This document shows positions 1 through 39,473 of a stretch of 39,473 bases of DNA, one piece after another. Below the pieces are notes generated by a model, which saw only the letters and a list, made by a program, of their open reading frames with translations, did not search any database and had not been told where the DNA came from. The position numbers were made by a program, and so were the translations under genes. How positions within the stretch are numbered: the stretch's first letter is position 1; each line of letters begins with the position of its first letter. Origin of the DNA: Deinococci bacterium (GTDB lineage: Bacteria; Deinococcota; Deinococci; Deinococcales; Trueperaceae); NCBI GenBank assembly GCA_030149325.1, contig JASBRS010000043.1, forward strand, positions 1 through 39,473, in the 5' to 3' direction.

Positions 1-1
1 C

Positions 2-1393
2 ATCGGGTTCGTCTCGGTGATCCGGCCGGCCTTCAAGGGCGACGGCGCCGCGGCCGCGCGGCGCAGCCTCGACGGGCTCGCCGGCCTCGCCGACGAGCTG
101 GGGTTCGAGCTCGTCGACCTGGGCCGTGCGGTGACCGACGCCCGCGAGGCGGAACGGGCGGCGGCGGAGCTAGCCGAGCGCGAGCTCGACCTGCTGATGG
201 TGCAGCACACGACCTTCGCCACCGGCGACGTGGTCGCGCCGCTGCTGCGCGCGGTCCGCCAGGTGGGCGTGTGGGGCCTGCCCGAGAGCGCGGGCGGCGG
301 CAGCGCGCGCGGCCCGCTCCCGCTCAACTCCCTGTGCGGACTGAACATGACGCTGTCGCTGCTCGACGCACCTCAGGTGGCCAAACACGAGAGCGTCAAG
401 TGGTTCTACGGAGACGTCGCCAGTCCCGGCTTCCGGCGCCGTCTGGCGCCCACCGTGGCCGCCCTGCGCGGGCTGAGGGCGCTGGCAGGGGCGCGGGTCC
501 TGGCCATCGGAGGGACGGCTCCCGGCTTCTACGGCATCGAGGACGTGCCCGCGCTGGACGGCGTCGAGGTCGTCCGGCGGGAGCTCGACGAGCTGTTCGC
601 CCGGACCGCCGCCGTGGATCCCAGCCAGGCCGAGGCCAGGGCGGCGAGCTGGGCGCGCGGCGAGGCCACCGACCTGACGCAGGAGCAGCTCGTACGCGGC
701 GCCCGGATCGACGTGGCGCTCGAGGCCATGGCGCGCGACGCCGAGGCGGACGCCCTGGCGGTGCGTTGCTGGCCGGAGCTCCCGGATGCCTGCGGGTCGA
801 TGGCCTGCGCGGCCATGGGCGAGTCCGGTGCGCGCGAGGTGCCGGCCGCCTGCGAGGGGGACGTCATGGGGGCGCTGTCGATGCTCGCGCTCCAGGGGGT
901 GACCGGCGCCCCCGCGCTGTTGATGGACCTGTCGGACGTCGATGAGCGCGACGACAGCCTGTTGGTGTGGCACTGCGGCAACGCCCCCCTGGCGTGGGCG
1001 TCGGCGGCCCCCGACGGCTCGCCCGCCTCCCGCCTCACCACCCACTTCAACCGGGACGGCGTCGGGGTCGTACGCGACATGAGGTTGCGGGAGGGCTCCG
1101 TGAGCGGCTACCGGCTCCTGGCGGGGGGCCGCCGGGCGGTGGTGGCCGGCGGACGCGTTCTGGACCCCGAGAAGGCGGCCTTCGATGGCGTGAGCGGCTG
1201 GATCGATGCCCTGAGCTGGGCCGAGACGCCGGTCACCGCCGCGGGCTTCGTCGCCAACATCCTCGACCGGCGGGTCCCGCACCACCTGGCCTTCGGGTCC
1301 GGGGACGTGGTGGGAGCGTTGCTCGAGCTCAGCGCCTACCTCGGGGCCGAGGTCCTGCCCGCGCTGCCCGAGAGCGCGATCCTGCGACCGTGA
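2..1393 (+). CDS. L-fucose/L-arabinose isomerase-family sugar isomerase (5' end outside window)
   Basis: The protein resembles the COG2407-type fucose/arabinose isomerase family, which interconverts aldoses and ketoses with a divalent metal. The frame is already open at base 2 and reads IGFVSV before the GTG at 17. That is a typical N-terminal first beta strand, so the true start lies a few codons left of the window. The C-terminal half carries family features: PAACEGDVMGAL with the acidic residue expected to bind metal, a following LLMDLSDVD, and WHCGNAP with the conserved His. Length (about 460 residues) fits the family. The stop overlaps the next gene's GTG, so it is translationally coupled to a sugar kinase and an aldolase. 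The exact sugar cannot be read from sequence; a sulfoquinovose-type substrate is suggested only by the neighbours. Confidence 0.8.
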   Translation: MGFVSVIRPAFKGDGAAAARRSLDGLAGLADELGFELVDLGRAVTDAREAERAAAELAERELDLLMVQHTTFATGDVVAPLLRAVRQVGVWGLPESAGGGSARGPLPLNSLCGLNMTLSLLDAPQVAKHESVKWFYGDVASPGFRRRLAPTVAALRGLRALAGARVLAIGGTAPGFYGIEDVPALDGVEVVRRELDELFARTAAVDPSQAEARAASWARGEATDLTQEQLVRGARIDVALEAMARDAEADALAVRCWPELPDACGSMACAAMGESGAREVPAACEGDVMGALSMLALQGVTGAPALLMDLSDVDERDDSLLVWHCGNAPLAWASAAPDGSPASRLTTHFNRDGVGVVRDMRLREGSVSGYRLLAGGRRAVVAGGRVLDPEKAAFDGVSGWIDALSWAETPVTAAGFVANILDRRVPHHLAFGSGDVVGALLELSAYLGAEVLPALPESAILRP

Positions 1394-2310
1394 GCCGCGC
1401 GCGGCTGCTGGCCGTCGGGCTGTCGTGCCTCGACCACGTCTGGCGCGTGGAGCACTTCCCTCCGTTGGCCTCGCGCACCGACGCCCGCGCCTACCACAGC
1501 CAGGGGGGCGGTCCGGCCGCCACCGCCGCGGTCGCGGCGGCGCACCTGGGGGTCGAGGCGGCCCTGGTGGCGCTCCACGGCGACGACGCCGCGGGCGACG
1601 CCGCGCTCGCGGACCTGGCGGCGCACGGGGTGCGCGTCGAGGGCGTGCGCCGCATCGAGGGCGCGGCCACCTTCGTGAGCGCCGTGCTCGTCGCCCCCGA
1701 CGGCGAGCGCTGGATCTTCCCCTACCGCGGTAGCGGGCTGGTCGACGACCCCGCCTGGCTCGAGGGCAGCGCTCCCGAGGACGCTTCGGTGGTGCTGATC
1801 GACCTGCGGCACCCGAAGCTGTGCCGGGCCGCCGCCGAGCGCGCCCGCGCGGCCGGCGTCCCGGTGGTGGCCGACTACGGCAACCTCAGGTCCTGGGAGG
1901 ACGCGCACCTGGCCGATCACCTGTTGGTGGCGCGCGAGTGCGCGGCGGAGTTGCTGGGCAGGGACGATCCCGAGGTCGCCCTGGGGCGTCTGCGGCAGCG
2001 GCCGGGGCAGGTGGTGGGGATCACGCTCGGTGCCGAGGGCCTGCTGATGCTCGACGGCGAGCGGCGCCTGAAGGTCCCCGCACCCCGCGTCGACGCGGTC
2101 GACACCACCGGTGCCGGCGACGTGTTCCACGGTGCCTACGCCGCGGGCATCGCCCGCGGGATGAATGCCGAAGGGGCCGCGCGCTACGCCGTGGCCGCGG
2201 CTGCCCTGGCGTGTCGGACCTTCGGCGCGCGCCGCGGCCTCCCCGACGACGCGGAGGTGAGGGCCCACCTGGCCCGACGGACCCCCGACCGGACCGGACC
2301 CCAGGCATGA
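1390..2310 (+). CDS. PfkB/ribokinase-family sugar kinase, YihV-like
   Basis: This 306-residue kinase should phosphorylate the ketose made by the upstream isomerase with ATP. The GTG start overlaps the previous stop (GTGA). PfkB signature 1 is seen as GGGPAATAAVAAAHLG (residues about 38-53) and signature 2 as DTTGAGDVFHGAY, with the catalytic Asp at 244. Both resemble E. coli sulfofructose kinase YihV as I remember it. The Arg in VLIDLRH aligns with a YihV Arg, and a basic Arg sits where YihV has its N-terminal-domain Lys, but the YihV Asn in its INYP segment is replaced by Pro. The substrate may therefore be sulfofructose, another ketose or a related sugar acid. The PfkB assignment is firm; the substrate is inferred. 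Confidence 0.88.
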   Translation: MSRARLLAVGLSCLDHVWRVEHFPPLASRTDARAYHSQGGGPAATAAVAAAHLGVEAALVALHGDDAAGDAALADLAAHGVRVEGVRRIEGAATFVSAVLVAPDGERWIFPYRGSGLVDDPAWLEGSAPEDASVVLIDLRHPKLCRAAAERARAAGVPVVADYGNLRSWEDAHLADHLLVARECAAELLGRDDPEVALGRLRQRPGQVVGITLGAEGLLMLDGERRLKVPAPRVDAVDTTGAGDVFHGAYAAGIARGMNAEGAARYAVAAAALACRTFGARRGLPDDAEVRAHLARRTPDRTGPQA

Positions 2311-2359
2311 CGCGCAAGCGCGCGTGCCCGAACGAGATGGGAACGATGGAGGCAACGAG

Positions 2360-3427
2360 GTGAGCGACGTGCTCAGTGCAGGCAAGCTGCGAGGGATGAT
2401 GACCCTCGCCGACGACGACGGTGTGTTCCGGATGGTGGCGGTCGACCAGAGGCCCCCGCTCTTCGCAGCGCTGACGCGCCACGACGGGCGCGACCCCGGC
2501 GGTCTCGGCTTCGACGAGGTCGCGCGCGCCAAGACGTTGCTCGCGCGGGTGCTGGCGCCGGAGGCCGGAGCCATCCTGATCGATCCGGTGTGGACGCACC
2601 CCAGCGCGCTCATGGCGGTGCCGGGGCGCACCGCCGTCATCAGCACGCTCGAGGACTACGGCTTCGACGAGGTCGCCGGCGAACGGCGCTCGCACACCAT
2701 CGAAGGCTGGAGCGTGGCGGCGGCCAAGCGTGCGGGAGCGTCGGCCATCAAGCTCCTCGCCTGGTACCGTCCCGACGCCTCGGGGGCCACCCGGGCGCAC
2801 CAGGAGGCGCTGGTGGCGGAAGTGGGGGAGGCGTGTGCGCGCCACGACCTGCCGTTCATCCTGGAGTTGCTCGTCTACCCCCTGCCCGGGGAGGACGCCG
2901 CGTCGGCCGAGTACCAGGCGCGTCGCCCCGAGCGGGTGCTCGAGTCGGTGCGGCGGTTCGCCGACCCGCGCTTCGGCGTGGACGTGTACAAGCTCGAGTT
3001 CCCGGCCGACCTCAAGTTCTGTCGCGGCTACCACGCCGGGGCGTTCGACGGCCGCGAACGGCCGGCGCTGTTCGCCCTCGACGAGGTGCGGAGCTGGCTC
3101 GCCGACCTCGATGCCGCCACCCCCGCACCCTGGGTGCTGCTCAGCGCCGGCGTCGGGGCCGACGAGTTCGAGGTGGACCTCGAGCTCGCCTACCGTGCCG
3201 GCGCCAGCGGTTTCCTGGCCGGACGCGCGGTGTGGCTGGAGGCGTTCGAGGCCTACCCCGACGTGGAGGCGGTGGAGGCCCACCTGCGCCGCCGCTCGGT
3301 CCCCTACCTGCGCGCCCTGGCGGCGCGAGCGGCGACCGCGCTGCCCTGGCACGCGCACCGGCGCTTCGGGGCGGCACCGGAGCTGGAGGGCGCCGGGGAG
3401 GGCTGGCACCGGAGGTACGGAGCGTGA
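2360..3427 (+). CDS. Class I aldolase of the LacD/YihT family
   Basis: This 355-residue TIM-barrel aldolase of the tagatose-bisphosphate / sulfofructose-phosphate aldolase family should split the phosphorylated ketose into two three-carbon units. The GTG at 2360 is chosen because GGAGG lies at 2348-2352, seven bases upstream. Family motifs are FRMVAVDQR near the N-terminus, IKLLAWYRPD (Lys131), DVYKLEFPADLK with the likely Schiff-base Lys211, PWVLLSAGV, and AGASGFLAGRAVW, which should bind phosphate. All have close counterparts in YihT. It follows the kinase by 49 bases and overlaps the next gene by four. LacD-like and YihT-like substrates cannot be separated from motifs alone. It is slightly longer than E. 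coli YihT because of a C-terminal extension. Confidence 0.85.
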   Translation: MSDVLSAGKLRGMMTLADDDGVFRMVAVDQRPPLFAALTRHDGRDPGGLGFDEVARAKTLLARVLAPEAGAILIDPVWTHPSALMAVPGRTAVISTLEDYGFDEVAGERRSHTIEGWSVAAAKRAGASAIKLLAWYRPDASGATRAHQEALVAEVGEACARHDLPFILELLVYPLPGEDAASAEYQARRPERVLESVRRFADPRFGVDVYKLEFPADLKFCRGYHAGAFDGRERPALFALDEVRSWLADLDAATPAPWVLLSAGVGADEFEVDLELAYRAGASGFLAGRAVWLEAFEAYPDVEAVEAHLRRRSVPYLRALAARAATALPWHAHRRFGAAPELEGAGEGWHRRYGA

Positions 3428-4470
3428 GCGTCGGGCGCGACCGGTTCGGGGTGGTGGTGGTCGGCGCGGGCGACATGGGAGCCCGCCACGCGCGCTGGTG
3501 GGCGGCGACCGGTGCCGAGGTGGTGGCCGTGGCCGACCCCGACCCGGTGCGGGCGCAGGCGCTGGCGGAGGCGCACGGAGCGCTGGCCCTGCCGGACCCC
3601 GGCGACGCCTTCGCCCGCGACGACGTCGACGCGGTGTCGGTGTGCACGCCCACCTACCTCCACCGCGGCTTCGTGGTGGCCGCGCTGAACGCCGGCAAGC
3701 ACGTGCTGTGCGAGAAGCCGGTGGCCCTGACCGGGGCCGACGCCGAGGCCATGCGCGCGGCGGCCGAGCGCAGCTCGGGGGTGCTGCGCATCGGCTTCAT
3801 GCGGCGCTTCGACCCGGCCGACGCGACCCTGGCCGGCTACGTCCGAGAGCTGGGACGGCCGATCCTGGCGCAGGCGACCATCACCGCCGGCGTGCGGCCC
3901 AAACGCCTGATGCACGACGCCAACGCCAACGGCGGGCCCCTCATCGACATGTGCTGCCACGTCTTCGATCAGTGGGAGCGGTACTTCGGCGGGCCACCCG
4001 AGCTCGTCCGCGCCAGCGGCCACACCTTCGCCCGCGGCAAGCCCGGGGTCGCCGGGATCGAGGAGCTGGCGGTGGACAGCGCGCAGGTGACGCTGCGCTA
4101 CCCGGGCGGCGACGAGGGGCACGTGCTGGTGTCGTGGGGGCTGCCGTCGGGCGTGCCGGCGACCGAGCAGCACACCTACCTCGGCCCGGACGGGAGGGTC
4201 GCGTCGGCGTGGCCCGACGACGTGCAGCTGCAACGCGGCGGGGAGGCGCTGCGGTGGCTGCCGCCCCCCGCCGACCCGTGGCGTGAGGAGATCGCGGCCT
4301 TCCGCCGGGAGCTGGCCGGGCTCGAGCCGCGCAGGCTGGCCGACATCGACGAAGGCATCCGGGCCCTGCGCACCTCCCTGGCGGCGCTCGTCTCCATCGC
4401 CGAGGGCCGCGAGGTGGGGTTGAGCGAGTTCGGCCCGCCTCCGGGCGGAGCCGAGCCGGAGGCGTCGTGA
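3424..4470 (+). CDS. Gfo/Idh/MocA-family NAD(P)-dependent protein 1
   Basis: This 348-residue protein has a Rossmann domain starting at FGVVVVGAGDMGARHA (dinucleotide loop GAGDMG), the family hallmark CEKPVAL near residue 98 with the catalytic Lys, and a C-terminal alpha/beta domain with NGGPLIDMCCHVFDQW, the usual Asp/His motif. Family members oxidise or reduce sugar hydroxyls. Some (GH109, GH188) use NAD transiently to cleave glycosides. The GTG start overlaps the aldolase stop (GTGA), placing it in the sugar operon. It could open the pathway by releasing the sugar from a glycoside, or epimerise or oxidise the sugar. A real choice between these is not possible from sequence. Confidence 0.85.
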   Translation: MSVGRDRFGVVVVGAGDMGARHARWWAATGAEVVAVADPDPVRAQALAEAHGALALPDPGDAFARDDVDAVSVCTPTYLHRGFVVAALNAGKHVLCEKPVALTGADAEAMRAAAERSSGVLRIGFMRRFDPADATLAGYVRELGRPILAQATITAGVRPKRLMHDANANGGPLIDMCCHVFDQWERYFGGPPELVRASGHTFARGKPGVAGIEELAVDSAQVTLRYPGGDEGHVLVSWGLPSGVPATEQHTYLGPDGRVASAWPDDVQLQRGGEALRWLPPPADPWREEIAAFRRELAGLEPRRLADIDEGIRALRTSLAALVSIAEGREVGLSEFGPPPGGAEPEAS

Positions 4471-5516
4471 GCGCGGCGGCCGGCTCCGAGCGCCTGGCGG
4501 CGCTGCGGGTCGGAATCGTCGGCGGCGGTCGCTGGGCCGGGGTGCACCGGCAGGCGCTCGAGCGGCTGGGCGTGGGCGTCGAGGCCGTGCTGGTGCGCTC
4601 CCTCGAGACGGCCGAGCGTCTGCGCAGCACCTGGCAGGTGGCGACCACCACCGAGCTCGACGCCTTCCTGGCGAGCGGGCTCGACGCCGTGATCGTCGCC
4701 AGCCCCAACTACCTCCACGCCGAGCACGCCGCGGCGGCGCTCGACGCCGGCCTCCACGTCTTGGTCGAGAAGCCGATGGCCATCGACCTGGCCGGCTGCG
4801 ACCGGGTGCTGGCGGCGGCCGAGCGCAGCCGCAAGGTGCTGGCGGTGGGGCACGAGATGCGGGTCTTCGGATGGCTCGAGGCGCTGCGCGACGAAGCGAG
4901 CGGGCTGGGCCGGCCGGTCCACCTCGACCTGCGGCTGTTCCGGCGCCCCTACCGCTCCGGGGCGTCGGGGTGGAAGCAGGACCCGGCCAAGCTCGGCAGC
5001 AGCGTGTTGGAGGAGCCCATCCACTACCTCGACCTGGCGCGCTGGCTGCTCGGGGAGGTGCGCGAGGTGCAGGCGTGGGCCACCAGTCGACCGGGTCGGG
5101 AGGGGCTGCACGAGAACCTGGACGTGCGCCTGGTGTTCGACGACGGCGCCGAGGCCCTGGTCACCCGCACCATCGCCGGCTTCGAGCACCACGTGGCGTG
5201 CGATCTGGTGGCCGAGGGCGGCGCCGTGCGCGCCCGCTGGGACGGACGCCAGGACACCGACGAGGCGCCGTCGGTGGCGCTCACGGTCCAGGCCGGCGAG
5301 GGCGTGCGCGAGGTGGCGGTGCCGCAGCAGAGCGGCCACGCCTTCGACGTACCGCGCCAGACCGAGGCCTTCCTGCGCGCCGTCGTCGACGGCACGCCGG
5401 TGGCCGCCGACGGTCGCGACGGCCGCACGGCGGTGGCCCTGTGCCTGGCCGTCGAGCGTTCGTTGCGGCAGGGGTCGCGCCCCGTCCCGCCCGAGAGCGG
5501 CGCGGGTCCCGGCTAG
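4467..5516 (+). CDS. Gfo/Idh/MocA-family NAD(P)-dependent protein 2
   Basis: A second, clearly different family member of 349 residues, coupled to the first by a GTGA overlap. The N-terminal nucleotide loop is GIVGGGRWAGVH, the Lys motif is VEKPMAID, and the C-terminal domain carries EEPIHYLDLARW with the His/Asp pair expected for catalysis. The two proteins share only family motifs, so they probably perform different steps or form a hetero-oligomer rather than being a recent duplication. This is the last gene of the plus-strand sugar operon. Its stop lies only seven bases from the convergent stop at 5524, and no terminator fits between them, so the two transcripts must overlap. Confidence 0.85.
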   Translation: MSAAAGSERLAALRVGIVGGGRWAGVHRQALERLGVGVEAVLVRSLETAERLRSTWQVATTTELDAFLASGLDAVIVASPNYLHAEHAAAALDAGLHVLVEKPMAIDLAGCDRVLAAAERSRKVLAVGHEMRVFGWLEALRDEASGLGRPVHLDLRLFRRPYRSGASGWKQDPAKLGSSVLEEPIHYLDLARWLLGEVREVQAWATSRPGREGLHENLDVRLVFDDGAEALVTRTIAGFEHHVACDLVAEGGAVRARWDGRQDTDEAPSVALTVQAGEGVREVAVPQQSGHAFDVPRQTEAFLRAVVDGTPVAADGRDGRTAVALCLAVERSLRQGSRPVPPESGAGPG

Positions 5517-5523
5517 GCCGGGG

Positions 5524-7866
5524 TCAGTCGTTGGCCGAGGTCGCGCCCGCAGGCCCGGGGGCCGCCCCCGTCATGGCCCAGGCCGCCAGCGCCGCCAGCA
5601 GGTAGGTCGCCGCCCCTGCGGCGTGCACCCAACCGAAGCCCGCGAGCAGGGCGATGGTGGTGGCCGCGGTGCTGCCGAGCACCGCCGCCAGCCCGTTCAC
5701 CGCCCAGCCCAGCGCCACCTCGCCCTCGCCCTGCAGCCCGACGGCCCGCAGGGTCATGGGGAACGGCATCCCCATCGGCAGGGCGAGGACCACCAGCGTG
5801 AGGCCCGCCAGCAGGGCGCGCGCCGCGGTCGGCCAGGCCAGGCTGGCCTGCGACCACAACGGGTAGCCGGCGCTCCACGCCAGCCCCAGTCCCGCCGCCA
5901 GCAGGGCCGCCAGGGCGGCCAGCCGGAGGTCGCGACGGACGCCGCCGCGCGCTCGACCCGCCCATCCCGAGCCGAGGCCGGCGCCCACCAGCAGCGCGGC
6001 CAGGCCCACCGCCAGCGTCAGCGTCGGGTGACCGAGGTAGAGCCGCAGGCGCTGCAGCGCCCCGACCTCGATCAGCATGAAGCCGGCGCCCAGGGCGGTG
6101 AACAGCAGCGGCGCCAGCCGAGCCGGACCGCGCCGGCGGCGCTGCCGCAGCACCAGCAGGACGGCGGCGATCAAGGTCAGCACGCCGAGCCCGCGCAGGA
6201 GCCACGCCAGCTCGGGCGGCAGTCCCGGCTCGAAGCGGAAGAAGAAGGGGCGGTCGTCGTGGGTGGGCGCGATGTCGACGCCGCCGCTCGCGGCCTCGAG
6301 GTCCTCGAGGTGGGTGCGGCCGGCGCTGAGGGCATCGAGCGGCGGGTTCTCCACCAGGCCGGGGAGGTAGAGGACGCGCAGCCCCGCGCGCACCGCGAGC
6401 TGTCCGTAGGCGGTGGCCTCGTCGGCGCCGAGGGCGTGGTCGAACACCATCAGCAGCGGGATGGGGCGGCCGGAGCGGGTGTCGAGGACGGCCAGGGTGT
6501 GGTGGAGGGCGTCGGCCTGACTCATCCCGCTGGACTGCAGCGCCGCGATGGCGGTGGTGAGGGCGCGGGTCAGGGTGACCTCGTCGTAGAGCTTCAGAGC
6601 GAGCGCTCCGCCCGGCGCGAGGTGCGCCAGGTCGTCGCGGAACGCCTCCACGGTGTACACGCCGTTCTCGACGAGGGCGTAGGAGCGGGCCTCGGCCGCG
6701 TCGGTCACGACCTGCGACAGCAGGATCAGGTCGTAACGCGCGGACTGGCGCCGGAGGAAGCTACGGCCCTCGTCGATGTGCAGGCTGGCGCCGTCGTAGG
6801 CAGGGGTACCGGCGACCCAGCCCCGCCGGGTGGCCTCCGTCGCCAGCCGCACCCCGGCCGCGTTGAGCTCGACCGCGGTGATTTGAGGGACGGCGAAGGC
6901 CTCGGCCAGGGCCACGTCGAGCCCGCCGCCGGGCCCGATCACGAACACGCTGCTCGGCTGGGCCACGGCGTAGGCGTAGGCGCCCACGTCGTGCAGGTAG
7001 GTGGTGGGCCGGGAGGTGTCGGGGACCAACGAGCCCGCACCGCCGTCGAGGTAGAGGTAGAGGCTGCCGTTGGGGCGGCGGACGAGGTCGCTCCGGCCCA
7101 GGGCGTCCCAGGCGTGCGCGACCGGGACGGCGCCGTTGCGCAGCTCCTGGACCAGGGGCTTGGTCGTGGCCAGGCGCGCCAGCGGCGGCTGGATGCCGGC
7201 GCCCGACGCCTGCCACGCCAGCAGGCCGGCCGTCGTCAGCCCCACCACCGCGGCGGCGCCTCGGTAGCTACGTGGCGCCAGCAGGACCGAGGCCAAGGCG
7301 ACCAGCACGCCGGCCGCCAGCACGGCGCCGGTCCCTCCCAGGAGATCGAGCAGGGCGACCGACGCCAACGCCCCGACGGCGGCCCCCAGCAGATCGGCCA
7401 GGTAGAGGCGGGGAGCGGCTCCGGCGTGGAGGGCGAACGTCGTCGCCAGCGCGTGCCCCACCAGGGCGAAGGGCAGCAGGCACAGCGCCAGCGCCAGGCC
7501 CTGCAGGTCGACGGTGGCGATCTGCAGCAGCAGCACCGCGACCAGCGGCACGGAGAGCGCGCCCAGGGCCGCGGACGCCGCCGCCGCGGCGCGCGTGCGC
7601 GTGCCCGGCAGGGCCGTGGCCGCCGCCGCGCCGAGCCCGAGGCCCAGCACCGCCACGGCCAGCAGCACGTAGACGAAGGGGCTCAGGTAGACGAGCGAGA
7701 GCAGGCGCGTGAGCGCGATCTCGAGGAGCAGGCCGGCGCCCGCCAGCACGGCCACGGCGGCGATCGGTCCGGTCGGCATCGGCTGGGCTGCGAGATCGTC
7801 CGGTGCGCGCGGCGCGTTCTCGGCGGCGTCGCTTCGGGTGGAGCGGGCCGCCGGCGGGTCGGTCAC
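5524..7866 (-). CDS. Multi-pass membrane protein with spermidine-synthase-like (SAM-binding fold) domain
   Basis: A 780-residue protein with three parts. An N-terminal set of about six to seven hydrophobic helices (residues about 30-235) comes first. A soluble domain (about 240-530) follows, resembling polyamine aminopropyltransferases: VIGPGGGLDVALAEAF matches the nucleotide-binding loop, ITAVELN the acidic strand end, and YDLILLSQ the following strand. The rest (about 545-760) is another set of hydrophobic helices. Such membrane-fused spermidine-synthase-like proteins are widespread, but their reaction is mostly unknown, so true polyamine synthesis should not be assumed. The start is a GTG 19 bases after the permease stop. 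An internal ATG at 7779 (MPTGPIAAV) is a plausible alternative. It sits at the end of the Lrp-controlled importer operon. Confidence 0.75.
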   Translation of the reverse strand: MTDPPAARSTRSDAAENAPRAPDDLAAQPMPTGPIAAVAVLAGAGLLLEIALTRLLSLVYLSPFVYVLLAVAVLGLGLGAAAATALPGTRTRAAAAASAALGALSVPLVAVLLLQIATVDLQGLALALCLLPFALVGHALATTFALHAGAAPRLYLADLLGAAVGALASVALLDLLGGTGAVLAAGVLVALASVLLAPRSYRGAAAVVGLTTAGLLAWQASGAGIQPPLARLATTKPLVQELRNGAVPVAHAWDALGRSDLVRRPNGSLYLYLDGGAGSLVPDTSRPTTYLHDVGAYAYAVAQPSSVFVIGPGGGLDVALAEAFAVPQITAVELNAAGVRLATEATRRGWVAGTPAYDGASLHIDEGRSFLRRQSARYDLILLSQVVTDAAEARSYALVENGVYTVEAFRDDLAHLAPGGALALKLYDEVTLTRALTTAIAALQSSGMSQADALHHTLAVLDTRSGRPIPLLMVFDHALGADEATAYGQLAVRAGLRVLYLPGLVENPPLDALSAGRTHLEDLEAASGGVDIAPTHDDRPFFFRFEPGLPPELAWLLRGLGVLTLIAAVLLVLRQRRRRGPARLAPLLFTALGAGFMLIEVGALQRLRLYLGHPTLTLAVGLAALLVGAGLGSGWAGRARGGVRRDLRLAALAALLAAGLGLAWSAGYPLWSQASLAWPTAARALLAGLTLVVLALPMGMPFPMTLRAVGLQGEGEVALGWAVNGLAAVLGSTAATTIALLAGFGWVHAAGAATYLLAALAAWAMTGAAPGPAGATSAND

Positions 7867-7885
7867 CGTCGCATCGCCCGAGGGC

Positions 7886-8767
7886 TCATCGCGAGGAGCG
7901 CGGGTCGAGCACGTCGCGCAGGCCGTCGCCGAGGAGGTTGAAGCCGAGGACCGAGGCCATGATCGCCAGGCCGGGGAAGATGCCCATCCAGGGCGCCTGC
8001 TGGAGGAACGATCGCCCCTCGGAGAGCATGCGGCCCCAGCTCGGCTCGGGCGGCTGCGTGCCCAGGCCGAAGAACGACAGGGCCGCCTCGGCCAGGATGG
8101 CGAACGCCAGGCTGAGTGAGGTCTGGACGATGATCGGCCCGAGGGCGTTGGGGAGCACGTGCCGCAGCATGATGCGCCAGCGGCCCTGGCCGAGGGCGCG
8201 AGCGGCGGTGACGAACTCGCGGCCGCGCACGCTGATCACCGCTCCGCGCGTGACGCGCGCGAAGATCGGGATGTACACGATGGCGATGGCGACCATGGCG
8301 TTGCCGACGCCGCGGCCCAGGATGGCCATCACGGTGATGGCCAGCAGCACCGCGGGGAAGGCGAACAGCACGTCCATGAAGCGCATCACGACCTCGTCGA
8401 TCCAGCCGCCCAGGAACCCCGAGACGAGTCCCAGCAGCACGCCGACGGTACCGGAGATGCCGACGGCGATGAACGCCACCTTGAACGACACCGCGGCCCC
8501 GAAGAGCACCCGTGAGAAGACGTCGCGCCCGAAGTCGTCGGTGCCGAAGGGGTGGGTGAACGAGGGGGGCGCGAAGCGCGCGCCGAAGTCCATGGCGGTG
8601 GGATCGAAGGGGGCCAGCCAGCGGCCGAAGATCGCCACCAGGGCCAGCACCAGCACGATGATGCTGCCCGTGACGACCAGCGGGTGGGCGAGGGCGCGCT
8701 TGACGAGCGACCTCCGGGGCCGGGTCTCCTCGATGGTCTCGCGCGGGACGACGGCGGCGTCGCTCAT
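7886..8767 (-). CDS. Peptide/nickel-type ABC transporter permease (DppC/OppC family)
   Basis: A 293-residue inner-membrane permease, the second of the pair forming the channel for the binding protein encoded upstream. It has the family layout: a basic cytoplasmic N-terminus, a first helix (VVTGSIIVLVLALVAIFG), the conserved FGTDDFGRDVFSR segment before the permease domain, then five more helices. The cytoplasmic coupling loop is visible at AARALGQGRWRIMLRHVLPN, and the family ending GDGLRDVLDPR is intact. The ATG overlaps the preceding permease stop (ATGA). No OppD/OppF-type ATPase follows; the next gene is the membrane spermidine-synthase-like protein. Confidence 0.92.
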   Translation of the reverse strand: MSDAAVVPRETIEETRPRRSLVKRALAHPLVVTGSIIVLVLALVAIFGRWLAPFDPTAMDFGARFAPPSFTHPFGTDDFGRDVFSRVLFGAAVSFKVAFIAVGISGTVGVLLGLVSGFLGGWIDEVVMRFMDVLFAFPAVLLAITVMAILGRGVGNAMVAIAIVYIPIFARVTRGAVISVRGREFVTAARALGQGRWRIMLRHVLPNALGPIIVQTSLSLAFAILAEAALSFFGLGTQPPEPSWGRMLSEGRSFLQQAPWMGIFPGLAIMASVLGFNLLGDGLRDVLDPRSSR

Positions 8768-9714
8768 GCGTACTCCACGCTGGGGTCGAGCAACACGTAG
8801 GAGAGGTCGGTGAGGAGGTTGATGACGGCGAAGGAGGTGGCGAACAGCAGCACCGACGCCTGCAGCACCGGGTAGTCGCGCTGCAGGGTGGCGGTCAGCG
8901 CCATCGAGCCCAGGCCCGGCCAGGCGAAGATGATCTCCACCACCACCACCGACGACAGCAGCGTCGCCATCTGCAGCCCGATGATGGTGACGATGGTGAT
9001 GGCGGCGTTGCGCAGCACGTGCTTGCGCACCACCACCCGCTCGTTGAGCCCCTTGGCTCGCGCGGTACGGACGTAGTCGTTGCCCAGCACCTCCATCATG
9101 GCCGAGCGCACGAAGCGCGCCATGATCGAGCCGCTGATGACGCCGGCGGTGGCGGCCGGCAGCAGGATGTGCCGGAGGTAGGGGACCAGCCCTTCGGACA
9201 GCGGGGCGTAGCCGCTCGACGGCAGCCAGTGCAGCACCTGGGCGAACAGCAGGATGAGCAGGATGCCCAGCCAGAAGTCGGGGATCGACACCCCGATCTG
9301 GCTCATGATCGACACCCCCAGGTCGCGGGCGCTGCCGGGCCTGAGCGCCGACAGGATGCCGCTGGGGATGGCGATGAGCAGACCGATGAGGAGGGCGGCG
9401 AAGGCCAGCACCAGGGTGGCGGGGAGGCGCTGCCTCACCTGTTCGGTGATGGGCTTGCCGTTGATGAGGCTGTCGCCGAAGTCGCCGCGCAGGACGATCC
9501 CGGAGACCCAGCTCAGGTACTGGACCGGCAGCGGTCGGTCGAGCCCCATCTTGTGCTCGAGGGCGGCCACCGACGCGTCGGTGGCCATGACGCCCAGGGT
9601 GACCCGGGCGGGGCTGCCCGGCACCAGCGGGATGATCGCGAAGGTCAGCAGCGAGACCCCGAACAGCACCAGCAGAAGCGTGCCCAGGCGTTGCAGGAGA
9701 TAGCGGAAGCTCAC
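8764..9714 (-). CDS. Peptide/nickel-type ABC transporter permease (DppB/OppB family)
   Basis: A 316-residue permease with six predicted membrane helices, partner of the DppC-type protein downstream. The N-terminus RYLLQRLGTLLLVLFGVSLL is the classic first helix. The large periplasmic loop begins at VPGSPARVTLG, and the coupling loop reads RTARAKGLNERVVVRKHVLRN. It ends with the usual LLDPSVEYA-type tail. The start is a GTG preceded by GAGGT. It lies 85 bases after the binding-protein gene, and that gap holds a strong hairpin (9749-9780) that probably sets the expression ratio of binding protein to channel. Confidence 0.92.
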   Translation of the reverse strand: MSFRYLLQRLGTLLLVLFGVSLLTFAIIPLVPGSPARVTLGVMATDASVAALEHKMGLDRPLPVQYLSWVSGIVLRGDFGDSLINGKPITEQVRQRLPATLVLAFAALLIGLLIAIPSGILSALRPGSARDLGVSIMSQIGVSIPDFWLGILLILLFAQVLHWLPSSGYAPLSEGLVPYLRHILLPAATAGVISGSIMARFVRSAMMEVLGNDYVRTARAKGLNERVVVRKHVLRNAAITIVTIIGLQMATLLSSVVVVEIIFAWPGLGSMALTATLQRDYPVLQASVLLFATSFAVINLLTDLSYVLLDPSVEYA

Positions 9715-9748
9715 GGATACCTCGTGGTCAAGATAGCGGACGGCAGGG

Positions 9749-9780
9749 GGGAGGGAGGCGACGAGCGTCGCCTCCCTCCC
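9749..9780 (-). terminator. Intercistronic 14-bp hairpin between binding-protein and permease genes
   Basis: Perfect inverted repeat: GGGAGGGAGGCGAC (9749-9762) and its exact complement (9767-9780) with a GAGC loop. It begins 20 bases after the stop of the binding-protein gene on the minus strand and is not followed by a U-run. It probably acts as a partial terminator or as a 3' block that protects the binding-protein mRNA. A full stop is unlikely because the permeases have no other visible promoter. Confidence 0.75.
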
Positions 9781-9799
9781 TGGAGCTAGCGGCTCAGGG

Positions 9800-11305
9800 T
9801 CACTTGTCCAGCCAGGTGTTGACGAACTGCACGGCCTGGTCGGGCCGGGCGGCGTAGCCCTTGACGTAGTTGCGGAACGCCTGGATGTTGGCGGGGTTGT
9901 AGAGGTAGATGTAGGGCGCGTCGTCGACGATCATCTTGTTGACCTGCTGGTAGATCGCCTTGCGCTTGGCGAAGTCCTGGGTGACGTTGCCCTCGTCGAG
10001 CAGCTTGTCGACCGCGGGGTTGGAGTAGCCGGTGAAGTTGAACACCTGCCCGGTGTGGTGCTGCGCGTAGAAGAAGTCGTAGGGATCGACGAGGCCGTTC
10101 CACGAGCACACGTAGGTGTCGTAGTTGCCCTTGCCCTCCTCCTGCAGCCACTGCGCCCACTCGAGCGACTTGATGGTGACGCGGATACCGATGGCCTGCA
10201 GCTCCTGCTGGATCACCTGCGCCCCGCGGATCGACTCGGGGTACTGGGTGGTCGGCATGATCTGCATGCGGAAGCCATCGGGGTAGCCGGCCTCGGCGAG
10301 GAGCTGCTTGGCCTTGGTCGGGTCGTAGCTGTAGGGGGCGTAGTTGTAGGCCCAGGCGCTCGACGGCGGGATGGGGTCCTGGGTGGGCACGCCCGTGCCG
10401 AAGGTCATGGCGTCGGTGATGTTCTTGCGGTTGATGGCGTAGTTGATCGCCTCGCGCACCTTGGGATCGTTCAGCGGGGTGTGCTTGAGGTTGACGCCGA
10501 TGTACCAGTAGGCGCCCGCCGTGGTCTTGTCGACCACCACACCCTGCGCGTTCTGGAGCTGCGACAGGCTCTGCGGCGGCACGCTGATGGCCCAGTCGAT
10601 GTCGCCGGAGAGCAGGCCCGTCTGGCGGACCGACTCGTCGGTGATGATCTTGATGTCGACCTCGTCGAGGAGCGGCAGGCCCGCCTTCCAGTAGTAGGGG
10701 TTCTTCTTCAGGACGACCTCGGTCCCGGGCTGGTAGTCCGCGATCATGAAGGGGCCGGTGCCGATCGGCTGGGTGCTGATGGTGCCGTTGTCGACCGACT
10801 CCTTGGCGATGATGCCGACCGCCTTGTTCACGGCCAGGTGCGTCAGCAGCGCGACCTCAGGGGTCTTGAGGTGGAACTGGACGGTGTAGTCGTCGGTGGA
10901 GGTGACGCTCTCGGTGCTCCCCAGCAGGTACTTCTGGCCCGAGCCCGTCTTGGGGTCGAGCATGCGGCTGTAGGTGTACACCACGTCCTGGGCCGTCATG
11001 GGCCGGCCGTTGCTGAACTTCACGTCGTGCCGGAGGTGGAAGGTCCAGGTGAGGCCGTCCGACGACACCTCCCAGCTGGTGGCCAGCGAGGGGATCACCT
11101 TGCCCTGGGCGTCGAGGGCGGTGAGGGTGTCGAGCACGTTCTCCAGCACCTGCAGGCTCGACATGGCGCTGGTGATCTGGGGATCCAAGCTCACGGGGTC
11201 CTGAGCCCAGGCCGCGATGAGGGTGCCGCCGGCCTTCTGGGCGAAGCCGAGCGAGGCGGCGGCCAGAAGGGCGAGCAGGCCGATCGTCAGGGTCAAGCGT
11301 CTCAT
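9800..11305 (-). CDS. Peptide-type ABC transporter substrate-binding protein (SBP family 5)
   Basis: A 501-residue exported solute-binding protein of the DppA/OppA family. The start ATG at 11305 is chosen because it begins a signal peptide (basic MRRLT, hydrophobic core, likely cut after GFA before QKAGG), has GGAGAG seven bases upstream, and overlaps the regulator stop (ATGA). Family features include a WAQDPVSLDPQ N-terminal strand, WTFHLRHDVKFSNGRPMTAQDVVYTY, and IGTGPFMIADYQPG. Typical ligands are di- and oligopeptides, nickel or opines; the ligand here is not readable. Its operon with an Lrp regulator, next to amino-acid racemase and PLP enzyme genes, suggests a peptide or amino-acid ligand. 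Confidence 0.9.
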   Translation of the reverse strand: MRRLTLTIGLLALLAAASLGFAQKAGGTLIAAWAQDPVSLDPQITSAMSSLQVLENVLDTLTALDAQGKVIPSLATSWEVSSDGLTWTFHLRHDVKFSNGRPMTAQDVVYTYSRMLDPKTGSGQKYLLGSTESVTSTDDYTVQFHLKTPEVALLTHLAVNKAVGIIAKESVDNGTISTQPIGTGPFMIADYQPGTEVVLKKNPYYWKAGLPLLDEVDIKIITDESVRQTGLLSGDIDWAISVPPQSLSQLQNAQGVVVDKTTAGAYWYIGVNLKHTPLNDPKVREAINYAINRKNITDAMTFGTGVPTQDPIPPSSAWAYNYAPYSYDPTKAKQLLAEAGYPDGFRMQIMPTTQYPESIRGAQVIQQELQAIGIRVTIKSLEWAQWLQEEGKGNYDTYVCSWNGLVDPYDFFYAQHHTGQVFNFTGYSNPAVDKLLDEGNVTQDFAKRKAIYQQVNKMIVDDAPYIYLYNPANIQAFRNYVKGYAARPDQAVQFVNTWLDK

Positions 11306-11820
11306 GCGTGGTCTCTCCGTTCGGTGTGCAGCGGCGTGGCGGTGTCGTCGGACTCGCTCGGTAGGGGCCAGTCCCACACGCTCTTCTTGATCTTCACCAC
11401 GTGGATGGTCTCGCTCTCGTAGACCCCCTCCCTTCCCAGCTCCGTCTGGATGAACTCATGGACGTCCTCGACCGAGGCGTGGAGCGATTCCACGACGAGG
11501 TTGCGGCTGCCCACGCCGATGGCGACGTAGCGGACGGCCTCGTTACGGGCGAGGGCGTCCGATACCTCCTCCACGCGGTTCGGGGCGACGCTGGCGTAGG
11601 TGGTGGCAACGATCGGCACGCCCAGCTTGAGCGGGTCGCTGATCGCCAGGATGCGCATCCAGCCCGACTCGAGCAGCTTCGTGGCGCGCTTGCGCACCAT
11701 CGACTCCGATACGCGCAGGCGGCGGGCGATCTCGCGGTAGGGCATGCGGCCGTCGGTGCGCAGCAGATCCACGATCTGCTGGTCCGTGCGGTCGAGCTGG
11801 TGGTAGGTGCCGATCCTCAT
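11302..11820 (-). CDS. Lrp/AsnC-family transcriptional regulator
   Basis: A 172-residue regulator. The N-terminal winged HTH is seen in LDRTDQQIVDLLRTDGRMPYREIARRL with recognition-helix region RVSESMVRKRATKLL. The C-terminal ligand-binding (RAM) domain starts near residue 65 and contains the usual GVGSRNLVVESLHAS stretch. Family members form dimers to octamers and respond to amino acids. It is the first gene of the minus-strand importer operon and overlaps the binding-protein start. Upstream lies a strong promoter with an inverted repeat straddling the -35 box, consistent with autoregulation. The tail after residue 150 is longer than usual. No good Shine-Dalgarno precedes the ATG, but no other in-frame start exists before an upstream stop. 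Confidence 0.92.
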   Translation of the reverse strand: MRIGTYHQLDRTDQQIVDLLRTDGRMPYREIARRLRVSESMVRKRATKLLESGWMRILAISDPLKLGVPIVATTYASVAPNRVEEVSDALARNEAVRYVAIGVGSRNLVVESLHASVEDVHEFIQTELGREGVYESETIHVVKIKKSVWDWPLPSESDDTATPLHTERRDHA

Positions 11821-11885
11821 GCAGAAGGATGCCCGTCTCGACGAGGGTTCTTCCCCCCTGGTGCAAGACTTTTCATCTTCTTCCC

Positions 11886-11915
11886 ATCATAGTGACATTG
11901 CGTCCCGAGTGTCAA
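11886..11915 (-). promoter_or_regulatory. Sigma-70-type promoter of the lrp-importer operon
   Basis: On the minus strand the sequence reads TTGACA (11915-11910), 18 bases, then TATGAT (11891-11886) followed by G. This is the best consensus promoter in the window. It gives an untranslated leader of about 55-60 bases before the regulator's ATG at 11820. The surrounding DNA is clearly less G+C rich than the genes. Confidence 0.8.
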
Positions 11916-11931
11916 TGAATCGGACGCAATG
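11896..11931. promoter_or_regulatory. Operator-like inverted repeat overlapping the lrp promoter
   Basis: CATTGCGTCC (11896-11905) and its exact complement GGACGCAATG (11922-11931) are separated by 16 bases. One arm lies between the -35 and -10 boxes, the other just upstream of the -35. Arm centres are 26 bases apart, roughly 2.5 helical turns. Looser copies of the ATGCGTC core recur (AATGCGTC just after, GATGCGTT at 11953). The likely ligand is the adjacent Lrp/AsnC protein, which would repress its own operon. Confidence 0.6.
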
Positions 11932-11986
11932 CGTCACCCGACGCCTTCCTGCGATGCGTTCTGCGGCGCGTGGCGGGGAGCCGATC

Positions 11987-12727
11987 TCAGCCAGCGCGAT
12001 GCGCGGGGCGTTCGCCCAGCCCGATCGCCACCGTCGAAGCCACCAGCACGTCGGTGGAGTTGACCAGCGGCAACCCCAGGCCCTCGGCGTCCAGCACCTC
12101 CTGCGACAGCACCAACGGCACCTCGGTGCACCCGGCCACCAGGACCTGCGCACCGGCCTCGGCGAGCAGGCGGGCGAGGCGCAGCATCCCGGCACGCACG
12201 GTGTCGCCGGTGTCCCCCGCCTTGATGGCGTACATCAGCTCCATGAAGACGTCGCGGTCCTCGCCCTCGGGGACCACCACGACGACGTCGTGGGCCGCGA
12301 ACGCCCGCTGGTAGAGGCCGGCGTCGAGCGCGCCCTCGGCGGCCAGCACCCCCACGCAGCGCACCTCGGGGCGGCTGGCCAGCGTGGCCTGCACCGTCTC
12401 GTCGACGATGCTCACGAAGGGGACCGTCACGGCCTCCTCGATGGCGTCCTGGAAGGCGTGGGCGGCGTTGCAGACCATCACCAGGAAGTCGGCCCCCGCC
12501 CCTTCGAGCCGCCGCGCCATGGCCGCCAGCTCCGGGGCCGGCGACGGACCCCGCCCGGCCACGGCGTCGTTGCGGTCGGGGACTCCCGGGTCGACGTCGA
12601 GGATCAGATGCAGGTGCTCCTGGTCGCGGACGGCCGGCGTCGCGGCCAGGACCTTGGCGAAGAAGTCGAGCGTGGCGGCCGGTCCGAGCCCCCCGAGGAC
12701 GCCGACCACCCGGCGCGCGGAGGTCAT
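11987..12727 (-). CDS. Aspartate/glutamate racemase-family protein
   Basis: A 246-residue cofactor-independent racemase of the Asp/Glu/hydantoin racemase superfamily. Both catalytic cysteines are present: Cys86 in MVCNAAHAF and Cys200 in VAGCTEVPL. The N-terminal GVLGGLGPAATLDFF is the typical first strand and loop. Members of this branch (RacD, YgeA) interconvert L- and D-amino acids, sometimes with broad specificity. The ATG overlaps the stop of the D-cysteine desulfhydrase-like gene (ATGA), so the two enzymes are co-translated and probably act on the same or linked amino acids. The 166-base gap to the next minus-strand gene holds the lrp promoter. Confidence 0.88.
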   Translation of the reverse strand: MTSARRVVGVLGGLGPAATLDFFAKVLAATPAVRDQEHLHLILDVDPGVPDRNDAVAGRGPSPAPELAAMARRLEGAGADFLVMVCNAAHAFQDAIEEAVTVPFVSIVDETVQATLASRPEVRCVGVLAAEGALDAGLYQRAFAAHDVVVVVPEGEDRDVFMELMYAIKAGDTGDTVRAGMLRLARLLAEAGAQVLVAGCTEVPLVLSQEVLDAEGLGLPLVNSTDVLVASTVAIGLGERPAHRAG

Positions 12728-13722
12728 CCCAACAACACCTCCTGGTAGGCGTAGAGCGCGGGGGAGCCGCCGGTGTGCACGAACAGCACGTTGTCGTCGC
12801 GATCGAAGCGGCCACGACGTACCAGGTCGATGAGTCCGGCCGCCGCCTTGCCGGTGTAGACGGGGTCGAGCAGCACCCCCTCGAGCGACGCGAACAGCCG
12901 CACCGCCTCGATCATGGCGTCGGTCGGCAGCGAGTAGCCGGGGCCGACGTAGTCGTCGAGCACGGTGACGGCCTCCGCCGGGATCGCGGCGGACGCCCCG
13001 GCCAGCGACGCCGTGCGCCGTGCCAGGTCGAGGATCTTCTCCTCCTGGGTGCCCTTCTCGGCGCGCACGCTGATACCGGTGAGGGGGATGCCGGCGCTGG
13101 CCCCCACCACCCCGGCCACCAGGCCCGCGTGCGTGCCGCCGCTACCGCTGGCGGTGACGATGTGGTCGAGGCGCAGCCCCATCTCGAAGGTCTGCCCCAG
13201 CAGCTCCTCGGCGCAGGCCACGTAGCCGAGGGCGCCGAGTGGGGTGGAGCCGCCGCCGGGGATGACGTAGGCGTGACGGCCGTCGGCCTCGAGCTCGTCG
13301 GCCTCCCGCTGCATGGCAGCGGCGAGGTCGCTGCCGCCCTCCACCACCGTGACCTTCTCGACGTCCAGCAGGCGGTAGAGGAAGTTGTTGCCGCTGGCCT
13401 CGGGGTCGTAGCTTCCCGGCACGCGCTGCTCCAGCACCAGGCGGCACGCCAGGCCCTCGCGCACCGCCGCCGCCAGCGTCAGGCGGCAGTGGTTCGACTG
13501 CACCGCGCCGGTGGTGACGAGGGTGTCGGCGCCCTGCGCCAGGGCGTCGGCCACCAGGAACTCCAGCTTGCGCGTCTTGTTGCCACCGGCCGTGAGGCCG
13601 AGCTGGTCGTCGCGCTTGATGAACAGGTTGGGGCCGCCCAGGTGCGCGCTGAGGCGCTCGAGCGGTTCGATCGGGGTCGGGTACGGCGTGTAACGGCGCC
13701 GCGGGAAGCGAGCGAGATGCAT
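12724..13722 (-). CDS. D-cysteine desulfhydrase-like PLP enzyme (ACC deaminase family)
   Basis: A 332-residue fold-type II PLP enzyme. The cofactor Lys is Lys49 in GGNKTRKLEF and the conserved catalytic-loop Ser is Ser76 in VQSNHCRL. The phosphate-binding region ASGSGGTHAG and the VGPGYSLP segment are intact. The sequence is close to D-cysteine desulfhydrases, which release pyruvate, sulfide and ammonia. L-cysteate sulfo-lyase (CuyA) and ACC deaminase belong to the same family and are alternatives. The start ATG has GGAGGT eight bases upstream (13731-13736). It is first in the operon, overlapping the racemase gene. Together they could feed D- or L-amino acids to pyruvate. Confidence 0.87.
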   Translation of the reverse strand: MHLARFPRRRYTPYPTPIEPLERLSAHLGGPNLFIKRDDQLGLTAGGNKTRKLEFLVADALAQGADTLVTTGAVQSNHCRLTLAAAVREGLACRLVLEQRVPGSYDPEASGNNFLYRLLDVEKVTVVEGGSDLAAAMQREADELEADGRHAYVIPGGGSTPLGALGYVACAEELLGQTFEMGLRLDHIVTASGSGGTHAGLVAGVVGASAGIPLTGISVRAEKGTQEEKILDLARRTASLAGASAAIPAEAVTVLDDYVGPGYSLPTDAMIEAVRLFASLEGVLLDPVYTGKAAAGLIDLVRRGRFDRDDNVLFVHTGGSPALYAYQEVLLG

Positions 13723-13772
13723 GACGGAGTACCTCCGAAAGACGGGCGCCAGGGGCGCGTTGAGTGCCTCCC

Positions 13773-13778
13773 ATCATA
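13773..13778 (-). promoter_or_regulatory. Likely -10 box for the desulfhydrase-racemase operon
   Basis: Minus strand TATGAT followed by GGGA, the same ten bases (TATGATGGGA) as at the lrp promoter. It lies 50 bases before the ATG at 13722. No good -35 hexamer is seen 16-18 bases upstream, so the call rests on the -10 and on position. Confidence 0.45.
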
Positions 13779-13814
13779 CGGCTGCCCGACGGGGCCGGCC
13801 AGGACCCCTGCATG

Positions 13815-13820
13815 TATGCT
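13815..13820 (+). promoter_or_regulatory. Likely -10 box for deoC operon
   Basis: TATGCT followed by G, 44 bases before the deoC ATG, in the divergent gap between the desulfhydrase and deoC genes. No consensus -35 box is present at the right distance. Position and the shared TANNNTG pattern support it. Confidence 0.35.
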
Positions 13821-13864
13821 GGAGGGGCGTCCGGGTCGCATCGGGCCCGGTCTGGAGCGGAGTC

Positions 13865-14857
13865 ATGAGCATGGAGAGCCCCATCGTCGACCATCCGCAC
13901 CCTGGGCTCGAGGCGCGCAATCCCGGGACGGCCCTCGAACTCGACTGGGTCCGAGACGCCCGCGTCAATCGCAGCGCCGTCGAGCGGCGCGCGGCCACGC
14001 TGCCGGCGCGGCGGACGGTCAAGAAGCAGTGGCAGCTCGCCTGGCTGCTCAAGGCCGTCACCCTCATCGACCTGACCACGCTCTCCGGCGACGACACGCC
14101 GGGGCGCGTGCGGCGGCTGTGCGACAAGGCGCTGCACCCGGTCCGCGCGGACCTGCTCGAGGGCCTCGGCATGGCCGACGCCGGCATCACCACCGCGGCG
14201 GTGTGCGTCTACCACGACATGGTGCCGGTAGCGGTGGAGGCCCTGCGCGGGACCGGGGTGCCGGTGGCGGCGGTGTCGGCCGGCTTCCCGGCCGGGCTGT
14301 CGCCGTTCGAGACGCGGCTCGAGGAGATCCGCCGCAGCGTTCGCGCGGGCGCGAGCGAGATCGACATCGTCATCTCCCGCCGTCACGTCCTGACCGGCGA
14401 CTGGCAGGCCCTCTACGACGAGGTGCGCGCCTTCCGCGAGGCGGCCGGCACGGCGCACCTCAAGGCCATCCTCGCCACCGGCGAGCTCGGCACGCTGCGC
14501 AACGTCTACCGCGCCAGCCTGGTCGCCATGATGGCGGGCACCGACTTCGTCAAGACCTCGACCGGCAAGGAGAGCGTCAACGCCACGCTGCCGGTGGGGC
14601 TGGTGATGGCGCGTTCGGTGCGCGCCTACCACGAGCGCACCGGCGTGCGGGTGGGCTTCAAGCCCGCCGGCGGCCTGCGCACCGCCAAGGACGCCCTGAC
14701 CTGGCTGGCGATGATGCGCGAGGAGCTGGGGCGGCGCTGGCTCGAGCCCGACCTCTTCCGCATCGGCGCCAGCTCGCTGCTGGCCGACATCGAGCGGCAG
14801 CTCGAGCACGGCCTCACGGGCCGCTACTCCGCCGGCTTCCGGCACCCGGTGGGCTGA
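13865..14857 (+). CDS. deoC: Deoxyribose-phosphate aldolase
   Basis: A 330-residue class I aldolase that splits 2-deoxyribose 5-phosphate into acetaldehyde and glyceraldehyde 3-phosphate. The Schiff-base Lys230 is in DFVKTSTGK and the second conserved Lys266 is in GFKPAGGLR. IDLTTLSGDDT near residue 74 and the ASEIDIVIS strand also fit. It is longer than E. coli DeoC mainly through an N-terminal extension of about 50 residues, as in many eukaryotic-like and actinobacterial forms. ATG at 13865 is preceded by GGAG. The stop overlaps the ATG of the acetyltransferase gene (TGATG), and an aldehyde dehydrogenase follows, which fits disposal of the acetaldehyde product. Confidence 0.93.
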   Translation: MSMESPIVDHPHPGLEARNPGTALELDWVRDARVNRSAVERRAATLPARRTVKKQWQLAWLLKAVTLIDLTTLSGDDTPGRVRRLCDKALHPVRADLLEGLGMADAGITTAAVCVYHDMVPVAVEALRGTGVPVAAVSAGFPAGLSPFETRLEEIRRSVRAGASEIDIVISRRHVLTGDWQALYDEVRAFREAAGTAHLKAILATGELGTLRNVYRASLVAMMAGTDFVKTSTGKESVNATLPVGLVMARSVRAYHERTGVRVGFKPAGGLRTAKDALTWLAMMREELGRRWLEPDLFRIGASSLLADIERQLEHGLTGRYSAGFRHPVG

Positions 14858-15426
14858 TGTTCTCGCTGCGCCTGGCCGACGACCTGGAGCTGATGCTCCT
14901 GGAGGAGCGCCACGTGAGCGAGCTGGCGGCGCTGGTGGCGGAGAACCGCGAGCGGCTGGCGCGCTTCCTGCCGTGGGCCACCGCCACCTTCGAACCGGAG
15001 GTGCGGACCTTCATCCGCGGGGCGCTGGAGAAGTACGCCCGCGGCGGCGGCTTCGATGCCGGCATCGTCGCCGACGGCGAGCTGGCCGGCGTGATGGGCG
15101 TGCACAACGTCGACCGCGCCGTCGGCCGCGCCGAGATCGGCTACTGGATCGGCGCGCGGCATCAGGGGCGCGGCCTGGTGACGCGCGCGGCGGCGGGGCT
15201 GACCCGCGTGCTGTTCGAGCGCTGGGCGATGAACCGCGTCGAGATCCGTTGCGAACCCGAGAACGTTCGGAGCCGCGCCGTGGCGCTGCGCCTCGGCTTC
15301 GTGCACGAGGGGACGCTCCGCGCGGTGCACCCCACGGCCGAGGGCGGCCCGGCCGACCTCGAGGTGTTCGGGCTGCTGCGCCCGGAGTTCGAGCAGCTGC
15401 GCCAGCGGCAGGAGTGGACGGCATGA
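14857..15426 (+). CDS. GNAT-family N-acetyltransferase (RimJ/RimL-like)
   Basis: A 189-residue acetyltransferase of the GNAT superfamily using acetyl-CoA. The pyrophosphate-binding loop is seen in IGARHQGRGLVTRA, preceded by the AEIGYWIG strand. The later strand NRVEIRCEPENVRSRAVALRLGF is typical of RimJ/RimL-like proteins, which acetylate ribosomal protein N-termini, amino acids or small amines. The start overlaps the deoC stop (TGATG) and the end overlaps the dehydrogenase start (ATGA), so all three genes are coupled. Why an acetyltransferase sits inside a deoxyribose operon is not evident; the substrate is unknown. Confidence 0.87.
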   Translation: MFSLRLADDLELMLLEERHVSELAALVAENRERLARFLPWATATFEPEVRTFIRGALEKYARGGGFDAGIVADGELAGVMGVHNVDRAVGRAEIGYWIGARHQGRGLVTRAAAGLTRVLFERWAMNRVEIRCEPENVRSRAVALRLGFVHEGTLRAVHPTAEGGPADLEVFGLLRPEFEQLRQRQEWTA

Positions 15427-17852
15427 GCATGACGACGAAGGAGAGCGTGAAGGAGATCTTCGAGACCCTCGAGTACGGGCCCGCACCCGAGAGCGCCGAG
15501 GTGGCGCAGGCGTGGCTCGACCGGCACGATCGTCGCTTCGGGCACTTCGTGAACGGTGCCTTCGTGGAGAGCGCGGACGGCGAGCTGTTCGCCACCGTGC
15601 ACCCTGGCGACGGCCGCGAGCTGGCGCAGGTGGCGCAGGGCGGCGAGGCCGACGTGGACGCGGCGGTCCGTGCCGCGCAGGCGGCGCTGCCGGCGTGGCA
15701 GGGGCTCGAGCCGCACCAGCGCGCCCGCCACCTCTACGCCCTTGCCCGGCACGTGCAGAAGCACGCGCGGCTGCTGGCCGTGCTGGAGGCGTTGGACAAC
15801 GGCAAGACCATCCGCGAGACGCGCGACATCGACGTTCCGCTGGTGGCCCGCCACTTCTACCACCACGCTGGCTGGGCGCAGCTGCTCGAGCGCGAGTTCG
15901 AGGGCTACCGCCCGGTGGGGGTGGTCGGCGCCGTCATCCCCTGGAACTTCCCGCTGCTGATGCTGGCCTGGAAGGTGGCGCCGGCGCTGGCGGCCGGCAA
16001 CACGGTGGTCCTCAAGCCGGCCGAGTTCACCCCGCTCACCGCCCTGGCCTTCGCCGAGATCGCGCTCGAGGCGGGTCTGCCGGCCGGCGTCCTGAACGTG
16101 GTGACGGGGGACGGGCATACCGGGGCGGCCCTGGTGGCGCACGAAGGGCTGGCCAAGGTGGCGTTCACCGGCTCCACCGAGGTGGGCCGCATCATCCGCA
16201 AGGCCACCGCCGGTCGCGGCATGAAGCTGTCGCTGGAGCTGGGCGGCAAGAGCCCCTTCCTGGTGTTCGACGACGCCGACCTCGACAGCGCCGTCGAGGG
16301 CGTGGTCGACGCCATCTGGTTCAACCAGGGCGAGGTTTGTTGCGCCGGCAGCCGCCTGCTGGTCCAGGAGGGCGTGGCCGCGCGCATGGAGGAGAAGCTG
16401 CTGGCGCGCATGGAGACGCTGCGCGAGGGGCCGTCGCTCGACAAGGCGATGGACATCGGCGCCATCGTGGCGCCCGTGCAGCTCGACAAGATCACGCGCC
16501 TCGTGGAGCAGTGCCGGGCCGAGGGCGGGCGCTGCTACCAGCCGTCCTGGGCCGAGCAGATGACGGCCGAGGGCGGGCTGTACTACCCGCCGACGCTGTT
16601 CAGCGGGGTGTCGCCGTCGTCGACGGCGGCGCAGGAGGAGATCTTCGGTCCGGTGATCGTGAGCATGACCTTCCGCACCCCGGAGGAGGCCGTCGAGCTG
16701 GCGAACAACACCCGCTACGGCCTCGCCGCCAGCGTGTGGACCGAGAACGTCAACCTCGCCCTCGACCTCGCCCCCAAGCTGGAGGCCGGCGTGGTGTGGG
16801 TGAACTGCACCAACGTCTTCGATGCCGCCAGCGGCTTCGGCGGTTACCGCGAGTCGGGCTTCGGCCGCGAGGGCGGCCGCGAGGGCATGTACGAGTACCT
16901 GAAGCCCGCCTGGGAGTCCGAGCTGCCGACCTACGCCGAGGGCGAGCTGGTGAGCGTCGGGGACCCCGCGGGGCTGGGCGAGGGCGGCACAGCGGCGGGG
17001 CCGGGCGGCGTCGACCGCACCGCCAAGCTCTATATCGGCGGCAAGCAGGCGCGCCCCGACGGCAACTACAGCTACCCGGTGCTATCCCCCGACGGCAGGC
17101 GCGTCGGCGAGGCGCCGCTGGGCAACCGGAAGGACGTGCGCAACGCCGTCGAGGCCGCCCGCAAGGGCACCGCCTGGACCAAGGCGACGGCGCACCTGCG
17201 GGCGCAGGTGCTGTACTACCTGGCCGAGAACCTGGAGGCGCGCGCCGGCGAGTTCGCCGAGCGCCTGCGGGCCATGACCGGGGTCGCCGCCGACGCCGCC
17301 GCCCACGAGGTGGAGGCCAGCGTGCGACGGCTGTTCACGTACGCTGCGCTGGCCGACAAGTACGACGGCGCCGTGCACGCCACGCCCTTCCGCAACGTCA
17401 CCCTGGCGATGCCGGAGCCGTGGGGCGTGATGGCGGTGGTATGCCCCGACGAGGCGCCGCTGCTGGCCTTCGTGTCGCTGGTCGCGCCGCCGCTGGCGCT
17501 CGGCAACCGGGTGGTGGCGGTGCCGTCGGCGCGCTGGCCGCTGGCCGCCACCGACCTCTACCAGGTGCTCGACACCAGCGACCTCCCGGGGGGCGCGCTC
17601 AACATCGTCACCGGCGTACGCGACGAGTTGGCCGAGGTCCTCGCCCGCCACGCCGACGTGGCGGCGATGTGGTACGTGGGCTCGGCCGACGGCTCGGCCA
17701 TGGTCGAACGCGAGAGCGCCGACAACCTCAAGGGCACCTGGGTCAACCACGGCACGCGTCGGGATTGGTCGGACGCCGAGCAGGCCGAGGGCGGCGAGTA
17801 CCTGCGGCGCGCCGTGCGCATCAAGAACATCTGGATCCCCTACGGGGAGTGA
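15423..17852 (+). CDS. Two-domain aldehyde dehydrogenase (ALDH16-like)
   Basis: An 809-residue protein with one full and one degenerate aldehyde dehydrogenase domain. Domain one (residues about 30-510) has VIPWNFP, FTGSTEVGR, LELGGKSP with the general-base Glu, and GEVCCAG with catalytic Cys306, so it should be active. Domain two (about 535-809) repeats the N-terminal fold (KLYIGGKQARPDG, EPWGVMAVVCPDE, GGALNIVTG). It stops before any catalytic Cys region, as in ALDH16 proteins, where it has a structural role. Directly after deoC and the acetyltransferase, the likely substrate is acetaldehyde from deoxyribose 5-phosphate. The ATG overlaps the previous stop. Confidence 0.9.
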   Translation: MSMTTKESVKEIFETLEYGPAPESAEVAQAWLDRHDRRFGHFVNGAFVESADGELFATVHPGDGRELAQVAQGGEADVDAAVRAAQAALPAWQGLEPHQRARHLYALARHVQKHARLLAVLEALDNGKTIRETRDIDVPLVARHFYHHAGWAQLLEREFEGYRPVGVVGAVIPWNFPLLMLAWKVAPALAAGNTVVLKPAEFTPLTALAFAEIALEAGLPAGVLNVVTGDGHTGAALVAHEGLAKVAFTGSTEVGRIIRKATAGRGMKLSLELGGKSPFLVFDDADLDSAVEGVVDAIWFNQGEVCCAGSRLLVQEGVAARMEEKLLARMETLREGPSLDKAMDIGAIVAPVQLDKITRLVEQCRAEGGRCYQPSWAEQMTAEGGLYYPPTLFSGVSPSSTAAQEEIFGPVIVSMTFRTPEEAVELANNTRYGLAASVWTENVNLALDLAPKLEAGVVWVNCTNVFDAASGFGGYRESGFGREGGREGMYEYLKPAWESELPTYAEGELVSVGDPAGLGEGGTAAGPGGVDRTAKLYIGGKQARPDGNYSYPVLSPDGRRVGEAPLGNRKDVRNAVEAARKGTAWTKATAHLRAQVLYYLAENLEARAGEFAERLRAMTGVAADAAAHEVEASVRRLFTYAALADKYDGAVHATPFRNVTLAMPEPWGVMAVVCPDEAPLLAFVSLVAPPLALGNRVVAVPSARWPLAATDLYQVLDTSDLPGGALNIVTGVRDELAEVLARHADVAAMWYVGSADGSAMVERESADNLKGTWVNHGTRRDWSDAEQAEGGEYLRRAVRIKNIWIPYGE

Positions 17853-17868
17853 CCGCCTGGTGACCGGA

Positions 17869-17896
17869 GCCGGGGGGCGCGTGCGCGCTCCCCGGC
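17869..17896. terminator. Bidirectional hairpin between convergent genes
   Basis: Stem GCCGGGGGGCGCG (17869-17881) and CGCGCTCCCCGGC (17884-17896), 13 pairs including one G-U, with a very small loop. It sits in the 60-base gap between the dehydrogenase stop and the convergent gene's stop at 17913, so it could end both transcripts. No U-tract follows on either strand. Confidence 0.55.
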
Positions 17897-17912
17897 GCTG
17901 GCGCGCTCCCGC

Positions 17913-19262
17913 CTAGCCCGCTGGGGTCCGCGCGCCGGCCGGGCGAACCAGCCGGTCGAGGGCCGCTCGCCAGGCGCCGAGCCGGTGCGAGTCGACCAGG
18001 GCCGCGCCACGGGCGCGGTGGTAGCGGGCGTGGCCGTCGTCGCTGCGCTCGGCCGCCAGCGTCGCCAGCACCCGTCGGGCCGCCACCTCGTCGACGATGA
18101 CGCGGTGCTCCAACGCCCGCAGGAGCGCGTCCTGGGCGACGGCGGCTCCGCGCTCGGGATCGCCGGAGGCCGCCCGGGCGTGCCCGGCGAGGGCGCTGTG
18201 GGAGGTGCTGCCGAAGGGGATCCCGGCACGCGCCAGCCAGCGGTCGACGGCGTCGGCGGCGCGCCCGAAGGCTTCGGCCGCCGCCGCGGGATCGTCGTGC
18301 AGCGCCAGCGCGATGTAGCCGAGGGCGCCGAGACGGACCGAGTCGATCCAGGCGTTGGCCGGCTGGCGCGCGCCGTCCTCCCGTTCGAAGCGGTCGAGCT
18401 CCGAGCGCGCCGAGCCCCCGCCGTGGCAGGCCAGGATCTGCGCGTGGACGGCGCGCACCATCACCCGGGCGTCGGCGAGATCGACGGGCGAGGCGGCTTC
18501 ATCGGCGGGGCCGGCCCCGTCCAGCAGGGCCAGAGCGCGCTCGGTGTAGGGCAGGGCCGAGCCCGGGGTGCCGGCGAACAGCGCGGGCATGGCGCACACG
18601 TCGCCGAGGTAGAGCGCCAGCTCGACGCGCCCGAGGTAGCCGGCGCCGACGTAGGCCACGCGCTCCTGCACGCTGCGACGACGGACGTCGAAGCGCGAGG
18701 CGTGGTGCCAGCCGTGGACCGAGTAGCGGATCAGCTCGGGCAGCGCAGGTACCACCCCTTCGTGCAGCCCCCGTTCGAGGATGACGTCGAGGAGTGCGCT
18801 GGAGCGGGCCATCAGCAGACTGCGGCGCTCCGGCGGAAGGTTGGGGTTGAACGCCAGGAACAGCGGCCCCTGGTAGAGGTGCCAGTCGCCGCCCAGGGTG
18901 TAGCCCTGCAGCTCGGTCACCAGGGCCTCGGCTGCGCGCGCCGCCCGTCGGGCGCCGCCCGTCAGCTCGAGGAGGAAGTCGAGCTCGCGGGTCTCGTCGT
19001 CGGCGCCCGGCAGCAGCTCCCGGGCGCGCTCGAGCAGCCGTGGCTGCGGCGAGCGAGCGCGGCAGCGCCGCCAGTTCCTGAGGGTGCTCGCCGATGCGCC
19101 CAGCACCTCCGCCAGCGCCCGGTCGGCGGCCTTGCTGCCGAGGTCGGGGGGGACGCGGCCGGAGCGGGTGGCGAGCCTCAGCAGGAGCCGGTAGGCGCGG
19201 CGTGCGAGGCAGTCGGACTCGGCGCCGAGCTGCGGCAGGAGCGAGGGGAGCGGGCCGGCCAC
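17913..19262 (-). CDS. Unrecognised helical protein with N-terminal HTH-like segment
   Basis: A 449-residue protein I do not recognise. It has no signal peptide or membrane helix. Residues about 45-70 (AADRALAEVLGASASTLRNWRRCRAR) look like a helix-turn-helix with a basic recognition helix. The rest is alanine- and leucine-rich and almost wholly helical, with stretches such as GALGYIALALHDDPAAAAEAFGRAADAVDRW that look like TPR-type helix pairs. A solenoid-type cytoplasmic regulator is a reasonable guess, not a finding. The start is a GTG with a -10-like TAGAAT ending five bases before it, so the mRNA may be leaderless. It is transcribed away from the sugar importer operon and could regulate it. 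Confidence 0.6.
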   Translation of the reverse strand: MAGPLPSLLPQLGAESDCLARRAYRLLLRLATRSGRVPPDLGSKAADRALAEVLGASASTLRNWRRCRARSPQPRLLERARELLPGADDETRELDFLLELTGGARRAARAAEALVTELQGYTLGGDWHLYQGPLFLAFNPNLPPERRSLLMARSSALLDVILERGLHEGVVPALPELIRYSVHGWHHASRFDVRRRSVQERVAYVGAGYLGRVELALYLGDVCAMPALFAGTPGSALPYTERALALLDGAGPADEAASPVDLADARVMVRAVHAQILACHGGGSARSELDRFEREDGARQPANAWIDSVRLGALGYIALALHDDPAAAAEAFGRAADAVDRWLARAGIPFGSTSHSALAGHARAASGDPERGAAVAQDALLRALEHRVIVDEVAARRVLATLAAERSDDGHARYHRARGAALVDSHRLGAWRAALDRLVRPAGARTPAG

Positions 19263-19267
19263 GGGCG

Positions 19268-19273
19268 ATTCTA
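19268..19273 (-). promoter_or_regulatory. -10 box of a probable leaderless transcript
   Basis: Minus-strand TAGAAT ends five bases before the GTG at 19262. Transcription would then start on or next to the start codon, and no Shine-Dalgarno can fit. This geometry is well known in Deinococcus. No convincing -35 box is seen. Confidence 0.45.
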
Positions 19274-19290
19274 CCCCCTCGTTCTACCCC
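19269..19290. repeat. Tandem TTCTACCCC repeat in the divergent promoter region
   Basis: Two copies of TTCTACCCC (19269-19277 and 19282-19290) start 13 bases apart. Weaker copies follow (GCTACCCT at 19303, CTTACCC at 19314). The copies lie between a -10-like box for the minus-strand gene and one for the sugar importer, where a regulator could bind. Confidence 0.4.
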
Positions 19291-19310
19291 CGCACGCCCT
19301 CTGCTACCCT
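19282..19310 (+). promoter_or_regulatory. Possible promoter of the sugar importer operon
   Basis: TTCTAC (19282-19287), 17 bases, TACCCT (19305-19310) followed by G. It gives a leader of about 100 bases before the binding-protein ATG at 19417. The -35 is a partial match only. Confidence 0.35.
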
Positions 19311-19416
19311 GCGCTTACCCAAAGAGGGACGCGCTGGCCGGGGTTCCGGTCCGCCTGCGGGCGCGGCTGCTGAAGCCGTGCACGGGTGGCGTGTGGCGCG
19401 TGAGAAGGGAGCGGGT

Positions 19417-20682
19417 ATGAAGCGCACGTTCGCGATGTTCGTCGCCGTTCTGGTGGCGCTGGTGCTGGCGGGGTCGGCTGCGGCGCAGTCCGACGTCACC
19501 GTCTGGTTCCACAGCGGCAAGGGTCCCGAGCGGGACACGCTCAACGCCCAGGTCAAGGACTTCAACGCGCAGCAGAGCCAGTACCACGTGGTGGCCGAGC
19601 AGTTGCCCGAGGGCACCTACAACGACCAGGTGCAGGCCGGAGCGCTGGCGGGCAAGCTGCCCTGCCTGCTCGACTTCGACGGGCCCAACATCTACAACTA
19701 CGTGTGGAGCGGCTTCCTGCAGCCCATCGATCGCTACGTGAGCAGCGACCTCAAGGCAGACTTCCTGCCCAGCATCATCGCGCAGGGCACCTACAACGGC
19801 AAGCTCTACAGCCTCGGCACCTTCGACAGCGGCCTGGCCATCTACGGCAACAAGAAGATGCTCGAGGAGGCGGGCGTCCGCATCCCGACCACCATCGCCG
19901 ACGCCTGGACGCTGAGCGAGTTCGAGGACGCGCTGGCCAAGCTGACGGCGCTGCCCGACGTCAAGTACGCCCTCGACCTGAAGTTCAACTACGGTCAGGG
20001 CGAGTGGTTCACCTACGGCTTCAGCCCCATCCTGCAGAGCTTCGGCGGCGACCTCATCGATCGCAACGGCTACCAGAACGCCGATCCGCTGGTCAGCCAG
20101 GCCTCGATCGATGCCATGACGCACTTCCAGTCCTGGTTCAAGAACGGCTGGACCACCGCTACGCCCGCCGGCGACGGCGACTTCGCCGTGAACAAGGTGG
20201 CCGCCCTGTCGTGGGTCGGGCACTGGGCCTACAACGACTACAAGAAGGCGCTCGGCAACGACCTGGTGCTCATCCCGATGCCGAACTTCGGCAAGGGCCC
20301 GAAGACGGGCATGGGCTCCTGGAACTGGGGCATCACCAAGACCTGCTCCAACCCCGATGGCGCCTGGGCCTTCCTGAACTACCTCATCCAGCCCGACCAG
20401 ATCCTGCGCATGACCGACGCCAACGGCGCCGTCCCCGCGCGCAAGTCCGCCCTGGCCAAGTCGACGCTGTACGGCACCAACGGGCCGCTCAACCTGTTCG
20501 TGCGGCAGCTCCAGCAGATCGCCGTCCCGCGTCCGCAGACGCCGGCCTACCCGGTGATCACGCAGGCGTTCGCGCAGGCCGTGGCCAACATCGCCGCCGG
20601 CGCCGACGTCAAGACCGAGCTGCAGAAGGCGGCCGACAAGATCGATCAGGACATCAAGGACAACAAGGGCTACCCCAACTAG
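19417..20682 (+). CDS. Sugar ABC transporter substrate-binding protein (SBP family 1)
   Basis: A 421-residue exported binding protein of the MalE/UgpB type. The ATG at 19417 is chosen because it starts a clear signal peptide (MKRTF, hydrophobic core, cut after AAA before QSDVT). It then reads VTVWFHSGKGPERDTLN, the usual first strand. LDFDGPNIYNYVWSGFLQPID and GSWNWGITKTCSNPDGAWAFLNYL are typical family segments. No lipobox is present, so it is probably periplasmic. It heads an operon with two permeases and a GH32-type glycosidase, which points to a fructose-containing or related oligosaccharide, an inference from context only. A strong hairpin follows the stop. Confidence 0.93.
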   Translation: MKRTFAMFVAVLVALVLAGSAAAQSDVTVWFHSGKGPERDTLNAQVKDFNAQQSQYHVVAEQLPEGTYNDQVQAGALAGKLPCLLDFDGPNIYNYVWSGFLQPIDRYVSSDLKADFLPSIIAQGTYNGKLYSLGTFDSGLAIYGNKKMLEEAGVRIPTTIADAWTLSEFEDALAKLTALPDVKYALDLKFNYGQGEWFTYGFSPILQSFGGDLIDRNGYQNADPLVSQASIDAMTHFQSWFKNGWTTATPAGDGDFAVNKVAALSWVGHWAYNDYKKALGNDLVLIPMPNFGKGPKTGMGSWNWGITKTCSNPDGAWAFLNYLIQPDQILRMTDANGAVPARKSALAKSTLYGTNGPLNLFVRQLQQIAVPRPQTPAYPVITQAFAQAVANIAAGADVKTELQKAADKIDQDIKDNKGYPN

Positions 20683-20698
20683 TCCATCCCACCGCCCG

Positions 20699-20728
20699 GG
20701 GGCGCCGTCCGCGACAGGACGGCGCCCC
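20699..20728 (+). terminator. Intercistronic 12-bp hairpin between binding-protein and permease genes
   Basis: GGGGCGCCGTCC (20699-20710) and its exact complement (20717-20728) with a six-base loop, 17 bases after the binding-protein stop and without a U-tract. A second G+C palindrome (about 20752-20766) follows. It probably stabilises the upstream mRNA or attenuates transcription into the permease genes. Confidence 0.7.
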
Positions 20729-20791
20729 GACGGGCGCGCCCGCACCACCACGGGCGCGGCGCGCCCCTAGCCCTTCCGACGGAGCGCGAAC

Positions 20792-21712
20792 GTGGCCAAC
20801 GCGATGAGGACCCGAAGCACCGTGATGGAGCGCCGCGAGGCCCGCACGGCATGGTTGTTCACGCTGCCGGCGCTGGTGCTGCTGGTGGCCTTCCTGGTGG
20901 TGCCCTTCCTGCTGGCCATCGGCCTGTCGTTCACCGATCAGCGGCTCATCCCCAACCCGCGCTTGCCGACCGAGTTCGTGGGCCTGCGCAACTTCCAGCG
21001 CATCCTCCACGACCCGGTGTTCCTGCGGGCGCTGCTCAACAACTTCGTGTTCGCGGGCGTGGTCGTGCCGGTGCAGTCGGCGCTGGCGCTGGTGATGGCG
21101 ATGCTCGTCAACCAGAAGATCCGCGCTACCAACATCTTCCGGACCATCTATTTCAGTCCCGTCGTCACCACCATGGTGGTGGTGTCGGCGATCTGGTTCC
21201 TGCTCTACAACCCCACGCAGGGCTTCATCAACCAGTTCCTGCACGCCGTCACCTTCGGTCTGACCGGCACCATCGACTGGTTGCAGGACCCCCACACGGC
21301 CCTGCTGGCCATCATGATCCTGTCGATCTGGCAGGGTGCCGGCTTCCAGATGGTGATCTTCCTGGCCGGACTGCAGGAGATCCCGCAGACCCTCTACGAG
21401 GCCGCGCGGATCGACGGCGCCAACCGCTGGCAGTCGTTCCGGCACATCACCCTCACGGGGCTGCGCAACACCACCGTGTTCGTCATCATCTCCACCTCGA
21501 TCCTGGCGTTCCGGCTCTACGACCAGGTCAAGGTGATGACCAACGGGGGCCCCCTCAACGCCACGCAGACGGTCGTCTACCAGATCGAGCGCGTCGGCTT
21601 CGGCCAGCTCAAGGTAGGCTACGCCTCGGCGCTGACGGTGGTGTTCTTCCTCATCGTGCTCTCGATCACGCTGTTGCAGCGCCGGCTGCTCCCCGAGGAG
21701 AGGAACGTATGA
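20792..21712 (+). CDS. Sugar ABC transporter permease (MalF/UgpA family)
   Basis: A 306-residue inner-membrane permease with six predicted helices, forming one half of the sugar channel. The N-terminal TAWLFTLPALVLLVAFLVVPFLLAIGLS is the typical first helix, and the coupling loop EAARIDGANRWQSFRHITL is a well-preserved EAA motif. A GTG at 20792 with GGAG seven bases before it is taken as start; ATG at 20804 is a possible alternative. It overlaps the second permease by ATGA. The ATPase gene of the system is not in this operon. Confidence 0.93.
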   Translation: MANAMRTRSTVMERREARTAWLFTLPALVLLVAFLVVPFLLAIGLSFTDQRLIPNPRLPTEFVGLRNFQRILHDPVFLRALLNNFVFAGVVVPVQSALALVMAMLVNQKIRATNIFRTIYFSPVVTTMVVVSAIWFLLYNPTQGFINQFLHAVTFGLTGTIDWLQDPHTALLAIMILSIWQGAGFQMVIFLAGLQEIPQTLYEAARIDGANRWQSFRHITLTGLRNTTVFVIISTSILAFRLYDQVKVMTNGGPLNATQTVVYQIERVGFGQLKVGYASALTVVFFLIVLSITLLQRRLLPEERNV

Positions 21713-22551
21713 GGCAGCTGCGCCGTGTCTCCGGCACCTTCGGCAACTACCTGTTGCTGATCGCCTTCGCCGCCTTCTTCCTGTTCCCCGTGGTCATCAT
21801 GATCGTCTCCAGCCTGAAGCCCGACGATCAGCTCATCATCCGCGACCTCGCCACGCCCATGGCCTTCGTACCCAGCGTGGTGTCGCTCAAGAACTACCGC
21901 GACGTGTTCGCCAACCTGCCCTTCGGCCTGGCCATGCGCAACTCCCTCGTCATCGTGGGCAGCATCGTCATCGTGGGCCTGTTCGTCAACAGCATGGCCG
22001 CCTACGCGCTGGCGCGCATGCGCTTCAGGGGGCGCGCGGCGGTGGTGGGCGTGGTGGTGGCCCTGATGATCATCCCGTTCGAGTCGATCTCGGTGCCGCT
22101 CTTGCTGATGGTCAACCGCGTCGGCTGGCTCGACACCCTCTACGTCCAGATCATCCCGTTCGTGGCCGACGCGTTCTCGATCTTCCTCTTCTACCAGTTC
22201 TTCATCAACCTGCCCCGGGACATCGAGGAGGCGGCGGTGGTCGACGGCGCCAGTCGCTGGCGCATCTACTGGAGCATCCTGCTGCCGCTGTCGCGGCCGG
22301 TCATGGCGACCGCCTCGATCCTGCTGTTCCTGCGCTACTGGGGGCAGCTGCTGTGGCCGGTGATGGTCGCGCGCTCCACCGAGGTCCGGCCGTTGCCGCT
22401 GGCCATGCAGCAGTTCTTCGGCCAACAGCCGCGCGAGTGGGGCCAGATCATGGCCTTCGCCGCCATGATCACGGTGCCGGTGCTGATCGTGTACCTGATC
22501 TTCAATCGCTGGTTCGTCCAGTCGATCGCCAGCAGCGGGGTCAAGGGTTGA
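21709..22551 (+). CDS. Sugar ABC transporter permease (MalG/UgpE family)
   Basis: A 280-residue permease that completes the sugar channel. The first helix is NYLLLIAFAAFFLFPVVIMI, the periplasmic part starts at SLKPDDQL, and the coupling loop is EEAAVVDGASRWRIYWSILLPL (EAA motif). It has the usual family length and six helices. The ATG overlaps the MalF-type stop and has AGGAGAGG just upstream. Its own stop overlaps the TTG start of the glycosidase gene (TTGA), so transporter and enzyme are translationally coupled. Confidence 0.93.
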   Translation: MRQLRRVSGTFGNYLLLIAFAAFFLFPVVIMIVSSLKPDDQLIIRDLATPMAFVPSVVSLKNYRDVFANLPFGLAMRNSLVIVGSIVIVGLFVNSMAAYALARMRFRGRAAVVGVVVALMIIPFESISVPLLLMVNRVGWLDTLYVQIIPFVADAFSIFLFYQFFINLPRDIEEAAVVDGASRWRIYWSILLPLSRPVMATASILLFLRYWGQLLWPVMVARSTEVRPLPLAMQQFFGQQPREWGQIMAFAAMITVPVLIVYLIFNRWFVQSIASSGVKG

Positions 22552-24038
22552 GCGACGACGACGGGCCCGAGGCGACCGGCCGGGTCGGCTGGCACTACCG
22601 GCCCGAGCGCGGCCTGTTCGGCGACCCCAAGCCGCTGCACTGGCAGGGGGTCACCCACGTCTTCTTCCAGAACTCGCCCGGCAACGGCGGCTTCGAGGCG
22701 ATGCGCTGGGCACACGTCGCCAGCCGCGACCTGGTCCACTGGGAGCGGCTGCCCGACGCCCTGGTGCCCGAGCCCGGCGGGTGCGATGCCTATGGCTGCT
22801 GGACGGGGTCGGTGGTGCGCGTGGGCGACGGTTTCCAGCTCTTCTACACCGGGGTCGGCGGTCCGGACGGCCAGCGACAGACGGTGTGCCGGGCCTTCAG
22901 CGACGACCTGGTGCACTGGCGTCGCGATCCTGCCAATCCCCTCCTGCTCCCGTCCGCGCCCTTCGCCCGCGGTCCCCGGGCCGCCTGGCGCGATCCGCAG
23001 GTGGTGCGCGCCGACGACGGCTACCACCTGCTGCTGACGGCCGACCTGGAGGGCGCGCCGGCGGCGGTGCGCGGCGTGCTCGCGCACTTCCGGTCGCCCG
23101 ACCTGCAGCGCTTCGAGCCGCGCGGCGTGCTCTACTACCCCGGCGACGTACACCGCTGCGAGTGCCCCGATCTCCTGCGCGCGGGCGAGCACGAGGTGCT
23201 GCTCTACTCCGACTTCGGGGTGCAGGTGCGCAGGCGCTCGGCCGACGGCCGGTTCCGCGTCGCCGACCCGCCGCAGCTCGACGACTTCCGCTTCTACGCC
23301 GCCAAGACCACGGCCGCCGAGCGCCGTCGCCTGCTGTTCGGCTTCCTCTTCGGACGGCGCGCCCCGGCCGGGCCCACCGGCGACAGCAGCCCCTGGGAGT
23401 GGGGGGGCGTGATGGCGTTGCCGCGGGAGGCCGAGGTGGCGGCCGACGGGACGCTGCGGGTGCGGCCCGCCCCGGAGCTGGCGGCGTTGCGCCGGGAGGC
23501 GTTGCAGCTCGAGCCCGCGCCCCCCGCCCCGCACGGCGGCTGGCACGAGGAGGCAGCCGGCGCCTGGACGCTGACCGCCGGAGCCGACGGCCCCGCCTCG
23601 GCCGAGGTCGCCTACGGGCTGGTGGGGCGCCTCCCGGCCGAGGCCGAGCTCGACGTCGAGGTCGGTCTCGAGGCCGAGGGCGCCCGGCGCTTCGGCCTGC
23701 TGGTCGGCTGCGACCGTGGCCTGACGCGCGGCTACGCCCTCGAGGTCGACCTCGAGCGCGGCTGGCTCACGCTCCGGCGCCTGCTCCCCGAGACCAACCC
23801 GGCCGACCTGGGGTTGCAGCGCGTGGCGCTCCCGACGCGTCGCGACGACCGCCGCCTCCGGCTCCGGGTCTTCCTCGATCACAGCGTGCTGGAGGCGTTC
23901 GTCGACGACCGGGTCAGCCTCTCGGGACGCCTCTACGACCTCGGGGACGAGGGCGACCGCTGGTGGGGGGCGCTCGCCCGGGACGGCCGGCTGAGGTTGG
24001 ACGCCGCCCGCGCTTGGCGACTGTCGCTGCAGCCCTGA
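22548..24038 (+). CDS. GH32-family glycoside hydrolase (beta-fructosidase-like)
   Basis: A 496-residue enzyme with a five-bladed propeller and C-terminal beta-sandwich, without signal peptide, so it should cleave the imported sugar in the cytoplasm. The nucleophile region reads [12 protein letters not shown], with Asp26 as the expected nucleophile in place of the usual NDPN sequence. The RDP motif is AWRDPQVV (Asp149) and the acid/base is Glu205 in RCECPD. The sandwich ends with the typical [11 protein letters not shown] strand. This GDP-type nucleophile motif marks a less studied branch, so fructose release is likely but not certain. The start is a TTG overlapping the permease stop; no other start lies nearby. 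Confidence 0.82.
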
Positions 24039-24118
24039 CCCGCGTTCTCCGCAGCCCGCCCGCCGAGGGCGTCACGCCCGCTCCGTCCTACACCGCGGTG
24101 CGCGGGCGTCCACGGCGG

Positions 24119-24124
24119 TAGCCT
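24119..24124 (+). promoter_or_regulatory. Possible -10 box for kbl-tdh
   Basis: TAGCCT followed by G, 42 bases before the kbl ATG. No -35 consensus is present. The perfect ten-base palindrome CACCGCGGTG (24091-24100), upstream of it, is where a regulator could bind. The rest of the 128-base gap shows only a short GGGCG/CGCCC hairpin near 24069. Confidence 0.3.
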
Positions 24125-24166
24125 GGGGGCATCGTGGGCGCGCACACCGTGCGCAGGAGGAGCGAC

Positions 24167-25356
<1,190 letters not shown>

Positions 25357-25360
<4 letters not shown>

Positions 25361-26391
25361 AGGCCCTGGCGAAGCTCGAGCCGCGCGAGGGCATCTGGAT
25401 GATCGACGCCCCCGAGCCGGAGATGGGCCCGAACGACCTGCTCATCCGCATCACGCACACCTCCATCTGCGGCACCGACGTGCACATCTACGACTGGGAC
25501 GCCTGGTCGCAGCGCACCGTGCCGATCCCCATGGTCACCGGGCACGAGTACGTCGGCGTGGTGGAGGCCGTCGGTTCCGAGGTGCAGGGGTATTCCCCGG
25601 GCGACCGCGTCTCGGGCGAGGGGCACATCACCTGCGGGCACTGCCGCAACTGCCGCGCCGGCCGGCGGCACCTGTGCCGCAACACCCAGGGGGTCGGGGT
25701 CGATCGCCCGGGGGCGTTCGCCGAGCGCTTCGTGCTGCCGGCCGGGAACGCCTTCAAGGTGCCGCCGCAGATCCCCGACGACTGGGCGGCCGTCCTCGAC
25801 CCGCTCGGCAACGCCGTGCACACCGCCCTGGCCTTCGACGTGGTGGGGGAGGACGTGCTGGTCACCGGGGCGGGGCCGATCGGCCTGATGTCGGCCGCGG
25901 TCGCTCGCTTCGTGGGCGCGCGCTACGTGGTGATCACCGACGTCAACCCCGACCGTCTGGCGATGGCGGAGCGCATGGGGGGGATCGACCGCGCCGTCGA
26001 CGTCTCCGATCCCGACAGCGACCTGAAGGACGTGATGGCGGAGCTGGGCATGACCGAGGGCTTCGACGTCGTGCTGGAGATGTCGGGCGCGCCCGGCGCC
26101 TACCAGCAGATCCTGGCGTCGACCAACCACGGCGCCAAGATCGCGCTGCTGGGGATCCCCAGCAAGCCGATCGCCATCGACTGGAACCGCGTGATCTTCA
26201 AGGGCCTCGAGGTGCGCGGCATCTACGGGCGCCAGATGTTCGAGACCTGGTACAAGATGGCGGCGATGCTGCAGTCGGGGCTCGACCTCGCCCCGATCAT
26301 CACCCATCGCTACCCCATCGACGCCTTCCAGGAGGGCTTCGACACCATGCGTTCGGGGCGCTCGGGCAAGGTCATCCTCGACTGGACCTAG
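25357..26391 (+). CDS. tdh: L-threonine 3-dehydrogenase
   Basis: A 344-residue zinc-dependent, NAD-dependent medium-chain dehydrogenase oxidising threonine to 2-amino-3-oxobutyrate. Catalytic zinc ligand Cys38 lies in [14 protein letters not shown], followed by GHEYVG. The structural zinc set is [15 protein letters not shown], and the nucleotide loop is [10 protein letters not shown]. The [13 protein letters not shown] segment is characteristic of Tdh rather than of sorbitol dehydrogenases. The GTG start overlaps the kbl stop (GTGA), so the product is handed to an enzyme made from the same message. A hairpin follows at 26400. Confidence 0.96.
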
Positions 26392-26399
26392 CGACCGGC

Positions 26400-26428
26400 G
26401 CCAGCCTGCGCCCCGCCGCAGCGCTGGC
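26400..26428 (+). terminator. Probable terminator after tdh
   Basis: GCCAGCCTGCG (26400-26410) pairs with CGCAG (26417-26421) and GCTGGC (26423-26428), an 11-pair stem with a one-base bulge, nine bases after the tdh stop. No U-tract. A promoter-like TAAGAT starts six bases later. Confidence 0.5.
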
Positions 26429-26433
26429 TCCGG

Positions 26434-26439
26434 TAAGAT
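26434..26439 (+). promoter_or_regulatory. Likely -10 box of the second peptide importer operon
   Basis: TAAGAT followed by G, 34 bases before the ATG at 26474 and directly behind the tdh hairpin. The -35 region is G+C rich without a consensus hexamer. Confidence 0.4.
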
Positions 26440-26473
26440 GGCGGAATCTCAAACCGTACGTGAAGGAGGGATC

Positions 26474-28060
26474 ATGAGCAGGCCCCGAGTCCTCTGGACG
26501 CTCCTCATCGCATTGGTGGCAACGCTGTTCAGCTTCGGCGCAGCGCAGTCCGCCCAGCAACAGACGCTGGTCATCGGCGGCGACTGGACCGACCTGATCA
26601 CGCTCGACCCCGGCGTCGCCTACGAGTTCTCCCCGGTCCCCATCCTCGACAACACCTACCAGCGGCTGGTGCAGTTCCAGGGCACCGACCTCTCGCACGT
26701 CGTTCCCGACGCCGCCACCAGCTGGGACATCGCCTCCACCGCCGACGGCGGCAGCACCATCACCTTCCACCTCGCCGACGCCACCTTCTCGACCGGGCGT
26801 CCGCTGACGGCCGCCGACGTGGTGTGGTCGTTCGATCGCGTCATCCAGATCAACGGCCCGTCGGCGTTCCTCTTCACCGACGTGGCGGGCATGAAGGTCG
26901 GCTCCACCAAGGCCCTCGACGACCACACCGTGCAGCTCACCCTGCCCAAGGGCGTCAACCCGCAGATCGTGCTGAACATGCTGACCTTCAACATCGGCGG
27001 CATCATGGACGCCACCGAGGTCCAGAAGCACGTCGACGCCAACGACTACGGCCAGAAGTGGCTCAACGACCACTCGGCCGGGTCGGGCCCCTACATGCTC
27101 GACCGCTGGGATCGCGGCTCGCAGGTGGTGCTCGTCGTCAACCCGCACTACCCCAAGCCGCCGGCGATCAAGCGCATCATCCTGCGCTACATGCAGGAGT
27201 CGAACGCGCAGCGCACGGCGCTCAAGTCGGGCGAGATCGACATCGCCTACAACTTCACGCCCGACGCCTTCAAGGAGGCCGAGAGCGACCCGAGCCTGAA
27301 CGCCATCAAGACCGACACCTTCCAGATGGCCTACCTGGGGATGAACTCCGGCCCCAACGCGCCCTTCGCGGACAACCGCGTGCGTGACGCGGTCCGCTAC
27401 GCCATCGACCAGGACGGCATCATCAACGACCTCCTGGCGGGCCTGGGCCGCAAGATGCAGACCATCATCCCCTACGGCCTGATGGGCGCCGACACCAACG
27501 TCTACTTCCCGCACGACCTCGAGAAGGCCAAGCAGCTCATGGCCGAGGCCGGCAAGTCCGGCGGCATGTCGGTCGAGTTCCTCATCGCCACCGGCGCCTG
27601 CACCGGCGGCGTCCCCTGCGCCGACCTGGCGGCGAAGATCCAGTCGGACCTGGCCAAGATCGGCATCACGGCCAACATCAAGCAGACCACCAGCGCCCAG
27701 CTCTACACCATCTACCGCCAGCAGGCGGCGCAGCTGGTGCTGGCCGCGTGGAGCCCGGACTACCCCGACCCCAACGGCAACGCCAGCCCGCTGGCCGACT
27801 ACAACGCCAAGTCGCTCGCCTGGCGCAACGACTGGAACGACGCCACCGCCACCAAGCTCGCCACCGAGGCGGCCACCAGCACCGACCCGGCGACGCGCAA
27901 GGAGCTCTACGCCCAGCTCACCAAGTACGTGGCGGAGAACGGCCCGTTCGCCATGCTCTACCAGCCCGTCTACCCGATCGTCACGTCGGCCAAGGTGCAA
28001 GGCTTCGCCCGTAGCGCCCAGGGCGACGTCGACTACACCGCCATCACCAAGCTGCCCTGA
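26474..28060 (+). CDS. Peptide-type ABC transporter substrate-binding protein (SBP family 5), second system
   Basis: A 528-residue exported binding protein of the DppA/OppA family. ATG at 26474 has GGAGGG six bases upstream and opens a signal peptide (MSRPRVLW, hydrophobic core, cut near GAAQSAQ). Family strands are visible: DLITLDPGVAYEF, ITFHLADATFSTGRPLTAADVVWSFDRV and GSGPYMLDRWDRGSQVVL. AGLGRKMQTIIPYGLMG and AAWSPDYPDPNGNASPLADYN suggest the branch binding larger or non-peptide ligands, but the ligand is unknown. It is distinct in sequence from the family member at 9800-11305. It precedes its two permeases, separated by a hairpin. Confidence 0.92.
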   Translation: MSRPRVLWTLLIALVATLFSFGAAQSAQQQTLVIGGDWTDLITLDPGVAYEFSPVPILDNTYQRLVQFQGTDLSHVVPDAATSWDIASTADGGSTITFHLADATFSTGRPLTAADVVWSFDRVIQINGPSAFLFTDVAGMKVGSTKALDDHTVQLTLPKGVNPQIVLNMLTFNIGGIMDATEVQKHVDANDYGQKWLNDHSAGSGPYMLDRWDRGSQVVLVVNPHYPKPPAIKRIILRYMQESNAQRTALKSGEIDIAYNFTPDAFKEAESDPSLNAIKTDTFQMAYLGMNSGPNAPFADNRVRDAVRYAIDQDGIINDLLAGLGRKMQTIIPYGLMGADTNVYFPHDLEKAKQLMAEAGKSGGMSVEFLIATGACTGGVPCADLAAKIQSDLAKIGITANIKQTTSAQLYTIYRQQAAQLVLAAWSPDYPDPNGNASPLADYNAKSLAWRNDWNDATATKLATEAATSTDPATRKELYAQLTKYVAENGPFAMLYQPVYPIVTSAKVQGFARSAQGDVDYTAITKLP

Positions 28061-28067
28061 GGCAACG

Positions 28068-28095
28068 CGGGGAGGGAGCGCCAGCTCCCTCCCCG
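28068..28095 (+). terminator. Intercistronic 12-bp hairpin between binding-protein and permease genes
   Basis: CGGGGAGGGAGC (28068-28079) and its exact complement (28084-28095) with loop GCCA, eight bases after the binding-protein stop and 25 bases before the permease GTG. The G/A-rich arm resembles the one at 9749. No U-tract, so partial termination or mRNA stabilisation is likely. Confidence 0.72.
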
Positions 28096-28120
28096 TTCCC
28101 CATCCCCGATCGGAGGTGCA

Positions 28121-29128
28121 GTGCTCGCCTTCCTGCTGAGGCGGATCGGATACCTGATCTTCGTGGTGTGGGGGGTCGGGTTCGCCGCCTTCTTCATCTC
28201 GCACGTGGTGCCCGCCGATCCCGCCGCTGCCGCCCTCGGCAGCAACGCCCGGCCTGCACAGATCGAGGCCTACCGCGAGAAGTACGGTCTCGATCTCCCC
28301 GTCTACCAGCAGTACCTGCGCTACATGGTCAACCTCTTCCAGGGGGACCTCGGCAATTCGCTGCGCACGCAGCGCCCTATCTTGTCCGACCTCCGGGACT
28401 TCTTCCCGGCCACCTTCGAGCTCACGCTGGGGGCGATGTTCTTCGCCGCCCTGTTCGGCGTGCCGGCAGGGGTGATCGCCGCGCTCTACCAGGACCGGCC
28501 CATCGACCTCGGGGTCCGAAGCCTGGCGCTGGTGGGTGGCGCCACACCCGTGTACTGGCTGGCCATCCTGGCCCTCGAGCTGTTCCACTCCCGGCTCGGC
28601 TGGTTGCCCGGACCCGGGGAACTCAACCCCTACCTGCTCGAGCCGCATCGCGTCACCGGCATGCTGGTGGTCGACGCCGCCCTGGCCGGTGAGTGGCAGG
28701 TCTTCGGCAGCGCGGTGAGCCACCTGGTGCTCCCCGCGGCCGTGCTGGGGGCCTTCTCGACAGCGCTGCTGGCGCGGATGGTGCGCAGCGCCATGCTCGA
28801 GGTGCTGTCGCAGGACTACGTGCGGACGGCTCGAGCCAAGGGCCTGGCCGGGCGCGTGGTGGTGTTCAAGCACGCCATGCGCAACGCTGCCCTGCCCGTG
28901 CTGACGGTGATGGGCAGCCTGCTCGGCAGCCTGCTGACCGGCGCCGTCCTGACCGAGACGATCTTCTCCTGGCCCGGCATCGGCTCCTACGCCACCTCCA
29001 GCGCCATCGGGCTCGACTTCCCGGCGGTCATGGGCGTGACCCTGGTCGCCGGCCTCGTCTACAGCCTCATCAACCTCCTGGTCGACGTCCTCTACGGGGT
29101 CTTCGATCCGCGCATCACCTACGCATGA
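28121..29128 (+). CDS. Peptide-type ABC transporter permease (DppB/OppB family), second system
   Basis: A 335-residue permease. The first helix and loop read FLLRRIGYLIFVVWGVGFAAFF, then HVVPADPAAAALG. The coupling loop RTARAKGLAGRVVVFKHAMRN and the ending LYGVFDPRITYA are those of the family. Six helices are predicted, with a longer periplasmic loop (about residues 165-200) than in the permease at 8764-9714. The start is a GTG with GGAGGT four bases before it (28112-28117). It is co-translated with the following permease by an ATGA overlap. Confidence 0.93.
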   Translation: MLAFLLRRIGYLIFVVWGVGFAAFFISHVVPADPAAAALGSNARPAQIEAYREKYGLDLPVYQQYLRYMVNLFQGDLGNSLRTQRPILSDLRDFFPATFELTLGAMFFAALFGVPAGVIAALYQDRPIDLGVRSLALVGGATPVYWLAILALELFHSRLGWLPGPGELNPYLLEPHRVTGMLVVDAALAGEWQVFGSAVSHLVLPAAVLGAFSTALLARMVRSAMLEVLSQDYVRTARAKGLAGRVVVFKHAMRNAALPVLTVMGSLLGSLLTGAVLTETIFSWPGIGSYATSSAIGLDFPAVMGVTLVAGLVYSLINLLVDVLYGVFDPRITYA

Positions 29129-29979
29129 CGGCGCCCGCCTTCCTCCGCAGCAAGCCGGCGCGGCGCTTCCTGCGCAACCCCGGCACGGTCATCGGTACGG
29201 CGCTGTCGCTCGCCCTGATCCTGGTGGCGCTGCTGGCGCCGCTGCTGGCGGGCGATCCGCTGCTCCAGCACCTCAGCGACCGGCTGCAGGGCCCGAGCGC
29301 GGCGCACTGGTTCGGGACCGACCAGCTGGGTCGTGACGTGTGGGCGCGGGTGGTGTGGGGCTCGCGCATCAGCCTGCGCATCGGCTTCGTGGTGGTGGCG
29401 GTGTCGCTGCTCGCGGGGGGCACGGTGGGGCTGCTCGCCGGCATGCTGGGAGGGGCCTGGGACGAGCTGCTGATGCGCGTCACCGACATCTTCCTGGCCT
29501 TCCCGGCGCTGATCCTGGCGATGGCCATCTCGGCGGCCCTGGGCCCCAGCCTGGGCAACGTGATGATCGCGGTGGCGGCGGTGTCGTGGCCCAACTACGC
29601 CCGCCTGCTGAGGTCCCAGGTGCTGGCGGTGCGGACGCTCGACTACGTCGAGGCGTCGCGGGCGCTGGGGGCCGCACGCTTCCGACAGGCCCTGCTGCAC
29701 GTGCTGCCCAACACCATCACGCCGTTGCTGGTGCAGGCCAGCTTCGACATCGGCAGCGCCATCCTCACCGCTGCCGGTCTCGGCTTCATCGGCTTCGGGG
29801 CGCAACCTCCGACCCCCGAGTGGGGAGCGATGGTCTCGGAGACGCGCAACTTCATCAACGAGGCGCCGTGGGCGTCGTCGGCCCCCGCCATCGCCATCCT
29901 GGTCACGGTGCTGGCGTTCAACCTGCTCGGCGACGGCCTGCGCGACGTGCTCGACCCGCGAGGCAGGACGAGACGATAG
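29125..29979 (+). CDS. Peptide-type ABC transporter permease (DppC/OppC family), second system
   Basis: A 284-residue permease completing the second peptide-type channel. After a basic N-terminus comes the helix VIGTALSLALILVALLAPLL, the conserved HWFGTDQLGRDVWARVVWGSRISL, and the coupling loop EASRALGAARFRQALLHVLPN. It ends with LLGDGLRDVLDPRGR, as the family does. The ATG overlaps the DppB-type stop. No ATPase gene follows; a 152-base gap leads to an unrelated protease gene, with only a weak five-pair hairpin near 29989-30000 as possible terminator. Confidence 0.93.
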   Translation: MTAPAFLRSKPARRFLRNPGTVIGTALSLALILVALLAPLLAGDPLLQHLSDRLQGPSAAHWFGTDQLGRDVWARVVWGSRISLRIGFVVVAVSLLAGGTVGLLAGMLGGAWDELLMRVTDIFLAFPALILAMAISAALGPSLGNVMIAVAAVSWPNYARLLRSQVLAVRTLDYVEASRALGAARFRQALLHVLPNTITPLLVQASFDIGSAILTAAGLGFIGFGAQPPTPEWGAMVSETRNFINEAPWASSAPAIAILVTVLAFNLLGDGLRDVLDPRGRTRR

Positions 29980-30092
29980 GCCGGTCCTCCGACCAGTCGG
30001 GCCTCGTGCCCACGTGATAGCCCGGAACCCGAAAAGCATAGTGCGCCACCAGAGCGTCCGATTCCGTCACGGCGCGCTCTGCGGGGTATGGG

Positions 30093-30098
30093 TAGGCT
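30093..30098 (+). promoter_or_regulatory. Possible -10 box of the protease gene
   Basis: TAGGCT followed by G, 33 bases before the protease GTG. No -35 consensus is present. The surrounding gap (29980-30131) is less G+C rich than the flanking transporter genes. Confidence 0.3.
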
Positions 30099-30131
30099 GC
30101 GCGGGTCACACAACTCTAGGAGGGAAAGGGA

Positions 30132-30974
30132 GTGAGGATGTTGCGACGTTCTGTAGCTCTATCGGTCGTGGGAGTGGCTCTCGCGATCCTGCTTTCGGCG
30201 TGTGGCACGACGAACGATGCCGGAAGTGCCGTGCTCACGCCGCAGGTGACCAACGGGAACGCGGACGGCAGTGCGCATCCGTACGTGGGATTGATGGTCG
30301 CACTTGACGCGACCGGCGAGCCGCTCTGGCGATGCTCGGGCACGTTGATCTCGCCTACGCTGTTCCTGACGGCGGGGCACTGCACCGAGGCGCCGGCCGC
30401 CCGCGCGACGATCTGGTTCAGCGAGAACGTTGATGCCGGGATCCCCGGAAACGGCTACCCCTTCCAAGGCGAAGTGTCCGGCACGGTATACACGCATCCC
30501 GACTTCAACTCCGCCGCGTTCTATCTCCACGATCTGGGGGTTGTCGTCTTGGACACGGCCATGGATCCAGCGAACGGCACTTACGGCCAGCTCCCCGGTC
30601 TTGGAGTCCTCGACGGCTACGCGACTCGGCGAGGGTTGCAGAACGCGACGGTGACCGCCGTCGGCTACGGTCTACAGGCCAGTAGCGTGAATGGGAAGAA
30701 GGACTCGGCCGATAGGATTCGGCTCAACGCCGTCCTCGATATCGTCGACCTGAACGGGACGGTAGGCATTCCTGCCGGCACGTCGGTGATGGTCTCTGGG
30801 AACCATCACACCGGTGGCACTTGCTTCGGGGACTCGGGTGGACCGATGTTTCTCGGGGATACCAACATCGTCGTAGCCGTGACGTCGTTCGGCCTGAACC
30901 TCAACTGCGCTGGCGTCGGCGGGGGCTACCGGGTGGACCAATCCGACGATCTTGGGTGGTTGGCCACGTTCTGA
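30132..30974 (+). CDS. Lipoprotein serine protease of the S1 (chymotrypsin-like) family
   Basis: A 280-residue exported protease. A lipobox LLSACG (Cys24) follows the signal helix, so it is probably lipid-anchored outside the cell membrane. The triad is complete: His83 in TAGHC, Asp134 in LHDLGVVVLD and Ser235 in CFGDSGGP. The residue six before Ser235, which sets trypsin specificity, is Gly instead of Asp, so cleavage after Lys/Arg is not expected. Cysteines at 68/84 and around 231/259 suggest two disulfides. The GTG has AGGAGGG about seven bases upstream. Local G+C is near 60%, below the roughly 70% of neighbours, and A/T-ending codons are more common, suggesting recent acquisition. Confidence 0.9.
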   Translation: MRMLRRSVALSVVGVALAILLSACGTTNDAGSAVLTPQVTNGNADGSAHPYVGLMVALDATGEPLWRCSGTLISPTLFLTAGHCTEAPAARATIWFSENVDAGIPGNGYPFQGEVSGTVYTHPDFNSAAFYLHDLGVVVLDTAMDPANGTYGQLPGLGVLDGYATRRGLQNATVTAVGYGLQASSVNGKKDSADRIRLNAVLDIVDLNGTVGIPAGTSVMVSGNHHTGGTCFGDSGGPMFLGDTNIVVAVTSFGLNLNCAGVGGGYRVDQSDDLGWLATF

Positions 30975-31006
30975 GATCGTAGGGCCCTAGGTAGTCCGTA
31001 GGCGAG

Positions 31007-31042
31007 GGTGTGGGCTCGGGACTCACGCTCCGGGCCCACACC
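31007..31042. terminator. Hairpin between protease and livF (convergent genes)
   Basis: GGTGTGGGCTCGG (31007-31019) pairs with CCGGGCCCACACC (31030-31042), 13 pairs with one G-U and a ten-base loop, in the 137-base convergent gap. It can fold from either strand. No U-run follows. Nothing else stands out in the gap except the palindrome TAGGGCCCTA near 30980. Confidence 0.5.
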
Positions 31043-31111
31043 ACGGTGCTGGCTCCAGGATCGCCGTCGACGCGATCCACGCCACCTGGGGGCGAGAGAG
31101 GCGGCTATTCC

Positions 31112-32579
<1,468 letters not shown>

Positions 32580-32583
<4 letters not shown>

Positions 32584-33614
32584 GCCGGTCCCTCCGCGTC
32601 GCCGGCCGCCGGCGTGCCGCTACCGCCGCGGCGCCGACGCAGGCGCGTGGCCAGCCCCACCAGGCCGCGCGGCATGAACAGGATCGAGGCCACCAGCACC
32701 ACCCCGTAGCCGATGAGGTAGCCCTCGGCGAAGGTGCGCTTGAGCGTCTCCTCGACCGCCGACAGCACGCCGGCTCCCAGGATCGGGCCGAGCGTGGTGT
32801 AGAGGCCGCCGAAGATCGGCGTGACCAGCGCGAACACGGTCGTGGAGATGGCGAAGGTGCCGTCGGGGATGACGCTGCCCAACCGCATCGCCTCGAGCGC
32901 GCCGAGCATGCCGACGAGCGCGCTCGACAGCACGAAGGCGAGAAGCTTGGCGCGCGCGGGCCGCACCCCCATGACGGCGGCCACCGCCTCGTTGGTGCGG
33001 ACGGCGGTGAAGGCGGCGCGCAGGCGCGTGCGTTGGACGACGATCGACACGGCGATGGTGAGGACCAGCAGGGCGGCGTAGACGTAGAAGTAGGCCTCGT
33101 TGCGCTGGAAGGCGATCTCCCAGCGCTGCATCTGACCGGGCACGAAGTGGGGCCGGAACAGCGGCGGCACGTTCAGCCCCGCCGCGCCCCCGGCCAGGCC
33201 GGTGGGGAGCTCCTGCACGACGGCCTTCAGCACCTCCGTGAAGGCCAGGGTGGCGATGGCGAAGTAGATGCCCTTGAGGCGCAGCGTCACCGATCCCAGG
33301 CCGAGGGCCAGCAGGCCGGCGACCAGGCCCCCGAGCGGCAGGGCCAGGACGATCGGCACGCCGGTCGCGTTCGCCAGCACCGCGGCGGCGTACGCCCCCG
33401 CGCCGTAGAAGGCGGCATGCGCGAGCGAGAGCTGACCGGTGCGCGCCAGCAGGTCCCACGACAGCGCCAGGATGCCCAGGCTCATGGCGTTGGAGGCCAG
33501 CGACAGGTAGCTGACCGAGGCCTGGTCGAACCCGGCCTTCAGCAGCGTGGGGGCCAGCGCCGCGACGATCGCCAGCGCCAGCGTCCACAGCACGTCGGGC
33601 AGCGCGCGCCTCAC
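32580..33614 (-). CDS. livM: Branched-chain-amino-acid-type ABC transporter permease (LivM family)
   Basis: A 344-residue permease with eight or more predicted helices. The family segment ALSWDLLARTGQLSLAHAAFYGAGAYAAA is near the N-terminus. The cytoplasmic loop RAAFTAVRTNEAVAAVMGVRPARAKLLAFVLSS is the coupling region, and GTFAISTTVFALVTPIFGG with GAGVLSAVEETLK completes the fold. The start is a GTG 31 bases after the LivH stop. It ends overlapping the LivG ATG. The short proline/glycine-rich tail after the last helix is not conserved in the family as far as I can tell. Confidence 0.93.
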
Positions 33615-33645
33615 GACGGCCCCCCGGTGCCGGCGACGGCGGGGC

Positions 33646-34512
33646 TCACGCCCGCCTCCAGGCCCGGCCGACCAGCACGATGAAGATGATGGCGAAGAAC
33701 ACCGCGTTGCGCAGCGCGTCGCCGTTGGGGACGAGGGTGGCGACCATCGACTCCGAGACCGCCACCGCCAGCGAGGCCCACAGGATGCCGCGGATGTTGC
33801 CGAGCCCGGCCAGCACCACGATGGCGAAGGCCTTCAGGGTGAAGGCGAAGCCCACGGTCGGGGTGGGCGACTGGATGACGGCGATCATCACGCCGCCGAT
33901 GCCGGCGAGGAGCGCCGACAGCGCGAACGCCACGAGGTAGATGCGGTCCACCTCGAGGCCCACCAGACTGGCACCCACGCGGTTCTGGGCGACGGCGCGC
34001 ATGGCGCGGCCGAGACGGGTCCGGGCCAGGCCCACGTACAGGGCCAACACCAGCACCAGGGAGATGACGAAGCTGCCCAGCGGGACCAGGCCGATGCTGA
34101 TGCCGCCGAGCTGCACGCCGATGGAGCGATAGGGGACCCCGCTGATGGACCGGGGGTCGCCGCCCCAGATGAGCAGGGCGAGGTTCTGGAAGATGATCGA
34201 GAGGCCGAAGGTGAGCAGCATCTGGTTGAGCTCGGGGGCCTCCAACACATAGCGGATGGTGGAGCGATAGACGATCGCGCCGATGACGAAGAGCGCCGGC
34301 GCCACGAAGATCAGCGATAGCAGAGGGTCGAAGCCGAAGCTGACGAAGAGCTGGTAGGCGAGGAAGGCGCCGATCATGAAGAACTCGCCGTGGGCGAAGT
34401 TGATCACGCCGATCACGCCGATGGCGAGCGCCAGGCCGACCGACACCAGGGCGTAGAGGCCCGCGGCGAGGACGCCGGAGACGAGGCCTTGGAGGACGAG
34501 CGTCGGGTCCAC
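33646..34512 (-). CDS. livH: Branched-chain-amino-acid-type ABC transporter permease (LivH family)
   Basis: A 288-residue permease with about eight helices. The first segments VLQGLVSGVLAAGLYALVSVGLALAIGVIGVINFAHGEFFMIGAF carry the strongly conserved NFAHGE motif. RAVAQNRVGASLVGLEVDRIY is the coupling loop, and AFAIVVLAGLGNIRGILWAS is typical of the last third. The start is a GTG. A 137-base gap with a strong hairpin separates it from the binding-protein gene upstream. Confidence 0.93.
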   Translation of the reverse strand: MDPTLVLQGLVSGVLAAGLYALVSVGLALAIGVIGVINFAHGEFFMIGAFLAYQLFVSFGFDPLLSLIFVAPALFVIGAIVYRSTIRYVLEAPELNQMLLTFGLSIIFQNLALLIWGGDPRSISGVPYRSIGVQLGGISIGLVPLGSFVISLVLVLALYVGLARTRLGRAMRAVAQNRVGASLVGLEVDRIYLVAFALSALLAGIGGVMIAVIQSPTPTVGFAFTLKAFAIVVLAGLGNIRGILWASLAVAVSESMVATLVPNGDALRNAVFFAIIFIVLVGRAWRRA

Positions 34513-34597
34513 GCGGTCAGCTCCGGGGGGTCGGCGCGCCCGGACGGGCGGGGAGGGCTAGCGGGAAAGGCATCGGGCAGGGGACCTCCGCCCGGCG

Positions 34598-34626
34598 GGC
34601 GGGGGTCCGGCGACCGGACCCCCGCC
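34598..34626 (-). terminator. Intercistronic 13-bp hairpin between binding-protein and permease genes
   Basis: GGCGGGGGTCCGG (34598-34610) and its exact complement (34614-34626) with a three-base loop, 23 bases after the binding-protein stop on the minus strand. No U-tract follows in that direction. It occupies the same place as the hairpins of the other three importers here. Confidence 0.72.
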
Positions 34627-34649
34627 TTTCGGGCCGGAACGAGCTCAAC

Positions 34650-35864
34650 TCAACGGCTCGCCTGGCAGCTCTGCAGCGGCGCGGTGGCCTTGGCGGTCGG
34701 CCACACGATCTGGCGCACGCCGTTCTGGTACTGGAACACCAGCCACATGTCGGCGCCGAAGCCCTGGTGGTGGGTGATCTGGGAGTCGTGGAACTTCCAG
34801 GGACCCATCGGCGACTTGAAGGTCAGGCTCTCCATGGCCTTGATGACGGCCGCCTGGTCGGTGGTGCCGGCCTTGTTGATGCTGTCGGCGTACGACCACA
34901 ACTGGGCGTAGGCGAGCGCCGACATGTAGTTGTCGGGCGCCTTGTCGAACATCGCCTCGAAGCTCTTGGTGAACGCCATCGCTTCCGGCGTCGGCAGGTT
35001 GGGCATGAAGCCGATCAGGCCGGTCACGCACTGCGCCTCGGGGGCCTTGGCGAAGTCGCTGGGCCATCCCGGAGGGGCCCCGAAGATCTGCTGCGGCGTG
35101 TAGTTCAGCTCGCGGATCTGGCTGATCATCGGGACCACGTCGGAGTCGTAGCCGATCCAGTAGAGCATGTCGGCCTTGGTGGCCGCGGCCTTGCTGATGG
35201 CGGCCCGGAAGTCGCCGGTGCCCCCGAACAGCGTCGACTTGAAGGCCTCGTTGAGCACGACGTTCAGACCGGCGTCCTCGAGCAGCTTCTGGGCCGCCTG
35301 CGAGCCGGGACCGCCGAAGGCGGAGTCCTCGTGCAGCAGGGCCACCGTCTTCACGCCGCTATCGGCGATGAACTGGGTGGAGGCCTCGGTGTTCTGGTAG
35401 TCCCAGGGGTGGACGTGGAAGAACCACGGCTCGTTGCCCAGGAGCTCCTCGATGCCCTGGAAGTTGTCGATGCCGACGCCGGAGACGGCGCCGCCGATCC
35501 AGCTCACGAGGGGTTGGAAGGTCTTGAACGACTCGACCAGCGCGAGCGTCACGCCCGAGCTGTAGCCGCCGCCGATGAACTGGACGTTGTCCTCGGTCAT
35601 CAGCTTCTCGAAGGCGGCGACCGCCACCTTGGGGTTGGCCTGGGTGTCGGCGTAGATGAGCTTGAGCGGCTTGCCGAGCACGCCGCCGGCGGCGTTGATC
35701 TCCTTGAGGGCGAGTTCGAAGCCCTCCTTCTGCGCCTGGCCGGTGCCGGCGGCGCCGCCGGTGAGCGGCGACAGGATGCCGATGGTGACCTGGGCCGTGG
35801 CCGTGCTCAAGAGAACGGCGGCGGCCACGAACACGAGGACGAAGACGGACCGTATGCGCTTCAT
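34650..35864 (-). CDS. livK: Liv-type ABC transporter substrate-binding protein (peripla_BP_6 family)
   Basis: A 404-residue exported binding protein. ATG at 35864 is preferred over the upstream in-frame start because it begins a signal peptide (MKRIRSVFVLVFVAAAVLL, cut near TATAQ) and has AGGAGG just upstream. The mature part begins VTIGILSPLTGGAAGTGQAQKEGFELALKEINAAGG, the family hallmark. FIGGGYSSGVTLAL and the hinge segment VALLHEDSAFGGPGSQAAQKLL also fit. Ligands of this family include branched-chain amino acids, amides, aromatic acids and hydrocarbons; here the co-transcribed CoA ligase and hydrolases favour a small organic acid or ester. The gene symbol denotes family only. Confidence 0.9.
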   Translation of the reverse strand: MKRIRSVFVLVFVAAAVLLSTATAQVTIGILSPLTGGAAGTGQAQKEGFELALKEINAAGGVLGKPLKLIYADTQANPKVAVAAFEKLMTEDNVQFIGGGYSSGVTLALVESFKTFQPLVSWIGGAVSGVGIDNFQGIEELLGNEPWFFHVHPWDYQNTEASTQFIADSGVKTVALLHEDSAFGGPGSQAAQKLLEDAGLNVVLNEAFKSTLFGGTGDFRAAISKAAATKADMLYWIGYDSDVVPMISQIRELNYTPQQIFGAPPGWPSDFAKAPEAQCVTGLIGFMPNLPTPEAMAFTKSFEAMFDKAPDNYMSALAYAQLWSYADSINKAGTTDQAAVIKAMESLTFKSPMGPWKFHDSQITHHQGFGADMWLVFQYQNGVRQIVWPTAKATAPLQSCQASR

Positions 35865-35952
35865 GCTGCCTCCTGGGAGTGGGGCGACCGCGGGGGGTCG
35901 CACGACGAGGGATCGAGGGCGGACGGGGTTGGGCGCGAACAGGCGGATCAGG

Positions 35953-36762
35953 TCATGGCACGTCCCCCAGGAACTCGGCGAGGAGTTCGGCGAACCGTTC
36001 CGGAGCTTCGATCTGGGGGGAGTGGCCGACGTCCGGCCAGGTGACCAGCCGGGTGCGGTCGGCGCCGTAGGCGGCCACCGTGGCCCGCGCCAACTCGTCG
36101 GTCACCAGCGCATCGAGGCCGCCGCGGAGCACCAGCACCCTTCCGCGGTAGCGCTGCACCAGGTCGCGCAGGTCCATCGTCTCCAGGGCGTCGGCGTTCG
36201 GCAGGATGACGTCGGTGGGGATGCGCACGGCCTCGTCGACCAGGTCGTCGAGGTAGGGCGGCGTGCGGGTGGGCATGGCCGTGGGGAGGCCCGCCGCGAT
36301 CATGGCGCGGCGGCGGGCGTCGTCGGGTTCGGCCGCCAGCGCCTCGGCGCCGCGCAGGCTGGCCTCGGGCGCGTGGAAGGGCCCGGGCGCCGGCGAGTCC
36401 ATCAGCAGCAGCCGGCCGATCCGTTCGGGCGCCGTACCGGCGCAGGCCTGGGCCACGGCGCCGCCCAGGCTGTGGCCGACGAGGGTCACGTCGTGGAGGT
36501 CCAGCGCGGCCAGGAAGGCGGCCACGGCGGCGCCGTAGGCGGCCATGCTCACCGTCCCCGGCAGCCGTCCGGAGGCGCCGAAGTTGGGCAGGTCGGGAGC
36601 GATCAGCTCCGTCCCCGGGGGCGGGCTCGCCAGCAGCTCCTGCCAGTAGCGGTGGCTGGCGAGGTTGCCGTGGATCAGCACCACCGGTCTGCCGGCGCCG
36701 ACGCGCACGTAGGCGATCTCGGTGCCGGCGACGGGCAGCCGTTGCAGGGCGGGGTGGGTCAC
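35953..36762 (-). CDS. Alpha/beta-fold hydrolase 1
   Basis: A 269-residue hydrolase. The oxyanion loop is VVLIHGNLASHRYW, the nucleophile elbow GHSLGGAVAQ (Ser), the acid lies in RGGLDALV (Asp), and the His in WPDVGHSP. No signal peptide, so it acts in the cytoplasm. Relatives include esterases, enol-lactonases and carbon-carbon hydrolases; sequence alone does not decide. The GTG start overlaps the stop of the second hydrolase gene (GTGA). It is the last enzyme gene before the Liv importer; the 88-base gap to the binding-protein start shows only a six-pair hairpin (35884-35901). Confidence 0.87.
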   Translation of the reverse strand: MTHPALQRLPVAGTEIAYVRVGAGRPVVLIHGNLASHRYWQELLASPPPGTELIAPDLPNFGASGRLPGTVSMAAYGAAVAAFLAALDLHDVTLVGHSLGGAVAQACAGTAPERIGRLLLMDSPAPGPFHAPEASLRGAEALAAEPDDARRRAMIAAGLPTAMPTRTPPYLDDLVDEAVRIPTDVILPNADALETMDLRDLVQRYRGRVLVLRGGLDALVTDELARATVAAYGADRTRLVTWPDVGHSPQIEAPERFAELLAEFLGDVP

Positions 36763-37616
36763 GTCGTCTCCTCCTCGCGGACGTCCCGGAAGAAGGCCCG
36801 CAGCTCGGCCGCGACCTCGGCGGGACGCTCGATCGGAGCGGCGTGGCCGGCGCCGGGGACGATCCCCAGGCGGCCCCGTCCGGCGGCGGCCAGCATCTCC
36901 AGGCTGTAGCGCGGGGGGCTGAGGACGTCGTCCTCGCCCACCAGCGTCAGCAGCGGACCCGGGTAGCGGCGCAGCCCTCCGAGGGCGTCCCGCCCCTCCT
37001 CGCCGTAGCGCAACGCGCCCTCGACCAGGGCCAGCACCGGGCGCGGGTCGGCCCTGGCGGCCTCGTCGCGCAGCCCCAGCAGCCAGTCCTCGTGTTCGGT
37101 CAGGAAGCGATGGCCCCACACCCACGGGGTCGCCACGTCGAAGCGGCCGCCGGTGCCGCCCAGGGCGAGCGCCGCCCGCCACGAGCGCAGCACCGCTCGC
37201 ATCAACGCGTCGATCCGGCCGAAGCCGTCGAGCAGGGCCAGCGAGCGCACCAGCTCGGGGCGACGCCCGACCAGCTCCAACGCGGCCAGGGCGCCGTTGG
37301 AGAGCCCGACCAGGTGCACGGGCCCCAGCGCCAGGGCGTCCAGCAGCGCCTCGAGGTCGTCGGTATGGTCGTCGACGGTGTAGGGCCCCTCGGGCTTGTC
37401 CGACTCCCCCTGGCCGCGGCCGTCGTAGCGCACCACCCGGAGGGTGGGCGCCAGCTCCTGCTCGAGCCCGTCCCAGGTGGCGGTGTTCATGAAGATGCCG
37501 TTGACGAGCACCACCGGCTCGCCGCCCGCCGCGCCGCTGCGCACCACGCGGAGCGTCACGCCGCTGGCCAGCGCCAGGTCGTTCGTGAGGACGGCGTCGT
37601 CAGGCACTTCGGCCAT
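36759..37616 (-). CDS. Alpha/beta-fold hydrolase 2
   Basis: A 285-residue hydrolase, clearly different from its neighbour. The oxyanion loop region is VVLVNGIFMNTATWDG, where the more common HG dipeptide is NG. The nucleophile elbow is GLSNGALAAL (Ser), the acid lies near GEDDVLS, and the His in PGAGHAAP. RYDGRGQGESDKP and the SNG elbow recall 3-oxoadipate enol-lactonase-type hydrolases. ATG at 37616 is chosen (17-base overlap with the ligase gene); an in-frame ATG at 37637 would add seven residues. Cytoplasmic and co-translated with hydrolase 1. Confidence 0.85.
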   Translation of the reverse strand: MAEVPDDAVLTNDLALASGVTLRVVRSGAAGGEPVVLVNGIFMNTATWDGLEQELAPTLRVVRYDGRGQGESDKPEGPYTVDDHTDDLEALLDALALGPVHLVGLSNGALAALELVGRRPELVRSLALLDGFGRIDALMRAVLRSWRAALALGGTGGRFDVATPWVWGHRFLTEHEDWLLGLRDEAARADPRPVLALVEGALRYGEEGRDALGGLRRYPGPLLTLVGEDDVLSPPRYSLEMLAAAGRGRLGIVPGAGHAAPIERPAEVAAELRAFFRDVREEETT

Positions 37617-39084
37617 CTCCGCTCGTGAAGACGGCACGCAGCTCGTTCTTGAGGATCTTGCCGGCGCCGCTCTTGGGGAGTTGTTCCGCCAGGCGCACGT
37701 GCTTGGGCACCTTGTAGCGCGCCAGGCGCTCGCCCAGGAAGGCGCGCAACTCGTCGGGGTCGGGGCTGCAGCCCTCCCTCGGCACCACCACCGCCAGCCC
37801 GACCTCCCCCCAGCGGGCGTCGGGAACGCCGAGCACGGCGCACTCCGAGACCTCGGGGTGATCGTAGAGGGCGTTCTCGATCTCGACGGGGAAGACGTTC
37901 TCCCCGCCGGAGATGAACATCTCCTTGCGCCGCCCGGCGATGGTGACGAAGCCCTCGTCGTCGATCACGGCGAGATCGCCCGTCCACAGCCAACCGTCGC
38001 GGAGGGCCTCGGCGGTCTCGTCGGGGCGTTCGAAGTAGCCGGCGAACACGTGGGGCCCGGCCAGGGTGAGCTCGCCGACCTCGCCCGGCTCGCATGCCGT
38101 CCCGTCGGCGCGGCGCACGGCGGCGCGGGCGTGCAGGATGGGCTTGCCGACCGAGTCGGGGTGGGCCTCGGCCTCGTCCAGGGACATCGCGAAGCAGTTG
38201 ACACCCGCTTCGGTCAGGCCGTAGCCCTGCTTGAAGCGCACGCCGCGCTCGCGGTAGGCGCGCTGCACCGGCTCGGGGCAGGGCGCGCCGCCGGAGATGG
38301 CCCAGCGCACGGCGCTCAGGTCGGTGGAGCCGAAGGCCGGGTGGTCGGCGACCATCTTGAACATGGTGGGCACCAGGAACAGCACGGTGGCGCCCGCCTC
38401 CTCCACCAGTCGGAGGTAGTCGCCGGGCTCGAAGGCGTGTTCGAGCGCGATGCGCGCGCCCAGGTGGTAGAGCGGCACGGTGAAGGCGTTGACGGCGGCG
38501 TGGAAGCAGGGGGTGGCCTGCACCACGCAGTCGTCGTCGCGCAACCCCCACGACAGCACGGTGTTGACGGCGTTGTAGAAGCCCTGCCGGTAGGGCAGCA
38601 TGGCCCCCTTGGGGAGCCCCGTGGTGCCGCCGGTGAAGAGGATCATCTGGATGTCGTCGTCGTCCAGCTCGGGAGGCTCCGGCGCGGCCGGGGCGTTCGC
38701 CAGCTCGGCCTCGTAGGCGTCGAGGGGGAGCACCGGTACGCCGGTGCTCGCCGCCGCAGCGAGGTCGTCGGCGTCGGCCAGCATCAGCGCGGGGCGCACG
38801 TAGGCGGCGATGGCGCGGGTCTCGGCCGGCGACAGGCGGTGGTTGAAGGGCGTGTAGATCACGCCCAGCTTGGCGGTCGCCAGCAGCAGGTCGAGGTGGG
38901 CGAGGTGGTTGAGCGCCAGCAGGCTGACGCGGTCGCCCTTGCCGAGGCCGCGTGCGGCCAGCAGCCCGGCCAGGGCGGCGGCGCGGCGGTCCATCTCGGC
39001 GTAGCTGTACCAGCGGCCCTGCCACAGGACGGCGGGGCGATCGGGGGTGAGCTCGGCGCGACGGCGGGCGATGTCGTGGATCAC
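37600..39084 (-). CDS. AMP-dependent acyl-CoA synthetase/ligase
   Basis: A 494-residue member of the ANL superfamily, which activates a carboxylic acid as acyl-AMP and then usually the CoA thioester. Core motifs are intact: MILFTGGTTGLPKGAML (phosphate loop), KQGYGLTEAGVN, WTGDLAVIDDEGF, GRRKEMFISGGENVFPVEIE (hinge) and the catalytic Lys in KSGAGKILK. Length fits medium- or long-chain and aromatic acid CoA ligases. The GTG at 39084 has GGAGG upstream and overlaps the ketoacyl-synthase-like stop (GTGA). In the same operon lie two hydrolases and a Liv importer, so the substrate may be an imported acid or one released by the hydrolases. Confidence 0.92.
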   Translation of the reverse strand: MIHDIARRRAELTPDRPAVLWQGRWYSYAEMDRRAAALAGLLAARGLGKGDRVSLLALNHLAHLDLLLATAKLGVIYTPFNHRLSPAETRAIAAYVRPALMLADADDLAAAASTGVPVLPLDAYEAELANAPAAPEPPELDDDDIQMILFTGGTTGLPKGAMLPYRQGFYNAVNTVLSWGLRDDDCVVQATPCFHAAVNAFTVPLYHLGARIALEHAFEPGDYLRLVEEAGATVLFLVPTMFKMVADHPAFGSTDLSAVRWAISGGAPCPEPVQRAYRERGVRFKQGYGLTEAGVNCFAMSLDEAEAHPDSVGKPILHARAAVRRADGTACEPGEVGELTLAGPHVFAGYFERPDETAEALRDGWLWTGDLAVIDDEGFVTIAGRRKEMFISGGENVFPVEIENALYDHPEVSECAVLGVPDARWGEVGLAVVVPREGCSPDPDELRAFLGERLARYKVPKHVRLAEQLPKSGAGKILKNELRAVFTSGDGRSA

Positions 39085-39473
39085 GGGATCGCCTCCGAGG
39101 GTCGCCGGCCGCGCAGGCCGTCGCCGTCGTAGGGACGCGCCGCGGGCGGCGTCCCCCAACGCAGGCACAGCGCGTTCCAGACGTAGCCGACACCGGCCGC
39201 GACCAGCACCACCAGGTCGCCGGGCTGCAGCAGGCCGCGCTCCTCGGCGAGTCGCAGGCTGAGCAGCTGGTCGATCTGTCCCAGGTGGCCGTAGTGCTCG
39301 AGGTAGATGGAGCGCTCGGGAGCGACGCCGAGACGCGAGAGCAGCTCGACGTGGGCGCTGCGCTTGACGTGGAGCATGGCCAGGTAGGCGACGTCGGCGA
39401 GCTCGGCGCCCGACTTCTCGACGGCGCGCTCGACCACCTCGACGAAGTTGTCGAGGCTCTTGGGCTCGAGCCG
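39081..39473 (-). CDS. 3-oxoacyl-ACP synthase III-like protein, C-terminal part (gene cut by right window edge)
   Basis: Only the last 130 codons are in the window; the frame is open to base 39473 (reading RLEPKSLDNFVEV before the GTG at 39437). The segment resembles the C-terminal domain of FabH-like condensing enzymes: AYLAMLHVKRS for the first helix region, SIYLEHYGHLGQIDQLLSL, and GDLVVLVAAGVGYVWNAL at the end. The position of the usual catalytic Asn in the GN-T-type motif is occupied by His (GHLG). The active-site Cys lies outside the window. It overlaps the ligase gene start and probably heads, or is near the head of, the operon. Function beyond condensing-enzyme fold is unknown. Confidence 0.72.
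   Translation of the reverse strand, partial: RLEPKSLDNFVEVVERAVEKSGAELADVAYLAMLHVKRSAHVELLSRLGVAPERSIYLEHYGHLGQIDQLLSLRLAEERGLLQPGDLVVLVAAGVGYVWNALCLRWGTPPAARPYDGDGLRGRRPSEAIP

What the first reader, a model, noticed from the sequence alone, without database searches (positions are those of the whole stretch)
1..5516. Isomerase-kinase-aldolase operon resembling sulfoglycolysis, in a possible Deinococcota host
Seen: a fucose/arabinose-isomerase-family protein, a PfkB kinase with YihV-like GGGPAATAAV and DTTGAGDVFHGA motifs, a YihT/LacD-type class I aldolase (VAVDQR, Lys211, GASGFLAGRAVW) and two Gfo/Idh/MocA proteins, closely spaced and mostly overlapping. Known: E. coli uses YihS-YihV-YihT for sulfoquinovose, and actinobacterial EMP-type variants use a different isomerase, with a Gfo/Idh/MocA-fold NAD-dependent sulfoquinovosidase described nearby. 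Inferred: this is a sulfoquinovose route or a parallel route for another aldose. The YihV residue set is only partly kept (a basic residue and Arg kept, Asn changed to Pro), so a new substrate is equally possible.
Basis: partly seen in the sequence, partly recalled or inferred. Interest (0 to 1): 0.72.

Follow-up and report, generated by a model that had tools for sequence, protein, structure and literature searches.

The report
Sulfosugar breakdown operon in Deinococcota bacterium
A bacterium of the Deinococcota (family Trueperaceae) carries a transporter-and-enzyme operon that most likely breaks down sulfoquinovose, the very abundant sulfur-containing sugar of plant and algal membranes, and its phylum shares this operon widely although the papers searched do not mention it.

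Summary
In detail: five closely packed genes at 1-5516 encode an arabinose/fucose-isomerase-fold isomerase (cut by the contig start), a PfkB kinase, a class I aldolase and two Gfo/Idh/MocA oxidoreductases. The neighbouring contig adds a LacI regulator and a sugar ABC importer. The host is a Trueperaceae genome (Deinococcota). The sulfoglycolysis reading is well supported, mainly by context. The same transporter-isomerase-kinase-aldolase order recurs in Thermaceae, where it sits with sulfolactate sulfo-lyase SuyAB, two sulfolactate-dehydrogenase candidates and either a GH188 sulfoquinovosidase with an intact sulfonate-binding motif or a GH31. SuyB or the SlcC-type dehydrogenase occurs in 40 of 46 isomerase-positive genomes of the phylum and 1 of 65 others. 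The window itself holds cysteate racemase and D-cysteate sulfo-lyase genes; the genome has SuyAB elsewhere. The kinase's closest structure is E. coli sulfofructose kinase YihV. Corrections: the aldolase is not a YihT orthologue; the Gfo proteins are not GH188; the changed kinase residue (Asn to Pro) is shared by Thermaceae clusters with GH188, so it does not argue for a new substrate. No sulfolactaldehyde dehydrogenase lies in the operon. It is a hybrid variant of the known sulfo-EMP kind. The role of the Gfo pair is open.

The parts
1..1393 (+). Isomerase (SqvD/SftI-like, arabinose/fucose-isomerase fold), 5' end cut by the contig start; start codon 26 bases to the left on contig C22
   Evidence: (NF048012 SftI 131 bits)
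1390..2310 (+). PfkB kinase of the YihV (sulfofructose kinase) group; GTG start overlaps the isomerase stop
   Evidence: 7ag6 150 bits; TM 0.90, 37% identity
2360..3427 (+). Class I aldolase of the PRK12858/8tnf group, Schiff-base Lys211; predicted sulfofructose-1-phosphate aldolase (upstream start 2324 possible)
   Evidence: (PRK12858 308 bits, cut-off 184)
3424..4470 (+). GFO1, Gfo/Idh/MocA oxidoreductase, not GH188; basic GVRPKR stretch where GH188 binds sulfonate
4467..5516 (+). GFO2, Gfo/Idh/MocA oxidoreductase, not GH188; RRPYR stretch and EEPIH
11987..12727 (-). Cysteate racemase CuyB (context; likely downstream sulfonate metabolism)
   Evidence: NF052483 262 bits, cut-off 190
12724..13722 (-). 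D-cysteate sulfo-lyase CuyA (context; releases sulfite)
   Evidence: NF052482 529 bits, cut-off 450

Best explanation
The operon encodes a hybrid sulfo-EMP route for sulfoquinovose (SQ). A sugar ABC importer (on the adjoining contig) brings in SQ or an SQ glycoside. The isomerase turns SQ into sulfofructose, the YihV-like kinase makes sulfofructose-1-phosphate, and the class I aldolase splits it into dihydroxyacetone phosphate and sulfolactaldehyde. GFO1 and GFO2 probably prepare SQ glycosides by NAD-dependent oxidation and reduction, filling the place of a sulfoquinovosidase. Sulfolactaldehyde is then oxidised to sulfolactate by an aldehyde dehydrogenase encoded elsewhere, and sulfite is released by SuyAB or, through sulfopyruvate and cysteate, by CuyA/CuyB. 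Shown: genes, families, operon structure, conserved context, presence of CuyAB and SuyAB. Inferred: substrate, every reaction, the role of the Gfo pair, and which dehydrogenase and desulfonation branch is used.
For: The kinase's best solved match is YihV, by sequence (150 bits; next 99) and by fold (top 8 hits, TM 0.90), and it groups with YihV apart from ribose, KDG and fructose-1-phosphate kinases. The best NCBIfam model of the isomerase is SQ isomerase SftI, and relatives of the isomerase lie in classic sulfo-EMP2 clusters with YihQ in Bacillus taeanensis and Alicyclobacillus. The ABC-isomerase-kinase-aldolase block is conserved in Trueperaceae, Thermaceae and Deinococcus peraridilitoris. 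In Thermaceae it follows SuyA, SuyB, SlcC and ComC genes, and Meiothermus/Calidithermus copies have next to it a GH188 with R..L.K and EKCCH intact. Co-occurrence in 111 genomes of the phylum: SuyB 26/46 isomerase-positive against 0/65, SlcC 39/46 against 1/65; by genus, either one 12/15 against 0/16, p = 3e-6. Own genome: CuyA and CuyB in the window, GntR-2-hydroxyacid dehydrogenase-SuyAB on C3, a 61% identical relative of a Thermaceae cluster aldehyde dehydrogenase on C7.
Against: No sulfolactaldehyde dehydrogenase or reductase lies in the operon, and the C7 candidate stands beside unrelated genes and could be an ordinary succinate-semialdehyde dehydrogenase. The own genome lacks the SlcC orthologue and ComC. 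The aldolase is closer to LacD than to YihT. The YihV Asn109 is Pro here. Neither GH31 nor GH188 is in the operon. Non-sulfonate-context kinases (Phyllobacterium, 2rbc) nest in the wider YihV group. CuyA is a trait of nearly the whole family, with or without the operon. All of this is homology and context; no activity was measured.
Confidence: 0.8

Rival explanations
1. The operon degrades another C6-sulfonated sugar (for example sulfofucose, sulforhamnose or a sulfonated glycoside other than the SQ type) by the same isomerase-kinase-aldolase logic.
For: Isomerases of this fold are flexible (own knowledge); GFO1/GFO2 replace the known sulfoquinovosidases only in Trueperaceae; the aldolase is not a YihT.
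Against: Transporter, isomerase, kinase and aldolase are orthologous to Thermaceae clusters that have GH188, a family whose characterised members act on SQ glycosides (PMC10755693). Known sulfofucose breakdown runs by a different, ED-type pathway (PMC12421959).
Confidence: 0.1
2. The operon degrades a non-sulfonated sugar, such as a 6-deoxyhexose (quinovose, fucose, rhamnose) or a ketohexose by a tagatose-type route; the sulfonate genes belong to separate pathways.
For: NCBIfam names the aldolase subfamily tagatose 1,6-diphosphate aldolase; Asn109 changed to Pro; CuyAB is family-wide regardless of the operon; six isomerase-positive genomes have neither SlcC nor SuyB.
Against: SuyB/SlcC co-occurrence and physical linkage in the same gene order in Thermaceae; the adjacent GH188 has the sulfonate motif; basic residues at the YihV K27 and R138 positions are kept in all Deinococcota copies examined.
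Confidence: 0.08
3. GFO1 and GFO2 belong to inositol or other polyol oxidation, and the five genes serve two pathways.
For: The best NCBIfam model of both is myo-inositol dehydrogenase IolG (122 and 95 bits, cut-off 355).
Against: Far below the IolG cut-off; both are translationally coupled to the aldolase and kept in this order in the Trueperaceae loci whose contigs reach that far; no other inositol genes were seen in the windows examined.
Confidence: 0.1

Closest known systems
Sulfo-EMP pathway of E. coli (YihS-YihV-YihT-YihU)
   Same: Same three-step chemistry; the kinase is a YihV-group enzyme.
   Different: Isomerase fold and aldolase group are different; no YihU, YihQ or YihR; importer is an ABC system instead of YihO.
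Sulfo-EMP2 of Firmicutes (SqvD-SqiK-SqiA)
   Same: The isomerase is of the SqvD/SftI family.
   Different: Kinase is PfkB instead of the SqiK (PFK/PFP) type; aldolase is class I instead of class II.
Actinobacterial GH188 Y160 cluster (IMCC26103; PMC11465081) and the Thermaceae clusters found here
   Same: Fucose-isomerase-type enzyme, SF kinase, SFP aldolase, ABC importer, and downstream PGDH-type dehydrogenase and SuyAB.
   Different: Trueperaceae lack GH188 in the operon and have GFO1/GFO2; the desulfonation genes are unlinked or replaced by CuyAB.
Hybrid sulfo-EMP/EMP2 of Vibrio (PMC13372026)
   Same: Shown by experiment that enzymes of the two pathways can be mixed.
   Different: Vibrio mixes EMP enzymes with SqiA; here the mix is SqvD-type isomerase, YihV-type kinase and PRK12858-type aldolase.
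GH188 NAD-dependent sulfoquinovosidase SqgA (8qc2)
   Same: Gfo/Idh/MocA fold, probable NAD use, basic residues in the aligned sulfonate loop.
   Different: About 23-25% identity only; the motif R..L.K and EKCCH is missing.

Membership tests
YihV-type sulfofructose kinase | Nearest relative YihV in sequence, fold and tree | tested here: met
YihV-type sulfofructose kinase | Sulfonate-binding residues K27, N109, R138 (from the finding and my own knowledge of the YihV structure) | tested here: inconclusive
   R, P, R; shared with Thermaceae clusters that have GH188
YihV-type sulfofructose kinase | Activity on sulfofructose | not testable with these tools
   needs enzyme assay
YihT sulfofructose-1-phosphate aldolase | Orthology with YihT | tested here: not met
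   69 bits to YihT against 258 to 8tnf; groups with 8tnf, near LacD
SqvD/SftI sulfoquinovose isomerase | NCBIfam NF048012 cut-off of 700 bits | tested here: not met
   131 bits, only hit; distant member of the same superfamily
SqvD/SftI sulfoquinovose isomerase | Arabinose/fucose isomerase fold with invariant acidic and histidine residues | tested here: met
   E285, D309, H324, H348, H428 invariant in 15 sequences
GH188 NAD-dependent sulfoquinovosidase | Sulfonate motif R-x-x-x-L-x-K and E-K-C-C-H in GFO1 or GFO2 | tested here: not met
Sulfo-EMP pathway (hybrid) | Isomerase, kinase and aldolase in one operon with an importer | tested here: met
Sulfo-EMP pathway (hybrid) | Sulfolactaldehyde reductase or dehydrogenase in the cluster | tested here: not met
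   only an unlinked ALDH on C7; present in D. peraridilitoris, one Thermaceae and proteobacterial clusters
D-cysteate sulfo-lyase CuyA / cysteate racemase CuyB | NCBIfam equivalog cut-offs | tested here: met
   529/450 and 262/190 bits
(R)-sulfolactate sulfo-lyase SuyAB | SAF-domain small subunit next to UxaA-type large subunit in sulfonate context | tested here: met
   activity not testable

The most novel reading that the evidence does not exclude
GFO1 and GFO2 form a new, non-GH188 oxidoreductive sulfoquinovosidase system: one oxidises C3 of a sulfoquinovoside so that the aglycone leaves, the other restores the hydroxyl, and both bind the sulfonate through their conserved RPKR / RRPYR stretches. 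This would be a further way, after YihQ-type GH31 and GH188, to open SQ glycosides, in a phylum not known to use them.
Probability: 0.35. Interest if true: 0.65.

Novelty: new variant of a known kind. Interest (0 to 1): 0.52.

Why it matters
Sulfoquinovose is made on a scale of about ten billion tons a year, and recent reviews and surveys list its degraders in Pseudomonadota, Actinomycetota, Bacillota and a few others. If right, Deinococcota, from Meiothermus in hot springs to Trueperaceae in other sites, are sulfosugar degraders that can also release the sulfur as sulfite inside one cell. The enzyme combination differs from both textbook sulfo-EMP versions, so homology searches with YihS/YihT or SqiK/SqiA miss it. 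The sets also point to two untested candidates for glycoside opening: the Gfo pair and a GH31 without the YihQ motif.

Tried and rejected
GH188 membership of GFO1/GFO2: rejected on motif and identity. CuyA as operon-specific evidence: weakened, since 33 of 39 family genomes have it with or without the isomerase. GH31 of the related clusters as ordinary YihQ: rejected, it lacks Q262, Q288, R301, W304 and Y508. Aldolase as YihT orthologue: rejected. Identity of PDB 8tnf: no paper found; its relatives lie in Shinella and Neorhizobium operons with a YihV-like kinase, and in Shinella also with an SSADH and a TSUP transporter. Sulfonate genes in the 20 kb left of the window: none seen apart from the importer and regulator; GGDEF/EAL protein, MFS, AlaS and TRAP-type genes. 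ComC in the own genome: none found. A lyase partner (AP_endonuc_2) near GFO1 exists in G099 and Chlorohelix, but only a weak hit exists in the own genome.
Full report
What is there. The window is contig C9 of a 3.04 Mb draft genome (96.8% complete). Its first 141 bases repeat exactly the end of contig C22, which looks like an assembly-graph overlap, and no other contig shares them. Joined, the + strand reads: LacI regulator, sugar-binding protein, two permeases, isomerase, kinase, aldolase, GFO1, GFO2. Kinase, GFO1 and GFO2 each start with a GTG that overlaps the previous stop codon, so the genes are very probably one transcript. Named relatives place the host in Trueperaceae, phylum Deinococcota.

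The enzymes. The isomerase has no Pfam or PDB sequence match; its only NCBIfam match is the sulfoquinovose isomerase SftI, far below cut-off. A confident model (pLDDT 92.9) has the L-arabinose/L-fucose isomerase fold. The kinase is a PfkB protein whose nearest solved relative is E. coli sulfofructose kinase YihV, by sequence and by model comparison (TM 0.90, 37% identity, top eight hits). The tree joins it with YihV and keeps it apart from ribokinase, KDG kinase and 1-phosphofructokinase, though two kinases without sulfonate context nest in the proteobacterial half. The aldolase is a class I enzyme with the Schiff-base lysine, but it belongs to the PRK12858 group with PDB 8tnf, near LacD, not to YihT. 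GFO1 and GFO2 are Gfo/Idh/MocA proteins about 36% alike over part of their length.

Context in the phylum. The isomerase query matched 52 of 111 phylum genomes, and 46 of these hold a close orthologue. In Thermaceae the block ABC-isomerase-kinase-aldolase is preceded by a divergent GntR gene and by SuyA, SuyB, an SlcC-type and a ComC-type dehydrogenase. In Meiothermus and Calidithermus a GH188 homologue stands close by on the other strand and keeps the sulfonate motif R..L.K and EKCCH of the characterised enzyme (PMC10755693). In the Thermaceae loci L067 and L068, the LSA4 bin and D. peraridilitoris its place is taken by a GH31; D. peraridilitoris and one Thermaceae genome also have an SSADH-type aldehyde dehydrogenase in the cluster. 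SuyB occurs in 26 of 46 isomerase-positive genomes and none of 65 others; the SlcC-type enzyme in 39 of 46 against 1 of 65; by genus, either one in 12 of 15 against 0 of 16 (p = 3e-6). Related genomes are not independent, so the genus figure is the fairer one, and even that is not corrected for the tree.

Context in the window and its genome. Trueperaceae lack GH31 and GH188 in the cluster and have GFO1 and GFO2, often with an M24-family gene between them, followed by a convergent SlcC-type gene in many members. In G084 and G099 CuyB and CuyA follow directly. The window's own genome lacks the SlcC orthologue, but has CuyB and CuyA 6.5 to 8.2 kb from the operon, both above their curated cut-offs, and on contig C3 a GntR, a 2-hydroxyacid dehydrogenase, SuyA and SuyB (63% identical to the LSA4 copy), a Gfo protein and a TctA-type transporter. 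Its best relative of the cluster aldehyde dehydrogenases is on C7 beside a phytoene-desaturase-like gene. CuyA is nearly universal in the family, so its nearness alone proves little.

Kinase residue. The finding noted that YihV Asn109 is Pro here. The same Arg/Pro/Arg set is found in the Thermaceae kinases examined, except for Arg in the LSA4 bin and in D. peraridilitoris, and marine proteobacterial relatives beside SuyAB keep Lys/Asn/Arg. Since the Thermaceae operons stand beside SuyAB, and in Meiothermus and Calidithermus also beside GH188, the change is compatible with a sulfonated substrate.

Gfo proteins. Both align to GH188 at about 23-25% identity and lack its motif. At the aligned loop GFO1 has an invariant G[VI]RPK and GFO2 RRP[YH]R, and GFO2 keeps a glutamate four residues before the catalytic histidine. 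A GFO2 relative with RFPYR and LEEPVH lies in a Rhodospirillales isomerase-aldolase cluster that also lacks GH31 and a true GH188. The pattern YihQ-type GH31, other GH31, GH188, or Gfo pair looks like one slot filled in different ways; that GFO1/GFO2 open SQ glycosides is inference.

Known work. Sulfo-EMP, sulfo-EMP2 and hybrids of them are described (PMC12890257, PMC13372026). An actinobacterial cluster with fucose isomerase, SF kinase, SFP aldolase, GH188, PGDH and SuyAB has been published as a possible new pathway (PMC11465081). In the library searched I found no paper that links sulfoquinovose breakdown with Deinococcota; most subscription papers are not in it. I therefore file the finding as a new variant of a known kind, in a phylum for which I found no report, with an open question on the Gfo pair.

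Noticed in passing
L030:16999-19185; also L067, L068, L069, L107, L110, L111, L123, L128, L135, L154: A GH31 close to alpha-xylosidase models recurs in SuyAB/isomerase clusters of many phyla but lacks all five YihQ sulfonate-motif residues; Q262 and Q288 are replaced by Arg/Lys and Arg throughout. Possible unrecognised kind of sulfoquinovosidase.
   Followed up: partly
L038:14558, L041-L043, L048-L050, L052 (between GFO1 and GFO2); L030:7403-8464; L069:14778; L142:15718: An M24-family (Xaa-Pro peptidase-like) protein of unknown role recurs in sulfoglycolytic clusters, including a classic sulfo-EMP2 cluster of Bacillus taeanensis.
   Followed up: no
L158:14892-18081 (own genome, contig C3): Downstream of SuyAB and a TctA-type transporter lie a fumarate-reductase/adenylylsulfate-reductase-like flavoprotein, a 4Fe-4S protein and an LVIVD-repeat protein; possibly sulfite handling.
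   Followed up: partly
window 11987-13722: Cysteate racemase and D-cysteate sulfo-lyase, next to an AsnC-type regulator and a peptide-type ABC transporter: a cysteate catabolism locus; CuyA is found in nearly all Trueperaceae genomes examined.
   Followed up: partly
L164:9078-15243 (Shinella sp. HZN7 plasmid): Operon with a 44% YihV-like kinase, 8tnf-type aldolase, SSADH and a TSUP transporter but no sugar isomerase; alcohol dehydrogenase and SDR genes instead. May be a related sulfosugar route.
   Followed up: no
L033:128-4636 (Zymomonas mobilis plasmid pZZM402): Class II aldolase, epimerase, SqvD-like isomerase and a GH188 on a 34-kb plasmid: a likely sulfoquinovose cluster in Zymomonas.
   Followed up: no
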